64,000 bases of DNA from Maricaulis sp. (GTDB lineage: Bacteria > Pseudomonadota > Alphaproteobacteria > Caulobacterales > Maricaulaceae): NCBI RefSeq assembly GCF_030149235.1, contig NZ_JASBRW010000059.1, positions 1 to 64,000 on the forward strand, written 5' to 3'. Under the pieces are notes generated by a model, which was not told where the DNA came from, searched no databases, and saw nothing but the letters and a program-made list of their open reading frames with translations. How positions within the stretch are numbered: position 1 is the first letter of the stretch; each line of letters starts with the position of its first letter. Positions 1 through 64,000 of this stretch are shown here, one piece after another. A program made the translations under genes and the position numbers.

Positions 1-1743
1 GTTTTCCAGATAGGAAATCCAGTTCTCCCACGGCGCTTCCATGAAGTGGACATCGACCATCTCGATCGGGATTTCCGTCGTGCCGTAGAAGCTGATCAGC
101 TCGGTCAGGGCAACGAAAGGCGCAGAAGCCGCGAAGTGCTCAGAGGCAATGGTTGCGCCCCAGGACGAGGCAAAGCCGCCATAGGAGCCCCCGGTGATAC
201 CGACGCGATCGCTATCAACAATGCCCGCGTCCGACAGGGCTGTGATGCCATCAACCAGATCCCAGAACTCTTCGCCCGGCGCATCAAGATGGTCGAGCTT
301 GGCGAAGCGCTCACCGCGGCCCGTCGAGCCCCGGTAGTTGGGGTAGAAAACGGCGAAGCCCTCACCGGCCCCGATATGGCCGAGGCGCGAATAGCCATTG
401 ACCCAGCCATTGCTGTCATGGGCTTCCGGGCCGCCATGCACGGTCATGATCATCGGCCAGCCGCCCTCCGGCGCCTCGCCCTGCGGCGTGACCAGCACGC
501 CTTCGATACGCTCGCCATCACGGGCGGTGTATTCGAAGACGGACTGGTCACCCCAGGCGATATCGGCCAGCTGCGGGTTGTGGTCGGTCCAGCGCTCCAG
601 CGAGCGGCCGCTGGCGACAAAGAGCTCGCGCGGGTGATTAGCCGCATGGGCCGTCACGGCGAGTTCGCGGTCATCCCGGTCATAATCCATCGAGGAGATG
701 ACCATGCCCTCATGGCTGGAGCGACGCTCCTCGCGGCCATTGACGTTGTAATCGACCAGGGCCGTCCCGGTCCCAACAGAGGTCAGGGCGATAATGCTGT
801 CGCGATCGCGCCAGGCGATCTGGGAGATGTGCTGCTCGGCATCGCGCGCGATCTGGGTGAACTCACCCGTCGCGGTGTCGGCCACATGCAGCGTGCCCGC
901 CGTCGGATCGGCGCGATCGGCACCGGCCAGATAGGCAAAGCGCGAATTGTCCGGCGAGAAAGCCCCGCCCCCGATCTTGGCCGGGCTTTCAATGGCGGAA
1001 ATGACCTCACCCGTGGCCGCGTCGACGATATGCCAGTCGCGCTCCATCAGGCTGTCATCAACCAGCGTCGTCGGCGCCAGCGCCACCGCGAGACGCGAAC
1101 CGTCTTCGCTCATCACCATGGAAGAGGCATGGCCCGGCAGCTCATGTTTGACCGGCTCGGCGCCTTCGTCGGCCAGGTTCACCGACCAGAGATAGGAAAA
1201 GACGCCGTTTTCTTCATACACATTGGCGCGGAAGCCGCGTTCACGCAGCTGGCGCTGGAACGGGTCCTCTGCCTCGCGGGCGATGAAGAACAGCGTCTCG
1301 CCGTCCGGCGCCAGGGCATAGGACTGGATCGAGCTGGCATGGCTGAAGACACGGGTCGCTTCCCCACCATCGACCGGAATGGCGTAGAGCGTCGTGCCGC
1401 TATCACCGTCACGGCGGGTCAGGAAGTGGACCGCATCGCCACTGGGCGCCCATTCCACACCCCAGACCCGGCCTTCACCGGTGATGTAGGGACGGGCCTC
1501 ACCGGCGCCGGTCGCGATGTAGAGCTCGACATCGCCGCTGCCATCGGCCTCACCGACCACGACATTGCGCGGAACCGATACGGTGAAGGCGACATCATCG
1601 CCATCGGGTGACAGGGCAATGGCGCCGACCTGGCGGATCTCGAACAGGTCTTCCAGCGTCAAGGCGTCCTGGGCCAGGCCCGGCGCGCTCAGAGCGGCTA
1701 GGGCGGCAAGCCCCGCAGCGCCGCGCAAAATCGTACGATACAT
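1..1743 (-). CDS. S9 family (prolyl oligopeptidase-like) peptidase, 3' end cut by window edge
   Basis: The minus frame is open from an ATG at 1743 to the window edge, about 580 residues. The ORF track lacks it because no stop falls inside the window; it shows only the antisense ORF 46..1611. The N-terminus is a typical signal peptide (MYRTILRGAAGLAALAAL, then a cut near GLAQ). A beta-propeller-like region with repeated SPDG/APDG strands follows, then an alpha/beta hydrolase domain with HGGPEAH and the nucleophile motif GGSYGG near residue 518. The catalytic Asp and His should lie beyond the edge. By family knowledge it is an exported dipeptidyl/oligopeptidyl peptidase. A 123-bp gap separates it from the ABC gene, so it may have its own promoter. 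Confidence 0.93.
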   Translation of the reverse strand, partial: MYRTILRGAAGLAALAALSAPGLAQDALTLEDLFEIRQVGAIALSPDGDDVAFTVSVPRNVVVGEADGSGDVELYIATGAGEARPYITGEGRVWGVEWAPSGDAVHFLTRRDGDSGTTLYAIPVDGGEATRVFSHASSIQSYALAPDGETLFFIAREAEDPFQRQLRERGFRANVYEENGVFSYLWSVNLADEGAEPVKHELPGHASSMVMSEDGSRLAVALAPTTLVDDSLMERDWHIVDAATGEVISAIESPAKIGGGAFSPDNSRFAYLAGADRADPTAGTLHVADTATGEFTQIARDAEQHISQIAWRDRDSIIALTSVGTGTALVDYNVNGREERRSSHEGMVISSMDYDRDDRELAVTAHAANHPRELFVASGRSLERWTDHNPQLADIAWGDQSVFEYTARDGERIEGVLVTPQGEAPEGGWPMIMTVHGGPEAHDSNGWVNGYSRLGHIGAGEGFAVFYPNYRGSTGRGERFAKLDHLDAPGEEFWDLVDGITALSDAGIVDSDRVGITGGSYGGFASSWGATIASEHFAASAPFVALTELISFYGTTEIPIEMVDVHFMEAPWENWISYLEN

Positions 1744-1866
1744 GTGAAAACTCCCCTGTTGGGCATGTCATGTTCTTGTAGGCGCGCGCACCCTATAGGA
1801 CCGGCAGGTCACACGTCGAGCAAAACCGGCTGCGGCGAAAGCGTCAAATTTGCTGGGGAATTCGCT

Positions 1867-3678
1867 CTAGCGGTAAGCCTCGGCCTGGAGGGCGAACATC
1901 TCGGCATAGGCACCGCCCGCCGCGATGAGCGCATCATGGCGCCCGGCCTCGACCAGACGCCCCGCCTCAAGCACCAGGATCTGGTCGGCCGGACGCAGAT
2001 TGGACAGGCGGTGGGAGATGAGGATCAGGCTCTTGCCCTCGCGCGGCTGTGCCATAAGCGCGGCCTCGGCTTTGACATCAAGGGCGGCCGTCGGCTCGTC
2101 GAGGATCAGCATATCCGCGGCTTCATTGGCGTAGGCACGCGCCAGGCCGAGGCGCTTCCACTGTCCACCGGACAGCTCGAATCCGTCGAGGAAGCGTTTG
2201 GACAGGCGCGTCTCAAGCCCCTGCGGAAGGGCCGCGATCACCTCGGTCGCCAGCCCCTTCTCGGCCGCCCGGCTTGCAGCCTCATCGCTTAGCTCGGAGA
2301 AGCCAATCCCGGCGGAGATGTTTTCCCGGGCGGTGAGCTTGAAATTGGTCGAGGGCTGGAACAGCACACCGAAGCGCCGGGTCAGGGCATCGCGGTCCCA
2401 GTCGGCCAGATCGAGACCGTCCAGCATCACCCGGCCACCCTGTGGTCGGTAGAGCCCCAGCGCCAGCTTGACCAGGGTCGACTTGCCCGCGCCGTTGATA
2501 CCGACAATGCCTAGCGAAGTGCCCGGTGGCAGATGAAAGCTGACCTGGTCCAGCGCCGGACGCTCGGACAGAGGATAGGTGAAGCTGACATCCACGAAGC
2601 GCAAACCATCCGAGGGGTCCGGTCCCGCGCTTGCCCCCTGCCCCACCGGTTGGACCGGACGATCAAGCAGCGCGAACAGGTTGGAGACGTAGAGCACGTC
2701 ATCGACGACGCCATTGAAGGCGGACAGGAGATTGGTGATATTGGCCTGGCCCTGCTTCACCAGCCCGACGAACATCGTCATCTGGCCCAGCGTGATGGTC
2801 CCGGCAATGGTAACCCAGACGATCCAGAGCTTGGCACCCAGGAACACCGCCGAGCTGACAATCGCCAGCCCAGCACCCCATAGCGCCTGGCGCCCCTTGA
2901 GCGCGACATCATCCTGGTAGAGCTCACGGAACAGGGCCTGGTATCGCGCCATGATCGTCTTGCCGAAGCGGTAGTGCAGCCTTTCCTTGGCATTGCCTTC
3001 GGCGGAAATCAGCCCCTCGAGGTAGCTGCGCTCGCGGACCTGCGGCGTGCGGCCCTTGTAGAAATTATAGGCGGTATCGGAAAAGCGCAGATTGCCCAGA
3101 AACAGGGGAAGCGCCCCGCCAAGCATGAACAAGAGCAGGATGGGGGAGAAACTCCATAACAGGGCTGCCACCGAAATCAGGGTCACGGCCTGCTGGCCGC
3201 CATCGAAAATCCGGTTGATCAGGCTATAGGGCCGGCTGGTGGCAAACTGTTTGGTGATCACCAATTGCTGCTGGACGTCGGCCCGCTCGATCTCTTCCAG
3301 CGACAAGGCCTCGGCCCGCTCCAGGATCGCCGAGCTGGCGGCAAAACCGATCTCGGCATGAAGCCGGGATTTCTCGAAGGTGAGCAAACGGCGCAAAGCC
3401 AGGAGCAAGGCCAGCAGAGAGGTCTCGACGCCGACCCAGATCAGGGCCTGATTGCGGTCCTCTACCGCACCGCTCTCAATCGCTGCGACAACGCCATCAA
3501 CGACGAGTTTGGACATGTAGAGCGCCGCCGCCGGCAGGAGTGCGACGGCGAGGGTCAGCACGCCGGCCCAGATGATCAGGCCCGGCGAGGCCACAAAGGC
3601 CAGTTTGAGCGTACGCCAGGCATAGCCCAGCCCTGTACGTAGGCTGATCGTCTCGCTCTCGGGCGCCGCCTCGGCCAT
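1867..3678 (-). CDS. ABC exporter, fused permease and ATPase
   Basis: This is a 603-residue half-transporter. About six membrane segments occupy the first ~310 residues, followed by a nucleotide-binding domain with Walker A GINGAGKSTLVKL, signature LSGGQWKRLGLARA and Walker B MLILDEPTAALD. The layout is that of a type I exporter that works as a dimer in the inner membrane. The start lies 3 bp after the stop of the sulfotransferase fusion gene, so both are probably on one transcript. That suggests it exports the product of the two upstream sulfotransferase-family proteins, but the substrate cannot be read from the sequence. Confidence 0.93.
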   Translation of the reverse strand: MAEAAPESETISLRTGLGYAWRTLKLAFVASPGLIIWAGVLTLAVALLPAAALYMSKLVVDGVVAAIESGAVEDRNQALIWVGVETSLLALLLALRRLLTFEKSRLHAEIGFAASSAILERAEALSLEEIERADVQQQLVITKQFATSRPYSLINRIFDGGQQAVTLISVAALLWSFSPILLLFMLGGALPLFLGNLRFSDTAYNFYKGRTPQVRERSYLEGLISAEGNAKERLHYRFGKTIMARYQALFRELYQDDVALKGRQALWGAGLAIVSSAVFLGAKLWIVWVTIAGTITLGQMTMFVGLVKQGQANITNLLSAFNGVVDDVLYVSNLFALLDRPVQPVGQGASAGPDPSDGLRFVDVSFTYPLSERPALDQVSFHLPPGTSLGIVGINGAGKSTLVKLALGLYRPQGGRVMLDGLDLADWDRDALTRRFGVLFQPSTNFKLTARENISAGIGFSELSDEAASRAAEKGLATEVIAALPQGLETRLSKRFLDGFELSGGQWKRLGLARAYANEAADMLILDEPTAALDVKAEAALMAQPREGKSLILISHRLSNLRPADQILVLEAGRLVEAGRHDALIAAGGAYAEMFALQAEAYR

Positions 3679-3681
3679 GGC

Positions 3682-5109
3682 CTAGGCCACAGCGCCGACC
3701 GCGGCCTGTTCAGCCAGCATTTTACGCGACAGCACGGCACCCTTGTGCGGGAAGGGTTCGGTCGGGATCGGACGATCCAGGAAGCCGGCGAGCTTTTCGA
3801 AGCCTTCTCCAGAAACGATATCAATCACCAGGAGGTCATCCGGCCGGTCCTTGAAATACTCCATCACTTCGCGGACATGGCGGTCATAGACGGCGGAGAA
3901 CCGCTCGCGGTCAAAATTATAGCAGCCATAGACGGCGGCCCGCAGGAATTGGCGCATTTTCAGATGCACTTCCTCATCAGGGTCCTCGACATCCTTGAAA
4001 GCCGGGCGATTGAAATAATGCCGCGCGCAGGAGCCGAGCCAGCTTTCCTTGTCGCGAACCGTCAGGATGAATTTGCTGCCCGGATAGGTCTTGTCGAAAT
4101 GATGGTAGAAGGGGATCGTCGTGATATCCGTCAGACCATCATAATACTTGAGCAAAGTCAGGTCGTACTGGGCGTTGGAGAGCTCGGTATAGGTGTCTTC
4201 GTCGATGGGGTAATGGCTGCAGTCATAGCCCAGAACCTGGAGCGCCGCCGTCAGGCTGCGCGTTCCCGTGCGTGACAGGCCAAGGCCGAAGATCTTCTGC
4301 TGCCGGGCCTTGCTGGAATAATCCACTCGGGAGCGATTGGTCTTGAGCCAGTCGTCGAGCTCGTCCCGGGTAAAGTCCGGCTTTTCCGCCAGCCCCAGTG
4401 CCTGCATCTGCGATGTCGCGTGTTCCGGCAGCGCCTCGATAAAGGCATGCACTTCATCCGGGCTGGCCTCGGCTGGAACGGTCTGGCGGGCATAGTCCAC
4501 CGCATGGCGGGCCATGGTCAGATCACACATCACGCCCGGCTCGACCTCCCACTTCTCCATCGAGCGGATCAGGCGCGGCGCCTGGATCTTGGTGCGGCTG
4601 CGCAGTTCGCGAAGGGCGTATTTCATGAAGATGTGCTGATAGGACTGGAAGTGATCGTGCAGGATGTCAAAATTGCGGAATTGTTTCGACATCTTGCGCG
4701 GCTTCATCGCCAGATTGCGCAGCCGGGATTCCGGCCGCAGCACGTATTTCATGTCGTTTTCCGGTACTTCCGTCTCGGCCATCGCCCTGACGAGGTCAGC
4801 GCGTGTAATGTGCACCCCGCAATGCAGGCGGCCCCGGAACCGGTCGGTGACATAGCTGTCGACATAGGGCGCATCACACTGCTCGATAAAGTCGCGGACA
4901 TCTTCCAAGATGAGGCAGTCGGCATCCACATAGACGACATAATCGGCGTCATGCTCGATACGAAGCATCTGGTTGACGCATTCGGTGAAAGGCCGGACAT
5001 CATCGATGATATGTGTCGCATCCGGACGGATATGCTCGATCGCCAGCTCCAGCGCCACGTCACGCGTGCGCTCGTCAATCTGACGGAAAACGAGATCGAT
5101 CTTGGCCAT
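3682..5109 (-). CDS. Two-domain protein: glycosyltransferase-like N-terminus, sulfotransferase C-terminus
   Basis: 475 residues from the ATG at 5109; the track start at 5124 is five codons too early. The first ~190 residues look like a GT-A nucleotide-sugar transferase fragment with a DxD-type motif, YVDADC, and a following LHCGVH. A linker leads to a P-loop sulfotransferase domain from about residue 272, opening with GLGLSRTGTRSLTAAL, the phosphosulfate-binding loop of the Sulfotransfer_4 type, and a later RDKESWL that fits the PAPS 3'-phosphate site. The start overlaps the stop of the upstream sulfotransferase by one base (TGATG), implying translational coupling. Glycosyl transfer is an inference; the sulfotransferase fold is better supported. 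Confidence 0.8.
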   Translation of the reverse strand: MAKIDLVFRQIDERTRDVALELAIEHIRPDATHIIDDVRPFTECVNQMLRIEHDADYVVYVDADCLILEDVRDFIEQCDAPYVDSYVTDRFRGRLHCGVHITRADLVRAMAETEVPENDMKYVLRPESRLRNLAMKPRKMSKQFRNFDILHDHFQSYQHIFMKYALRELRSRTKIQAPRLIRSMEKWEVEPGVMCDLTMARHAVDYARQTVPAEASPDEVHAFIEALPEHATSQMQALGLAEKPDFTRDELDDWLKTNRSRVDYSSKARQQKIFGLGLSRTGTRSLTAALQVLGYDCSHYPIDEDTYTELSNAQYDLTLLKYYDGLTDITTIPFYHHFDKTYPGSKFILTVRDKESWLGSCARHYFNRPAFKDVEDPDEEVHLKMRQFLRAAVYGCYNFDRERFSAVYDRHVREVMEYFKDRPDDLLVIDIVSGEGFEKLAGFLDRPIPTEPFPHKGAVLSRKMLAEQAAVGAVA

Positions 5110-5963
5110 CACGCTGCCTCCCATTTGATCTTGGCATTAATATCGCCGGCCAGCGTGTCGAACAGGGCCGCGTGTTCCGCGGACAGTTCCGATTTCCAGC
5201 GCAAATCCAGCTCAATTCCACCGGAATGCTCACCGTAATAGGACCGGGTCCGCTCCGTAAGCGAGACAAAAGCGGCCTCTGGATCGCCGAACGCCGCCTT
5301 CGCGGCGAGGTATTGCGTCCCGTTATTACCACCGAGCACATGCTGCTGCATCGCAGTAAAGTCGAGCATTCCAGGCTCGAAATCGAGGTCCAGCCACTCG
5401 CAGAGCGCCCGGACCGTGGCTTCGGTATCGCTGGCGAGGTCCTCATAGCGCAATTCGCGCTTAGGCCCCTCGAACGCTTCGAAAAGCTCACGGGAAGTCG
5501 ACATTTTCTCCACCCATTGCCGGATCTGATCGCTCGGATCGCGCTCGGGATATTTGCGGATGCGCGAATTGACCACGGCTCGGCCATCGCGGGTGAGGAA
5601 GATGAGGTAGGGCGTGCCGCCCGCTGCCCACGTCTCTTCCGCCCGGGCCTCGATCCAGCGCTCGTCCTTGGTGGTGTCGACGATCACTCCGGCGCCGGTG
5701 AATTCGGCCAGCTGGGCATGCAGCGGCCGGTTCTTATCCCACTGGAATTTTGACCAGATCGGGCAATCCTCGCCGCAAATTTTGCAGACTCGCTTGCGCA
5801 AGGGCTTGGTCTCGTCGTGGAGATAGCGGACCTTGGCGCCTTCCCCCATGTAGAAGGCGCTCGAATGCGAGCCGAGCACCATGCCCAGCAGGGTCGAACC
5901 GGAATGGCCCGCCCCGCAGACTCCTATGGTTTTCAGGCCATCTGGCTGCGTTGTCATCGTCAT
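5109..5963 (-). CDS. Sulfotransferase family protein
   Basis: 284 residues from the ATG at 5963, chosen because AGGGA sits seven bases upstream and the P-loop follows soon after; the longer track start at 6059 adds an unlikely Cys-rich leader. The motif GVCGAGHSGSTLLGMVL is the 5'-phosphosulfate binding loop and FLTRDGRAVVNS fits the 3'-phosphate site. A CKICGEDC cluster near residue 65 could bind metal. No signal peptide is seen, so it should act in the cytoplasm with PAPS as donor. It is first in an apparent operon with the fusion protein and the ABC exporter. The acceptor is unknown. Confidence 0.87.
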   Translation of the reverse strand: MTMTTQPDGLKTIGVCGAGHSGSTLLGMVLGSHSSAFYMGEGAKVRYLHDETKPLRKRVCKICGEDCPIWSKFQWDKNRPLHAQLAEFTGAGVIVDTTKDERWIEARAEETWAAGGTPYLIFLTRDGRAVVNSRIRKYPERDPSDQIRQWVEKMSTSRELFEAFEGPKRELRYEDLASDTEATVRALCEWLDLDFEPGMLDFTAMQQHVLGGNNGTQYLAAKAAFGDPEAAFVSLTERTRSYYGEHSGGIELDLRWKSELSAEHAALFDTLAGDINAKIKWEAA

Positions 5964-6131
5964 ACATGTCCCTGCCGAAATCCCGCCCCCACGGCGATTC
6001 CCGCATCCCTCGAATATGGTTTGGACCGCGAAATTCACCGCATTGCAACAAAAATGCATCTAGAGTGATGTTTTCAAACGCAGACGTTGTTGTTTGCTCC
6101 AACCTGAACCGGGTGCGTGCTATCAGATCGC

Positions 6132-6605
6132 ATGACACCGGCTTCCCTGCATCTGCGTTATCAGCTCGACCAAATGGGTCCCACTCCTGCTGCGCTTCCC
6201 GCGGGCACCCGGTTCGTACGGTTCGAGCCAGCACATCATGCCCGCCCTGCCCGCTTTTTGCTCAACGCCGCCTATCGTGAAGGCGGTGGAAGGGTTGAAG
6301 AATTCGACGCCTGGTGGCCGCGGTTGGTGGCCGACGAGGAATATGATCCGGCGCTCTGTTTTGTGGTGAGCGCCGCGAGCGATGACGCTTTGATCGGCTT
6401 CGCCCATTGCTGGACGGGGGCGTTTATCAAAGACATCGCTGTGGCCTTGGATTGGCGCAATAGCGGCGTGGGCACTGCATTGATGCAGCAGATTTTTCAG
6501 ACCTTCCGAGCTCGCGGAGCGGGCCAGGTCGAGCTCAAGGTGGAGGCGAGCAATCCACATGGTGCTATCAGCTTTTACCGCAAACTGGGGATGAAGCCGG
6601 CCTGA
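6132..6605 (+). CDS. GNAT family N-acetyltransferase
   Basis: 157 residues from the ATG at 6132; the track uses a GTG at 6117, and neither has a strong ribosome binding site. The C-terminal half carries the GNAT acetyl-CoA loop region (DIAVALDWRNSGVGTALM, matching V-x-x-x-x-R-x-x-G-x-G/A) and ends with the usual NPHGAISFYRKLGM strand-helix. It is transcribed away from the sulfotransferase operon, so the DNA near 5964-6131 holds a divergent promoter region. The substrate is unknown. Confidence 0.88.
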   Translation: MTPASLHLRYQLDQMGPTPAALPAGTRFVRFEPAHHARPARFLLNAAYREGGGRVEEFDAWWPRLVADEEYDPALCFVVSAASDDALIGFAHCWTGAFIKDIAVALDWRNSGVGTALMQQIFQTFRARGAGQVELKVEASNPHGAISFYRKLGMKPA

Positions 6606-6705
6606 CGCCCTCTCCCGACACCACCCTGTCAGTATCCACACTGGACGCGGTCGCTGCTCAGCCCTACATCTCCGCCCTCGCGCCGCAACTGGACACGGCA
6701 ACAAT

Positions 6706-6720
6706 GTTCACGCATTGTTC
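6706..6720 (+). promoter_or_regulatory. LexA (SOS) box upstream of uvrA
   Basis: The sequence GTTCACGCATTGTTC is an exact match to the alphaproteobacterial LexA operator GTTC-N7-GTTC. It ends 41 bp before the uvrA ATG, a position suited to repression. uvrA is a known member of the SOS regulon in this class. Confidence 0.85.
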
Positions 6721-6761
6721 CGAGCGGCGATCTCGATTCCGGATGAAGGCAGGCTATCCGC

Positions 6762-9635
<2,874 letters not shown>

Positions 9636-9642
9636 AACCCTA

Positions 9643-10536
9643 TTATTGCTCTGACTCCGCCTCCGCGCGGGCTTCATCTTCGGCTTCGTCGGCCCGGATC
9701 TCCTCCCACCACTCGCCGGGCTCATCGGCCATAGCCATGGCGGCATAGGCGGGAATGCTGAGCCCCATAAGGTGGGCTGGGTATCCGAACAGGAAGACGA
9801 TAAGCGCAACCAGGGCGCCGTTAATGGCGAGTGAGGGATCTGCTAGCGTCAACGGCGCGAATGTGACCGAGCGCCATCCTTCCGCCAGCCCAAAGATCAT
9901 GATGACCAGCACCGCGAGCACGAAGCAGGCAAGGGCGAACAGCCAAAGCAAGATGCCCGAGAGGAAAATCGGCAGTACCAGCCCCCCACCGCGTTTCCAT
10001 GTTTGCCTTATCGAACTCGCTCGCCTTAGCATGGATAGGCTGACCGCTGCGGCAAGCCGCAGCGACGCATAAAGCGCCGCAATCAGCAGCACGCCAATCA
10101 CGATAAACAAGACAGCATTAGCCCCAGGTATCAAGAGACCAAGCCCCACCGCCGCGCCGACTAACGGGCCACCGACCATCAGAAACAACACGGCCGTGAG
10201 TAAACCGGCGACCAAGCCTGAAACTTCCATGGGCCCGATCCTGAAAGGGATGCCCGCTGGTATCTGCCCGGTCAGCAAGAGCCGCGTCCAGGCGAAATAA
10301 AGAGCCAGCTCGAGCGGCCAGGCGATCAGCATAGCCAGAGAATAGGCGGCGCCAGCGCCATCCTCCGAAACGGGCCCGATACCCACCCCTGCCCAATAAA
10401 TCAGAGCGTTTAACCCGAAGGTCCATGCCGTCAGGGTCCAGAAGGCGGTCGGCCGAAGCTTGGCCGCACGCGCGAACAAAGCGAGCGCGTTTACAATGTT
10501 GAAATCGCTATCGATCTCGGCAGGCGTCTTGCTCAC
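9643..10536 (-). CDS. Multi-pass membrane protein, paralogue 1 of a local family
   Basis: 297 residues if started at the GTG at 10536, which has GAGGGGG just upstream; the track start at 10569 would overlap the preceding gene by 23 bp. It has about six hydrophobic helices and an acidic C-terminal tail rich in Glu and Ala. A motif between helices, LLLTGQIPAGIPFRIG followed by PMEVSGL, aligns with FLTRRPMAAVIPLRLG in the neighbouring paralogues. No enzymatic motif is visible. It is the last gene of a minus-strand run with two other family members. Function unknown. Confidence 0.75.
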   Translation of the reverse strand: MSKTPAEIDSDFNIVNALALFARAAKLRPTAFWTLTAWTFGLNALIYWAGVGIGPVSEDGAGAAYSLAMLIAWPLELALYFAWTRLLLTGQIPAGIPFRIGPMEVSGLVAGLLTAVLFLMVGGPLVGAAVGLGLLIPGANAVLFIVIGVLLIAALYASLRLAAAVSLSMLRRASSIRQTWKRGGGLVLPIFLSGILLWLFALACFVLAVLVIMIFGLAEGWRSVTFAPLTLADPSLAINGALVALIVFLFGYPAHLMGLSIPAYAAMAMADEPGEWWEEIRADEAEDEARAEAESEQ

Positions 10537-10546
10537 GTCTACCCCC

Positions 10547-11413
10547 TCAAACCTCGGCCTTCGCCGCAATCGCCGCCGTCGGTCCCATCATCAACAAGGC
10601 CAGAACCGACTGAACTGGGCCGGCGATCCAGATCAGGTCGCCGACCGGGTTGGCCATTTGCGCGGCCAGCACTTCGGCATCGGGAATGGCGGACGGATCC
10701 GCGCCCAGGGTGAAGCTGGCCATCATCACGTCATAGGCGAGGACGAACTGGACGAGCATCAACACGACATAGATCGCCAGATGAGCGAAGAAGAGCGACC
10801 AGCCCATGCCCTTGCTGGCCTTCCAGCCGCCGAGGGTGAAGCGGCGCTGCTTGATGGAGAGCGGGAAGCTGACCGCGATCCGGCCCACGAAATACAACAC
10901 AGGCAAAATGACCAGAATGCCGGTCACAAATCCGGCATAGACCGCACCGTCCGGGTCGCCCCCCGACAGGGCCAGCGCCAGCGCCACCCCGGCAATGCCG
11001 CCAATGATGACCCCGACTAAGCCAATACCGATTAAAATCAGGCCCACGACCAGGAAGAGCAGAAGGAAATTCAGCTCATCGCGTCCCAGCTGGATCGGCA
11101 GGAAAGGCTTGGCATCCTCCCGGACCAGGACGCGATAACCACTGGCATAATGGACCGCGCCGAACACCAGGCCAACCAGCAACATCTGCCCGAGCGCGGC
11201 GAAATAGGGACCAATGGCTCCCGTCGACAGTCAGAGCGACGCTTCCGCATAATCCATGAAGAACGCCATCCCGCCCGGCGATTGCGCCCAGGTGTAATAG
11301 CCGATCATGATCAGGCCGAAGACGGCTATGAAAACGACGGAGTGCACCGGGCGCCAGAACAGGGTTCTGAACCCATAGGTCAGCATTTCCATGAAGCTTA
11401 TGCGGTTGGTCAT
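10547..11413 (-). pseudogene. Membrane protein paralogue 2, split by an in-frame TGA
   Basis: An ATG at 11413 with GGAGAA five bases upstream opens a frame that stops at TGA 11231-11233 after 60 codons. The same frame is open beyond the stop, reaches the ATG at 11185 and runs on to 10547. Together the halves make one ~288-codon member of the local family: an N-terminal helix, the AEASL-stop-LSTGAIG junction, then YRVLVREDAKPFLPIQLG aligned to the family motif. It is therefore a single gene broken by one nonsense codon. A recent mutation, sequencing error or read-through are possible; selenocysteine is unlikely because the position shows no conserved redox site. Confidence 0.72.
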
Positions 11414-11429
11414 GTGTTGTTCTCCGAAC

Positions 11430-12347
11430 TCAATTTTCCGCTTCAGCGCTGACAGCAGCGCCGCCGGATTGCTCCACCATGTCTTCCGGAAGTGTGCCGG
11501 CATGGCGCCGCACGGCGTAGGCTGTCGGCCCGAGGATCATCGCCATCATCATGGAGAAGACCACCACCATCACAGCTATGGCGACTCCAGTCGCTACAAC
11601 CGAAATCAGCGACATGCCGGCCAAGCTACCGTCCGCATCGACCGCGGCGGCGGACAGAGCTCCAATAATCGCCATCGGGATCATGAGGACGAACTGGAAC
11701 ACGAATGTGAGGCAATAGGCGACGACGATCGCCCCAAGCATTGGCCAGAACACCCCCTTTGTGACCGCCCACACGCTAACACCCACGATACGCCGGGTCT
11801 GAATGCTCAGCGCTAGCATTGGAAGGAGACGCACCACGATCCACGCGTAGAAACACAGGAAAAGCGGAACAAAGAGAACAACCCCCATCATGCCCACGCC
11901 GGAGTCCGATGGCGAAGAAAACGCCGACAAGCCAGCCGCCGCGAGGCCGATCGGAATGAGGAAGGCAATGGCGAGCAGAAAGTACAAGAGCATGAAGACC
12001 AGCACGGTCACGAACAGGCGCCATTCATCGCCCGCAAGCCGGAGTGGGATGAGACCGCCGACCTCGTCACGTACCAGGAAACGGAGCCAGGCCGTATAGG
12101 CCATGGTGGAAGAGATGAGGAGACCCGCGACGAGCGCAATAATGACGCCGACAGAGGGTTCTCCGATGTTCACCGCTTCGGTAGAACCGGAAATCGCGAA
12201 ATTATCTGACGTAATCACGACAAGGAGGGGTATGGCGACGAATGGGGCGATTGCCCATAACGCGACCCATAACCCTGCCAGTGGCCGCCTGATCATCAGA
12301 CGCGGCATGAAAAACACCGCATCACCAAGATTGAAACGCGTCGACAT
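11430..12347 (-). CDS. Multi-pass membrane protein, paralogue 3
   Basis: 305 residues from the ATG at 12347, preceded by GGGGGA; the track start at 12401 is too early. The N-terminus STRFNLGDAVFFMPRLMIRR resembles that of paralogue 4, and the mid-protein motif FLVRDEVGGLIPLRLAGDEW is the family signature. About six transmembrane segments are seen. The stop is 16 bp before the start of the interrupted paralogue 2, so both are likely co-transcribed. Function unknown. Confidence 0.82.
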   Translation of the reverse strand: MSTRFNLGDAVFFMPRLMIRRPLAGLWVALWAIAPFVAIPLLVVITSDNFAISGSTEAVNIGEPSVGVIIALVAGLLISSTMAYTAWLRFLVRDEVGGLIPLRLAGDEWRLFVTVLVFMLLYFLLAIAFLIPIGLAAAGLSAFSSPSDSGVGMMGVVLFVPLFLCFYAWIVVRLLPMLALSIQTRRIVGVSVWAVTKGVFWPMLGAIVVAYCLTFVFQFVLMIPMAIIGALSAAAVDADGSLAGMSLISVVATGVAIAVMVVVFSMMMAMILGPTAYAVRRHAGTLPEDMVEQSGGAAVSAEAEN

Positions 12348-12430
12348 GATTCCCCCAACCCTTGCCCTGCGCATCTGACACCACACACGCCCCGCGTGCA
12401 ATGTTGTGAGGAAACCAGATGTGGATTTGT

Positions 12431-13075
12431 TCAGAAGACCAGTTCGGCCACGCCCCAGAAGGCGGCGGCGGAGGCGGCGATACCGGTGAGCAGGATCAGA
12501 CCGTCATGCGTCGTCAGGCCGATGGCGAGGAAGATCACGCCGAAAGCCGGGATGACCACGCCTCCGGGCACGACAGACGCGACGAACATGGCCAGCGACA
12601 GTAGCACGCACAGGATCGCCACCAGAAACGGCCAGGGCGGGCCCATCATCAGGTTCAGACGCGGGTGAATGAAGCTGTCGAGCCGCTTCAGCCAGGGCCG
12701 GCTCCATTCCAGAGAGCGCTCGAAAAGGCCGCGCGGCACCGTGATCTGCTTCACCCCGCTGGGCAGCCAGAGTGATTGCCGGTTAAAAAGGAATTGCAGC
12801 GAGATCAGCAGGGTCAGCGCTGACATCGTCCAGGTGACGCCGGGGATGGCGCCGATGATGGGCAGGACAGAGATTAGCGCCGGCAAGAGCAGGAGCGGCC
12901 CGTAGGAGCGGTGCGCCAGGGCGTTGAGAATATCACCGACGCACAGGGCCTCATCGCCCTCTTCTCCCGACAAATCATCAAACAGGGTTTCGAGCCGGGC
13001 GGGACGGCCCTTGCCGATCTCGGCCTCACTGTGAAGGCCCGCACCATCGCCGGATTGCTGCTCACTTCCTGCCAA
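12431..13075 (-). CDS. ExoD-like membrane protein
   Basis: About 214 residues if the TTG at 13075 is used; the track start at 13132 overlaps the upstream CPBP gene by 38 bp, and the true start is uncertain. The conserved stretch VGDILNALAHRSYGPLLLLP, then PIIGAIPG and a VPGGVVIPAFG hairpin, matches the ExoD family, first found to affect exopolysaccharide production and alkaline stress in rhizobia. Four or five membrane helices are present. The gene follows the CPBP protease closely and sits inside the membrane protein cluster. Confidence 0.83.
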   Translation of the reverse strand: MAGSEQQSGDGAGLHSEAEIGKGRPARLETLFDDLSGEEGDEALCVGDILNALAHRSYGPLLLLPALISVLPIIGAIPGVTWTMSALTLLISLQFLFNRQSLWLPSGVKQITVPRGLFERSLEWSRPWLKRLDSFIHPRLNLMMGPPWPFLVAILCVLLSLAMFVASVVPGGVVIPAFGVIFLAIGLTTHDGLILLTGIAASAAAFWGVAELVF

Positions 13076-13094
13076 GAACGGTCCCGTCTCCTGT

Positions 13095-14108
13095 CTAGCT
13101 GCGCCGGCGGCGCAAGAGGATCGCCGCCACAATTGCCAGTGTTAGCATGACCGCGAGCTGGGTGAAGAGTTCCGGCGTCACCGGGATTGTTCCGTCCTCG
13201 GCCATGCCGGTCGACTCGTTGAGCACCTCAGCAAACAGGCCGAGCCATTCCACATCCGGTTCCGCCAGCATCGCCACGCCAAGCCCTGTGGTCAGGATGG
13301 ACACGTTGAAACCGCTATGCACGCCGCTCGCCCCGGCTATGGAGCGCTCTTTCCAGGCCAGGACCGACAGGAAGAGACCGGTCGCGGCGATCCCGCCCAG
13401 CGCAATGGAACCGGAGGCGATGCCCATGGACAGAACATGCGCGTGCAGCAGACCGAAGACGATCGAGTTGACGAAAATGGCCGGCATCATGCCGCTGCGC
13501 GCGGCCAGCGAGGACATCATCCAGCCGCGGAAGGTGACTTCCTCGACGGTGGCCTGGAACATGAACAGTCCGGCGACGATCAGCAGAGGCACGAACAGGG
13601 CCGGCTCACCGAGCCGGGAATAGTCGAGATTATCGAGGTCCGGCATATCCGAGGGCGTCGTCCCCGCCAGTTCTGTCAATGCAAAGGCCACCATGCCGAG
13701 CGTGAAGGCGATAACGACACCACCGAGAAAGCCCAGCGCATAGCGTTTGATCCAACCGCGGCCGCCCAGACCAATCGTGGCCAGTGAGCGCTTCTCCCGC
13801 ACCCGCGTCCAGATCAGCGTGACCCCGCCCCACACCGCGAACTGACCCAGCAGGGCGTAGAGCAGCGCCTTGCCCATCATCGGCCCCTCGAGCAGGGCCG
13901 CCGGATCATCGATTTCTCCGCCGGCCTCGACGATCGCAATGATAACGAAGGTGATCACCGGAACCAGGGAGGCCAGGGTCGCGATGGCGAAGAACATCAA
14001 CTGGACCAGAGACGTCGCCCAGGCCGGACCGAGCTTGGCGTGAGCCGGAATGGGGGCGAAGGCCGGCTCACCGGGCCAGGTCTGGCTATCCTCTGCGGGG
14101 GTCGACAT
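13095..14108 (-). CDS. CPBP family intramembrane metalloprotease
   Basis: 337 residues with about eight hydrophobic helices. The C-terminal half carries the CAAX/bacteriocin-processing signature: an EExxxR motif in TVEEVTFRGWM and a second motif, FGLLHAH, giving the Glu and His residues thought to hold the metal. Family members cleave or protect membrane peptides; some act in bacteriocin self-immunity. It lies between the ExoD-like gene and paralogue 4, so it could process a local membrane protein, but that is speculation. Confidence 0.88.
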   Translation of the reverse strand: MSTPAEDSQTWPGEPAFAPIPAHAKLGPAWATSLVQLMFFAIATLASLVPVITFVIIAIVEAGGEIDDPAALLEGPMMGKALLYALLGQFAVWGGVTLIWTRVREKRSLATIGLGGRGWIKRYALGFLGGVVIAFTLGMVAFALTELAGTTPSDMPDLDNLDYSRLGEPALFVPLLIVAGLFMFQATVEEVTFRGWMMSSLAARSGMMPAIFVNSIVFGLLHAHVLSMGIASGSIALGGIAATGLFLSVLAWKERSIAGASGVHSGFNVSILTTGLGVAMLAEPDVEWLGLFAEVLNESTGMAEDGTIPVTPELFTQLAVMLTLAIVAAILLRRRRS

Positions 14109-14146
14109 CAGGGGTACTCCAGGTAACGCGATTGATTGACAGAATA

Positions 14147-14170
14147 CGGCCCGGCTATCGAGCCGGGCCG
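14147..14170 (-). terminator. Strong GC hairpin after the 14191 gene, probable terminator
   Basis: A perfect 10-bp stem, CGGCCCGGCT/AGCCGGGCCG, with a 4-base loop lies 20 bp past the stop of the paralogue 4 gene and before the CPBP start. On the minus strand it is followed by TATTCTGTC, a weak U-tract, so termination may be partial. Confidence 0.55.
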
Positions 14171-14190
14171 CATGTTACTGGGCGAGACGA

Positions 14191-15246
14191 TCAGCCTTCG
14201 CTCGGGCTGGCACCGGCCGGGTGATCGGCACCGAGCACCGGGGCATCCTCTTCCGGAGCCTCGCCGCCAGCGCGGTGACGCACGGCGTTATAGGCGCCGA
14301 CGCCATGCCAGAAGCCCTCGAGTACGATCTGCAGCAGATACATCAGCGTGCCGCCGATCGCCATCGGGATATAGACAGACGGCTCCGAAAGGGTCGACTG
14401 CAGGGTGGCAAACACTTCCTCCACGGTCGGTTCCGCACCTTGCGCCAGGTGAGTGAATTCCTCGATCACCGGCATCATCGCTCCCAGGAAGCCGAGCTCA
14501 AGCACAAAGCCGAGAAGGCTGCCGAAAATGAGCGAGAGAATGAGTACGATGATGTAGGACAGAAGGGTCGGGAAGAAGACGCCGTCGGTCGCTTCCCAGC
14601 TTTCGAAGAAGCGGAATTTGCTGTCATGCACCGTTAGCGCCGGAGCCACGGACAGCTTGACGGCGATAAATATGACCGACAGCAATACCCCGAGGAAACC
14701 CAGGAACATGACGAGACCGAAGCCGATCCCGCCGGCCATGGAATTGTCTCCGCTGGCCGCCAGCATGCCGCCGCCGGCAACACCGAAGGTCACCAATGCC
14801 ATGATCACACCGATATACATGGCGATACCGACTGCAATGTAGAGCAGGTTGACGCCGAGCAGACGAAACTCATCGCTGCCCAGGCGCAACGGGATCACAG
14901 CCGCCATGGGGCGACGGGTCAGGAAACGCATCCAGGCGCCCTGGAAAGACAGGCTGGCCAATATTCCGAGAATGGCGCCCCAGCTGGCACTGGCCAGCAG
15001 GGTGAAGATCGCCGTGAGAATACCCATGGCCGCCTCTTCATCCGAGACGCTGCCATTCTCCAGCTCGATAATTGTGGTGATGAATTCCTGGTAGGACGGG
15101 AGCAGAAAGGCCAGGACCAGGCCGACAATCGCCCCGCCGACCAAGATCTGCCACAGGGCGATCCATAAAACACCGGCCGGGTTTTCCCCGAAGCGTTTGA
15201 AAAACCAGAAAATACCGCTGCCGATATCAAATTTTCGATCACTCAT
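14191..15246 (-). CDS. Multi-pass membrane protein, paralogue 4
   Basis: 351 residues from the ATG at 15246, with GGGGGA upstream. The family layout is clear: a Trp-rich first helix (PAGVLWIALWQILVGG), the signature FLTRRPMAAVIPLRLGSDEF, and several further helices with Gly-rich segments. A loop near the C-terminus (AQGAEPTVEEVFATLQS) and an acidic tail extend beyond the other copies. A hairpin terminator follows. Function unknown. Confidence 0.82.
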   Translation of the reverse strand: MSDRKFDIGSGIFWFFKRFGENPAGVLWIALWQILVGGAIVGLVLAFLLPSYQEFITTIIELENGSVSDEEAAMGILTAIFTLLASASWGAILGILASLSFQGAWMRFLTRRPMAAVIPLRLGSDEFRLLGVNLLYIAVGIAMYIGVIMALVTFGVAGGGMLAASGDNSMAGGIGFGLVMFLGFLGVLLSVIFIAVKLSVAPALTVHDSKFRFFESWEATDGVFFPTLLSYIIVLILSLIFGSLLGFVLELGFLGAMMPVIEEFTHLAQGAEPTVEEVFATLQSTLSEPSVYIPMAIGGTLMYLLQIVLEGFWHGVGAYNAVRHRAGGEAPEEDAPVLGADHPAGASPSEG

Positions 15247-15343
15247 GGCGTCCCCCACTACCGAAACATGTGTTGCGGGCAGTTTCGCCGATCCGGTCGA
15301 AAACAAAAGGGGGAATTCGCGAAAGCCTGTCCCGCGCCCGCTC

Positions 15344-16267
15344 CTATTCCGGCGCGGCCACGCGCTGACGGTAGATATAGGCGTAGAGACCAGACATCAC
15401 CGGATAGTTGAGAAACGCCATCAAGCCGAACCAGCGGATATATTCGCCATAGCGCTGGAAACCTGCCGGCTGTTCCATGGTGTCTCCAATGGTCACCGTC
15501 GAGCTCAACAAGCGCTCGCCATTGATCATGCCGATGAGCTCGTACAGGCCGACCTGGAGCAGTAGAAGCGGCAAGGTGGTCAGCAGGATCGCAGCGGCAA
15601 TCCGCCAGGCCTGGCCCTTGGACAGCGGCCAGATCCGCATGACCTGGATCTCGCCCTTGTCGATCGTCGCCGGCAGCGCCAGGGACAAGCGCGCGGTCAG
15701 CCAGGTCATCACGGCAAGGCAGCCCACGCCGATCAGGATGACAAACCCCCAATCCATCGCTGTCAGATAGGCGGTGGCTTCAACCAGGTCGAAACCGGAG
15801 GCTTCCGGGTCCACGCCGGCCCGTTCAAGCGATCCGCCGACAATCGAGCTGAAAAAGGCCAGCCAGAACATGCCCACCAGAACCGCGACGATCAGCGTGA
15901 ACAGCACGACCAGCACGCTGACGATGAAGACGCGGAACTCATCCGCTCCGACCTTGAGATGCAGCCAGCCGCCATAATCACCGCGTACGGCCATGCGGAA
16001 CATGGACGAGGTGAAGGAGATCTGGGTGACGAAATTGATCAGGGTGAGACCGAAAGCGAGCGTTGCCAGCGCATCATTATGGGTACCGTCCGGCCCGATC
16101 TGCATCAGGAGCACCAGAATGGCGGCCTGGGTCAGTGTGAACGGCAGGGCCGCCAGGATGGCCGGGCGCCAGTGCGAGATGAAAAAGGCATAGGCCGCAG
16201 CGACACTTTGCAGGATCGGCACGGGTGTCGGATTCAACGGCGTCGGGGTCTGGGCGTTCGCGTTCAT
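15344..16267 (-). CDS. Multi-pass membrane protein, paralogue 5
   Basis: 307 residues from the ATG at 16267, preceded by AGAGAGGTGAC, a good ribosome binding site. A Pro/Thr-rich N-terminus leads into about six helices; the family signature is RMAVRGDYGGWLHLKVGADE. It is the most upstream gene of the membrane protein cluster and diverges from trmFO across 115 bp, so the cluster promoter probably lies there. Function unknown. Confidence 0.8.
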   Translation of the reverse strand: MNANAQTPTPLNPTPVPILQSVAAAYAFFISHWRPAILAALPFTLTQAAILVLLMQIGPDGTHNDALATLAFGLTLINFVTQISFTSSMFRMAVRGDYGGWLHLKVGADEFRVFIVSVLVVLFTLIVAVLVGMFWLAFFSSIVGGSLERAGVDPEASGFDLVEATAYLTAMDWGFVILIGVGCLAVMTWLTARLSLALPATIDKGEIQVMRIWPLSKGQAWRIAAAILLTTLPLLLLQVGLYELIGMINGERLLSSTVTIGDTMEQPAGFQRYGEYIRWFGLMAFLNYPVMSGLYAYIYRQRVAAPE

Positions 16268-16349
16268 GTCACCTCTCTTTGCCCCGTTAAATAGACGGGG
16301 CGGCCGGGAGGCAAGATGTCAGGTCAGTGTGCCGCGGACACAACGTGCG

Positions 16350-16374
16350 GGGACGCTTGACTAAACCGCGTCCC
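16350..16374. repeat. Inverted repeat just upstream of trmFO
   Basis: GGGACGC and GCGTCCC are separated by 11 bases containing TTGACT. The repeat ends 8 bp before the trmFO ATG. It could be an operator or a hairpin in the 5' leader. Confidence 0.4.
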
Positions 16375-16382
16375 GGATCGAT

Positions 16383-17801
16383 ATGCCGGGCATGACACAT
16401 TCAGACATCAAACCTGTACACGTTATCGGCGGCGGCATGGCCGGTTCCGAGGCCGCCTGGCAGCTTGCGAGAGCCGGCGTACCCGTCATCCTGCACGAGA
16501 TGCGCGGCGTGAAGGAAACCGAGGCTCACAAGACCGACGGCCTGGCCGAGCTGGTGTGCTCCAACTCCTTCCGCTCGGATGACCACCAGACCAATGCGGT
16601 CGGCCTGTTGCATGAGGAGATGCGCCGCTGCAATTCGATCATCATGGCAGAGGGCGACAATCACCGCCTGCCGGCCGGCGGAGCACTCGCGGTCGATCGC
16701 GACCGCTTCTCCGAGGCGGTCACCAGGCGGCTGACGGACCACCCGCTGGTCACCATCGAGCGTGAGGAAATCCCGGCCCTGCCGCCGGAAGACTGGGACA
16801 GCGTCATTATTGCCACCGGCCCCCTCACCTCGGAAAGCCTGTCGGAAGCCATCCTCAAGGAGACGGGCGAAGGCGAACTGGCTTTTTTCGATGCCATCGC
16901 GCCGGTGCTCTATCGCGACAGCATCAATATGGAAAAGGCCTGGTTCCAGTCGCGCTATGACAAGGGCGAGACCGAGGCCGACCGGACCGCCTATCTCAAC
17001 TGCCCGATGGATGAGGAGCAGTACAATGCCTTCATTGATGCCCTGATTGCCGGCGACAAGACCGAGTTCAAGGAGTGGGAAGAGAACACGCCCTATTTTG
17101 AAGGCTGCCTTCCCATTGAAGTCATGGCCGAGCGCGGCCGCGAAACCCTGCGTCACGGCCCGATGAAACCGGTCGGCCTCACCAATCCGCATCAGCCGGA
17201 CATCAAGCCGCACGCCATTGTACAGCTGCGCCAGGACAATTCCCTGGGCACGCTATTCAATCTGGTCGGCTTCCAGACCAAGCTGAAATACGGCGCCCAA
17301 GGCGATATTTTCCGTATGATCCCGGGTCTGGAAGAGGCGCGTTTCGCACGCCTTGGCGGCATCCATCGCAACACCTTCCTCAACTCGCCCAAACTGCTGG
17401 ATAAGCAGCTACGCCTTAAATCCCAGCCGCGCCTGCGCTTTGCCGGTCAGCTGATCGGTGTGGAGGGCTATATTGAAAGCGCCTCCATGGGGCTCCTGGC
17501 CGGCCGTTTTGCTGCGGCAGAGCGTCTCGGCCATTCGATCAGCCCACCGCCGGAGACCACAGCGCTCGGCGCCTTGATTGAACATGTCACCGGTGGACAT
17601 CTCGATGCCGGCAAGGGCTCCTTCCAGCCGATGAATGTCAATTTCGGTCTCTTCCCGCAAATGCAGGCCCCCAGCCGGGACGAAGACGGCAATCGCATTC
17701 GCGGCAAAGCGAAAAGCGTGGCCAAAAAGAAGCTGATGTCGGCCCGCGCACTGGATGATCTGGCAAACTGGTTGCCCGAAAATACCGCAATAGTTGCATA
17801 A
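16383..17801 (+). CDS. trmFO: TrmFO, folate-dependent tRNA uracil-54 C5-methyltransferase
   Basis: 472 residues (469 if the ATG at 16392 is used). The N-terminal FAD-binding motif [16 protein letters not shown] and the GidA-like [16 protein letters not shown] and RIRGKAKS segments identify TrmFO rather than MnmG, which is longer. The enzyme uses 5,10-methylenetetrahydrofolate and FADH2 to make m5U54 in the T-loop of tRNAs, replacing the SAM-dependent TrmA. It is divergent from the membrane protein cluster. Confidence 0.97.
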
Positions 17802-17874
17802 ATTTATTTCTAGCACCTGACATTGCACCCCTCAGGATTTGGGGTATCGTCCCACCGCTAGTTGGGGGGATTCC

Positions 17875-19824
17875 ATGTCCAAATTCTTCGTTGCTGCCGC
17901 TGCCCTGTTTGCGGCCCTGATGATCAATCCGGCCACGTCTGCCTTGCAGGCCCCGCCGCCGCTGGAAGATTTCGCGCGCCTGCCGCACATGGCGATGGTG
18001 CAGATCTCGCCTGACGGCCAGAAACTGGCATTCATCAGCACCGTCAACGGCAATCGCTCACTCAACGTCCGCGATATTGCCGCGCGCCGGGACCGTGGCG
18101 TCAACATTGCCAGTATTCGCCCGCAGCGCATTGTCTGGGGCAATAATAGCCGGCTTTTGCTATCGGGCAGCGAGGCGCAGGAATATGACGAGGTTCGCGG
18201 CACCGTCGATTTCTCCGCCGTCCTCAGCTTCGATCTCGACAATGATTTCGAGTTCCGCCAGCTGCTGCGCAATTCCGGCCGCACGGGCGACAATTATTTC
18301 CTCGGCCGTATTCTCGGCGTCGACCGGGTCAATAATCGCGCTTTCATTCCGGCCTTCGACCGCCAGGACCGGTATGACCTCCTCGCCGCCAATTTTGGCG
18401 ACCGCGGCGTTGGTACGGTGGGTCAGGGCACACCGACAACCCGAGACTGGGTGATCGACGAGAACGGTGAGCCCGTGGCCCGGGTGGAATACTCCAATAC
18501 GGACAACCGCCAGCGCCTCATGGTGCGGCAGGGCGAGGACTGGGTCACGGTGCAGGACATCGAGAACGCGACCCAGATCACCTTCAGCGCCTGGGGGCTA
18601 CTGCCGGACGGCAATCTTGCCGTGACCTTCTACGCCACCACGGAAACCGGCGCACACACGCTCGGCCTGTTCGCGGTCTCGCTGGAAAACGGGGAGGTTC
18701 TTCGGCCGGTCTTCCAGAGCGACGAGTATGACGTCGATGGCATCATCGAGGACCCCTACACCAACCGCACGATCGGTGTGACCTATGATCACGCCTTCAC
18801 CCGTACGGTCTGGTTCGACGAGGAAATCGCCAATTATCAGAGCGCGCTGGCAGGGGCCTTTCCCGATTACCAGGTCACCATCCTGAACTGGTCGCAGGAT
18901 CGCTCTCGCTTCATTCTCAGCGTCGAGAACGAGCGCAATGCGCCCTTGTTCTTCATGTATGACGTCAATAGCGGACAGGTCGCGCTCGTCGGCAGCCCCT
19001 ATGGCCAGCTCGGCAATGCCAATCTCCCGGCCCGCAATTATATTGCCTTTGACGCGCGCGATGGCACCAAGGTCTACGCTTATGTGACCCAGCCGGAAGG
19101 CGAAGGCCCCTTCCCGACCGTCGTCCTGCCGCATGGCGGTCCGGCCTCGCGTGATGTCGGCGGTTTCGATTATCTCGCCCACTTCCTAGCCACGCGTGGC
19201 TATGCGGTGATCCAGCCCAATTTCCGCGGCTCTTCCGGTTATGGCGCTGCCTGGGAAGTGGCGGGCTACGGGCAGTGGGGTACCGGCGTGATGCAGCACG
19301 ACGTCACCGACGCCCTCGCCGCCATGGTGGAGAGCGGTGTCGCCGATCCGGACCGGGCCTGCATCATGGGATGGAGCTATGGCGGCTATTCTGCCCTCGC
19401 CGGCGCGGCTTTCACGCCAGACCTCTACCAGTGCGCTATTTCCATTGCCGGTGTCGGCGATGTGCCGGCCATGTTGCGCTATTCACGCGAACGCTTTGGC
19501 CGCACCCACTGGTCCTACGCTTATTGGTCAGAGGCCATGACGGGCAATGAGGACCTCGACAGTATGAGCGTGCTGAGCGAGGTCTCGCCGCGGCAGAATG
19601 CCGATCAGATCACGGCGCCGGTGCTACTCATCCATGGCGATGACGACAGCGTAGTGCCCGAATCGCAGAGCCGCTTCATGGAACGCGCGCTGCGCCGGGC
19701 CGGCGTCCCTGTAACCTATATCGAGCTAGAAGGCGGCGGACACAGCCTCGTCGACAACGAGGCCATGCGCCTGCAATTCATGGCCGAGATCGAACGCTTC
19801 CTCGCCGAGCATATCGGCGAGTAA
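17875..19824 (+). CDS. S9 family prolyl oligopeptidase-like peptidase, exported
   Basis: 649 residues from the ATG at 17875, chosen for the GGGGGGA upstream and the signal peptide that follows (KFFVAAAALFAALMINPATS). The first ~380 residues form a propeller-like domain opening with ISPDGQKLAFIST. The C-terminal alpha/beta hydrolase has LPHGGPASRD, the nucleophile motif GWSYGGYSAL, an Asp in HGDDDSVV and a His in EGGGHSL, so the triad is complete. It probably degrades short peptides in the periplasm. It is a different subgroup from the S9 protein at 1-1743. Confidence 0.95.
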   Translation: MSKFFVAAAALFAALMINPATSALQAPPPLEDFARLPHMAMVQISPDGQKLAFISTVNGNRSLNVRDIAARRDRGVNIASIRPQRIVWGNNSRLLLSGSEAQEYDEVRGTVDFSAVLSFDLDNDFEFRQLLRNSGRTGDNYFLGRILGVDRVNNRAFIPAFDRQDRYDLLAANFGDRGVGTVGQGTPTTRDWVIDENGEPVARVEYSNTDNRQRLMVRQGEDWVTVQDIENATQITFSAWGLLPDGNLAVTFYATTETGAHTLGLFAVSLENGEVLRPVFQSDEYDVDGIIEDPYTNRTIGVTYDHAFTRTVWFDEEIANYQSALAGAFPDYQVTILNWSQDRSRFILSVENERNAPLFFMYDVNSGQVALVGSPYGQLGNANLPARNYIAFDARDGTKVYAYVTQPEGEGPFPTVVLPHGGPASRDVGGFDYLAHFLATRGYAVIQPNFRGSSGYGAAWEVAGYGQWGTGVMQHDVTDALAAMVESGVADPDRACIMGWSYGGYSALAGAAFTPDLYQCAISIAGVGDVPAMLRYSRERFGRTHWSYAYWSEAMTGNEDLDSMSVLSEVSPRQNADQITAPVLLIHGDDDSVVPESQSRFMERALRRAGVPVTYIELEGGGHSLVDNEAMRLQFMAEIERFLAEHIGE

Positions 19825-19835
19825 GCGGGTCGGTC

Positions 19836-20531
19836 TTACCAGTTCAGGTCTTCGCCACTGATGTGGAAGAAGCGGCCGCTCATGGCTGGCTGGTTGAAGG
19901 CACGGGCAATCAGGTCGAGCTGGGCGGATACGCTTTCCGGCGCGGTCATCAGACCGTTGGGGCCGCCCATATCGGTGCGGACCCAGCCCGGGTGCAGGAT
20001 CAGGACGACAATGTCACGATCTTTCAGGTCGAGGCTGAGAGACTTGCCGATGGCATTGAGCGCCGCCTTGGAGGCGCGATAGCCATAGGCACCGCCGCTG
20101 GTATTGTCCGCGATCGACCCCATGCGGCTCGATTGCAGGGCGATGATTTTCATCTCCGACGCCGCGACCTGATCGGCAAAGGCTTCAGCCAGCGCCAGCG
20201 GGGCGATGGAGTTCACCGTCATTTCGGTGACCATGTCGGCATTGGCCGCTCCGCCGAAACCCCGCGTGCTCGGCGCCATCATGCCGGCATTGGCGAACAG
20301 GAGATCAATCGGTCCATCGACGCGCTGGGCCAGAGCGGCTGCCGCGCCGAGATCGGCTGCGTCATAGGTTTCAAGGGTCAGACGGCCATCACCCGGGTCA
20401 AGCGCCTTGAGCTCGCTGGCTGCATCGGGATTGCGGCATGCCGCCGTGATCGTCCAGCCGCGTTCAAGCAGTTGCCGGGTATGTTCCAGGCCCAGACCGC
20501 GATTGGCGCCGGTGATCAAAGCATGGGGCAT
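19836..20531 (-). CDS. Short-chain dehydrogenase/reductase
   Basis: 231 residues, the usual size for a classical SDR. The cofactor motif is TGANRGLGLEH (TGxxxGxG), followed by NAG at the end of strand 4 and the catalytic YGYRASKAALN (YxxxK). It resembles the C-factor (CsgA)-type SDRs. The ribosome binding site is AGGAGA. It ends 11 bp from the convergent S9 gene. The substrate is unknown. Confidence 0.92.
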   Translation of the reverse strand: MPHALITGANRGLGLEHTRQLLERGWTITAACRNPDAASELKALDPGDGRLTLETYDAADLGAAAALAQRVDGPIDLLFANAGMMAPSTRGFGGAANADMVTEMTVNSIAPLALAEAFADQVAASEMKIIALQSSRMGSIADNTSGGAYGYRASKAALNAIGKSLSLDLKDRDIVVLILHPGWVRTDMGGPNGLMTAPESVSAQLDLIARAFNQPAMSGRFFHISGEDLNW

Positions 20532-20609
20532 GTCGTGTCTCCTGTCTCGATTCCGTCACAACCTATTCCAATTCCGCCGCTTGTCAGCCTTTTGTACAGT
20601 GAAGCCGGT

Positions 20610-21425
20610 CTAGCGCCCGGTCAGGGAGAGCCAGCTCAGGCGCAGCTGACGCACCAGAAGCGGCGGTTCGGCGCCAGTCTGGAACGGGTTGGCGGGCAGT
20701 CGCTTGAGATAACCCGGGACCAGGCGGACATAGCCCAGAGCGGGGACCGCTTCGGCCGGCAGGGCGCCAAATGCCGACAGGGTGTCAAGCTCGGCATGAA
20801 TAACCGCACGCACATCCTCCAGCGCCGGGCCGATCAGGTTTCCACCCAGGCCTTGGGCCAGCATGGCGGCACTGCCCCCGGCCTCGGTTAGAGTATCACC
20901 GGCCAGCGGCGCGCGGCCAATCTGTGCCCGGTGCGGGAAAGCCCGCAACAAGCCGGTCAGCCCCCAGGCCCGCCCGGCACTCCGGCTCAGCGCGCCGTCC
21001 ACCGCGACTTCGCTGGCGCCCAAGGCGAGACGCATCAGTCGTCCCGATGTCCGGTCAACATAGGCGATGAGATCACCCAGATCGGTGAAGGGCCGCGCCG
21101 TCACATCGTCGAGCCGCGCTGCAATCATGTCGAGCAGGTCTTCCCTGGACAGAAGGCCGGTCAGCCCGGCCAACCCTTCGGTCACATCATGACGGCGCAC
21201 CTTGGCCGGATCGGCATAGAGATCCTCGACCGCATCACGCCACCAGGTCAGCTTCATTTCCCCGATCAGGCTCTCCGATGTCGCCTCGGCGATGCGGCCG
21301 ATTTCCTGGTTGAAGGCGTAGAGCACGAACAACCGGTCTCGCAGCTCTGCCGGTGCAAACAGGGCAGCCATGCGCCGATCCGGATCGGACTTTTGTAACA
21401 GGGCGTTGAAATCTTCAGTTGGCAT
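20610..21425 (-). CDS. Squalene/phytoene synthase-like protein (NDUFAF6-like)
   Basis: 271 residues from the ATG at 21425, with AGGAG upstream; the track start at 21455 adds ten residues. FVLYAFNQEIGRIAEA and MKLTWWRDAVEDL match the trans-isoprenyl diphosphate synthase fold, but the usual DxxxD Mg-binding motifs are degenerate, as in NDUFAF6-type relatives that help assemble complex I in mitochondria. In alphaproteobacteria such genes often lie near secF and trmFO; here sodB, a hydrolase and puuD intervene. A carotenoid role is unlikely, since no other carotenoid genes are seen. Confidence 0.85.
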   Translation of the reverse strand: MPTEDFNALLQKSDPDRRMAALFAPAELRDRLFVLYAFNQEIGRIAEATSESLIGEMKLTWWRDAVEDLYADPAKVRRHDVTEGLAGLTGLLSREDLLDMIAARLDDVTARPFTDLGDLIAYVDRTSGRLMRLALGASEVAVDGALSRSAGRAWGLTGLLRAFPHRAQIGRAPLAGDTLTEAGGSAAMLAQGLGGNLIGPALEDVRAVIHAELDTLSAFGALPAEAVPALGYVRLVPGYLKRLPANPFQTGAEPPLLVRQLRLSWLSLTGR

Positions 21426-21523
21426 CAGCTGCTCCTGTGGACAGGCGGCAGCCACACCCCATATGGGAGGGGACGAACCGGCCCTGCCGGACTTTCCCGA
21501 TACTGTTTGCCTGAGAGGTTCCC

Positions 21524-22141
21524 ATGGCTTTCACCCTGCCCGAACTGCCCTACGCCAAAGACGCGCTTGCCCCTCATATCTCCTCGGAGACGCTCGATTT
21601 CCACCATGGGAAGCACCACAATGCATATGTGGGCAAGCTGAACGGCCTGATCGAAGGCACCGATCTGGCTGACAAGAGCCTTGAGGACGTCATCCTGGCC
21701 TCCGCCGGTGACGCGGCCAAGGCGGGCATTTTCAACAATGCTGCACAGATCTGGAACCACACTTTCTATTGGCACTCGATGGCACCTAATGGTGGCGGCG
21801 CACCGACCGGTGAGCTGGCCGAGCTGATCGATCGTGACTTCGGCTCGCTGGACGCGTTCAAGGCGGCCTTCGCGGATGCCGGTGCGACCCAGTTCGGTTC
21901 CGGCTGGGCCTGGCTGGTCCTGGTCAATGGCAAGCTGGAAGTGCGCAAGACCCTGAATGCGGAAACCCCGCTGACCGAGGATGGCGTCACCCCGCTCTTG
22001 ACCATGGATGTCTGGGAGCACGCCTATTATCTCGACTTCCAGAACCGTCGCCCGGACTACATCACCACCTTCCTCGACAAGCTGGTGAACTGGGACTTTG
22101 CCGCGGCCAACCTGGCGAGCGCCAAGCAAGCCGCCGCATAA
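21524..22141 (+). CDS. sodB: Superoxide dismutase, Fe type
   Basis: 205 residues. Metal ligands are visible in order: His in [12 protein letters not shown], His in [11 protein letters not shown], and Asp and His in [11 protein letters not shown]. The [10 protein letters not shown] and FGSGWAWLV segments are typical of the iron form, as is the lack of a signal peptide. It converts superoxide to peroxide and oxygen in the cytoplasm. GAGAGG lies upstream of the ATG. It is followed by a serine hydrolase gene after 77 bp containing a long hairpin. Confidence 0.97.
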
Positions 22142-22178
22142 GTCAAGAATAGGTCGCCAAGACCCGACTTGCGCTCTA

Positions 22179-22217
22179 GGTTTCCCTCTGGTCGATAAAA
22201 GTCCCCAGAGGGAAACC
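22179..22217 (+). promoter_or_regulatory. 13-bp perfect hairpin covering the ribosome binding site of the serine hydrolase gene
   Basis: GGTTTCCCTCTGG and CCAGAGGGAAACC are exact complements around a 13-base loop, and the structure ends one base before the ATG at 22219. The only Shine-Dalgarno-like sequence, AGAGGG, lies in the 3' arm and would be paired. No U-tract follows, so a simple terminator is less likely than translational control or a DNA operator. Confidence 0.6.
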
Positions 22218-22218
22218 C

Positions 22219-23511
22219 ATGTTGCTTCGTCTTGGCACCGTATTGGCGAGTGCTCTTGTTCTCGCCAATTGCTCCCCGGCGTCTACCGCCGATCACCCCG
22301 CTGAAGCCGCCACGCCGGCCGCGCTGCAGCCCGTCCTCAATCTTGAACCGCTCTACGCGCTTGAAGCGCAATTGACCGCGCTCGCTGATAGTGGCGTACG
22401 CCCGGGTTATGCGGTCATGGTCGCTGTCGGCGAACAGGTCTTCCATACCAGTGAGGTTGGCCTCGTCGACCTTGAGACGGGCCAGCCGATGACCGTCGAC
22501 AGCCCGATCCGCATCGCCTCGATGACCAAGCCGGTGACCGCGCTGGCCACGATGATGCTGGTCGAGGCGGGGCAGATCGGTCTCGACGACCCGGTGTCCG
22601 ACTACATCCCGTCTTTCGCCGATGTCCGCGTCGCCGTCTCGCCGATGGCCAATGGCGAGGGTGAAATTGAGACCCGCGCTCCGGCCAGCCCGATCACCAT
22701 CCGTCAGCTCCTGACCCATACGGCAGGGATCGGCTACATCTTCGAGACCGATACGGACCTGGGCCGGCTCTACCTGGAAAACTCGCTCTATAACGGCGAT
22801 GGCGACCTCGCCGCCCGCATGGACCGCCTGGCCGAGTTGCCGCTGTATGTCGATCCGGGCGCGCGCTGGATCTATTCCTATTCCAATGATGTGCTCGGCC
22901 GCGTGATCGAGGTGGCCTCCGGTGAAAGCCTCGAGGGTTTCATGGAGACCCGCATCTTCACGCCGCTCGACATGCACAATACCGGCTTCTTCTTCGACGA
23001 TGTGGCCTTCGAGGAAGCGGATATGACCCCGCTCTACATTCATGATGAGAGCGGCGCGATGGTCGAGTTCGCCCAGCCTAATCCGGACTGGGCGTCCGGC
23101 GGGGGCGGTCTGGTGTCCACCGCGTCTGACTATATCCGTTTTGCCATGATGCTGGCCAATGGCGGTGCGCTCGGTGATGTGCGCCTGATCAGCGAAGAGA
23201 CCCTGGCGGAGATGATGTCGCCTCAGGTTTCGCGAGAGCAGCTAGGCAATGGCTGGGAAGGTGCCAGCTATGGCTTCGGCTTTGCCGTGGTCGTCCCGCC
23301 GGCCGAGGGTGAGGAACCGCAGGGCATTCCCGGCGATGTCAGCTGGGGCGGCTATTTCGATACCGATTTCGTGGTCATGCCGTCGCAGCGGATTTCCGCC
23401 GTCATCATGACCCAGATCCAGCCGGGCCCGCATCAGCCTGGGCCACGCTCCAGCGCAGTCTTCAGGCCCTATCTCTACCAGGGTGTGACGGCCGCCCAGC
23501 AGGACGAATAA
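22219..23511 (+). CDS. Beta-lactamase-family serine hydrolase, exported
   Basis: 430 residues. The N-terminus is a signal sequence ending in ALVLANC, a possible though atypical lipoprotein site. The penicillin-binding/class C fold is shown by the SxxK motif in IASMTKPVTAL, the YSN motif in WIYSYSNDVLG, and a GGGGLVST segment near the C-terminal active-site strand. Family members include esterases and D-aminopeptidases, so substrate and antibiotic relevance cannot be inferred. It is followed by a strong bidirectional terminator. Confidence 0.92.
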   Translation: MLLRLGTVLASALVLANCSPASTADHPAEAATPAALQPVLNLEPLYALEAQLTALADSGVRPGYAVMVAVGEQVFHTSEVGLVDLETGQPMTVDSPIRIASMTKPVTALATMMLVEAGQIGLDDPVSDYIPSFADVRVAVSPMANGEGEIETRAPASPITIRQLLTHTAGIGYIFETDTDLGRLYLENSLYNGDGDLAARMDRLAELPLYVDPGARWIYSYSNDVLGRVIEVASGESLEGFMETRIFTPLDMHNTGFFFDDVAFEEADMTPLYIHDESGAMVEFAQPNPDWASGGGGLVSTASDYIRFAMMLANGGALGDVRLISEETLAEMMSPQVSREQLGNGWEGASYGFGFAVVVPPAEGEEPQGIPGDVSWGGYFDTDFVVMPSQRISAVIMTQIQPGPHQPGPRSSAVFRPYLYQGVTAAQQDE

Positions 23512-23545
23512 AAAAGGCCCGCCAAACGGCGGGCCTTTTCTTTTT
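23511..23545. terminator. Bidirectional rho-independent terminator
   Basis: A perfect 8-bp stem, GGCCCGCC-AAAC-GGCGGGCC, is flanked by five or more A on one side and TTTTCTTTTT on the other. It serves the plus-strand serine hydrolase and the convergent puuD-like gene. Confidence 0.95.
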
Positions 23546-23561
23546 CAGATGCGCTTGAAGC

Positions 23562-24170
23562 CTAGCCGAAAATCGTCTGGGCCATAGACATGGCGACCAG
23601 CATCGGGAAGGACAGAAGCGTATTGGTGCGCGAGAACAGCATCGCCGTCCGCGCCGCTTTCGGCTTGGCGTCCGCATCCGCTTCGACAATACCGAGGGCG
23701 ATCTTCTGGTTCGGCCAGATCACGAACCAGACATTGAACGCCATGATCAGGGCCAGCCACATGCCGATGCCGATGAAGGAATATTGCGGCGTATAGACGT
23801 CTGCGATCAGTCCGAGGCTGAGCACTTCAACCATATAGCCGCGCAGCGCTGCGATGATCAGGCCAGTCAGGACCGTAAAAGCGGCGCCCCAACGGAACCA
23901 GAACAGCGCGGCCGGCGCGATCACCTTGCCGATGGCCGGCTTCTGCTCATCGGGAATATTCGGCATGTTCGGGATCTGGACGAAGTTGAAGTACCAGAGC
24001 AGCCCAATCCACATGATGCCCGCGACGACGTGCGTCCAGCGCGCGATCGCCTGCCAGAGCGCTGGCCCGGCATCGACCCCGCCCCAGAGGACATAGGACG
24101 CCACCAGAAGGATGGCGATCAGTATAGAGACATGTACCGTGGTACGAAGATTAGTCAGAATTGCAGCCAT
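23562..24170 (-). CDS. PuuD-like (urate hydroxylase N-terminal family) membrane protein
   Basis: 202 residues with about five membrane helices. ARWTHVVAGIMWIGLLWYFN and WFRWGAAFTVLTGL match the membrane domain of PuuD-type urate oxidases. The C-terminal cytochrome c domain of full PuuD is absent, with no CxxCH motif, so urate oxidation is not assured and no other purine catabolism genes are nearby. The ATG at 24170 is preceded by GGGGAGGGG, which lies in the arm of a 10-bp hairpin. Confidence 0.8.
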   Translation of the reverse strand: MAAILTNLRTTVHVSILIAILLVASYVLWGGVDAGPALWQAIARWTHVVAGIMWIGLLWYFNFVQIPNMPNIPDEQKPAIGKVIAPAALFWFRWGAAFTVLTGLIIAALRGYMVEVLSLGLIADVYTPQYSFIGIGMWLALIMAFNVWFVIWPNQKIALGIVEADADAKPKAARTAMLFSRTNTLLSFPMLVAMSMAQTIFG

Positions 24171-24175
24171 GAGGC

Positions 24176-24212
24176 CCCTCCCCGAGGAATCAAACTCCTG
24201 TATCGGGGAGGG
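24176..24212 (-). promoter_or_regulatory. 10-bp hairpin enclosing the puuD-like ribosome binding site
   Basis: On the minus strand CCCTCCCCGA and TCGGGGAGGG pair perfectly around 17 bases; the second arm contains the purine-rich ribosome binding site just before the ATG at 24170. No T-run follows, so it does not look like the secF terminator. Confidence 0.6.
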
Positions 24213-24249
24213 AAATTAGCCGAATTCGCCTCTCAGGATAAGCCCCGCC

Positions 24250-25206
24250 CTATTGGCCCTCGGCTTCAGCGTCATCGCTGGAGCGCGCAACATTGAGCGT
24301 CAGAAGCAGGGGCACAGCCACGAAGACCGAGGAATACGTCCCGATCACCACGCCCCAGATCATGGCCAGAGAGAAGCCTTTCAGCGCCGATCCACCAATC
24401 AGGTAGAGCGAAAACAGCGCGATCAGTGTCGTCACAGAGGTCAGGATGGTGCGCGACAGCGTGTCATTCAACGAGAGGTCCAGAACCTCGTCGAGCGGAC
24501 GCTTCTTGTACTTGCGCAGATTCTCCCGGATGCGGTCATAGACGACCACGGTGTCGTTCATGGAGTAACCGACAATGGTGAGGATGGCCGCGACGGTCGC
24601 CAGGTCGAACGTCATTTGTGTAATGGCGAACAGACCGACCGTGGCGATAACATCGTGCGTGAGGGCCAGGACCGCGCCGAAGGAGTAGGCCGGCTGGTCA
24701 AAGCGAAGAAGGATGTAGGCCAGCATCAGGATCAGCGCCACCACGATGGCGATGATACCGGTCTGGATCAGTTCTCCAGATACCGCCGCACCGATAACGG
24801 AATCGCCCCGCAGATCAATACCCGGGAAGCTCGCTGAGAGGGCTTCGCGCAGGGCCAGGCCGGCAGCCTGTTGCGCCTGCTCGGCCTCAATGCCCTCACC
24901 CGGCTGCAATGGCAGGGTGATCATGACACTGCGAACCTCACCGGCGGGGGCACGAGAGGCCTGGATCTCCGATTCACCAAAGCCGAGACCATCGGCAACA
25001 GCACGCAGCTCATCCGCCGGTTCATCGGTCATCACTTCCAGCTGGATACCACCACGGAAATCAATTCCGAAATTGATGCCGAAACCGAAATAGGCGCCGA
25101 CCGAGCCCAGCATGAGGGCAAGGGAGACCAGCAGCGCCATGCGGCGCAGGCGTATGAAACCATACTCGGTGCCGGTGGGCAGGTAGTTGACGAGAGCAAA
25201 GGACAT
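24250..25206 (-). CDS. secF: Protein translocase subunit SecF
   Basis: 318 residues. The first helix is followed by FGINFGIDFRGGIQLEV, the D-x-x-G-G motif typical of SecF, and a C-terminal block of five helices with GYSMNDTVVVYDRIREN, the conserved segment for proton-driven movement. It forms the SecDF complex with SecD and YajC to pull exported proteins across the inner membrane. It begins 16 bp after secD, so the two are co-transcribed. Confidence 0.98.
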   Translation of the reverse strand: MSFALVNYLPTGTEYGFIRLRRMALLVSLALMLGSVGAYFGFGINFGIDFRGGIQLEVMTDEPADELRAVADGLGFGESEIQASRAPAGEVRSVMITLPLQPGEGIEAEQAQQAAGLALREALSASFPGIDLRGDSVIGAAVSGELIQTGIIAIVVALILMLAYILLRFDQPAYSFGAVLALTHDVIATVGLFAITQMTFDLATVAAILTIVGYSMNDTVVVYDRIRENLRKYKKRPLDEVLDLSLNDTLSRTILTSVTTLIALFSLYLIGGSALKGFSLAMIWGVVIGTYSSVFVAVPLLLTLNVARSSDDAEAEGQ

Positions 25207-25222
25207 TGTCTGATCCCTCCCC

Positions 25223-26887
25223 TTAAAGCGGCAGCTTGGTCGGCTTCACGGTCCGCAGCCAGGTCACGGCCAGCAGACGCGAGAAGACGAACGCGGTGAA
25301 GACGGAGGTGACAACCCCGATACCCAGGGTAATGGCAAAGCCTCGGACAGGGCCGGCGCCGAGGAAGATCAGTACCAGAGCGGCGATCAGCGTCGTAACG
25401 TTGGCATCAAGAATAGCAGCCCCGGCGCGTTGATATCCGCCCTCGATGGCCAGCATGGGTGATCGCTTGTAAAGCCTGACCTCCTCGCGTATGCGCTCGA
25501 AGATCAGGACGTTGGCGTCCACCGCCATGCCAATTGTCAGAATGATACCCGCGATACCCGGCAGCGTCAGCGTGGCGCCAAGACCGGACAAGGCACCCAG
25601 GATCAGCACCACATTCACCAGCAAGGCTGTGGTCGAGAAAATGCCGAACACGCCATAGGCGGCGAGCATAAAGATGATCACGCCGACAAAGCCGATAATG
25701 ATCGCGATCCGGCCGCTTTCGATCTGGTCCTGGCCCAGCGTCGGCGAGATCGTGCGGCGATCGACCGGCGTCAGGGTGGCTGGAAGCGCACCGGCGCTCA
25801 GCAGGATGGCGAGATCATTGGCGGTCTCATAGTTGAAATTGCCGGTAATGATGCCAGAGCCGTTGAGAATGGGATCATTGATCCGCGGATCGGTAATGAC
25901 CTCATCATCGAGCTTGATCGCGAAGCGGCGGCCGCGGAAATTGCGGGTGGTGTCGGCAAAGATACGCGAACCCTGAGGGTCAAAGCGGAATGACACAGCG
26001 GGCAGACCCGTATTCGGGTCCTGGCTGACGCCCGCATCGGTCAGATTTTCCCCGCTCAGCAGTTCACGGGTTTCGATGACAACGAAACCACCGCCATTGG
26101 ACGGCGAACGGCGGACGATCTGGCGCCCAGGGGGCACGCGCGCCTCACCATTGGGGCCCGGGTCAATGCGGTCATCAACCATGTGGAAGGTCATCACCGC
26201 CTGAGAAGTCACCAGGTCGATGATGCGTTGCGGATCATCAGCACCCGGAACCTGTACCAGAACGCGGTTCTGCCCCTGACGGGCAATGGTCGGATCATTC
26301 GTGCCCAGGCCATCGAGACGGCCGCGAACCACTTCAATCGACTGTGCGATCGTGCGGTCCTGGATCGATTCAAACTGGGCGTCGGTGATCGAGATGCGGA
26401 TTTCGTTTGGTGTCTCGTCGCTCAGCGAGGCGAAATCGAGCACATTTTCCTGGACGAAACTGGTCGCTGTGGGCTGCGACTGGACCGGACGCTGCAGAGA
26501 TTGCAGGCGGTCATAGGCTTCCTGGCGATCCTGCGGGCGGATCACCAGAACCACGACTTCATCGCCAATCACCGTCACCGAGCGATACAGGCGCGGTCCA
26601 TCGCCCTGCATGGCCTGGATCGCATCATCGCGCAACGAGGCCAGCTGACGCTCGCGGACCTCGTCCATATCGACCTGGAAGACGATATGGGACCCGCCCT
26701 GCAGGTCGAGGCCGAGGTTGACCGCCCGGCTGGGGATATAACCCCAAATGCCCTGTGCGACCGGCTCACCCGCAGCGTTGGGCTGATAACGCTGTTCCTC
26801 GGGAACAAGATTGGGGATGGAATACATCACGCCCAGGGCAATGGCCCCGATAATGGCGAGAAGCTTCCAGCGGCCGAAATAGAGCAT
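25223..26887 (-). CDS. secD: Protein translocase subunit SecD
   Basis: 554 residues. The N-terminal helix is followed by LGLDLQGGSHIVFQVD, the large periplasmic P1 domain, and a C-terminal six-helix block containing GMAVDANVLIFERIREE, the SecD signature. It works with SecF and YajC downstream of SecYEG. The order yajC-secD-secF on one strand with gaps of 27 and 16 bp indicates one operon. Confidence 0.98.
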   Translation of the reverse strand: MLYFGRWKLLAIIGAIALGVMYSIPNLVPEEQRYQPNAAGEPVAQGIWGYIPSRAVNLGLDLQGGSHIVFQVDMDEVRERQLASLRDDAIQAMQGDGPRLYRSVTVIGDEVVVLVIRPQDRQEAYDRLQSLQRPVQSQPTATSFVQENVLDFASLSDETPNEIRISITDAQFESIQDRTIAQSIEVVRGRLDGLGTNDPTIARQGQNRVLVQVPGADDPQRIIDLVTSQAVMTFHMVDDRIDPGPNGEARVPPGRQIVRRSPSNGGGFVVIETRELLSGENLTDAGVSQDPNTGLPAVSFRFDPQGSRIFADTTRNFRGRRFAIKLDDEVITDPRINDPILNGSGIITGNFNYETANDLAILLSAGALPATLTPVDRRTISPTLGQDQIESGRIAIIIGFVGVIIFMLAAYGVFGIFSTTALLVNVVLILGALSGLGATLTLPGIAGIILTIGMAVDANVLIFERIREEVRLYKRSPMLAIEGGYQRAGAAILDANVTTLIAALVLIFLGAGPVRGFAITLGIGVVTSVFTAFVFSRLLAVTWLRTVKPTKLPL

Positions 26888-26914
26888 GGCGGAAGACCTG
26901 GAGTTTGAAAGAAC

Positions 26915-27214
26915 TTAGTTGGCGGCGTCGTTGGCCGGCTTCGGCTCGGTACGGCCGCGCACGTCGATGACGGTTTGCTTCACGACCTTGACCTTGACGC
27001 CATCGCCCAGATCCAGCGTCACCTCGGCATCAGCGACCTTGGCCACCTTGCCGATCAGACCGCCCTGGGTGACGACTTCATCGCCTTTTTTCAGCGCTTC
27101 GAGCATGGAGGTATGTTCTTTCTGGCGCTTCTGCTGCGGCCGGATGATCAGGAAATAGAAGACAGCGATCATCAGGCCGAACATGACAATCATGTTCATG
27201 ATTTCAGCATTCAT
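26915..27214 (-). CDS. yajC: Preprotein translocase subunit YajC
   Basis: 99 residues from the ATG at 27214; the track start at 27259 is a longer, less likely form. One N-terminal membrane helix (MFGLMIAVFYFLIIRPQQKR) carries the YajC signature and is followed by KKGDEVVTQGGLIGKV. It is a small accessory subunit of the SecDF complex and the first gene of the operon. Confidence 0.97.
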   Translation of the reverse strand: MNAEIMNMIVMFGLMIAVFYFLIIRPQQKRQKEHTSMLEALKKGDEVVTQGGLIGKVAKVADAEVTLDLGDGVKVKVVKQTVIDVRGRTEPKPANDAAN

Positions 27215-27331
27215 GGCGTTCTCAGCTCCGCGTAGGCGCCGGCACACGCCGGCGAACAAAAGATTGCGCGGGACTATATCGGTGTGGGAACAGCTTGCAA
27301 CAAGCCCAAGCGGTAGAATGGATGTGCGAAA

Positions 27332-28252
27332 TCAGCGCAAATGCCGCATCGGGTCTTCCGGATTGACCCCCCGGCGGATCTCGAAATGGACTTGCGGGGA
27401 ATCCACAGTGCCGGACGATCCGGCTTCGGCGATCACCTGGCCGCGCTCAACCTGGTCGCCTTCGCGCACCAGCAAGCGGCGATTATGGGCGTAGGCCGTC
27501 ACATAGCCGTTGGAATGTCGCAGCAGCACCAGCTGACCATAACCGGCCAGCTCGGAGCCTGCATAGACGACCTGGCCAGCGGCAGAGGCGCGGACCTGCG
27601 TCCCGGCGCTGACCTCGATATTGATACCGTCATTGCGGCCGCCGCTATCGGTCCGGCCAAACCCGGAAATCACGCGGCCGCGGACGGGCCAGTCAAAACG
27701 CGGTGCATTCGCTGCCGGCTCACGGCTCTCCACCCGGGCATCTCGGCGGCTGGTCGCGCTTGGCCGCGTCGGGCCGCTGGAGCGGCCGGCAGCACTGGCA
27801 ACCTGGGTGCCGGCCGGCAACTGGATCTGCTGGCCGACCTCAATGGCATAAGGCGCGCGAATACCATTGTGCGAGGCCAGCGTCTGGAACGGAATATTGT
27901 AGCGCAGACCGATGCGATAGAGGTTCTCGCCCCGCTGCACCACATGCACCGGCGGGCGCGGCATCGACAGCGATTGCCCAACGCGCAAGGTGTAGGGCGC
28001 ATTCAGCCCATTGGTGCTGGCCAGTTCGCGCATGGAGACACCGCAGCGCTCTGCCACTTCAGACAGGGTATCTCCGGAGCGAACCGTATATCCATTTCGG
28101 CAAGCGCGGTTGACCGGGCGTGGAACGCTGGAGCGGCCCGATGCTTCGACGCTGCGATAATCCACGCGTGCGGGCTCGCGCGGTGCCGAAGCACAGCCAA
28201 CAAGCACGGTGGAAACCACCGCAAACACACCGATGAGGACACGCATTCGCAT
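27332..28252 (-). CDS. NlpD-like lipoprotein: two LysM domains and an M23 (LytM) domain
   Basis: 306 residues from the ATG at 28252. The signal ends in a lipobox, TVLVGCASA. Two LysM peptidoglycan-binding repeats follow (NGYTVRSGDTLSEVAERCGV and VQRGENLYRIGLRYN), then an Arg/Ser-rich linker and a LytM domain (FDWPVRGRVISGFG to VHFEIRRG). The expected HxxxD is replaced by NDGIN and HxH by QVH, so metal-dependent cleavage is probably lost. This is the pattern of NlpD/EnvC activators of cell-wall amidases during division. It lies downstream of surE-pcm, a common order. Confidence 0.92.
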   Translation of the reverse strand: MRMRVLIGVFAVVSTVLVGCASAPREPARVDYRSVEASGRSSVPRPVNRACRNGYTVRSGDTLSEVAERCGVSMRELASTNGLNAPYTLRVGQSLSMPRPPVHVVQRGENLYRIGLRYNIPFQTLASHNGIRAPYAIEVGQQIQLPAGTQVASAAGRSSGPTRPSATSRRDARVESREPAANAPRFDWPVRGRVISGFGRTDSGGRNDGINIEVSAGTQVRASAAGQVVYAGSELAGYGQLVLLRHSNGYVTAYAHNRRLLVREGDQVERGQVIAEAGSSGTVDSPQVHFEIRRGVNPEDPMRHLR

Positions 28253-28379
28253 CGAACGGAGCACGCCTTCCACACACGTCAAACACAAAATCCACGCCAT
28301 CAAGCCAGAGAAGGCTTAACCGGCGGTTATCCATATCCGGCATGCCCGGAAATCGTGGCGCATGTTTGATGAAAGGCGA

Positions 28380-29021
28380 TCAAAGCGCCTTGGCTTCCCC
28401 CTTCACCATCGGCACGAAGCGGACATCCATGAGCTCCTGCTCATGGATGTCGCCGTCAGTGCGGGTGTATCGGACGAGCACCTGGCGCCCTGGCCGGTCC
28501 ACGGGAGCAATGGCAATGCCGCCATCCTTGAGCTGCTCGAGGATCGCATCAGGCCGCTGCGGGGCCGAAGCGGTCAGAATAATGCGGTCAAACGGGGCCT
28601 GTTCCGGCCAACCGACCGATCCGTCCCCGACACGGGTCACGACATTGGTCAGGCCCAGCGCCGTAAGACGCTCTTCGGCCTCTCGCGATAGGGTGCGATA
28701 GCGTTCCACCGAGTAAACCCGCCGGGCCAGGCGCGACAGTATTGCCGCCTGGTAACCCGAGCCAGTGCCAATCTCGAGCACCTTGTCGCGATCACCGAGG
28801 TCGAGGGCCTGGGTCATCAGGGCCACGATAAGAGGCTGGGAAATGGTCTGACCGCAATCAATCGGCAGGGGACGGTCATCGAATGCCTGGTCGCCGAAGC
28901 GCTGCGGCACGAACAAGTCGCGCGGCGTACGCTCGATCGCGCCGAGCACAGCCTTGTTGGTCACACCGCCGCCGCGCAGCGACATCACCAGCTGGATCAT
29001 GCGCGGATCGGGCATTGTCAT
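28380..29021 (-). CDS. pcm: Protein-L-isoaspartate O-methyltransferase
   Basis: 213 residues. The class I methyltransferase motif is VLEIGTGSGYQAAIL. The upstream ISQPLIVALMTQAL contains the substrate-side signature of true PIMTs (T-I-S-x-P). It methylates isoaspartyl residues in aged proteins so they can be repaired. It follows surE by 12 bp, and the surE-pcm-nlpD order is conserved in many proteobacteria. A second, divergent relative lies at 51297-51950. Confidence 0.96.
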   Translation of the reverse strand: MTMPDPRMIQLVMSLRGGGVTNKAVLGAIERTPRDLFVPQRFGDQAFDDRPLPIDCGQTISQPLIVALMTQALDLGDRDKVLEIGTGSGYQAAILSRLARRVYSVERYRTLSREAEERLTALGLTNVVTRVGDGSVGWPEQAPFDRIILTASAPQRPDAILEQLKDGGIAIAPVDRPGRQVLVRYTRTDGDIHEQELMDVRFVPMVKGEAKAL

Positions 29022-29033
29022 CAGGCTTGTATC

Positions 29034-29828
29034 CTAGTGCTTGGGCGGTACGCCGCCGAGCATGCTCTTCAAATTACCCAAAGTCTCGCCGTGGGTGAGG
29101 TCCATGTGCAGGGGTGTCACCGAAATCTTGCCCTCATAGATGGCCTTGAGATCAACCCCGTCCGGCGGATTGGACAATAATCCCTTGAAGGCCAGCCAGT
29201 AATAATCTTCGCCGCGCGGATCCGTGCGCTGATCGGCATGCAGGATATGCTGATCCCGGCGGCCCTGGCGGGTCACTTCAACCTCGTGCACATCCTCGGG
29301 CTTGCGGTCCGGGAAATTGATGTTGATCAACACGTCCTCGGGCCATTTCAGGTCGAAAAGCCGCCGCAGGATCGGTGCGCCATAAAGCTCGGCCGTTTCC
29401 CATTCGATGGGGTCACCCTTCTTGAACCCATAGGCCTGGCTGAGGGCGACAGAGGGGATACCCAGCTGCATACCCTGCATCGCACCGGCCACGGTGCCCG
29501 AGAAGGTCACGTCCTCGGCGATGTTCTGGCCGCGATTAACGCCGGACAGGACGAGGTCGGGACGCTTGCCCGGAATGATGTCCTGCACGCCGATCAGGAC
29601 GCAATCGGTTGGCGTGCCGGTCACCGAAAAACGGCGTTCATCCCACTGCCGAATGCGCAGCGGGTCATGCAGGGTCAGGGACCGGCCAGCACCGGACTGC
29701 TCCTCATGCGGCGCCACAATCCAGATGTCATCGGACAGTTCACGGGCGATCTTTTCCAGCGATGACAATCCGTGAGCGCGGATGCCGTCATCATTGGTCA
29801 GGAGAATGCGCGGGTTGTCCGGGATCAT
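29034..29828 (-). CDS. surE: SurE 5'/3'-nucleotidase (stationary-phase survival protein)
   Basis: 264 residues from the ATG at 29828; a GTG one codon upstream abuts the serS stop. The metal-binding [10 protein letters not shown] at the N-terminus, [10 protein letters not shown], and [19 protein letters not shown] are the SurE signatures. It removes phosphate from nucleoside monophosphates and short polyphosphates. It lies directly after serS with almost no gap, pointing to one transcript serS-surE-pcm. Confidence 0.97.
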
Positions 29829-29831
29829 CAC

Positions 29832-31109
29832 CTAGCCCCCGATCGTCTCGACACCGCCCATGTAAGGACGCAGAACTTGCGGCACATTGATGGTCCCATC
29901 AGCATTCTGATGGTTTTCCATCACCGCCAGAAGGGCCCGGCCCACAGCCACACCGGAACCGTTGAGCGTGTGCAGGAATTGCGGCCGCTTCTCGCCGTCC
30001 TTGCGGAAACGGGCATTCATCCGCCGCGCCTGGAAGGGACCGCAATTGGAGCAGGAGGAAATCTCGCGGTAAGTCCCTTGGCTCGGCAGCCAGACCTCGA
30101 GGTCATAGGTGCGCTTGGCGGAGAACCCCATATCGCCAGTGCAAAGCAGCATGACGCGATAAGGCAGTTCGAGAAGCTGCAGGATCTTCTCGGCACATCC
30201 GGTCATGCGGTCCAGTTCGGCGGCGCTGTTTTCCGGATCTGTCAGCGAGACCATTTCCACCTTCTGGAACTGGTGCACGCGGATCATGCCGCGGGTGTCA
30301 CGTCCTGCCGATCCGGCTTCGGAGCGGAAACAGGGCGTAAAGGCGGTCATGCGCATCGGCAGTGTGTCCTCGGCGTGAATGGTTTCTCGCGCGAGATTGG
30401 TCAGCGGCACTTCCGATGTCGGGATCAGCCAGTAGCCATTGGTCGTCCGGAAGCTGTCTTCGGCAAACTTGGGCAATTGTCCGGTCCCGAACATCGCCTC
30501 GTCACGCACCATGTAAGGCGGGCTCACCTCGGTGTAGCCATGCTCAGAGGTATGCAGATCGAGCATGAACTGCGCCAGAGCCCGCTCCAGCCGGGCCAGC
30601 TGCCCTTTGAGAGCAACAAAGCGCGAGCCCGAGAGTTCCGCGGCTTTTTCGAAATCCATCTGCCCGAGCGACTCGCCGAGATCAACGTGATCCTTGGGCT
30701 CGAAGTCAAAGGCCCGGGGCTCACCCCAGCGGCGCACCTCGGCATTGTCCTCTTCGCTCTCGCCTTGCGGCACACCGTCTTCCGGCAAGTTTGGCAGGGC
30801 CGCCAAGTGTTGATTGAGCGTCTCGTCGTAATGCCGGGCTTCCTCACCCGCCTCTTCAAGCACGCTTTTGAGGCGGTCGACCTCGCCGCGCAGGCGATTG
30901 AACTCGTCCTCATCACCCTGTGCCTTGGCGCGGCCGATTTGCTTGGACAGCGTATTGCGCTCGGTCTCAGCCTCCTGTTGCCGGGTCAGGGCATCGCGGC
31001 GTTTCTTGTCGATATCGAGCAGGCGTCCGGCCTGGGCCTCGACGCCGCGTAGCGCCAGCCCTGCGTCAAAAGCGTGCGGGTCGTCGCGAATAATCTTGAT
31101 GTCATGCAT
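29832..31109 (-). CDS. serS: Seryl-tRNA synthetase
   Basis: 425 residues. The N-terminal ~110 residues form the two-helix coiled-coil arm that grips tRNA-Ser. The class II core includes motif 2 ([17 protein letters not shown]) and motif 3 ([17 protein letters not shown]), with [17 protein letters not shown] between. It charges tRNA-Ser and tRNA-Sec. It lies 68 bp downstream of tatC and directly upstream of surE. Confidence 0.99.
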
Positions 31110-31177
31110 GGGGAAGATCCGGTCGGGATAGTGTGTTGCAACGGCTATAGCCGTGCCTGCGCGAGCCGTAAACCGGA

Positions 31178-31984
31178 TCAGCTGTCGCTTTCAACGTCCT
31201 CTTTGGGTTCCATGAATTTCATGGCCCCGATCGAGAGGAAGTAGAGCAGCAGCAGTGCTCCACCGAGAAGGATCTGACTGACCGGGTCCGGCGGCGTCGC
31301 AAAAGCCGCAAACAGGGCGATACCGACGACGGCAAAACGCCACCCCTTGAGCATTGTTTGTGAGCGAACTATTCCGGCTTTGGCCAAGAGCATCATCAGG
31401 ATCGGCATCTGGAAAGAGATCCCGAACACGAGCATCAGCGTCGTGATCAGATTCATGTAATCTGACACGTTCAGCAAAAGCTCGATCGACAGGCCGGTTT
31501 CCGCCCCCACCTGTTCCTGCCCAAGCGAGAAGCGCATGACCATGGGCAGAACGATGAAATAGACAAACGCCACGCCAAGACCGAACAGGCCCGGCGACAG
31601 CACCATGAAGGGCAGGAAAGCGCCCCGCTCATTGTTGTAAAGGCCGGGCGCAACAAAGCCGTACACCTGCCAGGCGATGACCGGGAAAATAACGATAACC
31701 GCGGCGACCAGGGCCAGTTTCAACCGTACAAAGAAAAACTCGAGGGGGGCAAAGAAGTTCGCCGTCAGGTCGAGCTCCTCTACCGGCACGCCGCGTGTCA
31801 CTGCGGCAGCGTCGCGATAGGGCAGCAAAAGCCACTCATACAACACGTTCGAGACCAGGAAAGCGCCAATAAAGGCCACCAGCAGAAAACCGATGACCAG
31901 CATCAGGCGCTGACGCAGCTCGATCAAATGTTCCATCAGGGGCGCGCGGCTGGCCTCGACCTCGTCTTTCTCAACGGTGCTCAT
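31178..31984 (-). CDS. tatC: Sec-independent protein translocase TatC
   Basis: 268 residues with six helices. The N-terminal [16 protein letters not shown] contains the conserved E/H-L-x-E-L-R-x-R signature, and [14 protein letters not shown] and [12 protein letters not shown] are typical of the periplasmic loops. TatC recognises twin-arginine signals and recruits TatA to form the pore. Its ATG overlaps the tatB stop by four bases (ATGA), indicating translational coupling. Confidence 0.98.
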
Positions 31985-32385
31985 TGGGTTTGATCACTGT
32001 CCTCGGCCGCTGGCGGCACCGCCGGTTTTGCGCCGGCCTGGGCCTTGCGGGCCATCAGCTTTTGTTCAAACGGGTCAGCCTTGGAGAGCTTCAGCTGGCG
32101 GATTTTCTCATCCTGCGCGTCCAGCGCGACCTGGTCGAGCTCGCCGCGAATTTCCTCGATCGGATTGGCCTTCTTGAGGGCTTCAATCTCCTTGCGCAGC
32201 TCGGACAGCTCGGTTTCACGGCCGATCTCGTCAAAACTATGCTGGAATTCGCGGGCCATGGCCCGGGCCTGCCCGACCATGCGACCCACTCGCCGCATCA
32301 ATACCGGTAGCTGCTGCGGCCCTACCACAACCAGAGCAAGGACCAGCACCACCAGCATTTCCGGCATGCCGATGCCGGGGTTCAT
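31981..32385 (-). CDS. tatB: Sec-independent protein translocase TatB
   Basis: 134 residues. The short N-terminal helix GMPEMLVVLVLALVVVGPQQ has the TatA/B pattern; the Glu within the helix and the long amphipathic region to about residue 95 mark it as TatB rather than TatA. The C-terminal tail is Ala/Pro/Lys-rich and unstructured. It partners with TatC in signal recognition and is coupled to tatC by a 4-bp overlap. Confidence 0.95.
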   Translation of the reverse strand: MNPGIGMPEMLVVLVLALVVVGPQQLPVLMRRVGRMVGQARAMAREFQHSFDEIGRETELSELRKEIEALKKANPIEEIRGELDQVALDAQDEKIRQLKLSKADPFEQKLMARKAQAGAKPAVPPAAEDSDQTQ

Positions 32386-32388
32386 CGC

Positions 32389-32610
32389 TTAGCTCCCGGT
32401 CTTTTCGTCTTCGCGGGATTTGTCATCAATGGCACCGGCCTGTTCTTCACCGTCCTTGCCATCGGTCTCATCATCTTCACGCAAACCCTTACGGAAGCTC
32501 GTGATACCCTTGGCGAAATCGCCCATGACAGCAGCGATCTTGCCACGACCGCCGAACAGAACGGCAGCCAAGAGAACCACAATCGCGATTTGCCATACAC
32601 CTGGAGCCAT
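32389..32610 (-). CDS. tatA: Sec-independent protein translocase TatA
   Basis: 73 residues. The start at the ATG 32610 gives APGVWQIAIVVLLAAVLFGG, the short TatA membrane helix ending with F-G, then KIAAVMGDFAKGITSFRKGL, the amphipathic helix, and an acidic tail. It multimerises to form the Tat channel. It is the first gene of tatABC and ends 3 bp before tatB. The overlapping track ORF 32382..32630 is a shadow. Confidence 0.96.
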   Translation of the reverse strand: MAPGVWQIAIVVLLAAVLFGGRGKIAAVMGDFAKGITSFRKGLREDDETDGKDGEEQAGAIDDKSREDEKTGS

Positions 32611-32678
32611 TTGCCCCTCCGTCTCACCAATTACTGTTTAGGTCTAATCCAGACGCGCGCCCGCGTCCAACCCCTGCG

Positions 32679-33515
32679 TCAGGTAGTCTCGCCGCCGGTT
32701 TCCTCGTCGCTCTCCATAAAGTCGATATGGAAGGCGTGCGCCTCTTCCTCATCCATCGGATCTTCCTGCAAGGTCAATTCCTCTGTGCGCGAGGGATCCG
32801 GGATCTCGAAATCGGCCGGGATACGCGCGTCGAGCAGTCCGGCCGCCTTGAGGTCGGCCTGTCCCGGCAAATCGCCCACCGAGGGCAAGCCGAAATATTC
32901 CAGGAATTGCGGAGTCGTTCCGTAAGTAACCGGGCGCCCGGGCGACCGGCGGCGCCCGCGCGGTCTCACCCAGCGCAGCTCGAACAACAGGTCCAGCGTA
33001 CCCTTCGACACCGCGACGCCGCGGATCTCCTCGATCTCAGCGCGCGTCACCGGCTGGTGGTAAGCGATGATTGACAGGGTCTCGAGCGCGGCCTGAGAGA
33101 GTTTTCTCGGCTCCTGACGCACTTCTTCCAGCACGCCAGCGAGATCCGGTGCCGTCTCGAAACGCCAGCGCCCGCCAACTTCAACCAGCCGCACACCGCG
33201 CTCGGCATAGTCGGCTTCAAGCGTCTTCAGCAGTGCCGGAATATTGGCTTCGAGCGGCAGCCGGCCGATCAGGGTTTCTTCGTCCAGCGGTTCGGATGCG
33301 GCGAACAACAAGGCCTCGAGCACGCGCAGGTACTGCTTTTCGGTGTCCACAGCCAGACGAACGCCGAGATCCTTGGCGGCCTCGGCGTCATCCAGTGCCG
33401 ATGCCGGCCCTTGCCGCGCGGCCTGTTCGCGCAAGGCGGCAATGGCGTCGGAAATGGGATCGCTGTCCGGCTTGTTCTCGCCGGAACCGCCCTCACCGGT
33501 CTCGTCGTCACGCAT
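32679..33515 (-). CDS. scpB: Segregation and condensation protein ScpB
   Basis: 278 residues, longer than the usual ~190-230 because of a charged N-terminal region and an acidic C-terminal tail. The winged-helix core is visible in VLEALLFAASEPLDEETL and AALETLSIIAYHQPVTRAEI, followed by EEIRGVAVSKGTLDLLFELR. It binds ScpA in the SMC condensin complex for chromosome segregation. It overlaps scpA by 8 bp. Confidence 0.96.
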   Translation of the reverse strand: MRDDETGEGGSGENKPDSDPISDAIAALREQAARQGPASALDDAEAAKDLGVRLAVDTEKQYLRVLEALLFAASEPLDEETLIGRLPLEANIPALLKTLEADYAERGVRLVEVGGRWRFETAPDLAGVLEEVRQEPRKLSQAALETLSIIAYHQPVTRAEIEEIRGVAVSKGTLDLLFELRWVRPRGRRRSPGRPVTYGTTPQFLEYFGLPSVGDLPGQADLKAAGLLDARIPADFEIPDPSRTEELTLQEDPMDEEEAHAFHIDFMESDEETGGETT

Positions 33516-34326
33516 TCGGGGTCTCGTCGCGTTCCGCCGCCTTCACGTAAAGCGGCGCATAGGTCTCGCGCTGCCGGAGCTGGGCGTGACCTTCCTTGGT
33601 AATCTCCAGTGCCGCCAGCATGGAGCTCGCCCGCACCGAGCGCAAGGGCGGTGGATCAGCGCCAAGTTCCCCACCGGCCGGAAGAAGGCTCTCCAGCTCC
33701 TGCCAATCGGAAACGGTCGGCATCATGCGGACGAGCCGGCTGCGCGCCGCCTCGAGTCCATAGACTTTCGGGGTCGGCGGCCGGTAGGTGGAAAGAATTC
33801 GGGCTGACCGGCGCTTGGCGTAAGCGGCCAGGAGATCGTGAAGGTCCGCCTCATAGATGACCGAGCGGGTCGAGCGCACGCCTTCCGGTGCGCCCCGGGT
33901 GAATACATCGCGCGCCTCGATTGGTCGCGCATAAAGCGCCTCACCGGCCGCCCGCATGGCATCGAGACGGCGCAGGCGGAAGGCCAGTGCCGCTGCCATC
34001 TCCTCTGCCGGCGCGTCTTCATCGCCCTTGGGTGGCTTGGGCAGAAGCAGTTTCGATTTCAGGAAGGCGAGCCAGGCCGCCATCACCAGATAGTCGGCTG
34101 CCAAATCGAGGCGTTTGCGGCGTGCGGCCGCCATGAATTCCAGATATTGCTCGGCGAGCTCGAGAATGGAGATGCGGGCGAGATCAATCTTCTTCTTGCG
34201 CGCCAGGGCCAGCAGGAGATGCAGCGGCCCCTCGAAACCGTCGAGATCGACGACAAGCGCTTCCGTTTCCGCACTTTCAGCGGCCTCGAAACGGACGTCT
34301 TCCTCGAAAAGGTCGTTCTCTGCCAA
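33508..34326 (-). CDS. scpA: Segregation and condensation protein ScpA
   Basis: 272 residues. The kleisin N-terminus is clear in LDGFEGPLHLLLALARKKKI and ISILELAEQYLEF, and the C-terminal winged helix ends with MLAALEITKEGHAQLRQ. It bridges SMC heads. The start codon appears to be TTG, with CGAGG seven bases before it; the stop of nagZ lies one base upstream, so weak but coupled initiation is likely. Confidence 0.96.
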   Translation of the reverse strand: MAENDLFEEDVRFEAAESAETEALVVDLDGFEGPLHLLLALARKKKIDLARISILELAEQYLEFMAAARRKRLDLAADYLVMAAWLAFLKSKLLLPKPPKGDEDAPAEEMAAALAFRLRRLDAMRAAGEALYARPIEARDVFTRGAPEGVRSTRSVIYEADLHDLLAAYAKRRSARILSTYRPPTPKVYGLEAARSRLVRMMPTVSDWQELESLLPAGGELGADPPPLRSVRASSMLAALEITKEGHAQLRQRETYAPLYVKAAERDETPNA

Positions 34327-34327
34327 A

Positions 34328-35344
34328 TCAAGCCTCGATCAGGTCAAGCAGCCCATTAAGACGCGATTCGGCTTCCACAGCGTCAATTGCCTCGGCTTTT
34401 CCTCGAGCTTCGAGCGCGCCCCCGGCCCGCTCCTGTCCACGCCCGGCCAACTCGACTGCCGCCTCAGCAACCGCACACATCTCGGACATATCGCCATTAC
34501 AATGCAGCAGCATATCGCAGCCCGCACGTAGCGACGCCTCGCCGCGCTCACGGAATGAACCGGACAGGGCCTTCATGGACAAATCATCGGTCATCAACAA
34601 TCCGTCGAAACCGAGCTCGGATCGGATAATGCCCTGGACCATCTCGGTTGAGGTGGTCGCCGGATTATCGGCATCGATGGCGCTGTAGATGATGTGAGCC
34701 GTCATTGCCATCGGGGCATCGCTCAACGCCTCGAATGGAGCGAAATCGGTCTCACGCAGAAGGTCGGCCTCTGCATCGACGACCGGCAATTCCAAATGGC
34801 TGTCCACCGAGGCGCGGCCATGCCCGGGGATATGCTTGATGATCGGTGCCACCCCACCGGCCATGACACCTTCCATGGCGGCCCGCCCCAGATCGATAAT
34901 CGGCTGAGGCGTTTCGCCGAGCGCCCGGTCACCAATGATCGCGTCGGCGCCGGGCACGCGCAGGTCAAGGCATGGCACGCAATCCACATCCACGCCGACC
35001 ACGCGCATTTCCTGGGCCATCAGGTGATGGTTGAGCCGTACCGCTTCGATCGCCGCTTCCGGTTCGCGCAGGTAAAGCTCGCCATAGGGCTGGGCCGGCA
35101 GCATTTCGCGCCAATGCGGCGGGCGCAGGCGACGCACCCGTCCACCTTCCTGGTCGACCAGAACAGGCGCATCGCGGCCAACGCAATCGCGCAAGGACAT
35201 GGTCAAGCGCGCCAATTGTTTCGGCGTCTCGATATTGCGCGCGAACACGATGAACCCCCAGGGGTCCGCATCGCGGAAGAAAGCGCGTTCGTCCGGGGTC
35301 AGCTCAAGTCCGGCCAGGCCGTAGATTACCGAACGTGCACTCAT
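34328..35344 (-). CDS. nagZ: Beta-N-acetylhexosaminidase NagZ
   Basis: 338 residues of the GH3 type. The signature KHIPGHGRASVDSHLELPVV holds the conserved catalytic His/Asp loop, and VLVDQEGGRVRRLRPPHW and LLMTDDLSMKALSG (nucleophile Asp) complete the active site. It removes GlcNAc from 1,6-anhydro-muropeptides during wall recycling in the cytoplasm. Its ATG overlaps the SPOR gene stop by 4 bp. Confidence 0.97.
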   Translation of the reverse strand: MSARSVIYGLAGLELTPDERAFFRDADPWGFIVFARNIETPKQLARLTMSLRDCVGRDAPVLVDQEGGRVRRLRPPHWREMLPAQPYGELYLREPEAAIEAVRLNHHLMAQEMRVVGVDVDCVPCLDLRVPGADAIIGDRALGETPQPIIDLGRAAMEGVMAGGVAPIIKHIPGHGRASVDSHLELPVVDAEADLLRETDFAPFEALSDAPMAMTAHIIYSAIDADNPATTSTEMVQGIIRSELGFDGLLMTDDLSMKALSGSFRERGEASLRAGCDMLLHCNGDMSEMCAVAEAAVELAGRGQERAGGALEARGKAEAIDAVEAESRLNGLLDLIEA

Positions 35345-36207
35345 CGGCTACGCACCAGGCAATCCTGGCCACGCGACTGCAGGGTCGCGCAGAAGGCTGT
35401 CGCGGCATCGCGCGTGGTGAAGGCTGCGATACGCAGGCGGTGATAGGTTCCACGCCCCTCAATCTCGGCCGTCTGGATATCAGGACCCAAGCCGGACGCG
35501 ATATCGGAAAAACGCCCCTGGAAAGCAAGCCAGGCGGCTTCGGCCTCGCTGGCCTCGCGGAAGGAGGCGATCTGCACCACCCAGCCGCCCGTCGCGCTCA
35601 CCCCGTCCGCTCGCGTGGAAGCGGGGGCCGGGTCAACGACCGTTCGGGCCGGCTGCGCGGCAACCGGTTCCGGCTCGGCTTGGGGTGCAGGCGTTGTTTG
35701 CGTCTGTGGCTGGGGCGCCGGGGGTTGCGTTGCCGGGCGCTCAGGGGCCTGGCGCGGTGTGACTTCGGGGGCGGTATCGACCGCTGCCGGTGCCGGTTCC
35801 TGTGTGGCATCTGCTGTCACGGTCTCAACGCGCAGGGCAGGCCGGGATTCCTCCAGCGGCTCTTCCGGGATCGGGCGTGGCTGAACCGCTTCCGGCTCGG
35901 CATTGTCACCACTCAGGCGGTTATACACATCGAGCTCGGTATCCCGGGTTTCCTCGCCGCCCGGGTCGGCCGGACGTTCGCGATAGGGCTCGACATCGGC
36001 CACGATCCGCGGCGCCGCTTCGCGCTCGCGGGTGCCTTGATCAAAGGCTTTGTAGACGACCGCCGCGAACAGCACGATGACGAAGATCGCCGTGGTCAGC
36101 AGCAAGGTGCCGCGCCGGCTTTCTTCCTCACGGGCATCAAAGGTCTGGAATTCATCCGCCGGGGGCGCGTAGGCGCCGATGCGGGAGTCCTCGTCCTGGT
36201 CCGTCAT
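35341..36207 (-). CDS. SPOR domain membrane protein
   Basis: 288 residues from the ATG at 36207. A cytoplasmic N-terminus is followed by one membrane helix (GTLLLTTAIFVIVLFAAVV), a long low-complexity Pro/Ala/Glu linker, and a C-terminal SPOR domain beginning GGWVVQIASFREASEAEA. SPOR domains bind denuded septal peptidoglycan, so it is probably a division-site protein. In relatives argS often lies just upstream; here dgt is upstream after 90 bp. It is coupled to nagZ by a 4-bp overlap. Confidence 0.92.
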   Translation of the reverse strand: MTDQDEDSRIGAYAPPADEFQTFDAREEESRRGTLLLTTAIFVIVLFAAVVYKAFDQGTREREAAPRIVADVEPYRERPADPGGEETRDTELDVYNRLSGDNAEPEAVQPRPIPEEPLEESRPALRVETVTADATQEPAPAAVDTAPEVTPRQAPERPATQPPAPQPQTQTTPAPQAEPEPVAAQPARTVVDPAPASTRADGVSATGGWVVQIASFREASEAEAAWLAFQGRFSDIASGLGPDIQTAEIEGRGTYHRLRIAAFTTRDAATAFCATLQSRGQDCLVRSR

Positions 36208-36296
36208 AACTCGCTTTGCCTGCCTGTGGATTCCGAATCGTCTGGGACACCAGCACGATAGCATTTGCACGATAGATCGCTCACGTGTGCAGCAGC

Positions 36297-37487
36297 CTAA
36301 AAATATCCCTGCACGGTAAACAGCCGCCGATGCTCCTCAACCGCATAGCGGTCGGTCATGCCGGCAATGTAGTCGCAGATCACCCGCGCCCGCGCCTCTT
36401 CGTCCAGCTCCTGCATCTTCAGCTGCACGTCGGTCGGCAAGACGCCCGGGTCGCCCAGATAGAGGTCGAACAGGTCCCGCATGACCCGGCCGGCCTGGCT
36501 CATCATGCGATTGACCTTGTAGTGCGTGTACATGTGGGCGAAGAGATGGCGGCGCAAAACGGCAAGCGTTTCGAGCATGTCTTCCGAAAAGGCGACGACC
36601 GGCTGATCGAGCTTGCGCAGTTCTTCATAGGTTTCCGGCTTGTGCAGGGCGAGACGTCGACGGGTCTCCTCGAGGACATCGCCGACCATCAGACCGATCA
36701 GCTCTCGCACCGCCTCGTGGATTTTCACGGTCTGTGACAGTCCCGGCCAACGCGTCTCGATCCGGTCGAATATGCCGCCGATCAGCGGGATTTCGCGCAA
36801 GGGACCCAATTCGAGCAGGCCCGACCGGATACCATCATCGATATCGTGATTATTATAGGCGATATCGTCGGACAGCGCGGCAATCTGGGCCTCGAGCCCG
36901 GGATGGGTATCCAGTTCGAGATTCTGCCAGTCAGTGTAATCGGTAAAAGCCCAGGGCAGGTCTTCCGGCGCGCGGCCGGGACCGATCAGCGGCCCGTTAT
37001 GCTTGACGACACCCTCGAGCGTTTCCCAGGTCAGGTTCAATCCCTCGAACTCGGGATATTGGACTTCCAGCTTGGTCACGACGCGCAGTGTCTGGGCATT
37101 GTGATCGAACCCGCCAAAAGCCTGCATCTTCTCGGCCAGGACCCGCTCGCCCTCATGGCCGAAGGGCGGATGACCGAGATCATGCGCCAGCGCCAGAGCC
37201 TCGGCGAGATCCTCGTCAGCGTTGAGCGCGCGGGCCAGGGTACGTGCAATCTGGGCGACTTCCAGCGAATGGGTCAGGCGCGTGCGGTACTGATCGCCTT
37301 CATGCGCCACGAAAACCTGGGTCTTTTCCTTCAGCCGGCGGAAGGCGGCGGAATGGATGATCCGGTCCCTGTCACGCTGGAACGCATTGCGCATGGCACT
37401 GTCCGGCTGCGCATACAATCGGCCCCGCGATTGCGAAGGGTGGCAAGCGTAAGGCGCGCGCGAGCGGTCGGTTGCCGCAATTGTCAT
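36297..37487 (-). CDS. dgt: Deoxyguanosine triphosphohydrolase-like protein (HD domain)
   Basis: 396 residues. The HD motif LAHDLGHPPFGHEGE and the N-terminal YAQPDSAMRNAFQRDRDR, SAAFRRLKEKTQVF and HSLEVAQIAR identify the dNTP triphosphohydrolase type 2 family. It hydrolyses dNTPs to nucleoside and triphosphate; substrate preference in this subgroup varies. It is divergent from erpA across 80 bp. Confidence 0.95.
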   Translation of the reverse strand: MTIAATDRSRAPYACHPSQSRGRLYAQPDSAMRNAFQRDRDRIIHSAAFRRLKEKTQVFVAHEGDQYRTRLTHSLEVAQIARTLARALNADEDLAEALALAHDLGHPPFGHEGERVLAEKMQAFGGFDHNAQTLRVVTKLEVQYPEFEGLNLTWETLEGVVKHNGPLIGPGRAPEDLPWAFTDYTDWQNLELDTHPGLEAQIAALSDDIAYNNHDIDDGIRSGLLELGPLREIPLIGGIFDRIETRWPGLSQTVKIHEAVRELIGLMVGDVLEETRRRLALHKPETYEELRKLDQPVVAFSEDMLETLAVLRRHLFAHMYTHYKVNRMMSQAGRVMRDLFDLYLGDPGVLPTDVQLKMQELDEEARARVICDYIAGMTDRYAVEEHRRLFTVQGYF

Positions 37488-37567
37488 CAGGGTCAGGTCT
37501 TTCTAAAGCGGGGTAGAGGGTCCATATAAAGGACAAAGCCCGTAACGGAAATGCCAACGGAAACAAG

Positions 37568-37897
37568 ATGACGGTTCAGGTCTCCCTCTCCGCCTCCGCG
37601 GCCAAGCAGATCAACACGATTATCGCCGCCCAAAGCGATGCGAGCCTTTTGCGCATTGGTGTTGTCGGTGGGGGCTGCTCAGGCTTCTCCTATACCTTTG
37701 ATCTCGACAAGGAGATCGCGGCAGATGATCTGGTGATAGAACGTGATGGCGCCAAAGTGGTCATCGACGAAGCCTCGCTGCCGTTCCTGGAAGGCTCGGA
37801 AATCGATTATGTCGATGAGCTGATCGGTGCGGCCTTCCGCATCACCAATCCGAACGCGACCGCGGCGTGTGGCTGCGGCACCAGTTTCTCGGTCTGA
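37568..37897 (+). CDS. erpA: A-type iron-sulfur carrier, ErpA-like
   Basis: 109 residues. The three conserved cysteines are in GGGCSGFSYTF and the C-terminal CGCGTSFSV. It carries iron-sulfur clusters to target enzymes. The erpA/dgt divergent pair is common in alphaproteobacteria, which favours ErpA over IscA or SufA; no isc or suf genes are in the window. Confidence 0.93.
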   Translation: MTVQVSLSASAAKQINTIIAAQSDASLLRIGVVGGGCSGFSYTFDLDKEIAADDLVIERDGAKVVIDEASLPFLEGSEIDYVDELIGAAFRITNPNATAACGCGTSFSV

Positions 37898-37958
37898 CCC
37901 CCTACTCGCCAGCGCATTGAAATCATTCTAGGCTCGCCCGAAATCCGGGAGGAGCAGG

Positions 37959-38312
37959 ATGCAATACGTCGATGTTTACATCGCCGCAGTGCCGATCGAG
38001 AACAAGGCGGCCTATATCGCTTTGGGCAAAGCCAGTGCGCAGATTTTCAAGGATGTAGGGGCGCTGATGTGCGTCGACGCCTGGGAGGACGATGTTCCGG
38101 AAGGCGAGCAGACCTCCTTCTCCATGGCGGTCCAGCGCAAGCCAGGCGAGGCCATTGCCACCGGCTATGTGGTCTGGCCGGACAAGGAGACCCGCGACAA
38201 GGGCATGCTCGCCATGCGCGAGGACCCGCGCATGACCGATCCCAGCTTCACCCCGCCTTTCGATGGCAAGCGCCTGATTTTTGGCGGCTTCCAGAAAATC
38301 GTCGACCTTTAG
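37959..38312 (+). CDS. DUF1428 family protein
   Basis: 117 residues with an excellent ribosome binding site (GGAGGAG). The pattern QYVDVYIAAVPIENKAAY, then DAWEDDVPEG and GYVVWPDKETRDKG, matches the DUF1428 (YbaA-like) family of small dimeric alpha-beta barrel proteins. The function is unknown. It is followed 24 bp later by a nitroreductase and may share its transcript. Confidence 0.9.
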   Translation: MQYVDVYIAAVPIENKAAYIALGKASAQIFKDVGALMCVDAWEDDVPEGEQTSFSMAVQRKPGEAIATGYVVWPDKETRDKGMLAMREDPRMTDPSFTPPFDGKRLIFGGFQKIVDL

Positions 38313-38336
38313 AGCTGCAGAACTAGATCCCAGATC

Positions 38337-39020
38337 ATGACCAATACCTCCCAGTTTGAGCGCCTCATCCGCGCCCGCATTTCCACGCGCGCCTTTCTCG
38401 ACACGCCTGTCAGTACGAGCGATATCAGCGAACTTCTCGACACCGCCCGCTGGGCCGCCTCCGGCGGCAATCTGCAACCCTGGAAAGTCTATGTGGTCGC
38501 GGGGGACGCTCGTCAGCGTGTGATCGACGCGGTCCGCGCCAAGATCGAGGCCAATCCGTTCGAGGACGAGAACGCGTTCGGCGCCTACCCGCCCAAGCTC
38601 TGGGAGCCTTATCGCTCACGCCGTTTCGAGCTTGGCGAGGCAATGTATGAAACACTCGGCATCCCGCGCGAAGCCAAGGCGGAACGCCTCGGTTGGATGT
38701 TGAAGAATTTCGAGTTCTTCGACGCTCCGGTCGGTCTGTTCTTTACCCTCGACGAGCGCATGAACGCCAATCAATGGGCCCATCTGGGTATGTTCATGAT
38801 GGCCTTGATGCTCGCGGCGGAAGACAAAGGCTTGGCGACATGCGCCCAGGAGGCCTGGATGACTCGTTGCAAGACTGTCGGTGAGACGCTCGGCATTGCC
38901 GGCAATGAACGCGTCTATTGCGGCATGGCCCTGGGTTATGCCGACAAGGACGCTGCCGTGAACAGCCTGCGTTCAAGCCGTGTCCCCATTGAAGACTTCG
39001 CGGTCTTCGACGGTTTCTAG
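38337..39020 (+). CDS. Nitroreductase family FMN oxidoreductase
   Basis: 227 residues. RISTRAFLDTPVSTSDISEL and DTARWAASGGNLQPWKVYVV form the FMN-binding N-terminus, and MALGYADKDAAVNSLRS is the C-terminal signature. Family members reduce nitro groups, quinones or flavins with NAD(P)H. It converges on the membrane protein at 39017 with a 4-bp overlap. Confidence 0.93.
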   Translation: MTNTSQFERLIRARISTRAFLDTPVSTSDISELLDTARWAASGGNLQPWKVYVVAGDARQRVIDAVRAKIEANPFEDENAFGAYPPKLWEPYRSRRFELGEAMYETLGIPREAKAERLGWMLKNFEFFDAPVGLFFTLDERMNANQWAHLGMFMMALMLAAEDKGLATCAQEAWMTRCKTVGETLGIAGNERVYCGMALGYADKDAAVNSLRSSRVPIEDFAVFDGF

Positions 39021-39370
39021 ATCTGGCAGCTCCACTCCCCACCGCAAACCGTGGTGAGGAAATAGCTCCAGCTCAGAAGGCCAACCATCCATATCAATGG
39101 CAGGGCAATCAGCCATTTCAGACCCGCACTGCGGCTACCGGCTCGAACGCGCACCCAGCCGATCACAAGGGCAATGAGGCTGACCACCGGGCCAGCGGAA
39201 CCATAAACCGCATACGCCCGTGCCGCGGCAACCGCGTTCGGGTCCACCAGAATAAGTCCGGCGGGCAACCAGAAAACCAGTCCGGCCAGCCCCAACACTC
39301 CGACCAGAAGACTGGCCAGGACCAGCCAGAACATGGGGACAGAGTGTGTCTGCATGGGGTTGTCGGTCAT
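39017..39370 (-). CDS. Small hypothetical membrane protein
   Basis: 117 residues from the ATG at 39370 (the track start at 39421 is longer). Three membrane segments are visible: PMFWLVLASLLVGVLGLAGL, an AVYGSAGPVVSLIALVIGW segment, and WLIALPLIWMVGLLSWSYFL, ending with two cysteines (TTVCGGEWSCQI). I do not recognise the family. It diverges from xthA across 122 bp. Confidence 0.65.
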   Translation of the reverse strand: MTDNPMQTHSVPMFWLVLASLLVGVLGLAGLVFWLPAGLILVDPNAVAAARAYAVYGSAGPVVSLIALVIGWVRVRAGSRSAGLKWLIALPLIWMVGLLSWSYFLTTVCGGEWSCQI

Positions 39371-39492
39371 CTCTTGCCCCCGGGAGGTCGCCCGTCGCTC
39401 AGACCGGGATTTCCTGGGCATCCACTGCCTGCGCGCTTTCCTCGGCGCACGAACGCAATATGCTCGCCACGAGAAGCCGCCGAGATTCGACC

Positions 39493-40281
39493 ATGACCCT
39501 GACTGTTGCCTCCTGGAACGTCAATTCCATCAAGGCCCGCCTGCCCAACGTGCTCGACTGGCTGCGCGAGGCCAAACCCGATGTCGCCTGCCTGCAGGAG
39601 ATCAAAACGGTAGATGAAGGCTTCCCGCGCATGGAGATCGAGGACCTCGGCTACAATATCGAGACCCATGGCCAGAAGTCCTACAATGGCGTGGCCATTC
39701 TCTCGCGCTATCCGATCGAGGAATGTGCAGCGCGACTGCCCGGCGATGAGGAGGATGAACAGGCGCGCTATCTGGAGGCGGTCATCGCTGCCGAGACGGG
39801 TCCGGTCCGGGTCGCCTCGATCTATTTGCCCAATGGCAATCCGGCCCCGGGGCCGAAATATGATTACAAGCTGGCCTGGATGGAGCGCCTCTATCAGCAC
39901 GCCAAAGGCTTGCTGGAGCTGGAGGAGCCGCTGATTCTCGCGGGAGACTACAACTGTATCCCGCGCGACAGCGATTGCTGGGATCCCGGTGTCTGGGCCG
40001 GCGACGCCCTCGCCCTGCCGCAAACCCGCGCCGCGTTCAAGAAGCTAAAATGGCTCGGCCTCACGGAAGCCTTCGAGCAGCTCGACAATCGCGGCCACCA
40101 ATACACCTTCTTCGACTATCAGGGCGGTGCCTGGCAGAAGGGCTATGGTATCCGGATCGATCATCTCCTGTGCTCGGCCCAGGCCGCCGATGCGCTGGAA
40201 AAAATCGAGATCCACACAAAGACCCGCGGTCAGGCCAAGGCGTCCGATCACATTCCGATCGTCGGCACTTTTGCACTCTAA
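39493..40281 (+). CDS. xthA: Exodeoxyribonuclease III
   Basis: 262 residues from the ATG at 39493, where the conserved TVASWNVNSIKARL begins; the track start at 39346 is spurious. LQEIKTVDEGFP, GDYNCIPRDSD, and the C-terminal SDHIPIVG are the metal and catalytic motifs of the AP endonuclease family. It cuts at abasic sites and trims 3' ends in base excision repair. Confidence 0.97.
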   Translation: MTLTVASWNVNSIKARLPNVLDWLREAKPDVACLQEIKTVDEGFPRMEIEDLGYNIETHGQKSYNGVAILSRYPIEECAARLPGDEEDEQARYLEAVIAAETGPVRVASIYLPNGNPAPGPKYDYKLAWMERLYQHAKGLLELEEPLILAGDYNCIPRDSDCWDPGVWAGDALALPQTRAAFKKLKWLGLTEAFEQLDNRGHQYTFFDYQGGAWQKGYGIRIDHLLCSAQAADALEKIEIHTKTRGQAKASDHIPIVGTFAL

Positions 40282-40330
40282 CCTCGCCCGAAACACGCAA
40301 AATTCAGGCTGGGTTCACCCGGCAGGTGTG

Positions 40331-40345
40331 TTAATGTCCTTTTAA
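40331..40345 (+). promoter_or_regulatory. CtrA-type box (TTAA-N7-TTAA) upstream of the DUF2145 module
   Basis: TTAATGTCCTTTTAAC is a perfect match to the full CtrA site, including the trailing C of the TTAAC half-site. It ends 28 bp before the ATG at 40374. CtrA is the cell-cycle master regulator in this order; activation or repression cannot be decided from position alone. Confidence 0.72.
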
Positions 40346-40373
40346 CGCGAAACCAGAAGGACGAGACACGCCG

Positions 40374-40661
40374 ATGCGCTTCATCCTTATTTCGGCTTGC
40401 ACCCTTGCCGTCTACGCCGGGCCCGCCCTGGCCCAGGACGCGAATCAAACGCAGCCCGCCGAGCAACAAATCCAGTCCCGTGGCGTGGATTACGCCCGCG
40501 ACGATTCTGACCGTGAACGGGCGCGCACCTATGCCCGCGAGACCCAGCGCATAATGCGCGAGCGTCAGGGCGGGCAGGAAAACCAGACCCAGAACGCGCC
40601 CCTGCCGATCGGGGAAACTGTCATTGTCGACAATGATGACGGTCCGGACCGGGGCGACTGA
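40374..40661 (+). CDS. Small exported protein, module 1
   Basis: 95 residues. A clean signal peptide (RFILISACTLAVYAGPALA, cut before QD) leads to a charged, Gln/Arg/Asp-rich mature part of about 74 residues with a likely helix (DDSDRERARTYARETQR) and no cysteines. I do not recognise it. It is 2 bp upstream of the first DUF2145 gene, so the two are co-expressed, and a perfect CtrA box precedes it. A different small exported protein precedes the second DUF2145 gene. Confidence 0.78.
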   Translation: MRFILISACTLAVYAGPALAQDANQTQPAEQQIQSRGVDYARDDSDRERARTYARETQRIMRERQGGQENQTQNAPLPIGETVIVDNDDGPDRGD

Positions 40662-40663
40662 TC

Positions 40664-41521
40664 ATGCGTTTGTTGGGGGTGTATTTGGCCGCGATCGCGG
40701 CACTGTTTCTGGCTCCGTCCGCAGATGCGGGCGAAAGCAATGGGCAGCCGGTCGATCGTTTTACCTTGGTCGAGATGGCCAACTTTTCCAAACAGATCGA
40801 AGCCGAACTGGCCCAGCGCGGCGCCTATGTCGCGATGGTCTTTCGGACCGGACGTGAGCGCGCCGAACTGCCCGAAGGCATTCGCTACACCCATGGCGCC
40901 TTTTGGGTTTACACCCCCATCCCGACCCAGGGCGGCGGAACGCAATACGGCTATGCCGTATACAATCTCTACCACGAGCTGGACCCGGTTACGGTCTCCA
41001 ACCTCTACCAGGACTGGCCACTGGACTTCACCCGCGGCGATATTGTCGGGCAGGTCGGGGTCATCATCCCCAATGCCGAGATGCAACAACGCATCATCGA
41101 TGTGATCGCCTCGCCCTATTTCGAAGCCCTGCACCAACCGGACTATTCCCTGCTCTCCAATCCGGCCGATGGTCGCTACCAGAACTGCAATGAGTTCATG
41201 CTCGACGTCGTCTCCTCGGCGATCTGGCAAACTGCGAGCCGCGAGCAGATCAAGGTCAATCTCGACGCCTATTTCAGCGCCTCGCGGGTCAATCTGAATT
41301 TCTTCCAGCGCTGGGTTGGACCGCTGATCGATCAGCGCCTGCGTCTCGATGACCATTATGGCGAGATCCGAACCGCGACCTTCGCCTCTATTGCGGACTT
41401 CATGCTCGCCTTCGACCTGGCTGAAGAGGAGCAGATCTTCGAGATCGATGCGCCCTTCTCCCTGGCCGAGGACACGGCTTATCCACCATCAGCGCCAGCG
41501 CCGGCCATGGCGGCAGAGTAG
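40664..41521 (+). CDS. DUF2145 family exported protein, copy 1
   Basis: 285 residues. A signal peptide ends near APSADAG. The conserved blocks are GIRYTHGAFWVY, YAVYNLYHEL, ALHQPDYSLLSNPADGRYQN and NCNEFMLDVV, the DUF2145 pattern. The order His (THGAF) then Cys (NCNEF) resembles circularly permuted NlpC/P60-like hydrolases such as YiiX and LRAT, where NCxxF holds the nucleophile; this is inference. The C-terminus has an Ala/Pro-rich tail. Copy 2 is at 42001-42804. Confidence 0.88.
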   Translation: MRLLGVYLAAIAALFLAPSADAGESNGQPVDRFTLVEMANFSKQIEAELAQRGAYVAMVFRTGRERAELPEGIRYTHGAFWVYTPIPTQGGGTQYGYAVYNLYHELDPVTVSNLYQDWPLDFTRGDIVGQVGVIIPNAEMQQRIIDVIASPYFEALHQPDYSLLSNPADGRYQNCNEFMLDVVSSAIWQTASREQIKVNLDAYFSASRVNLNFFQRWVGPLIDQRLRLDDHYGEIRTATFASIADFMLAFDLAEEEQIFEIDAPFSLAEDTAYPPSAPAPAMAAE

Positions 41522-41600
41522 ACCTCACGCCGCCGTTCCCCGGCTTTTTGTGAATCAAATTTTCCCGCTTGCCTGAATGATATTCACGGCCAGCCTGCTT

Positions 41601-41633
41601 CTCCGCGCACATGATTTCCAATGTGACACGGAG
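41601..41633 (+). promoter_or_regulatory. Two-part hairpin covering the ribosome binding site of the second small protein
   Basis: CTCCG pairs with CGGAG, and inside it CACAT pairs with ATGTG around 8 bases, with a small internal bulge. The outer 3' arm is the GGAG that lies six bases before the ATG at 41640, so the ribosome binding site would be masked. Confidence 0.45.
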
Positions 41634-41639
41634 AATGAC

Positions 41640-42014
41640 ATGAAACATCTGCATCCCACCGCCATTGCCGGAAGTGTCGCGGCCGCGCTGCTGATCAGCC
41701 CGGCCGCACAGGCCAATGACAGCGGACCGCCGGCTGCCCAAGCCTCCGGAGACAGCGCCGCAGCCTCGACAGAAGTCGCAGCCACTATCGCCTCGGGCAC
41801 CCTCGTTCTGGCGCCGAGCGCCGCCGTCCTGATTGCAGGCACGGGTGCGACCCTGGCCACCGGAGACCCGTTCTTCATCGAGGAGAGCGCGGAGCTGGCC
41901 GAAGACATGATGGAGCTGACCTTTGGCAGCGAACCGCTCAAGCTCACCGAGGAGACGATCATCGCACCACCGCCCGATGTCCCTTTCGAAGTCCGAGCCG
42001 ATGAGAACCGCTAG
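41640..42014 (+). CDS. Small exported or membrane protein, module 2
   Basis: 124 residues from the ATG at 41640. A signal peptide (HPTAIAGSVAAALLISPAAQA) is followed by an Ala/Ser-rich part, one hydrophobic segment (SGTLVLAPSAAVLIAGTGAT) and an acidic tail. I do not recognise the family, and it shows no clear similarity to the module 1 small protein. Its last 14 bases overlap the start of the second DUF2145 gene, so translation is probably coupled. Confidence 0.8.
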   Translation: MKHLHPTAIAGSVAAALLISPAAQANDSGPPAAQASGDSAAASTEVAATIASGTLVLAPSAAVLIAGTGATLATGDPFFIEESAELAEDMMELTFGSEPLKLTEETIIAPPPDVPFEVRADENR

Positions 42015-42804
42015 TCTCGCCGCCCTCTGCCTGTTGGTGCTGGGTGCGGAGGATGCGCAGGCGGGGTCCGAGGCCCGCCCTGTCACGCACTTCGCCATCG
42101 AGGACTCGGCGGATTTCGCCAAGCAGATTGAACGCGAACTGGCTGCGCGCGGTGCAAGGATCGGCATGGTTTTCCGCTCAGGCCGAGCCCGCGAAGACCT
42201 GCCCGACGGCATTCGCTATACCCATGGCGCTTTCTGGATTTATTCCGAAGTCGTCAGTGAAACTGGCGAAACACTTTTCGGCTATTCGGTGCATAATCTC
42301 TATCACGGCGAGGAGGACCAGCGTCGGTCCTATCTGGCCAAGGACTGGCCCTTGAACTTCACCCAGGGTGATGTCGTCGGCGAGGTTGGGATCATCATCC
42401 CCTCGCCGGAAATGCAGCGCCGCCTGCTTGGCCTGTTCGCCCGGGGTGAGATCAGCGCCTTGCATCAGCCGGACTATTCGCTGATCTCCAATCCGCTCGA
42501 TAGCCGCTTCCAGAACTGCAATGAATTCATGCTGGATATCGTTGCTGCGGCAGCCTGGGAGACGACCGACCGGACCTTATTGAAGACCAATCTGGCCGCC
42601 TGGCTCGATGCATCGCCGGTACAGACAAGCCTGGTCGAGCGGATCTTCGGCCCCTCCGTCGATGAGCGTATCCGTCTCGATGATCATCGCGGCACGATCC
42701 GGACCACCACCTTTGCCTCGATGGGCCAGTTCATGACCCGCTTCAACCTGGCCAGTGACGTGTATGAGCTGGACGCTGAATTCCTCGCGGACAGGGACAG
42801 CTAG
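42001..42804 (+). CDS. DUF2145 family exported protein, copy 2
   Basis: 267 residues from the ATG at 42001; the track start at 41923 runs back into the upstream gene. The signal peptide is short (SLAALCLLVLGAEDAQAG). The same blocks as copy 1 occur in the same order: GIRYTHGAFWIY, YSVHNLYHGE, ALHQPDYSLISNPLDSRFQN and NCNEFMLDIV. The Ala/Pro tail of copy 1 is missing. The shared architecture shows an old tandem duplication. It ends 4 bp before the convergent selD. Confidence 0.88.
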   Translation: MRTASLAALCLLVLGAEDAQAGSEARPVTHFAIEDSADFAKQIERELAARGARIGMVFRSGRAREDLPDGIRYTHGAFWIYSEVVSETGETLFGYSVHNLYHGEEDQRRSYLAKDWPLNFTQGDVVGEVGIIIPSPEMQRRLLGLFARGEISALHQPDYSLISNPLDSRFQNCNEFMLDIVAAAAWETTDRTLLKTNLAAWLDASPVQTSLVERIFGPSVDERIRLDDHRGTIRTTTFASMGQFMTRFNLASDVYELDAEFLADRDS

Positions 42805-42808
42805 AGCG

Positions 42809-43861
42809 CTAAACGACGCGCACTCCCGGCGTGCCGGCGGTGACCTCCCCAATCACCGCCGCATCGCTGTGTCCTTCACTGGCAAAGACCGCCAGAACCT
42901 CATCGACACTATCCGGTGCGCAGCTGACCAGAAGCCCCCCTGACGTCTGCGGATCGCACCACAGGATCTCGTCTTTTACGGACCAGTCCGACGGGGTTTC
43001 GACCTTGCCCTGCAACGAGGCCCAATTGCGGCCCGAGGCCCCGGTTTTCATGCCATCCTCGGCCAGCGTGCGCGCCTCGTCAAATACCGGCACCCGATCG
43101 CGCTCGACGGTCCCGGTGGCGCCCGCGCCTTCGCACATTTCACTGAGATGACCCAGCAGACCGAACCCGGTCACGTCCGTGATCGCGTGCACGCTATCAA
43201 GCCGCGCGAGCGCCGCGCCCGGCGTGTTCAGGCGCGTGGTCGAGGCGACCATCTGGGCATAGGCCGTTTCGCTAAGCTCGCCCCGCTTCAACGCGGCACT
43301 GAACACGCCGATACCAAGCGGTTTTCCGAGTATGAGCTTGTCGCCGGGCCGGGCACCGGCATTGGTCTTCAAACGGTCCGGATGAACCAGACCCAGCGCG
43401 ACCAGGCCGTAGATCGGCTCCGCGGCATCAATGGAATGTCCACCGGCAACCGGCGCGCCAGCGGCTTCGGCAACGGCCCGCCCGCCCGCGAGGATCGCGC
43501 GCACAGTCTCGCGCGGCAGCTTGCTGACCGGCATGCCCACGAGGGCGAGGCAGAAAATCGGTGTGGCGCCCATGGCATAGACGTCCGAGAGCGCATTGGT
43601 CGCGGCAATACGTCCGAACACCTCCGGATCATCGACAATGGGCGTGAAGAAATCGGTGGTCGCAACAAGGGCCGTGTCGTCATTGATATGCCAGACCGCG
43701 GCGTCGTCACGGGTTGCGGCGTCGACAATGAGATTGCTGGGCATGGGGAGCGCTGGTGCGCCACTGAGAATATCGCTCAGCACCGCCGGATCGAGCTTGC
43801 AGCCACAACCGCCGCCATGGGCCAGGGCGCTGAGCCGGACCGGTGCAGTGTCATCCATCAT
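42809..43861 (-). CDS. selD: Selenide, water dikinase
   Basis: 350 residues. The N-terminal GGGCGCKLDP holds the catalytic Cys (not selenocysteine) and the conserved Lys. DDAAVWHINDDTALVATTD is the metal/ATP-binding region, and DVTGFGLLGHL and DPQTSGGLLVS are SelD signatures. It makes selenophosphate from selenide and ATP. Its partner mnmH is divergent, 50 bp away, so the selenium is used for 2-selenouridine in tRNA; no selA, selB or selenocysteine tRNA is in the window. Confidence 0.97.
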   Translation of the reverse strand: MMDDTAPVRLSALAHGGGCGCKLDPAVLSDILSGAPALPMPSNLIVDAATRDDAAVWHINDDTALVATTDFFTPIVDDPEVFGRIAATNALSDVYAMGATPIFCLALVGMPVSKLPRETVRAILAGGRAVAEAAGAPVAGGHSIDAAEPIYGLVALGLVHPDRLKTNAGARPGDKLILGKPLGIGVFSAALKRGELSETAYAQMVASTTRLNTPGAALARLDSVHAITDVTGFGLLGHLSEMCEGAGATGTVERDRVPVFDEARTLAEDGMKTGASGRNWASLQGKVETPSDWSVKDEILWCDPQTSGGLLVSCAPDSVDEVLAVFASEGHSDAAVIGEVTAGTPGVRVV

Positions 43862-43911
43862 CCCAAAATCTCCGCTGATGTCCTATCTCTCAGATAAGAC
43901 AGGATCTGCCG

Positions 43912-44994
43912 ATGAACAGCATCGCCACCACAGATGACCTATCCGCGGCCGGATTGGAACGCTTCGATTGCATTATCGATGTGCGATCGCCTGCCGAATT
44001 TGCAGAAGACCATCTGCCCGGCGCGATCAATCTGCCGGTCCTCAGCGATGAGGAACGGGCCCGGATCGGCACCCATTACAAACAGGTTTCGCCTTTCGAG
44101 GCCCGACGCATGGGCGCGGCACTGACAGCGCGCAATATTGCGCACCATGTCGAGACGGCCCTTTCCGACCGGCCCAAGGATTTCAAACCGCTGATCTATT
44201 GCTGGCGCGGTGGAATGCGTTCGAACTCCATGGCCATGGTGCTCGGCGCCGTCGGCTGGCGGGCGACGCTGATCAAGGGCGGGTACCGGACCTGGCGCGA
44301 GCAGGTCTCGGCCGGGCTTGAGGCCGAGACGCCCTGGCCGGTCGTCCTGATCGACGGTCAGACCGGCACGGCCAAGACCAAACTTCTGCACATTCTCGCC
44401 AGCCGCGGCGAGCAGGTAATCGATCTGGAAGGCCTGGCCCGGCATCGCGGCTCGGTCTTCGGCGGTTTCGCCAGGGCCGAGCAACCGAGCCAGAAAGCCT
44501 TCGACACCCGGCTCTGGACGCAGATGCGGGAGCTGGATCTTCAGCGACCTATCTATGTCGAGGCCGAGAGCCGCCTGGTCGGCCGAAGGCGCGTGCCACA
44601 AGGCCTCTGGGACGCGATGCAGGCTGCACCGCGACTGGTAATCGACGCCCCGGTCCAGGCCCGGGCACGATACCTGCTGACGGCCTATCCGGACCTGGCC
44701 GACAACTCGGCCCAGCTTCGTGAAGCCATTGAAGGCCTTAAACGCTTTCACGGCGGCGAAACGATCAACCGGTGGCTCGAACTCGGCGATGCCGATGACT
44801 TCGAATCGCTGGCGGCCGAGCTGGTTGAGGCGCACTACGACCCGGCCTATGACCGGGCCCGGCAACGACACCAGCGGGGTGGGGCGGAAACCATCCTGAA
44901 GACAGACGCGCTGGACGATCAGTCCTTGGACGACCTTGCTGACCGGATTACCGCTGCAGCTCCGTCTCGCCACGCTCAACCAGCACGCGGATAA
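43912..44994 (+). CDS. mnmH: tRNA 2-selenouridine synthase (MnmH/SelU)
   Basis: 360 residues. The N-terminal rhodanese domain (DCIIDVRSPAEFAEDHLPGA) has its active Cys in LIYCWRGGMRSNSMA. A P-loop-like domain follows with DGQTGTAKTKLLH, which has Ala where a Gly is more common. The enzyme converts 2-thiouridine to 2-selenouridine at the wobble position of tRNAs for Glu, Lys and Gln, using selenophosphate from SelD. Its 3' end overlaps the convergent DUF3137 gene by 47 bp. Confidence 0.95.
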   Translation: MNSIATTDDLSAAGLERFDCIIDVRSPAEFAEDHLPGAINLPVLSDEERARIGTHYKQVSPFEARRMGAALTARNIAHHVETALSDRPKDFKPLIYCWRGGMRSNSMAMVLGAVGWRATLIKGGYRTWREQVSAGLEAETPWPVVLIDGQTGTAKTKLLHILASRGEQVIDLEGLARHRGSVFGGFARAEQPSQKAFDTRLWTQMRELDLQRPIYVEAESRLVGRRRVPQGLWDAMQAAPRLVIDAPVQARARYLLTAYPDLADNSAQLREAIEGLKRFHGGETINRWLELGDADDFESLAAELVEAHYDPAYDRARQRHQRGGAETILKTDALDDQSLDDLADRITAAAPSRHAQPARG

Positions 44995-45907
44995 TCTCCG
45001 TGACCAGCTGGATTTCCTTGACGATGTACATCACCCGGCCCTGATCGGCCAAGGGTTTGAACATGGATCCGGCCTCGAACAGATCGCCGGTCTCGACCGC
45101 GATCAACAGCTCGCCCTGCCCGGAATTCTCGTCGAAAGCGGCGCGTATTCTCTTGCCCTTGAGGGCGGTCTCCAGCGCCAGGAGTTTTTCCATGAAGTCC
45201 GGCGTCACCATGTAACGCGCCAGCACCTGGTCAGAGCCATAGACCTCGAAGGCGCGCTCGAAGCGCTGATCGACGAGGCCGATGCGCTCCAGTTTCTGCG
45301 AGCCGAAGGACCGGCCGAGCGCGGTGAGCCCATTGAACCAGCCCTGGTCGCGGGTGATCACCGTGACGCCCTCAACGCGGCGCGGAAAGGTGACGCGGAT
45401 CAGCGCGCCATGGAAGACGGTGACGTAATAACTGCGCTTGCCGCTTTGGCGGCGCTGTTCCAGATGCGCCTCATAAAGCTCGAAATCGCAGCCCCGCACC
45501 GTACCGGAGAACGAGTCCTCGAACGTGCGCCGCGTATGCCCCGGTAGCATGCCCAGATCGCGAAACACGTCGAAGCGCGGCGTCTCATAGACTTTCGCCG
45601 AGTAAGACATGCCGCAGACCTCGGCGATCTGGGTATTGAGCTCTGCCTTGACCCGCTTGCGCACATTTTCAAGGCTGGTCAGGCCGATGATGAAAACAAT
45701 GGCGCAGGGCGCCAGGGCCATCAGGACGAGCCCCCCCAGATCATCATTGAGCACTTCCAGCGCGATCAGGGCGGCGATAAACATCGCCACGCCCAGCAGG
45801 CTGTAGGTCCAGAAGTTCCGCAAGGCCTTCTTGCGATCCCCCTCGACCGATTGCAGCCAGGGCTTGAGCTTGTCTTCCCAAAGGGTGTCAAAGCGATCCC
45901 CGGCCAT
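44948..45907 (-). CDS. DUF3137 family membrane protein
   Basis: 319 residues. Two adjacent hydrophobic helices near the N-terminus (YSLLGVAMFIAALIALEVL and LVLMALAPCAIVFIIGLTSL) are followed by a soluble domain with EDSFSGTVRGCDFELYEAHL and FHGALIRVTFPRR, the DUF3137 pattern. The function is unknown. It starts 3 bp after the valS stop, so it is probably on the valS transcript. Confidence 0.87.
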   Translation of the reverse strand: MAGDRFDTLWEDKLKPWLQSVEGDRKKALRNFWTYSLLGVAMFIAALIALEVLNDDLGGLVLMALAPCAIVFIIGLTSLENVRKRVKAELNTQIAEVCGMSYSAKVYETPRFDVFRDLGMLPGHTRRTFEDSFSGTVRGCDFELYEAHLEQRRQSGKRSYYVTVFHGALIRVTFPRRVEGVTVITRDQGWFNGLTALGRSFGSQKLERIGLVDQRFERAFEVYGSDQVLARYMVTPDFMEKLLALETALKGKRIRAAFDENSGQGELLIAVETGDLFEAGSMFKPLADQGRVMYIVKEIQLVTEIIRVLVERGETELQR

Positions 45908-45910
45908 GAC

Positions 45911-48900
45911 CTAGGCCTGCTCCAACCGGGACAGGGCCTCCGCCATCTTGGCTTTCTGGGCGGTGTAATCGCCCAGCTTTTCACGCTGTTCAGCGACCAC
46001 GGCTTCCGGCGCATTGGCAACGAATTTCTCGTTGCCGAGCTTTTTCTCCAGGCGCGTGATCTCGCCATCGATCTTTTTCAGCTCCTTGGCGATGCGTTCG
46101 CGCTCGGCACGAAAATCGATGACGCCTTCCAGCGGCAGGGCGAAGGTGGTCTCGCCGATCACGGTCTGGGCCGAGGCCGGCGGGACGCTGTCGCCGAGGG
46201 TGATCTCGGCCAGGCGCGCCATGCGCTGGATCAGCGGACGATTGCGCTCGATACAGCCGGCGATCTCGTCGAACGCGCCAACAGCGACCGCATTGAGCTG
46301 GGCACCGGCCGGCACATTCATCTCGGCGCGGACGCGGCGGATATCGGTGATGACGGAAATCAGCCAGTCCATCTCGGACTGGGCCTCGGCATCGTCGAGA
46401 CCCTCAAGGCGCGGCCAGTCTGCGACGATGAGATGCGTGTCACGCTTGCCGGTCTGCTCCCACAGCGCCTCGGTCACAAACGGCATGAAGGGGTGCAGGA
46501 TTTTCAGCGCGATATCGAGCACATAAGCCGTGGTGGCCCGGCACTCGGCCTTGGCGGCCTCGTCATCGCCCTGCAGCAGCGGCTTGGCGAATTCCAGGTG
46601 CCAGTCGCAGAAGATATTCCAGGTGAAGCGATAGGCTGCCGCAGCCGCCTCGTTGAAGCGGTATTCGGCGAGGCCCTTCTCGACGGCGGCGACCGTCGCC
46701 TGGGCTTCCGACAGGATCCACTTATTGACCGTCTGGCTGACGGTCTTGGGATCAAAGCCGTCTGGCACCGCGCACTCATTCATCTCGCAGAAACGCGCCG
46801 CATTCCACAGCTTGGTGCCGAAATTGCGATAACCTTCAACCCGCTGCTTGGACATGCGGATATCGCGCCCCTGCCCGGCCTGGGAGGCGAGCGTAAAGCG
46901 CACGGCATCGGCCCCGAACTCGTCGACGAGTTCGAGCGGATCGATGACATTGCCCTTCGACTTGGACATCTTCTGGCCCTTCTCGTCACGGACGAGGGCG
47001 TGGATGTAGACGTCCTTGAAGGGGATTTGCGGCTTGCCGTTCTCATCCTTCATGAAGTGCAGGCCCTGCATCATCATGCGGGCGACCCAGAAGAAGATGA
47101 TGTCGAAGGCGGTGATCAGAACCGCGTTCGGATAGAAGCGCTGAAGCTCTTTGGTGTTCTCCGGCCAGCCCAGGGTCGAGAACGGCCACAGGGCGGAAGA
47201 GAACCAGGTGTCGAGGACATCGGGGTCTCGATAGAGGCCGATCGCTCGCGGAGCCAACCCTCGGCTCTTTTCGGCCTCATCCGGCCCACCAAGCTCGAGA
47301 ACCTCTTCCGGTTCCAGCCCGAAGCCCTTGTGATATTCGCGCGCCTGCCTAGCAGCATCCTCGAATGTCTCCGCCACATAAACCTGCGGCTTCAGGAAAT
47401 CTGTCTCGACATGGCGCTGCCCATCACGTTCTTCAACATGATAGCTCGGCCCATACCACGCCGGAATCTGGTGGCCCCACCAGAGCTGGCGCGAGACGCA
47501 CCAGGGCTGGATATTACGCATCCATTCGAAATAGGTCTTTTCCCAGTTTTTCGGATGGAAGGTGGTGCGCCCGTCCTCAACCGCGGCGATGGCCTCCTTG
47601 GCCAGCTCGCCGGCATTGGCAAACCACTGGTCCGTCAGCATCGGCTCGATGACGACATGGGAGCGGTCACCGAAGGGCTGCTGGATTTTCTTGTTCTCGA
47701 CGTAAGGAACCGGCTGCGGCGGCTCTTTATCACCCTCCTTGGCGTCCGGCGTCACCATGACGGCGAGGCCTTCAGCGGAGATATCGGCGATGATCTTCTC
47801 GCGCGCCTCGAAGCGATCGAGCCCGCGATAATCTTCCGGCACCAGATTGATGGCGTCGACCTCGGCCTCGGAGGGCAGGTCCGCGCCCTTGGCCAGCGCC
47901 ATGGCCTGCTGGGCACATTCCGCGTAAGGCGCGCCATCGGCGCGCATGGCGGCCTGGGTGTCCATCAGACGGTAGAGCGGGATATTGTTGCGCTTGGCGA
48001 CTTCGTAATCATTGAAGTCATGCGCCCCGGTAATCTTCACCGCACCCGATCCGAATTCCGGGTCCGGGTATTCATCGGTGATGATCGGGATCAGGCGGCG
48101 ATGCTCTTTCGGGCCGACCGGTATTTCGCACAGCTCGCCAACGATCGGCGCATAGCGCTCATCATCGGGGTGCACGGCCACAGCGCCGTCGCCGAGCATG
48201 GTTTCCGGGCGCGTGGTGGCGATGGAGATGTAGTCGCGCTCTTCCTCCAGCACGACATTCCCGTCCGCATCCTTCTCGACATAGGTATAGGTCTTGCCGC
48301 CGGCGAGCGGGTATTTGAAGTGCCACATATGGCCGTCGACTTCGATATTCTCGACCTCGAGGTCGGAAATCGCCGTCTCGAACTTGGGATCCCAGTTCAC
48401 CAGCCGCTTGCCGCGATACATCAGGCCCTGATTGTAGAGCTCGACGAAGACCTTCATCACGGCGGCCTGCATCTGGTCGTTCTCGGCGTCTTTCTCACCC
48501 ATGGTGAAACGCTCGCGCGACCAGTCACAGGAGGCACCGAGGCGGCGCAGCTGGGTCATGATCTGACCGCCGCTTTCCTCTTTCCACTCCCAGACGCGCT
48601 CGAGGAATTTCTCCCGGCCCATATCCCGGCGGGACGGCTCCTGCCGCTCGGCCAGCTGCCGCTCGACAACCATCTGCGTGGCAATGCCCGCATGGTCAGT
48701 ACCGGGCTGCCAGAGCACGCTGTCGCCGAGCATGCGCTTATAGCGGGTCAGCACATCCTGCAGCGTATTATTGAGCGCGTGGCCGATATGCAGGCGGCCG
48801 GTCACATTGGGCGGCGGGATGACAATGCAGAACGGATCGGCATTGGGATCGTCCTTCGGCTTGAAGGCTCCGGATTCTTCCCAGTCCGCATAGATGCGGG

Positions 48901-48937
48901 CTTCGGCTTCGGCAGGATTAAAGGTCTTGTCCATCAT
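45911..48937 (-). CDS. valS: Valyl-tRNA synthetase
   Basis: 1008 residues from the ATG at 48937 (an alternative ATG lies one codon on); MMDKTFNP aligns with the usual MLEKTFDP start. The class I motifs are IPPPNVTGRLHIGHAL (HIGH) and KMSKSKGNVIDPLE (KMSKS); editing-domain motif TTRPETMLGD is present, and a C-terminal coiled coil (ERERIAKELKKIDGEITRLE) marks ValS. No clear ribosome binding site is seen; a hairpin with a GAAA loop lies just upstream. The 1044-residue plus-strand ORF is its antisense shadow. Confidence 0.98.
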   Translation of the reverse strand: MMDKTFNPAEAEARIYADWEESGAFKPKDDPNADPFCIVIPPPNVTGRLHIGHALNNTLQDVLTRYKRMLGDSVLWQPGTDHAGIATQMVVERQLAERQEPSRRDMGREKFLERVWEWKEESGGQIMTQLRRLGASCDWSRERFTMGEKDAENDQMQAAVMKVFVELYNQGLMYRGKRLVNWDPKFETAISDLEVENIEVDGHMWHFKYPLAGGKTYTYVEKDADGNVVLEEERDYISIATTRPETMLGDGAVAVHPDDERYAPIVGELCEIPVGPKEHRRLIPIITDEYPDPEFGSGAVKITGAHDFNDYEVAKRNNIPLYRLMDTQAAMRADGAPYAECAQQAMALAKGADLPSEAEVDAINLVPEDYRGLDRFEAREKIIADISAEGLAVMVTPDAKEGDKEPPQPVPYVENKKIQQPFGDRSHVVIEPMLTDQWFANAGELAKEAIAAVEDGRTTFHPKNWEKTYFEWMRNIQPWCVSRQLWWGHQIPAWYGPSYHVEERDGQRHVETDFLKPQVYVAETFEDAARQAREYHKGFGLEPEEVLELGGPDEAEKSRGLAPRAIGLYRDPDVLDTWFSSALWPFSTLGWPENTKELQRFYPNAVLITAFDIIFFWVARMMMQGLHFMKDENGKPQIPFKDVYIHALVRDEKGQKMSKSKGNVIDPLELVDEFGADAVRFTLASQAGQGRDIRMSKQRVEGYRNFGTKLWNAARFCEMNECAVPDGFDPKTVSQTVNKWILSEAQATVAAVEKGLAEYRFNEAAAAAYRFTWNIFCDWHLEFAKPLLQGDDEAAKAECRATTAYVLDIALKILHPFMPFVTEALWEQTGKRDTHLIVADWPRLEGLDDAEAQSEMDWLISVITDIRRVRAEMNVPAGAQLNAVAVGAFDEIAGCIERNRPLIQRMARLAEITLGDSVPPASAQTVIGETTFALPLEGVIDFRAERERIAKELKKIDGEITRLEKKLGNEKFVANAPEAVVAEQREKLGDYTAQKAKMAEALSRLEQA

Positions 48938-48953
48938 GATACGCGCATAAGTA

Positions 48954-48983
48954 AAGGGCACCGACGTTTCCGTCGATGCCCTT
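48954..48983 (-). promoter_or_regulatory. Hairpin with GNRA loop between popZ and valS
   Basis: On the minus strand AAGGGCAUCGACG pairs with CGUCGGUGCCCUU (one G-U pair) around GAAA, a stable GNRA tetraloop. It is followed by TACTTATG, a poor U-tract. It may be a weak terminator after popZ or a leader element for valS, whose ATG is 16 bp downstream. Confidence 0.5.
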
Positions 48984-49010
48984 AAATGATTTGAGTCTTC
49001 GACGAAAGGA

Positions 49011-49595
49011 TTAGCGGCGGCGACGGGATACCCGGTCGATCTCGGCCTGTACCTTTTCATCGACGATGGACGGCAGGTTGGCGTCGAGCCATTCCTTCAG
49101 CATCGGACGCAGCATGGCGCGCACAACACCCTCGAGCGTGCGGCCTTCCTCTTCGGAAATCCGGATCGTGTCAGCGAGGGTATGGAAGGAGCCCATCGCA
49201 GCCGTCGCGGCCGTGTCGGACATAATGCCGTCCGCGGCTTCCGTTTCGATTGCGTCGAAATCGACCATCGGCTCGGCTTCGGCAACGGCCTCTTCCTCGC
49301 GGTCGACGATCATCAGATCATCATCAACCGCCAGCGGGTCGGTGCCCGTGTCCGGCTCGTCGACCATGTCGGTCAGCTCAAGCACATCGTCCGCCGCCGG
49401 TTCTTCCTCGGCGACCGGAGCCGCGTCAAACATCGAATCGATGTCGTCCTGGCTATTGGTGTCGTCCTCGGCCGGAGCCTCGGCAGCAGCTTCCGCCTCC
49501 TCCGCAGGGGCTTCGTCCTCGTCCTCATTGATGATCCGGCGGATCGAGGACAGGATTTCTTCCATTGACGGTTCGTTTTCGGCGGCTTCAGCCAT
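49011..49595 (-). CDS. popZ: PopZ-like polar organizing protein (DUF2497)
   Basis: 194 residues. The N-terminal helix EPSMEEILSSIRRIINEDED is the hallmark of the DUF2497 family that includes Caulobacter PopZ. A long, very acidic, disordered middle part rich in Glu, Ala, Asp and Pro follows, then C-terminal helices (GVVRAMLRPMLKEWLDANLP) that drive oligomerisation. PopZ anchors the chromosome centromere and signalling proteins at the cell pole. The neighbour valS is also adjacent to this gene in many alphaproteobacteria. Confidence 0.9.
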   Translation of the reverse strand: MAEAAENEPSMEEILSSIRRIINEDEDEAPAEEAEAAAEAPAEDDTNSQDDIDSMFDAAPVAEEEPAADDVLELTDMVDEPDTGTDPLAVDDDLMIVDREEEAVAEAEPMVDFDAIETEAADGIMSDTAATAAMGSFHTLADTIRISEEEGRTLEGVVRAMLRPMLKEWLDANLPSIVDEKVQAEIDRVSRRRR

Positions 49596-49685
49596 GACAG
49601 CAGATCCTTTGGCGGTTTCTTCTCGCTACACGCGAATAAACCGGGGTGAACAGGGCATGTCCACCCCTCAGATTCGCCAATATGG

Positions 49686-51080
49686 TTAATTCCAGGGCGT
49701 TAAGTCAAAGTTATTGAAGAGCCCACGGGAGTTATCCCCAGCTGCAGGATCATAGCTGTCGACATTCAGTCCGAGCGCTTCAGCGGACAGGAGCCCCATG
49801 GCCTGGAGCAAGCGGAAACCCGCGACATAGCTGTCGCGTTCCGCAGTCACCAGGGTCAGGCGGGCATCGAGCAATTCCTGTTCGGCATTGAGCACATCCA
49901 GCGTTGTCCGCAAGCCCACAAAGGCTTCCTGCTGCACCCCGTCGAGGGCGATCTCGTTGGCGCGGACCGCCTGCGAGGAGGATTCAATCACAGCCAGGGA
50001 GGCGACATAACCGCTCCAGGCATTGGTCACGCCTTCGGTGACCTGGCGGCGGGCTTCATTGACTTGGAAGCGCGCCTGGTCCTCCTGCGCCACGGCGGCG
50101 CGGACACGCGAGCGGTTCAGGCCACCGGTGAAGATCGGCATCGAAACCCGCGCCGTCACCGAGGTCGTGTCGCGGCTATCGCCGGAAAACTGCGAATCAC
50201 GTGCGGCAGAAGCCGACGCGGACAGGGAGACTTCAGGAAGCATGGCGCCACGCGCGACACGGATGCCGTAGCGTGCGGCTTCCTCGCCATATTGTGCGGC
50301 CAGGAGCTGCGGGCTGTTGGCATAGGCAAGCTCAGCGGCGGAGGCGAGGCTTTGCGGCAGATCCGGCAGCGCCGGCGGCTCCTGCAGTGTTGCGGCCGGC
50401 TGACCGGTGACACGCTCATAGGCCGCTCGGCTGGCGGCCAGCTGGGACTGGGCCGCGGACAGCTGGGCCTGGGCGCCCGACAGGCGCGCCTCGGCCTGGG
50501 CGACGTCGGTGCGGGTAATCTCACCCACTTCAAAACGGTCGCGGGCGGCCTGCAGCTGCTGGTTCAGGACTTCCACATTATTGCGGCGGATCGAGACCAC
50601 TTCGCTGTCGCGACGCACATCCATGAAGGCGGTCACGGCGTCAACGAGCACGCTCTGCTCGACAATGCGCAGGGTTTCGCGGCCGGCCATGACCTGGGCC
50701 GTGGCCTGGTCGATGGCGCCGGAGGTCCGTCCACCGCGGAACAGCGCCTGGTTGGCGGAGATAGAATAATTCTTCGGGGTCGAGTCAGTTTCACTGTTGG
50801 AGGAGACCGGCGTCCCGTTGATAACGAAGGTGCTTTCGCTCTCCGTGCTGTTGCGAGAGATCGACGCATCGGCCGAGATGGACGGCAAGCGTGCCGAACG
50901 GGCCTGGACCCGTCCCTCGTCCGTCACCCGCAGTCTGGCGCGCTCGGCCTGCAGGGTCGGGTTCGAGTTATAGGCTTGCGCCAGCGCTTCGCTCAGCGTT
51001 TGCGCATTGGCATCGACACCCACTGCGAACAGCGAAACACCCCCGGCCAGGGCGATCGCCCATTTCGACATACGCAGCAT
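49686..51080 (-). CDS. TolC family outer membrane efflux protein
   Basis: 464 residues from the ATG at 51080, which has GAGGA six bases upstream; the track start at 51122 is too early. A signal peptide (ALAGGVSLFAVGVDANAQ) leads to two repeated OEP halves with long helices (ALAQAYNSNPTLQAERARL and EVGEITRTDVAQAEARLSGA). It forms a trimeric channel for type I secretion or drug efflux; no matching ABC or membrane fusion gene is adjacent. Upstream lies a palindrome like a TetR operator. Confidence 0.95.
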   Translation of the reverse strand: MLRMSKWAIALAGGVSLFAVGVDANAQTLSEALAQAYNSNPTLQAERARLRVTDEGRVQARSARLPSISADASISRNSTESESTFVINGTPVSSNSETDSTPKNYSISANQALFRGGRTSGAIDQATAQVMAGRETLRIVEQSVLVDAVTAFMDVRRDSEVVSIRRNNVEVLNQQLQAARDRFEVGEITRTDVAQAEARLSGAQAQLSAAQSQLAASRAAYERVTGQPAATLQEPPALPDLPQSLASAAELAYANSPQLLAAQYGEEAARYGIRVARGAMLPEVSLSASASAARDSQFSGDSRDTTSVTARVSMPIFTGGLNRSRVRAAVAQEDQARFQVNEARRQVTEGVTNAWSGYVASLAVIESSSQAVRANEIALDGVQQEAFVGLRTTLDVLNAEQELLDARLTLVTAERDSYVAGFRLLQAMGLLSAEALGLNVDSYDPAAGDNSRGLFNNFDLTPWN

Positions 51081-51201
51081 GATCATTCCTCGCACTGAGT
51101 GGAGCGCTGGGCCCCTGTCCACAAATTACTGTCTAGCACAAATACCGCCGCACCCCATCCAAAAGCCGGCTGGCGTGGATATAGGCATGGCGACATTAAA
51201 A

Positions 51202-51216
51202 GTGAACACTGTTCAC
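51202..51216. promoter_or_regulatory. Palindromic operator upstream of the tolC-like gene
   Basis: GTGAACACTGTTCAC has 7-bp perfect arms around one base. This size and symmetry match TetR-family operators of efflux genes. It lies 122 bp upstream of the ATG at 51080 in a 216-bp intergenic region. No regulator gene is next to it. Confidence 0.6.
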
Positions 51217-51253
51217 TCCGATTTTTTCGTAATGAGCCTTACGTGGGCTTGGA

Positions 51254-51277
51254 ACGGTTTTCCATAGGCAAAACCGT
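51254..51277. repeat. Inverted repeat between the pcm-like gene and the tolC-like gene
   Basis: ACGGTTTT and AAAACCGT are separated by eight bases. It lies 20 bp past the stop of the pcm-like gene on the minus strand, so it could help terminate that transcript or act as a second operator for the tolC-like gene. Confidence 0.45.
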
Positions 51278-51296
51278 CGCAGCCTGAAAAGGCGGG

Positions 51297-51950
51297 CTAC
51301 AGCGAGAAGCTTTGTTCGCGCTCGAAGCCCGGCAAGGGGGAGACTGCGGCGTCGAACACGACGCGCTCGCCGATTCCCGCAGCAGAGCGGGAAAAAATCG
51401 TTGCCTTGCCTACCGGGCCCTTGCGAACGACCACAGCGAGGCGGCCGCCTTCAGCAAGCTGGTCGAGCCAGGTCTGCGGAACTTCCTCGACCGCACCATT
51501 GACGAAAACAACGTCGTACGGGCCCTGATCCGGCATGCCGTTCTTTGGGTCGGCATCGATCACAACCGCGTTATCGGCTTCGCATTGGCTGAGAATGTCA
51601 CTGGCTCGGGACAGGCCGTCCTCATCATTCTCGACACCGACGACGGTTTCGGCCATGCGTGCCAGGATGGCGGTGGAGTAGCCCCGGCCGCAGGCGATAT
51701 CGAGCACCAACTCGTCAGCCTTTACATCGGCAGCATGGATCAGCTTGGCCAGATCGCGCGGACGCATCATGCGGCGCTGGTCACTGGTTGCCACCTCGGC
51801 ATCGGCATAGGCAGAAGCATGCTTGGAGCGCGGCGTGAACAAGTCGCGCGGCACGCTTTCAAAAGCAGCGAGCAAACGGCGATCGGTCACGTCGGACGGA
51901 CGGATCTGGCTGTCGACCATGGCTTGGCGGGCTTCTGCGAAATCGCTCAC
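51297..51950 (-). CDS. Protein-L-isoaspartate methyltransferase-like protein, divergent
   Basis: 217 residues from a GTG at 51950 with AAGGAGA five bases upstream; the track start at 52043 is spurious. The methyltransferase motif is VLDIACGRGYSTAIL, and the N-terminus ARQAMVDSQIRPSDVTDRRL is typical of Pcm-like proteins found beside tolC in alphaproteobacteria. The region that in true PIMT reads TISQP is TSDQRRMMRP here, so isoaspartate repair is doubtful. It lies 216 bp upstream of the tolC-like gene on the same strand. Confidence 0.9.
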   Translation of the reverse strand: MSDFAEARQAMVDSQIRPSDVTDRRLLAAFESVPRDLFTPRSKHASAYADAEVATSDQRRMMRPRDLAKLIHAADVKADELVLDIACGRGYSTAILARMAETVVGVENDEDGLSRASDILSQCEADNAVVIDADPKNGMPDQGPYDVVFVNGAVEEVPQTWLDQLAEGGRLAVVVRKGPVGKATIFSRSAAGIGERVVFDAAVSPLPGFEREQSFSL

Positions 51951-52134
51951 GGGAATCTCCTTGCCGCACGGCGGGATGAATGAGCAGCCATATATCCTGT
52001 GCCGCCTCGCTGCGGCAAGCACCTCACTGCGCCCGCGACACATTGCTGGGAATTATCAAAAACTGCAGGTCTATCTGCCGGGCCCGATTGCCCATCGCGC
52101 GAGCGGTGGCTATAGAACCCGTCTTGCATTTTTC

Positions 52135-52208
52135 GGCACCGTGGCGGAGTGGCTACGCAGCGGATTGCAAATCCGTGTACCCCGGTTCGATTCCGGGCGG
52201 TGCCTCCA
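52135..52208 (+). tRNA. tRNA-Cys (GCA)
   Basis: A 74-base cloverleaf: acceptor GGCACCG/CGGTGCC, anticodon stem with loop TTGCAAA giving anticodon GCA at 52167-52169, T-arm CCCGG-TTCGATT-CCGGG, discriminator T, and an encoded CCA. No gene overlaps it. Confidence 0.97.
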
Positions 52209-52286
52209 CCTCCTTGATCTCATGCTTGTTCGCGTTGCGAACCGCTCCGATGGGGCGGGCTAGAGCCCGGCGCGCAGTCGCGCTTG

Positions 52287-52303
52287 CGGCGCAGACTGCG
52301 CCG
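52287..52303. repeat. GC-rich perfect palindrome between tRNA-Cys and the SDR gene
   Basis: CGGCGCAG and CTGCGCCG flank a single A. A shorter inverted repeat, GTTCGC-GTT-GCGAAC, lies at 52228-52242. Neither is followed by a T-run, so the 100 bp after tRNA-Cys hold structured DNA without a clear terminator. Confidence 0.5.
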
Positions 52304-52308
52304 TGGCG

Positions 52309-52992
52309 CTAAAACGGGATACGCTCCCCCTTGTAATCGAACAGCTGTCCGCTATCGGCGGAACTCAGGCCGTCAATGACATTCAGCAAATCTTCGGCGG
52401 CTTCCTCCGGCGGGCGCACATTCAGGCCCGACTTTGCGAATGGTTCGGACAGACCGCTCTCCACCGTGCCCGGATGCAGGGCAACACAGATCGCTTCAGG
52501 CGCCTTGCGGGCGAGCTCAATCGCGTTCGACCGCACAAACTGGTTCAGCGCCGCCTTGGAAGCGCGATAGCTGTGCCAGCCGCCCAGGCGGTTATCCTCG
52601 ATCGATCCGACGCGCGCCGAAAGAGTGGCGAACACGCTGCGGCCCTTGCGCGGCAGGAGCGGCAGGAAGTGTTTCATCAGCAGCGCCGGGCCGATCGCAT
52701 TGACGGCATAGCTCCAGGCCATGTGCTCCGGGTCGAGCGAGCGCCAGGAGCGTTCCGGTATGAAGCCCTCGCCATGCAGGACGCCGGTCGCATCGAACAC
52801 GAGCGAAATCGGGCTCTCCGCCTCGGCGCAGCGCCGGGCCGCCGCCTCGATCGAGCCCTCATCGGTCAGGTCGCACCCGTTGGCGCGAGACAGCTCCACC
52901 ACCTCGATGCCCCCACGCGCCGACAGCGCCGACGCAATCGCCGCACCGATCCCGCCCGTAGCTCCGACCACAATCGCACGACTGTTGTTCAT
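52309..52992 (-). CDS. SDR family oxidoreductase beside photolyase
   Basis: 227 residues from the ATG at 52992; the track start at 53067 would overlap the photolyase promoter. The cofactor motif is VVGATGGIGAAIA, and the catalytic motif is SYRASKAALNQF. SDRs of this C-factor-like type are commonly found with photolyases and DUF2256 genes in light-induced clusters. It is divergent from the iron-sulfur photolyase across 80 bp with a palindrome between them. The substrate is unknown. Confidence 0.9.
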   Translation of the reverse strand: MNNSRAIVVGATGGIGAAIASALSARGGIEVVELSRANGCDLTDEGSIEAAARRCAEAESPISLVFDATGVLHGEGFIPERSWRSLDPEHMAWSYAVNAIGPALLMKHFLPLLPRKGRSVFATLSARVGSIEDNRLGGWHSYRASKAALNQFVRSNAIELARKAPEAICVALHPGTVESGLSEPFAKSGLNVRPPEEAAEDLLNVIDGLSSADSGQLFDYKGERIPF

Positions 52993-53031
52993 TTCTTGCC
53001 CGTCCATGTCTCGCAGGTCCGTTTGTTCACG

Positions 53032-53057
53032 CCAGACGTAATCCAACCAGCGTCTGG
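53032..53057. promoter_or_regulatory. Inverted repeat in the divergent SDR/photolyase promoter
   Basis: CCAGACG and CGTCTGG are exact complements separated by 12 bases (centre-to-centre 19). It lies 40 bp from the SDR start and 16 bp from the photolyase start, a spacing suited to a dimeric regulator controlling both directions. Confidence 0.55.
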
Positions 53058-53072
53058 AAAAAGGCACACGGC

Positions 53073-54593
53073 ATGACCGATCTCATTCTTGTTCTCGGCG
53101 ATCAGCTTTCCCCCGACCTCGCCAGCCTGGCAGCCAGCTCACCACAGCGCGCCGAGATCGTCATGGCGGAGGTCGCAGCCGAGGCCCGCTATGTCCGCCA
53201 TCACAAGAAGAAAATCGCCTTCACCTTCGCGGCCATGCGCCATTTCGCCGAGGAGCTGCGCGCTTCCGGCTGGACGGTTCACAATACCCGCTATGACCCG
53301 ACATCCCCCTGCCCGGATCTGGCCTCCGCGGTTTCGGAGCGGCTGGAGCAAACGCGCTATGACCGGCTGATCGTGACCGAGCCGGGCGAGTGGCGGTTGA
53401 AACAGGAGATGGACACCTGGCAGGCGCGCTTCGGTGTGGACGTGTTGATCTGCGAGGACACTCGCTTCCTCGCCTCACATGGTGAGTTCGAGCGCTGGGC
53501 GGACGGCCGCAAACAGCTCCGCATGGAGTATTTCTATCGCGAGATGCGGCGGCGAACCGGGCTCCTGATGGAGGGCGACAAGCCCGCTGGCGGCAAGTGG
53601 AATTACGACGCCGAGAATCGCAAACCCGCTGTCGGCGACCTCTTCATGCCACAAGCCCCGCGCTATCGGCCTGATGCCCTCACCCGCGAAGTGCTTGATC
53701 TCGTCGGCACCCATTTCGCCGATCATATCGGCCAGCTCGAGCCGTTTGTGCTGGCGGTCACCCGGAAGGACGCAGAGGCCGCGCGCGATCATTTCATCGC
53801 CCGAGCCCTGCCGGCCTTCGGTGATTACCAGGACGCGATGCTGTCAGGCGAGGACTTCCTCTATCACTCCCTGCTGTCGACCTATCTCAATGCCGGCCTG
53901 CTGGATCCACTCGATCTGTGCAAGCGGGCCGAGGCAGAATATCGGGCCGGGCGGGCACCGCTGAACGCGGTCGAGGGCTATATCCGCCAGATCATCGGCT
54001 GGCGCGAATATGTGCGCGGCATCTATTGGCGCGAGGGCCCGGACTATGTCCGCCGCAATGCGCTCGGTGCCGATCGGCCCCTGCCGGAGTTTTACTGGAC
54101 CGGCGATACGGACATGGCCTGCATGTCGGCCGCCATCGGCCAGACGCTTGAGCACGGCTATGCCCACCACATCCAGCGTTTGATGGTCACCGGCACTTTC
54201 GCCCTGCTCGCCGGTGTCGATCCGTTCGAACTGCACGAGTGGTATCTGGCGGTCTACACCGACGCCTATGAATGGGTCGAAGCGCCCAATGTGATCGGCA
54301 TGTCGCAATTTGCCGATGGCGGCCTGCTCGGATCGAAACCCTACGCGGCCAGCGGTGCCTATATTGACCGCATGTCGGATTATTGCGGCTCTTGCGGTTA
54401 CAAGGTGAAGGACAAGACCGGCCCGCAATCCTGCCCGTTCAATTCGCTCTACTGGGATTTTCTTGATCGCAATCAGGGAGCCTTGCGCGGCAACCCCCGG
54501 CTGGGCCCGGTCTATCGCAACTGGGACCGGATGAGCGAAGACAAGCAGGACGCCTATCGGGCCCGCGCCCGCGACGTGCTGGCCAAGCTCTAG
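53073..54593 (+). CDS. Iron-sulfur bacterial cryptochrome/photolyase (PhrB type)
   Basis: 506 residues, the usual length. [17 protein letters not shown] at the N-terminus and [20 protein letters not shown] are the signature of the FeS-BCP (PhrB/CryB) class, whose Agrobacterium member repairs (6-4) photoproducts. The C-terminal cysteines for the 4Fe-4S cluster are visible in [19 protein letters not shown] together with an earlier MACMSA. It uses FAD and light to repair DNA or to sense light. It is divergent from the SDR gene and overlaps DUF2256 by 4 bp tail to tail. Confidence 0.94.
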
Positions 54594-54730
54594 CGGCTGC
54601 GGCGGCAGCGCTCGGAGCAGTATTTCACCTCGTCCCAGACCTTCTCCCACTTCTTGCGCCACTCGAACGGCAGGCCGCAGGTGGCACAGGTTTTGGTCGG
54701 CTTGGGTTTGCGTGAAGCGTGGCGGGCCAT
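54590..54730 (-). CDS. DUF2256 family small zinc-ribbon-like protein
   Basis: 46 residues, below the ORF-track cutoff. The translation starts [20 protein letters not shown] and ends with [12 protein letters not shown]. Four cysteines (CATC and CSERC) suggest a single zinc site. The conserved [18 protein letters not shown] is the DUF2256 signature. These proteins are usually encoded beside photolyase/cryptochrome genes, as here: its start is 3 bp after the stop of the second photolyase, and its end overlaps the first. Function unknown. Confidence 0.9.
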
Positions 54731-54733
54731 GGC

Positions 54734-56254
54734 TTAAAGATCCAGCTGGAGCTGATTGTCGGGTTTGGCTTGCGGCGGCGGATTGGAGCGCCGGCGCATG
54801 GGCGCCCGGCTGCCATGGCGGGCGAGCACCCGGCGCGAGGCATCCTTGAAGCCGGGCTGTTTGCGCGCCGCGAAGACCCGTTCGCGCGCCTCCCGCGCGG
54901 CTTGCATCACATCCACGACCGGTCGGGGGTAGCGCCCCTCCAGCGCGGCCTCAAAGCCCGGCCACCGCCAGACTTCATGAATGAAGTCCGCCGGGACCGG
55001 TTCCAGCTCGGGCAGCCAGCGCCGGATGAAGCGGACATCGGGGTCCTGATCCAGCCCCTGTTTCACCGGGTTGTAGATGCGGATCGAATTTACTCCCGTC
55101 GTGCCTGACTGCATTTGCACCTGGGACCAGTGAATGCCCGGCTCGTAATCCGTGAACAATCGCGCCAGACGCTCACCGGTCGCCTGCCAGGGCTGCCAGA
55201 GATGATAGCTGGCAAAGGAGACCAGCATGGCGCGCATGCGGAAATTCATCCACCCGGTCTGGTTCAGGCACCGCATGCAGGCATCGATGAAAGGCACGCC
55301 GGTCTCGCCTCTCTCCCAGGCGTCAAGGCGCTCCGGGTCGGCGCTGCGCGGCCGCAACCCCTCGAGGCCGGGGTGCATGTCCCGCCATTCAATTTCCGGC
55401 TCATCCTCAAGTTTTTGCATGAAATGATCGCGCCAATGCAGGCGCGACATGAAGGAGCGCATCGCCCCCGACCAGCCGCCGCGCTGTCCCGCTGTCTCGA
55501 TTTCCGCCTGCCGTGCCCAGCCGGCCTGGGCTACCTCGCGCATTGAAAGCGAGCCCAGCGCCAGGTAGGGCGAGATGCGCGAGCAGTGCCGGGCGGCCGC
55601 ATCTGGCGCAGACATCGCCTTTCGGTAAGGCGCCCCGCGCTCGGTCAGGAAACTGTTGAGAGCGTTGAGTCCCGCCGCGCGGCCGCCGGTCTGGCGTTGC
55701 GGACAAGCATCGGCTTTAAGCCCAAGCTGTTCTGCATCCGGGATTGGATCGGCCGGCCAATCAACGCCGCAAAACGCCGGTGCGCCGGACACCGGCCCGG
55801 CGCGGTCCTTGTCCCAGCGCGCGGCCCAGCCATTGCGCGACTTCATGCGGCGGATGACACCGCCCGGCGGCACTTCCAGCCACTCCACCCCTGCTTCACG
55901 CGCCAGCGCGCCAACCGCAATATCGCGCTGGTAAGTCCACTGATTGCCGGTCTCCTCATGCGAGAGCAGCCGGCAGTCCGGATAAGCCGCAAACAGGGCC
56001 GACAATACGTCCCTCGCCTCGCCGGTCTTGACCACGAGCGGCGCACCGAGCGCACACAGCTGCTGGCTCAACTCGTCCAGCGTCTCCAGGAGGAAGTCAT
56101 AATGGCGGCCGGATGTATCCGGCAGTGCCCAATAGTCCGGCTCGATGATGTAAACCGGAAGCACCGGGCCTGCCTCGGCCGCGAGGCGCAGAGGCGCGTG
56201 ATCCTCGACACGAAGGTCCCGTTTGAACCAGACGATTTGGGTTTGAGCCGCCAT
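54734..56254 (-). CDS. Class I-type photolyase/cryptochrome (deoxyribodipyrimidine photolyase family)
   Basis: 506 residues. QIVWFKRDLRVEDHAPL at the N-terminus is the photolyase alpha/beta domain. The FAD-binding C-terminal domain has WMNFRMRAMLVSFASYHL, LARLFTDYEPGIHWSQVQMQ and YNPVKQGLDQDPDVRFIRRW. It lacks the iron-sulfur cysteines of the neighbour, so the two should have different lesion or signalling roles. A Lys/Arg-Pro-rich tail follows. It is followed at 3 bp by DUF2256. Confidence 0.93.
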   Translation of the reverse strand: MAAQTQIVWFKRDLRVEDHAPLRLAAEAGPVLPVYIIEPDYWALPDTSGRHYDFLLETLDELSQQLCALGAPLVVKTGEARDVLSALFAAYPDCRLLSHEETGNQWTYQRDIAVGALAREAGVEWLEVPPGGVIRRMKSRNGWAARWDKDRAGPVSGAPAFCGVDWPADPIPDAEQLGLKADACPQRQTGGRAAGLNALNSFLTERGAPYRKAMSAPDAAARHCSRISPYLALGSLSMREVAQAGWARQAEIETAGQRGGWSGAMRSFMSRLHWRDHFMQKLEDEPEIEWRDMHPGLEGLRPRSADPERLDAWERGETGVPFIDACMRCLNQTGWMNFRMRAMLVSFASYHLWQPWQATGERLARLFTDYEPGIHWSQVQMQSGTTGVNSIRIYNPVKQGLDQDPDVRFIRRWLPELEPVPADFIHEVWRWPGFEAALEGRYPRPVVDVMQAAREARERVFAARKQPGFKDASRRVLARHGSRAPMRRRSNPPPQAKPDNQLQLDL

Positions 56255-56286
56255 GACGGCTCAGATAGGCGGGTCAGTGGGAAGGA

Positions 56287-56637
56287 CTAGTTTTCGATCA
56301 CAGCGCCGTCAGGCGTGACACCGGCCCTTTCCAGTTCACCGCCCAGCTTACCGGCGAGAAAGAATGCAAATATGCGGTAGTCCGCGATCAGCGACCATAG
56401 CGGATAGGTAAAGGTGGCCGGCTTGTTGCGCTCGACGAAGGCGTGACTGACCCAGGCAAAGAAGTAACCGGAAACCGGCACCGCCAGCAGAGCCCACCAG
56501 GTCTGGGTCGCCAGGGCCCAGAGCACGACGCCGATGGCCAGGGTCGAACCGACATAGTGCCAGGACCGGGTCGCCGGGCGCGCATGCTCGCGCAGATAGA
56601 AGGGCCAAAATTCGGCAAAACTGGTGTGTTCGCGCAT
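56287..56637 (-). CDS. DUF962 (Mpo1-like) membrane protein
   Basis: 116 residues with GGGAGGTGAG upstream of the ATG. FAEFWPFYLREHARPATRSW, WHYVGSTLAIG and ADYRIFAFFLAG match DUF962; yeast Mpo1 of this family is an Fe-dependent dioxygenase that shortens 2-hydroxy fatty acids, and the conserved His residues (WHYVG, SHAFVERN) are present. It is the first gene of a run DUF962-photolyase-DUF2256. Whether it acts on lipids here is unproven. Confidence 0.9.
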   Translation of the reverse strand: MREHTSFAEFWPFYLREHARPATRSWHYVGSTLAIGVVLWALATQTWWALLAVPVSGYFFAWVSHAFVERNKPATFTYPLWSLIADYRIFAFFLAGKLGGELERAGVTPDGAVIEN

Positions 56638-56807
56638 CTCTCACCTCCCCAGTGATTCGCTGGCGAATCAGTAACACAGCCCGTTTCGAAGCACGAAACG
56701 GCTTTCCTCAGGGCCAATAACGGATTTACCAGATTCCTCGCATTAATTTGACTCTATTAGGGATTCGGCAAGGACGCTAAACGAAATACCCAATTCGACA
56801 GGACGCA

Positions 56808-56822
56808 TTAACCCCTCTTTAA
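56808..56822 (+). promoter_or_regulatory. CtrA-type box (TTAA-N7-TTAA) upstream of a candidate small RNA
   Basis: TTAACCCCTCTTTAA is a perfect full CtrA site, in a 394-bp stretch without a protein gene. A hairpin and a strong terminator follow within 100 bp on the plus strand, so the site fits the -35 region of a short transcript. Confidence 0.65.
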
Positions 56823-56844
56823 GGGTTCCAGCCGAAGTCTGTAC

Positions 56845-56919
56845 ACGTCTTCCCGTGAAGACACCCCACCATCCACCCAATGCCTTTTCGGGAGCCTCCG
56901 TGGCTCCCGATTTTTTTTT
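56845..56919 (+). ncRNA. Candidate small RNA with rho-independent terminator
   Basis: No protein gene ends here on the plus strand, yet a textbook terminator is present. Upstream of it are a 6-bp hairpin, GTCTTC-CCGT-GAAGAC (56847-56862), and a G-free single-stranded stretch, ACACCCCACCATCCACCC, suited to pairing with purine-rich ribosome binding sites. The perfect CtrA box lies about 23-37 bp upstream of the proposed 5' end. The 5' end is approximate. I do not recognise the RNA family. Confidence 0.5.
56888..56919 (+). terminator. Rho-independent terminator of the candidate small RNA
   Basis: A 9-bp stem, TCGGGAGCC-TCCGT-GGCTCCCGA, is directly followed by nine T. It is strand-specific for the plus strand. 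The rest of 56638-57031 shows nothing beyond the CtrA box, a short hairpin and a TTGACT at 56748. Confidence 0.9.
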
Positions 56920-57031
56920 GCGCATTTCGCGGATGAGTTTTTGCAGCGAGGATGTGCATCTGACGCACATCGGTGCTTGCGCCTTTGCCGAGGGCTCTGA
57001 TATACGCCCCATCTCGCTTGAGAAACGGTAT

Positions 57032-57107
57032 TCCCCTGTAGCTCAGTTGGTAGAGCAGGTGACTGTTAATCACCGGGTCGGCGGTTCGAGCCCGTCCGGG
57101 GGAGCCA
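57032..57107 (+). tRNA. tRNA-Asn (GTT)
   Basis: A 76-base cloverleaf: acceptor TCCCCTG/CGGGGGA, D-arm GCTCAGTTGGTAGAGC, anticodon stem GGTGA/TCACC with loop CTGTTAA giving GTT at 57065-57067, T-arm GGCGG-TTCGAGC-CCGTC, discriminator G and encoded CCA. Confidence 0.98.
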
Positions 57108-57326
57108 TTCTCGCGAGAGCTTTTCACAACAGCAACGCATCTATTTGGCAACTCACCAGCCAGACTAGTGGCTATCCTGCATCGCCCCAGCCCCCCACAT
57201 GTTTCCGGGCCTGTGACGCCGCCACTGCACCAGTGCATAGCCCCAATTCCCCGCTCCCGCTGGACCACCACCCCGTTCCGCGCAAATCTCTACGCAACAG
57301 CGCATCAGGACGTATGGGAGGTCGCA

Positions 57327-58064
57327 ATGAGCAATCCGGGCACCAGGGGCACGGTTCTGGTGATGGGCGCCGGTGATGCCATTGGCAGCGCCATCGTTCG
57401 CAAGTTCGCAACCGCCGGCTACACGGTCTGTGCGGCGCGGCGCAATGGCGACAAGCTTGGCGATCTGGTCCAGGAAATCGGCTCTGCCGGCGGCCAGGCG
57501 CACGGCTTCAGTTGCGACGCACGCGACGAGGATCAGGTCACAGCCCTGTTCCAGCAGATCGAGACCGAGATCGGACCTCTGGACTGCGTGGTTTTCAATG
57601 TCGGTGCCAATGTGCCGATGAGGATCCTCGACACGGACAGCCGCAAGTTTCGCAAGATCTGGGAGATGGCCTGTTTCGGAGGTTTTCTCACCGGGCGCGA
57701 GGCGGCGCGGCATATGGTCGAGCGTGAACGCGGCACGATCCTGTTTACCGGAGCGACGGCCAGCGTCCGCGGCGGTGCCGGCTTTGCGGCCTTTGCCAGC
57801 GCCAAGCACGGTCTGCGCGCCCTGGCCCAATCCATGGCCCGCGAGCTTGGCCCGAAGAATATCCACGTCGCCCATATCGTCATTGATGCCGCGGTGGACA
57901 CGGCCTGGATCGCCGAGAACCACCCCAAATACGAAGAGCTCAAGGCCAATGACGGCGTTGTTGAACCGGACGATCTGGCCGAGAGCTATCTCATGCTGCA
58001 TGAACAGAAGCGCAATTGCTGGACTTTCGAGCTCGATGTCCGGCCCTGGGTTGAGCGCTGGTAG
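57327..58064 (+). CDS. SDR family protein with Phe in place of the catalytic Tyr
   Basis: 245 residues from the ATG at 57327, with GGGAGG upstream; the track start at 57168 reads through non-coding DNA. The cofactor motif is VMGAGDAIGSAIV and the strand-4 motif is NVGAN. The usual YxxxK is FASAK (in AAFASAKHGLRAL), so the proton-donor Tyr is missing while the Lys is kept. It lies 7 bp before a 2-hydroxychromene-2-carboxylate isomerase-like gene, suggesting a shared aromatic or glutathione-linked pathway. Confidence 0.88.
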   Translation: MSNPGTRGTVLVMGAGDAIGSAIVRKFATAGYTVCAARRNGDKLGDLVQEIGSAGGQAHGFSCDARDEDQVTALFQQIETEIGPLDCVVFNVGANVPMRILDTDSRKFRKIWEMACFGGFLTGREAARHMVERERGTILFTGATASVRGGAGFAAFASAKHGLRALAQSMARELGPKNIHVAHIVIDAAVDTAWIAENHPKYEELKANDGVVEPDDLAESYLMLHEQKRNCWTFELDVRPWVERW

Positions 58065-58071
58065 GAGAATT

Positions 58072-58662
58072 ATGATGACCAAGACCGTCGATTTCTATTT
58101 CGACTTCGGTAGCCCCACAGCCTTTCTCGCCTTCAAGCGCCTGCGCCAGCTCGAACAGAGCCATGGCCTGAAGGTCGATTACCGGCCGGTCCTGCTGGGC
58201 GGGGTGTTCAAGGCGACGGGTAATGTCAGTCCGGTCACCATACCGGCCAAGGGCGCGTATATGCTGACCCATGATCTGCCGCGCTTTGCCAAGCGCTATA
58301 ATGTCCAGATCAATTTCAACCCGCACTTCCCCATCAACACGCTCAAACTGATGCGCGGTGCCCTCGTCGCCATCAAGCTGGATTGTCTGCCCGCCTATAT
58401 GGACGCGATGTTTGATGCGATGTGGATCGACGGCAAGAATATGGGGAATTTGGATGTCGTGCGCGAGGTGATGGAGGCGGCCGGCCTGCCAGCTGATGAT
58501 CTGATCGCCGGGATGGACGATCCCGAGGTGAAAAAGATCCTGATCAAAACCACCGAAGACGCGGTGACCCGCGGCCTGTTCGGCGTGCCGACCCTGTTCA
58601 TGGGCGAGGAGATGTTCTTCGGCCAGGACCGGCTGGATTTCGTCGAGGCGGCGTTGGCCTAG
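58072..58662 (+). CDS. 2-hydroxychromene-2-carboxylate isomerase-like protein (DsbA/GST-kappa fold)
   Basis: 196 residues; ATGs at 58072 and 58075 both follow AGGAGAA. The N-terminus VDFYFDFGSPTAFLAFKRL contains the Ser used by GST-kappa/HCCA isomerases, and the C-terminal GVPTLFMGEEMFFGQDRL holds the cis-Pro strand. Family members isomerise a naphthalene intermediate with glutathione, but no ring-cleavage genes are nearby, so the natural substrate is uncertain. It overlaps the Atm1-like gene by 4 bp tail to tail. Confidence 0.9.
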   Translation: MMTKTVDFYFDFGSPTAFLAFKRLRQLEQSHGLKVDYRPVLLGGVFKATGNVSPVTIPAKGAYMLTHDLPRFAKRYNVQINFNPHFPINTLKLMRGALVAIKLDCLPAYMDAMFDAMWIDGKNMGNLDVVREVMEAAGLPADDLIAGMDDPEVKKILIKTTEDAVTRGLFGVPTLFMGEEMFFGQDRLDFVEAALA

Positions 58663-60536
58663 ACCTCGCTCGCCGCGCGATCGGCACCGGCGGGAAACTC
58701 GACCACCTCACCGCCGCCGGCCTCGCTCTGACGCGCCCACATGCGGGCGTAGATGCCGTCGAGGGTGAGCAGTTCCGCATGCGTGCCGGTCTCCGCGATG
58801 GCGCCTTCATCCATGACCACGATCTGGTCGGCCGCCGCAATGGTGGACAGGCGGTGGGCCACGGCAATCGTGGTCCGGCCCCGGGCCGCCTCTGACAGGG
58901 CGGCCTGGACTTCTTTCTCAGTCTCGCTGTCGAGCGCCGAAGTGGCTTCATCCAGCACCAGCACCGCCGGATCCTTGAGGATTGCCCGGGCCACGCCGAC
59001 CCGTTGCTTTTCACCGCCGGAGAGCTTCAGACCGCGCTCACCGACCTTGGTTTCCAGGCCCTCGGGCAGGTTGCGGACAAACTCACCCAGCTGAGCCCGC
59101 TCCAGCGCATCCATGATGTCCTTATCGCTGGCATCAGGTCGGCCATAGATAACATTCGCACGCAAACTATCATTGAAGAGGACGACTTCCTGCGGGACCA
59201 GACCAAGCGCGTCGCGCACGCTGTCCTGCTCAACCGATGTCAGGTCCTGACCGTCGATCAACACACGCCCGCTTTCCGGGTCATAGAAGCGGAAAAGCAG
59301 TTTCAGCATGGTCGACTTGCCCGCCCCCGAGGGGCCGCACAGACCGACAAAACTGCCCGCCGGGATATCGAGCGAAACGCTGCTGACCGAGCGTGAGCGG
59401 CCATCATGGGCGAAGCTGACATCATCAAAGCGCACAGCACCGCCGGTGACCGTGAGCTGGCCGGCATCCGGCACGTCCGCGACGTCTGGCTTGATCGCCA
59501 GCGTATCGAACAGGCGCTCCATATCGACCGCGCCCTGTTTGATCTCGCGATAGGCCCAGCCGAGAATGTTCAGCGGCTGATAGATATTCATCAGGATCAG
59601 GGTCACCGCCGCGACATCACCGGGCTGCAGCACACCGGTCCAGGCTTTCCAGCCCGCGGTCAGGGCCATGGCCAGGAGGCCGGCATTCATGATGAAGGCC
59701 TGGGCGCCATTCAAGAGCGCCAGCGAGGACTGCGAACGTACCGCGGCCCCGGCATAGCGCGTCAGGGCATCGTCATAGGCCCGGGTCTCGCGCTTTTCCG
59801 CGGCGAAGGCCTTCACCGTCTCGAAATTGATCAGCGTATCGACGGCACGGGCATTGGCTTCATTATCGGCCTCATTCATGCGCCGGCGGATCTTCACCCG
59901 CCATTCCGTGACCGTCCAGGTCAGCGACATGTAGGCAATCACCGTGACAACCGCGATCGCCGCGAACTCCCAACCATAATTGAAGCTGAGTATGCCGGCG
60001 GCCAGCACCAGTTCGAGCAGGGTTGGGGCGATGTTGAAAATCAGGAAGCGCATCAGGAAATCGACCGCCCGGGCGCCGCGGTCGATGATCCGGTTCAGCG
60101 CCCCGGTCCGCTTGGTCTGATGATAGGCGAGCGACAGGCCCTGAACATGGCCAAAGGCGCGGACCTGGGTGATGCGCTGGGCATCCTGGGAGACGGGGGC
60201 GAAAAGGCCGTCCCGCAGTTGCGGCAGACCGGCGGACAGGAAACGCGCGCCGGCATAAGCCAGGAAGGCAAAGACAAACAGGGTCGCGGCATTGGCTACG
60301 GTCTCTCCGGCCTCGCGGGCTGAGACGATATTGATGCCCTCACCGAAATAGACGGGGGCAGCCACGGCGAAGATCTTGGCGATCACAGTCAGGCCCAGCG
60401 CCAGGCCCATGCGGAAACGCCAGCGCTTCATGTCATCTGATGCGAGTAGCCCGAACAGGCGCCACATAGCGGTCCCGAGCGAGCCCTTGGGGGCCTGCTG
60501 GGTTTCTTCTTCGCTCAAGGGGGTAGACGGTCTCAT
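58659..60536 (-). CDS. Atm1-type (ABCB7/HMT1 family) ABC exporter
   Basis: 625 residues, a half-transporter with a six-helix permease and a C-terminal ATPase. LSLAYHQTKRTGALNRIIDR and FLIFNIAPTLLELVLAA are the Atm1 signature. ATPase motifs are LCGPSGAGKSTMLKLLF, LSGGEKQRVGVARAI and VLVLDEATSALD. Atm1-type transporters in alphaproteobacteria export glutathione conjugates and glutathione-complexed metals, contributing to heavy-metal tolerance. The facing gene is of a glutathione-related fold, a loose link. Confidence 0.95.
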   Translation of the reverse strand: MRPSTPLSEEETQQAPKGSLGTAMWRLFGLLASDDMKRWRFRMGLALGLTVIAKIFAVAAPVYFGEGINIVSAREAGETVANAATLFVFAFLAYAGARFLSAGLPQLRDGLFAPVSQDAQRITQVRAFGHVQGLSLAYHQTKRTGALNRIIDRGARAVDFLMRFLIFNIAPTLLELVLAAGILSFNYGWEFAAIAVVTVIAYMSLTWTVTEWRVKIRRRMNEADNEANARAVDTLINFETVKAFAAEKRETRAYDDALTRYAGAAVRSQSSLALLNGAQAFIMNAGLLAMALTAGWKAWTGVLQPGDVAAVTLILMNIYQPLNILGWAYREIKQGAVDMERLFDTLAIKPDVADVPDAGQLTVTGGAVRFDDVSFAHDGRSRSVSSVSLDIPAGSFVGLCGPSGAGKSTMLKLLFRFYDPESGRVLIDGQDLTSVEQDSVRDALGLVPQEVVLFNDSLRANVIYGRPDASDKDIMDALERAQLGEFVRNLPEGLETKVGERGLKLSGGEKQRVGVARAILKDPAVLVLDEATSALDSETEKEVQAALSEAARGRTTIAVAHRLSTIAAADQIVVMDEGAIAETGTHAELLTLDGIYARMWARQSEAGGGEVVEFPAGADRAASEV

Positions 60537-60604
60537 CGCCGCAAGAGATAGGGGGCTTTCACGCCCCCCGCCAGTGCTGGATGAGAATTAGCGCCAGGTC
60601 GGAC

Positions 60605-61627
60605 CTAACCGCCCTGCGGTTCGTCCGTGTCCGGGGCCTGCAGGACCTGGCCCGGATAGATCAGGTCAGGATTACGGATCTGGTCGCGATTGGCCTGGTA
60701 GATCACCGTGTACTGAATGCCCTCACCGTAGAGACGGCGAGCCAGACGCCAGAGCGAGTTACCCGGCTGCACGACGACGCTGTCAGGCCCCATCTCCAGG
60801 TCTTCCGGTGCGACGCGCTCGAAGGGCAGAGCTATAACGGCGGTTACCAGACCGTCTTCGGTCACCTGGTCGACCTGGAGGTCGTAAATGCCCGGAGCCA
60901 GCAAGGCACCCGCCTGCAGATCCCAGCGGCCATCATTGCCGACCTCGGCCTCACCCACGAGGGCGCCATTTGCAAAGATGCGAACCAGGGTGCCGGTTTC
61001 GGCCCGGCCCGAGAAGAGGACGGCACCGGTCTCGTCATAATCAATGGTTTCCAGCACCAGAGCGCCCATTTCGGCGTCGGCGCAGGATGGACATTGCCAG
61101 ACCCGGCTGGCTTCACCCGGGCGGCCGACAACCACCAGCGGCGTGGGACCGGGCACTTCGGGGATGGAGACCACAACGACCTGCTCGGAGCGCAGCTCGC
61201 GCCCCGATGCCGTGCGCATCAACAGGCCCAGCTGGATCGCTCCGGTCGGCAGCGGGTCTTCGCGGATAATGACCCACTCGCCCTGCTCATTGACCGGCAT
61301 CTCCGTCGTCATGCGGCCGTCATGGCGGAAACTGATCGGCTCGTCATCGGCCAGCACCTGGATCATGGCACCGGGCTCACCCCGGCCGGCCATGACAGCA
61401 GATCCGCGCGGATCGACCCGTACAATGTCAAAAACGGGCGGCGCGATCAGCGTCGACGTCTCATCTTCGGACACTATGGTCGTACCCGAATCGGCGGCAA
61501 CCTCCGGCGGCGGTGCCGGCGCAGCATCCGGTTCCGGGCTTGAGGGCCACATGATAAAAGTCAGCGCGGCGGCGATAGCCAGCGCGGCCAGGACTGCGGC
61601 GATAATGAACGACCGCGTTGCGGCCAT
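60605..61627 (-). CDS. Membrane-anchored protein with C-terminal LysM domain
   Basis: 340 residues, with AGGAGG before the ATG at 61627. One N-terminal helix (SFIIAAVLAALAIAAALTF) is followed by a Pro/Ala-rich linker, two Ig-like beta domains that bear a CPSC pair (VWQCPSCADAE), and a C-terminal LysM (VVQPGNSLWRLARRLYGEG to DLIYPGQVLQAP). It probably binds peptidoglycan from the inner membrane. Such proteins are common in alphaproteobacteria but uncharacterised. Confidence 0.9.
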   Translation of the reverse strand: MAATRSFIIAAVLAALAIAAALTFIMWPSSPEPDAAPAPPPEVAADSGTTIVSEDETSTLIAPPVFDIVRVDPRGSAVMAGRGEPGAMIQVLADDEPISFRHDGRMTTEMPVNEQGEWVIIREDPLPTGAIQLGLLMRTASGRELRSEQVVVVSIPEVPGPTPLVVVGRPGEASRVWQCPSCADAEMGALVLETIDYDETGAVLFSGRAETGTLVRIFANGALVGEAEVGNDGRWDLQAGALLAPGIYDLQVDQVTEDGLVTAVIALPFERVAPEDLEMGPDSVVVQPGNSLWRLARRLYGEGIQYTVIYQANRDQIRNPDLIYPGQVLQAPDTDEPQGG

Positions 61628-61762
61628 GTTCTGCCTCCTGTGTCTTACCGTCGAGAAAGCGAAACTGCATTCAGATCGGACTGAGCGTGATGCAAACCTC
61701 GCGCCGACGGCTTTCGGCGAATACCATTCCCACCCAAGAATGCAAACAAGGACGATGCTTCA

Positions 61763-62323
61763 ATGGCGAAACTAAGGTCGATCGGTGTCTTTTGCGGTTC
61801 AAGACTGGGTGAGCGCACCAGCTATGAACTCGCAGCCGAGGCAGTTGGGCAAGCTATCGCTGCAGCCGGGGCCCGCCTCGTCTATGGCGGCGGCGATGTC
61901 GGCCTAATGGGCGTGGCCGCCTCGACCGCCGCGGCGAAGGGCGGCGACGTGCTCGGTATTATCCCCGGATTTCTTATTGCGCGGGAGGGTCATCTCGATG
62001 GCGTGGAGGTCCGCATCGTCGAGACCATGTCCGAGCGCAAACAGCAACTCATTGACGAATCAGATGCTTACCTGATCATGCCCGGCGGTACAGGTACGCT
62101 GGAAGAAGTCTTCGACGTGGTCTCGCGGCAGCAATTGGGGCTGCACGACAAGCCGATTGTCTTTCTCGACATTGACGGCTTCTGGCAGCCCTTCATGCAC
62201 TTGCTCGAGCACACAGTGACCGAAGGCTTCTCGCCGCAGGCCATCGCCGATCACATCGTGCTGGAAGCGGACCCGCAAAAAGCCATCGACCTGCTGCTGC
62301 AAAAGGCGCCGGCTCAGACCTAG
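61763..62323 (+). CDS. LOG family protein (TIGR00730)
   Basis: 186 residues. The signature PGGTGTLEEVFDVVSRQQLG contains the catalytic PGGxGTxxE, with YGGGDVGLMG and the N-terminal GVFCGSRLG for nucleotide binding. LOG proteins cleave nucleoside 5'-monophosphates, including cytokinin precursors in plants, to base and ribose-5-phosphate; in bacteria they probably act on purine nucleotides. It ends with a 4-bp overlap with the convergent XRE gene. Confidence 0.95.
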   Translation: MAKLRSIGVFCGSRLGERTSYELAAEAVGQAIAAAGARLVYGGGDVGLMGVAASTAAAKGGDVLGIIPGFLIAREGHLDGVEVRIVETMSERKQQLIDESDAYLIMPGGTGTLEEVFDVVSRQQLGLHDKPIVFLDIDGFWQPFMHLLEHTVTEGFSPQAIADHIVLEADPQKAIDLLLQKAPAQT

Positions 62324-62523
62324 TCCGGCTCGCCCTTGGGGTCGAAGACCTCCTCGATCCTCAACTCGAAGGCTTCAGCCAGGGCGAAGGCCAGGGTCAG
62401 CGACGGGTCGTGCTTGGATGTTTCCACCGCATTGATGGCCTGTCGCGACACCCCGACCCGCTCGCCCAGCTCGGCCTGGCTCCAGCGGCGTTCCGCGCGA
62501 AGAACTCTCAGCCGGTTCTTCAT
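62320..62523 (-). CDS. XRE family transcriptional regulator
   Basis: 67 residues, almost entirely one helix-turn-helix: LRVLRAERRWSQAELGERVG then VSRQAINAVETSKHDPSLTL, ending in EAFELRIEEVFDP. This matches the small Cro/CI-like regulators usually paired with a membrane protein. It starts within the last four bases of the 62520-62906 gene, so translation is coupled. It may control its own operon through the palindrome at 63901-63918. Confidence 0.95.
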   Translation of the reverse strand: MKNRLRVLRAERRWSQAELGERVGVSRQAINAVETSKHDPSLTLAFALAEAFELRIEEVFDPKGEPD

Positions 62524-62906
62524 TTCAGCCGCCGGTAGAGAATGGTCTGCATAATCCCGTAAGTCCCGATCAGCGCCGGCAGCACCCAGAGATAGGGAAT
62601 GCGCGGCACCTCGATAGCCACTTCGAGAAAACCCCAGGCAAAGCTGACGAAGCCGACCAGGCCGGCCGCCCAGATTATCGCCTCGCTGATCACCCGGCGG
62701 TGAAACTCGTCGGCCTGCCTGAACGCCACGATAAACGCATGCAAGGCGTAGAGCACCGGGATGACCGGGGCCAGGGCCACAGCGGCCGCGGCGGGCACGG
62801 AGAGGTCGAAGCGGTCCAGCGCAATCACCGAAAGGATGAGCACGACCGTATAGACGGCCATCGCACCACCGAAATGAACGAGATATCGTCGTGTGTTGAA
62901 CGGCAT
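62520..62906 (-). CDS. Four-helix membrane protein paired with an XRE regulator
   Basis: 128 residues, with GGAGGG upstream of the ATG at 62906. Four hydrophobic helices are seen; between helices 2 and 3 lies FRQADEFHRRVISEAIIWAA, a conserved charged stretch in membrane partners of small XRE regulators. The function is unknown. It lies 11 bp after the alpha/beta hydrolase stop and 4 bp overlaps the regulator, so the three are one operon. Confidence 0.88.
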   Translation of the reverse strand: MPFNTRRYLVHFGGAMAVYTVVLILSVIALDRFDLSVPAAAAVALAPVIPVLYALHAFIVAFRQADEFHRRVISEAIIWAAGLVGFVSFAWGFLEVAIEVPRIPYLWVLPALIGTYGIMQTILYRRLK

Positions 62907-62917
62907 ATCGCCCTCCC

Positions 62918-63787
62918 CTAGTCCGCCAGCTCTTGCCGCAGCATGCCCATGAAGGCCTCCGGCTGGTCGAGCATAATGAAGTGCCGCGAGTCGGCGATCA
63001 TGTGCACGCTCGCATTTTCTACCGGGTATTGCCGCTCATACATGCCGGCAATCACATCAGCCGGGACCGGCGAGGCTTCGCTCCAGGGCGCCAATACGGT
63101 GATCTTTGCATCGACCTCATGGAGGACAGCTGAGAAGTCCGATCCGGACACCTCGCCCATCGCCCGCGCCACAGCACCCTGATCGGCCGCGCTCATCCAT
63201 TCAAGGATTTGCGCCTGGTCCTCTGACGCTATGGCCTGGATCGCAATACCCTGGCGCGACATGGCCATGAATTGCTCATGCGTCATAGCCTCCATCTGGG
63301 TGCGCATCTGCTGCCCCATCTGAGCCGCCTGCTCCGGTGTCGCGACGGCGTTGAACAGGCGGGCGAAGAAAGGAACGCTGTCGACAACGAGGACGGTATC
63401 AACCGAGCCCGGCGCCTGGGCGGCAACCTGAAGGGCAATCTGCGCGCCCATGGAGTGACCGACCAGGACCACGTCCTGCAGTCCTTCCTGCTCCAGATAA
63501 TCCGCCAGCTCGGCGGCGACGGGCGCCACAAAGGGACCGTCGCTGACCCGGGCCGGCCCGCTGAAACCGTCGGCGGTGATGATGTGGGCATCAACTGTAT
63601 TGCCGAGCGACGCCACCGTATCGGTCCAGACCTCCCCGGGGGTGGCCAGCCCCGGAATGAAGACCACGCTGCGCGCCTCGACATCACCCGCCCGGGCAAC
63701 CTCGAAACGGGTTTGTGCCTCGGCCTCGGCCTGGATCAGCAGCGACGCTGCGGCCACCACGCCAGCGGTCAGGAATTGCAGGTTCAT
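62918..63787 (-). CDS. Exported alpha/beta hydrolase
   Basis: 289 residues from the ATG at 63787, with GGGAG seven bases upstream; the track start at 63889 is spurious. A signal peptide (LQFLTAGVVAAASLLIQAEA) is followed by the fold: oxyanion region VVFIPGLATPGEVW, nucleophile elbow VGHSMGAQIAL, and a C-terminal His in ADSRHFIMLDQP. It probably hydrolyses an ester or amide outside the cytoplasm. Its ATG overlaps the stop of a 27-residue peptide gene by four bases. Confidence 0.92.
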   Translation of the reverse strand: MNLQFLTAGVVAAASLLIQAEAEAQTRFEVARAGDVEARSVVFIPGLATPGEVWTDTVASLGNTVDAHIITADGFSGPARVSDGPFVAPVAAELADYLEQEGLQDVVLVGHSMGAQIALQVAAQAPGSVDTVLVVDSVPFFARLFNAVATPEQAAQMGQQMRTQMEAMTHEQFMAMSRQGIAIQAIASEDQAQILEWMSAADQGAVARAMGEVSGSDFSAVLHEVDAKITVLAPWSEASPVPADVIAGMYERQYPVENASVHMIADSRHFIMLDQPEAFMGMLRQELAD

Positions 63788-63867
63788 GAGATCACTCCCG
63801 TTCCGACCAGAATGGAAATGATGATGGCGACCCAGACGCCGGCTGAAATCGGTTTGTCCTTGCACAT
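63784..63867 (-). CDS. 27-residue single-helix membrane peptide, translationally coupled to the hydrolase
   Basis: The ATG at 63867 follows AAGGAG at seven bases, a strong ribosome binding site. The peptide starts CKDKPISAGVW and then has a hydrophobic helix, VAIIISILVGTGVI, with no room for a globular domain. Its stop overlaps the hydrolase ATG (ATGA). The track shows only a longer ORF (63784..63972) with a spurious leader. It may be a leader cistron or a real small membrane protein. Confidence 0.72.
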   Translation of the reverse strand: MCKDKPISAGVWVAIIISILVGTGVIS

Positions 63868-63900
63868 GGCCTGTCTCCTTGTCTGACATGCACGACTTAA

Positions 63901-63918
63901 TGTCATGCTAACCTGACA
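63901..63918. promoter_or_regulatory. Palindrome TGTCA-N8-TGACA in the promoter of the hydrolase-XRE operon
   Basis: TGTCA and TGACA face each other across eight bases. Further copies of the same half-site lie at 63884-63888 (TGACA) and 63933-63937 (TGTCA); the latter reads TTGACA on the minus strand, a candidate -35. The cluster sits 34-70 bp upstream of the small peptide ATG. The distal XRE protein is the obvious candidate binder. Confidence 0.5.
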
Positions 63919-64000
63919 CTCGGAGAGGTGAATGTCAAGTTCTCCTGACTTTTTATCTGCCTTACTCGACACATTTTCAGGATTTCAGTGATTTGTGGCC

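Follow-up and report, generated by a model that had tools for sequence, protein, structure and literature searches.

What might two consecutive gene pairs, each encoding a small exported protein followed by a DUF2145 protein, do for a Maricaulis cell, and does the CtrA site that stands in front of them control both? In the 64-kb window (the whole stretch of DNA that was analyzed), the first-pass annotation had described a perfect CtrA site before four tightly packed genes in the order small protein, DUF2145, small protein, DUF2145. The site is exactly there (Table 1), and the open reading frames together with the PF09916 matches give the same order 3' of it, namely SP1 and DUF2145-a (pair A) followed by SP2 and DUF2145-b (pair B), all on the plus strand. 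Tight packing holds inside each pair, where the gaps had been put at 2 bp or negative and are +2 bp for SP1/DUF2145-a and a 14-bp overlap (-14) for SP2/DUF2145-b, but not between the pairs, which lie 118 bp apart. Signal peptides had also been claimed for all four proteins, and on visual inspection the N termini of SP1, SP2, DUF2145-a, and DUF2145-b do resemble Sec signal peptides. Because substitutions between relatives fall mostly at the third codon position in each of the four genes, all four open reading frames are real coding genes. The two larger proteins match PF09916 (DUF2145) in Pfam with E values of 1.4e-49 for DUF2145-a and 3.5e-51 for DUF2145-b (168.8 and 174 bits over 200/200 model positions; curated cut-off, 25) and share 52% identity. 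A search for a further DUF2145 copy in the same genome found none beyond these two, and PADLOC returned no defense-system matches.

Table 1. Features of the two small-protein/DUF2145 pairs and their surroundings, in window coordinates
Feature	Position	Strand	Basis
xth-like exonuclease III gene, syntenic neighbor	39493-40281	+	synteny
Conserved promoter block CAAAATTCA..CTGGGTTCAC, upstream of the CtrA site	40298-40318	+	conserved in 5 genomes
CtrA site TTAATGTCCTTTTAAC	40331-40346	+	exact motif match
SP1, small exported partner of pair A	40374-40661	+	ORF, 95 aa
SP1 C-terminal motif APLPIGETVI, residues 75-84	40596-40625	+	profile match to SP2 motif, beats all shuffles
DUF2145-a (His77, Tyr161, Cys175)	40664-41521	+	ORF, 285 aa; PF09916
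Palindrome CTGAATGATATTCAC, candidate operator before pair B, in the 118-bp gap	41573-41587	+	conserved upstream of SP2
SP2, small exported partner of pair B	41640-42014	+	ORF, 124 aa
SP2 C-terminal motif PLKLTEETII, residues 99-108	41934-41963	+	conservation in SP2 family; common to SP1
DUF2145-b (His75, Tyr159, Cys173), predicted permuted NlpC/P60-type	42001-42804	+	ORF, 267 aa; PF09916

The pairing of DUF2145 with a small partner is old and widespread in Proteobacteria, a conclusion that is well supported. We surveyed 78 loci retrieved with a DUF2145 profile, plus loci from other classes, and a small exported protein is encoded directly upstream of DUF2145 in nearly every one of them outside the Robiginitomaculaceae, often overlapping the DUF2145 gene by 1 or 4 bp. 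The suggestion of enzyme-partner pairs, made from this one locus, therefore survives the comparison of gene neighborhoods, as DUF2145 genes elsewhere are paired too. Among the Caulobacterales outside the Robiginitomaculaceae, an SP2-family protein or SP1 is found upstream of all full-length DUF2145 genes away from contig edges, and in the gammaproteobacteria, where gene calling had found no partner at some loci, an SP2-family profile picked up an upstream homologue at nearly all of these (at L155 a different protein stands there). Profile comparison identifies SP2 and the gammaproteobacterial partner as homologous (98% probability, E 3.8e-14), and it detected no relation between SP2 and the other small partner that accompanies DUF2145 in the Burkholderiales. 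The Burkholderiales partner (L131-L139, L170) ends in ...FIPNELGRALLHNERL, and an annotated Comamonas plasmid record carries a YiaA/YiaB-like gene in front of a small partner of this type. Loci L140-L142 (genomes G340, G541, and G624) have yet another kind of small upstream protein, a putative lipoprotein of 76 aa with no relation to the remaining partner families. In the Robiginitomaculaceae (L109-L127), DUF2145 has no small partner and follows xth, in many cases directly; in those genes whose start could be called, an N-terminal membrane segment takes the place of the cleavable signal.

When 100 sequences were placed in a tree, the DUF2145 proteins of Maricaulis that are paired with SP1 and those paired with SP2 came out as sister clades (support 98/93), in agreement with the earlier proposal that the pairs arose by duplication and that their partners diverged. 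Both clades are nested among SP2-paired Maricaulaceae, which makes SP2 pairing ancestral and SP1 the changed partner. By this tree there was one duplication of the pair, and it took place inside Maricaulis. SP1 is under purifying selection, and its nine homologues are found in the Maricaulis clade without exception.

Neither SP1 nor SP2 matched a Pfam family. The two small proteins had been described as unlike each other, and this is borne out by BLAST, which finds no similarity between them, but not by profile comparison of the mature regions, which brings out a common C-terminal motif, PLxVs[DE]xVI. The mature regions score 23.5 against a maximum of 16.4 in 100 column shuffles, the C terminus by itself scores 22.0 against a maximum of 19.0 in 200 shuffles, and outside the motif the profiles of mature SP1 and SP2 have nothing in common. 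A profile match across the signal peptides was thrown out, and the mature regions alone were compared. Within the SP2 family, Pro99 and Leu100 are nearly invariant or invariant (40 sequences). The family is marked by a hydrophobic stretch (best 19-residue Kyte-Doolittle value, median 1.78), and a low-confidence model predicts SP2 to be a helical hairpin with a Pro-rich tail. SP1 is without such a stretch (-0.22 on the same measure), and its mature region is Arg-rich. A lipoprotein reading of SP1 (lipobox ISAC) was ruled out by inspection, as the Cys is at residue 9 and unconserved.

That DUF2145-b adopts a circularly permuted NlpC/P60 papain fold is a well-supported prediction. With the predicted model (mean pLDDT 90.9) as query, VIA-align placed YiiX (2if6) first, with a Z score of 10.8 over 170 residues and an rmsd of 4.0, followed by the B. 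cereus C92 peptidase 3kw0 (Z 7.8) and TseH (6v98; Z 6.9), and all three are circularly permuted NlpC/P60 enzymes. The match depends on VIA-align, because Foldseek alone gave no significant match of the model in the PDB; a sequence search of the PDB returned nothing useful. In the model, His75 starts strand 75-85 and Cys173 starts core helix 173-186, which is the order of His before Cys, with the Cys at the N terminus of the core helix, that marks the permuted class. Tyr159, 14 residues before Cys173, occupies the place of the signature Tyr of this class (Tyr115 and Cys128 in YiiX; PMC3142127). Across 65 sequences His75 and Tyr159 are invariant and Cys173 is nearly so. The Caulobacterales set has Cys at this position in 72 of about 81 sequences, and a few relatives carry Ser or Ala, so some of them may be inactive or serine enzymes. 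DUF2145 had already been classed as papain-like, with a representative in which a conserved Ser replaces the Cys and the pocket is positively charged (PMC10318531); in the present set, by contrast, Cys predominates and Ser is exceptional. DUF2145 resembles the YaeF/YiiX class (E. coli YiiX 2if6, B. cereus 3kw0) in its overall fold, in having His before Cys with the Cys starting the core helix, and in the Tyr 13-14 residues before the Cys. Unlike that class, it has no Pfam match to the C92 or NlpC model, has a dedicated small exported partner, and sometimes carries Ser in place of Cys.

Characterized members of the permuted class (YiiX, LnsA, Lnb, and Tox-Act1) act on fatty-acyl bonds. YiiX has a fatty acid as a ligand (PMC3142127), and the N-acylation of lipoproteins is carried out by the two-gene LnsA-LnsB system (PMC7387801). 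Of the others, Tox-Act1 acts as a phospholipase and DUF4105/Lnb as a lipoprotein acyltransferase (PMC12994826). Like the DUF2145 pairs, the staphylococcal LnsA-LnsB system has two genes, one of them for a permuted NlpC/P60 enzyme; LnsB, however, is a CAAX-type membrane protein of large size, and its gene does not adjoin that of LnsA, whereas SP1 and SP2 are exported proteins of 95-124 aa outside any Pfam family and are not CAAX-like. DUF4105/Lnb and Tox-Act1 are likewise permuted NlpC/P60 proteins and act on lipid or lipoprotein acyl groups, but DUF2145 belongs to another family, and, in contrast to the secreted antibacterial effector Tox-Act1, it carries a Sec signal itself and is not accompanied by conflict genes.

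As to control, TTAA-N7-TTAAC occurs once in the window, against 0.01 expected from shuffles. The letters of the site are the same, at the same position, in the relatives L053 and L054; in L055 it keeps its position with both half-sites intact and two spacer bases changed, and L058 differs at one base of a half-site and at several positions of the spacer. Synonymous divergence between the window and L053/L054 is high (dS ~0.8 to 2.1 where computable), and since the site has been retained despite this, we regard it as a conserved footprint. The full TTAA-N7-TTAA pattern of the CtrA regulon is exact and conserved in four genomes, at pair A only and in one Maricaulis subclade; in the M. maris group it is missing or has degenerated, and the exact site is found at 0/49 SP2-type operons. 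CtrA control as first proposed is thus partly supported, by a conserved footprint at pair A in one subclade only. The genome encodes an orthologue of CtrA, 85% identical to the query from Caulobacter, and other exact CtrA sites are located at flagellar genes. Genome-wide counts of the pattern show no excess (10 versus 9 in a reversed-pattern control), so the case for CtrA stands on conservation and on the flagellar-gene sites. The conserved block upstream of the site is a possible -35 region. From the 5' end of the CtrA site to the SP1 ATG is 43 bp, and, if the usual -39 placement of Caulobacter CtrA full-site promoters (PMC4287350) is applied, a transcript would begin ~4 bp upstream of the ATG. 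The locus is like those promoters in having a full TTAA-N7-TTAA palindrome near the gene start and unlike them in its geometry, which, by this analogy, would fit either activation with an almost leaderless start or repression exerted over the -10.

A different element precedes pair B. The palindrome T[GA]AATN3ATT[CT]A is present upstream of SP2 in the window and in the 7 Maricaulis-clade relatives checked, with a background frequency of 9/2372 tiles, and most Asticcacaulis loci carry TTGAACN3GTTCAA at the corresponding place. In this genome a wider palindrome occurs at 10 sites, versus 0 in a control, near FA_desaturase, Lipid_desat, and FA_hydroxylase genes and also near an acyl-CoA dehydrogenase gene with a MerR gene, TolC, and a TetR/HlyD pair. 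CTGAATGATATTCAC is a variant with C first and TGAAT arms that lies outside this wider pattern, its first base differing from the KTRAAYNNNRTTYAM sites (L056, L057, L059, and L060 have G there), and a regulator common to both is a candidate only. A second palindrome of the same type, GTGAACACTGTTCAC, lies at 51202-51216 of the window, and the minus-strand gene that it precedes by ~120 bp encodes a TolC-like outer membrane efflux protein. In Asticcacaulis the wider palindrome is found near TetR, PlsC-type acyltransferase, MFS_2 transporter, and CreD genes. One Asticcacaulis TetR-family gene (L205:2080-2706) has TTGAACN3GTTCAA just upstream of its own start, and its product is a candidate regulator of the Asticcacaulis SP2-DUF2145 pair; a search for its orthologue in this genome found no clear one (best E 1e-6). 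The palindromes resemble the operators of acyl-responsive TetR regulators of the FabR/DesT type in being short, in having TGAAC-like arms, and in standing at desaturase genes; the arms of the window palindrome, though, read TGAAT.

Neighboring genes gave no consistent functional hint across loci except for synteny with xth, which is upstream of DUF2145 in Maricaulis, Phenylobacterium, and the Robiginitomaculaceae and is probably outside the function of the pairs. Downstream of the pairs (window 42809-44994) are what we take, reading the names from sequence, to be a selD-like gene (minus strand) and a gene resembling mnmH/selU for tRNA 2-selenouridine synthase (plus strand), and the two stay beside the pairs in several Maricaulis genomes. 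A divergent XRE-like regulator gene lies beside DUF2145 pairs in beta- and gammaproteobacteria (L131, L132, L144, L150, L151, L152, and L158).

Our results lead us to propose, with a probability of roughly 40%, that each pair consists of an envelope acyl-bond enzyme and its small partner, duplicated in Maricaulis, and that copy A was re-partnered and linked to CtrA. Each pair would encode an exported cysteine enzyme of the permuted NlpC/P60 type (DUF2145) with a dedicated small exported partner, and in the cell envelope DUF2145 would most likely attack or transfer fatty-acyl groups (of phospholipid, lipoprotein, or lipo-amino acid), with Cys173, His75, and Tyr159 as its active site. SP2 would most likely hold DUF2145 at the membrane, the hydrophobic hairpin being inserted in the membrane or lying on it and the conserved C-terminal tail docking on the enzyme. 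Copy B would have retained SP2 and a palindromic operator of the type also present at lipid and efflux genes, while copy A would have retained the position beside xth, gained a soluble, Arg-rich partner that keeps the tail motif only, and come under CtrA in one Maricaulis subclade. The pairing, the duplication, the predicted fold class, the placing of the residues, and the conserved DNA sites come out of the computations, and from them we infer the substrate, the docking, the membrane role of SP2, and the direction of CtrA control. The anchor role is supported by the N-terminal membrane segment of the partner-less Robiginitomaculaceae DUF2145, but this clade represents a single evolutionary event, and the role does not fit pair A, because SP1 lacks a hydrophobic segment. 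Whether the pairs form a new two-protein envelope acyl-modifying system, in which a permuted enzyme would be held or gated via the partner tail under an envelope-lipid regulator, with one duplicated copy re-partnered and put under CtrA so that editing of envelope lipids or lipoproteins would be timed with division, seems doubtful.

Since DUF2145 is exported and belongs to the same superfamily as the ordinary NlpC/P60 proteins, it might instead be a peptidoglycan hydrolase (amidase or endopeptidase) with the small partner as its activator or inhibitor. Inhibitor genes do sit beside other papain-like proteases, the Asticcacaulis pair adjoins a dapD-like gene, and a PBP1-type gene of that genus has the palindrome; the dapD-like neighbor, however, is confined to one genus, and the nearest folds are those of the permuted lipid-type branch and not of canonical P60, which makes such a hydrolase unlikely. 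The small partner could also be the substrate, with DUF2145 acylating, deacylating, or clipping SP1 and SP2 as their tail enters the active site. The tail motif is the sole element common to the two partners, and partner and enzyme genes are nearly always adjacent, but we find this distinctly unlikely given that the Robiginitomaculaceae retain DUF2145 without a partner and that the Burkholderiales partner has no detectable relation.

Replacement of Cys173 by Ser or Ala in some members, along with the conserved Ser and positively charged pocket of the published representative (PMC10318531), would be in line with a non-catalytic binding protein built on a papain scaffold, the pair then being a structural envelope module, yet the prevalence of Cys (72/~81 sequences of the Caulobacterales set) and the invariance of His75 and Tyr159 in 65 sequences render this quite improbable. 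The first-pass annotation had favored a single CtrA-controlled operon in which both pairs are expressed through the cell cycle. A perfect and conserved CtrA site, the encoded orthologue, and the exact sites at flagellar genes all speak for this version, which nevertheless is not supported as proposed and which we consider very unlikely: pair B has its own palindrome, two other genes stand between pair A and pair B in L054 and L055, and none of 49 SP2-type operons has the exact site.

DUF2145 is widespread and has remained almost unstudied in the literature, with a single paper among 5.39 million mentioning it by name. What the family gains here is a fold class, a candidate for the active site, a partner family that is genetically inseparable from it and absent from Pfam, and a link in regulation to genes for lipids and efflux, and with these proposals in hand its function becomes testable. 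The duplication in Maricaulis offers a natural experiment, one enzyme having switched both its partner and its controller.

Follow-up and report, generated by a model that had tools for sequence, protein, structure and literature searches.

A gene for a regulatory RNA of about 72 bases lies in the 64,000-nucleotide stretch of Maricaulis sp. DNA analyzed here (the window). Conservation, covariation and promoter geometry support a free-standing, non-coding RNA whose gene is equipped with both a CtrA-type promoter and a terminator of its own, as an earlier, sequence-only reading had proposed. Judging from its locus and its relatives, the gene is a remote orthologue of the Caulobacter small RNA CC0196 that lies outside Rfam's present RF01519 model. 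Its transcription is apparently switched on through a CtrA binding site. The favored reading, held with a probability of about 0.85, is that of a trans-acting small RNA (sRNA) of this family, activated by CtrA late in the cell cycle, whose C-rich strand would act by pairing with mRNA.

A small RNA gene upstream of tRNA-Asn

The RNA gene lies in a 394-bp gap between an Mpo1-like (DUF962) gene on the opposite strand (56287..56637, minus strand; PF06127, E = 1.1e-34) and the conserved downstream neighbor tRNA-Asn(GTT) (57032..57107, plus strand). The gap between 56637 and 57032 is otherwise free of genes, confirming the 394 bp without a protein gene that had been described, and the CtrA box, the 6-bp hairpin and the 9-bp terminator stem followed by nine T reported there are all present on the plus strand. 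The CtrA box, TTAA-N7-TTAA (TTAACCCCTCTTTAA), occupies 56808..56822, with its 5' base at about -38 relative to the inferred start. It is followed by a -10 element at 56834..56839, GAAGTC, which is weak in the window copy (column consensus nAnnnT). The RNA itself, predicted from homology and fold, spans 56846..56918, with a start placed at 56845-56847.

Three parts make up the predicted transcript. A 5' hairpin of 6 bp, GUCUUC-CCGU-GAAGAC, lies at 56847..56862, and an intrinsic terminator at 56888..56919 consists of a 9-bp stem (56888-56910) with a 5-nt loop and a run of T9 (56911-56919). Between them, the C-rich single strand ACCCCACCAUCCACCCAAUGCCUUU (56863..56887) is a candidate seed and contains a universal core, ACCC(C)ACCAU, recognized from homologous loci and folds. 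This strand had been described as G-free, which holds up to 56881; one G stands at 56882. The 73-nt RNA folds with -26.0 kcal/mol (z = -5.9), and none of 200 shuffled sequences is as stable.

The genome from which the window comes has a single copy of the sRNA gene. The locus is adjoined by genes for a photolyase-related protein (DPRP; 53073-54593, plus strand), a DUF2256 protein (54590-54730, minus strand) and a DNA photolyase (54734-56254, minus strand).

Conservation and genomic context

DNA searches place the RNA in every one of the 18 genomes of the genus covered (E <= 1.4e-24), a degree of conservation that excludes a chance occurrence, and in most other genera of the family. A first covariance model, built from ten sequences and searched with strict filters that lose weak matches, finds the RNA in 221 of the 299 genomes and 46 of the 54 genera of the order. 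With a second, better model built from 33 sequences (R2), 35 of 37 rechecked genomes are positive, many of them negative with the first model. The two rechecked genomes without an RNA match, G023 and G283, come from the same family and have completeness values of 96-97%. Outside the order, six families in the sample of the class (f8, f9, f95, f120, f127 and f141) have strong matches (E < 1e-9), and most genera elsewhere in that sample have no match to the second model.

In nearly every genome, the RNA is encoded about 60-160 bp ahead of tRNA-Asn and in the same orientation, often with tRNA-Cys on the other side. Exceptions are L103, in which tRNA-Asn is on the opposite strand, and L101 and L112, which have no tRNA nearby. 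Retention of the RNA in these three contexts indicates that it is independent of the tRNA.

Relationship to Caulobacter sRNA CC0196

The copy in Caulobacter vibrioides (NZ_PJRR01000022.1) is Rfam family RF01519, 'Caulobacter sRNA CC0196', with a score of 95.2 bits. RF01519 scores fall gradually through the relatives (95, 66, 40, 35 and 29 bits); among 61 relatives, the cut-off of the model is exceeded in just two, in each case at the site found by R2. The window copy falls below the RF01519 gathering score of 35 bits, the 86 bases searched giving no match at E <= 10; in the window's own genome, RF01519 has no match at E <= 1. R2 matches the window, C. vibrioides and the intermediates on the same bases as RF01519. 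The assignment as a remote orthologue is therefore built on this same-locus chain of relatives, RF01519 being silent on the window copy.

Landt 2008 is reportedly the discovery paper of CC0196, and the literature searched yielded neither a functional study of this RNA nor a description of its wide phylogenetic range and universal CtrA promoter. From its name and the flanking gene numbers (CCNA_00197/CCNA_00196), CC0196 is probably CCNA_R0004. CCNA_R0004 is annotated as 'cell cycle regulated', with low counts and its highest value at 80 min, and its predicted targets are given as pilus, flagellum and cell division (PMC5988900). Its tabulated length of 133 nt (PMC6237742) is twice the approximately 68 nt predicted for the Caulobacter copy, and the two figures disagree. 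CCNA_R0004 does not figure among the sRNAs listed as Hfq-enriched, and this speaks against the usual kind of Hfq-dependent pairing. Another Caulobacter sRNA with a full CtrA box, CCNA_R0025 (PMC5988900), had been considered as the orthologue and was set aside when the RF01519 match pointed to CC0196.

A CtrA box at a fixed distance from the predicted start

Perfect TTAA-N7-TTAA boxes occur twice in the 64 kb of the window, against 0.03 expected. With at most one mismatch, the box is found in 71 of the 71 homologous promoters that have enough upstream sequence, 39 of them perfect. It begins 38-40 bases before the hairpin, and its second TTAA begins 27-29 nt before the hairpin, in every one of the 71. 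As a control, random 80-nt windows of the same loci reach such box quality in 2.8% of cases. The -10 columns, at box positions 27 and 31, carry A in 79% and T in 67% of 70 promoters. Since these columns fall at the expected places, transcription would start at about the first hairpin base, 56845-56847, with the 5' base of the box at about -38. The promoter geometry thus predicts a start at approximately 56846, in good agreement with the start near 56845 suggested from the sequence.

In Caulobacter, 5'-end mapping shows that where CtrA activates a promoter through a full box, the 5' base of that box sits near -35 (PMC4287350), and ctrA P2, with its box at -39, reaches peak activity at 80-100 min (PMC4287350). 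Likewise, the window copy has a full TTAA-N7-TTAA box near -35 of its predicted start, the arrangement that marks CtrA-activated promoters. CtrA binding and cell-cycle timing are presumed for this organism on these grounds. Of the 71 promoters, 14 (L021-L025, L062, L064, L073, L074, L078, L093, L111, L115 and L119) also have a CcrM site (GANTC) between the hairpin and the second half of the box, suggesting GcrA/CcrM as a further layer of control in some lineages. Five related genera in the family of the window are represented among these 14.

Apart from the box of the sRNA gene, the window has a single perfect TTAA-N7-TTAA match, at 40331-40345 (plus strand), about 30 bp upstream of an ATG (40374) that opens a short frame with a signal-peptide-like start. 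This frame is possibly another CtrA-controlled gene.

Covarying stems flank an unpaired C-rich core

Among 69 distinct sequences, 222 alignment cells carry double changes, compared with 74 for shuffled alignments and a far smaller number for slid ones, and 98.7% of cells are paired; the alignments were fitted to the covariance model and hence lean towards the structure. An earlier set of 32 sequences agrees. The 5' hairpin is nearly invariant in sequence and paired in 99.8% of cells; one family has replaced a G-C pair by A-U through a double change. The terminator stem has wholly changed in sequence between lineages with its pairing kept, showing compensatory changes in all 8 modelled pairs. 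Conservation of the hairpins in relatives, on which the sequence-only reading had staked its proposal, is thus borne out.

The core ACCC(C)ACCAU is retained in nearly all copies and is unpaired in six of six folds tested. The related string ACCCCACCAT(C/T)CACC is present in 29 of 30 loci of the first set, the remaining locus being cut by the end of a contig. Many relatives have CCC where the window copy has CCCC. The spacer from the core to the next C run differs by lineage (UCCACCC, UCACCC, UACCC, UUACCC or UUUACCC), and this variable distance between two C-rich modules makes them a poor fit to one long conserved duplex.

Proposed mechanism and search for targets

In the proposed mechanism, phosphorylated CtrA would bind the box at about -38 to -24 and activate transcription late in the cell cycle. 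RNA polymerase would start at approximately 56846 and terminate at the run of T9. Hairpin and terminator may shield the two ends of the RNA and present the C-rich strand with its ACCC(C)ACCAU core, the presumed active part. Most likely, one or more mRNAs with G-rich, GGUGGG-like sites would pair with this strand and be translated differently as a result.

The sequence-only reading had proposed that the C-rich stretch could pair with ribosome binding sites, a suggestion that gained nothing from prediction, as no tested leader beat shuffled seeds. With leaders from 17 same-genus genomes for each gene, shuffled seeds scored as low in 90/200 trials for ctrA and in 35/200 for gcrA; for flagellin leaders they were as good in 26/200, and energies for pilA leaders were no better than those of 40/200 shuffles. 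With no signal above shuffles in these leaders, ribosome-binding-site pairing stays conjectural. Control of ctrA or gcrA in the manner of the Caulobacter RNA CcnA, through CCCC-GGGG pairing, gained no support, there being no excess over shuffled seeds in the 17 genomes examined for each. Across 306 leaders taken by a crude gene caller from a 400-kb sample of one same-genus genome, and hence a partial target prediction, the mean energy of -14.6 kcal/mol did not differ significantly from that of shuffled seeds (-13.5 +/- 0.9 kcal/mol). Long perfect complements of the form GGRTGGTGGGG occur four times in the window's own genome besides the RNA itself, all inside genes and none at a translation start. 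No convincing conserved target site was predicted among the leaders tested.

In the pilA leaders of the genus, GATGGTGAGGT or GATGGTTGGGT would pair with the core but for a single mismatch, and this near-complement is missing in other genera; as a target, pilA has the standing of a lead. Separately, a G-rich hairpin, TTCAGGAGGGGTCGGGACGGATCGGCTCCTG, is highly conserved in the pilA leaders of the family, where a CtrA-type box precedes it and the start codon follows (L251-L269, L311, L314, L317 and L318). It resembles a regulatory RNA element acting in cis on the pilin mRNA.

Alternative explanations

Given its near-constant place upstream of tRNA-Asn and on the same strand, the element could instead be a CtrA-responsive leader or attenuator of this tRNA, with no independent sRNA. 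The tRNA has a promoter-like site of its own, TTGCGC-N18-TATACG, at 56977..57006 (plus strand), 3' of the sRNA terminator, and the leader explanation is rejected on that ground; a similar TTGnnn-N16..19-TA spacing is found in most loci inspected. Retention of the RNA where tRNA-Asn is inverted (L103) or no tRNA is near (L101 and L112) also speaks against it, as does the lack of any alternative antiterminator fold among the folds, leaving a leader improbable. There is next to no likelihood that the locus encodes a small protein. An open frame, GTG AAG ACA CCC, does cross the RNA in the window, but neither the frame nor its start codon is conserved, several copies have no such frame, the core undergoes one-base indels, and the changes in the stems are compensatory. 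A diverged member of the alpha-R8 family (mmgR, SisA-D; RF00519) is very improbable as well. These RNAs share the layout of a hairpin, a single-stranded C-rich core and a terminator, and relatives of the window RNA give weak RF00519 matches of 23-29 bits at the same place. However, all matches at the sRNA site are under the 41-bit cut-off, with 12.3 bits for the window, and the core motif of alpha-R8 and SisA-D, UUUCCUCCCU, is absent from the window RNA. Two Caulobacter-like genomes, moreover, each have four other loci above the cut-off, which equals the number of SisA-D, and the alpha-R8 identification is largely refuted.

The remaining question concerns the partner of the C-rich strand, which might bind a protein, as a decoy or sponge, instead of pairing with mRNA. 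Every mRNA site tested is less conserved than the ACCC(C)ACCAU core, the tested leaders never beat shuffled seeds, and the probable orthologue in Caulobacter is missing from the sRNAs listed as Hfq-enriched, all of which would suit a protein ligand. Yet no candidate protein is known, the target tests spanned few genes, and in SisA-D, conserved single-stranded C-rich cores set in a like architecture pair with mRNA (PMC12559287). A protein decoy therefore seems rather unlikely, and base pairing is considered the likelier mechanism, with a protein-binding role as the alternative.

Implications for the CtrA regulon

CtrA is the best-studied cell-cycle master regulator of the alphaproteobacteria and, to our knowledge, little is known about regulatory RNAs under its control. 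It is reasonably probable that this sRNA is an ancient riboregulator driven by CtrA, kept at one locus, with its ACCC(C)ACCAU core invariant and its CtrA box in a fixed position, in Caulobacterales and in several alphaproteobacterial families beyond that order. Retention of one locus across these groups suggests that the ancestral CtrA regulon had a post-transcriptional arm that went unnoticed outside Caulobacter. What was known is CC0196 as a functionally uncharacterized sRNA; what appears to be new, as far as the literature searched shows, is its far wider range and the universal CtrA box.

The RNA is present in model Caulobacter, is small, has a single copy in the window's genome and offers an obvious core to mutate, making a post-transcriptional role of the CtrA regulon directly testable. 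Rfam's RF01519 reaches little beyond Caulobacter and its near relatives, and a rebuilt family would annotate the RNA in hundreds of genomes.

Comparison with known small RNAs

Among Rfam families, ncS16 of Burkholderia (RF02866) scores highest on the window copy, with 21.8 bits against a cut-off of 48. Like the window RNA, ncS16 has a CACCAU-rich strand followed by a terminator; unlike it, ncS16 belongs to distant bacteria, and the likeness is likely convergent. CcnA (CCNA_R0094) of C. crescentus resembles the window RNA in being presumed CtrA-activated and non-coding and in carrying a CCCC stretch (PMC8959179). However, CcnA is 182 nt long and lies in the replication origin (PMC8959179, PMC4287350), whereas the predicted window RNA is 72 nt long and lies at tRNA-Asn; identity with CcnA was rejected on location and length. 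The window copy differs from CC0196 (RF01519) in its longer C-rich stretch (ACCCCACCAUCCACCC) and in the sequence of its terminator, and shares with it the locus upstream of tRNA-Asn, the 5' hairpin, the ACCCACCAUCAC core, a terminator and the CtrA box.
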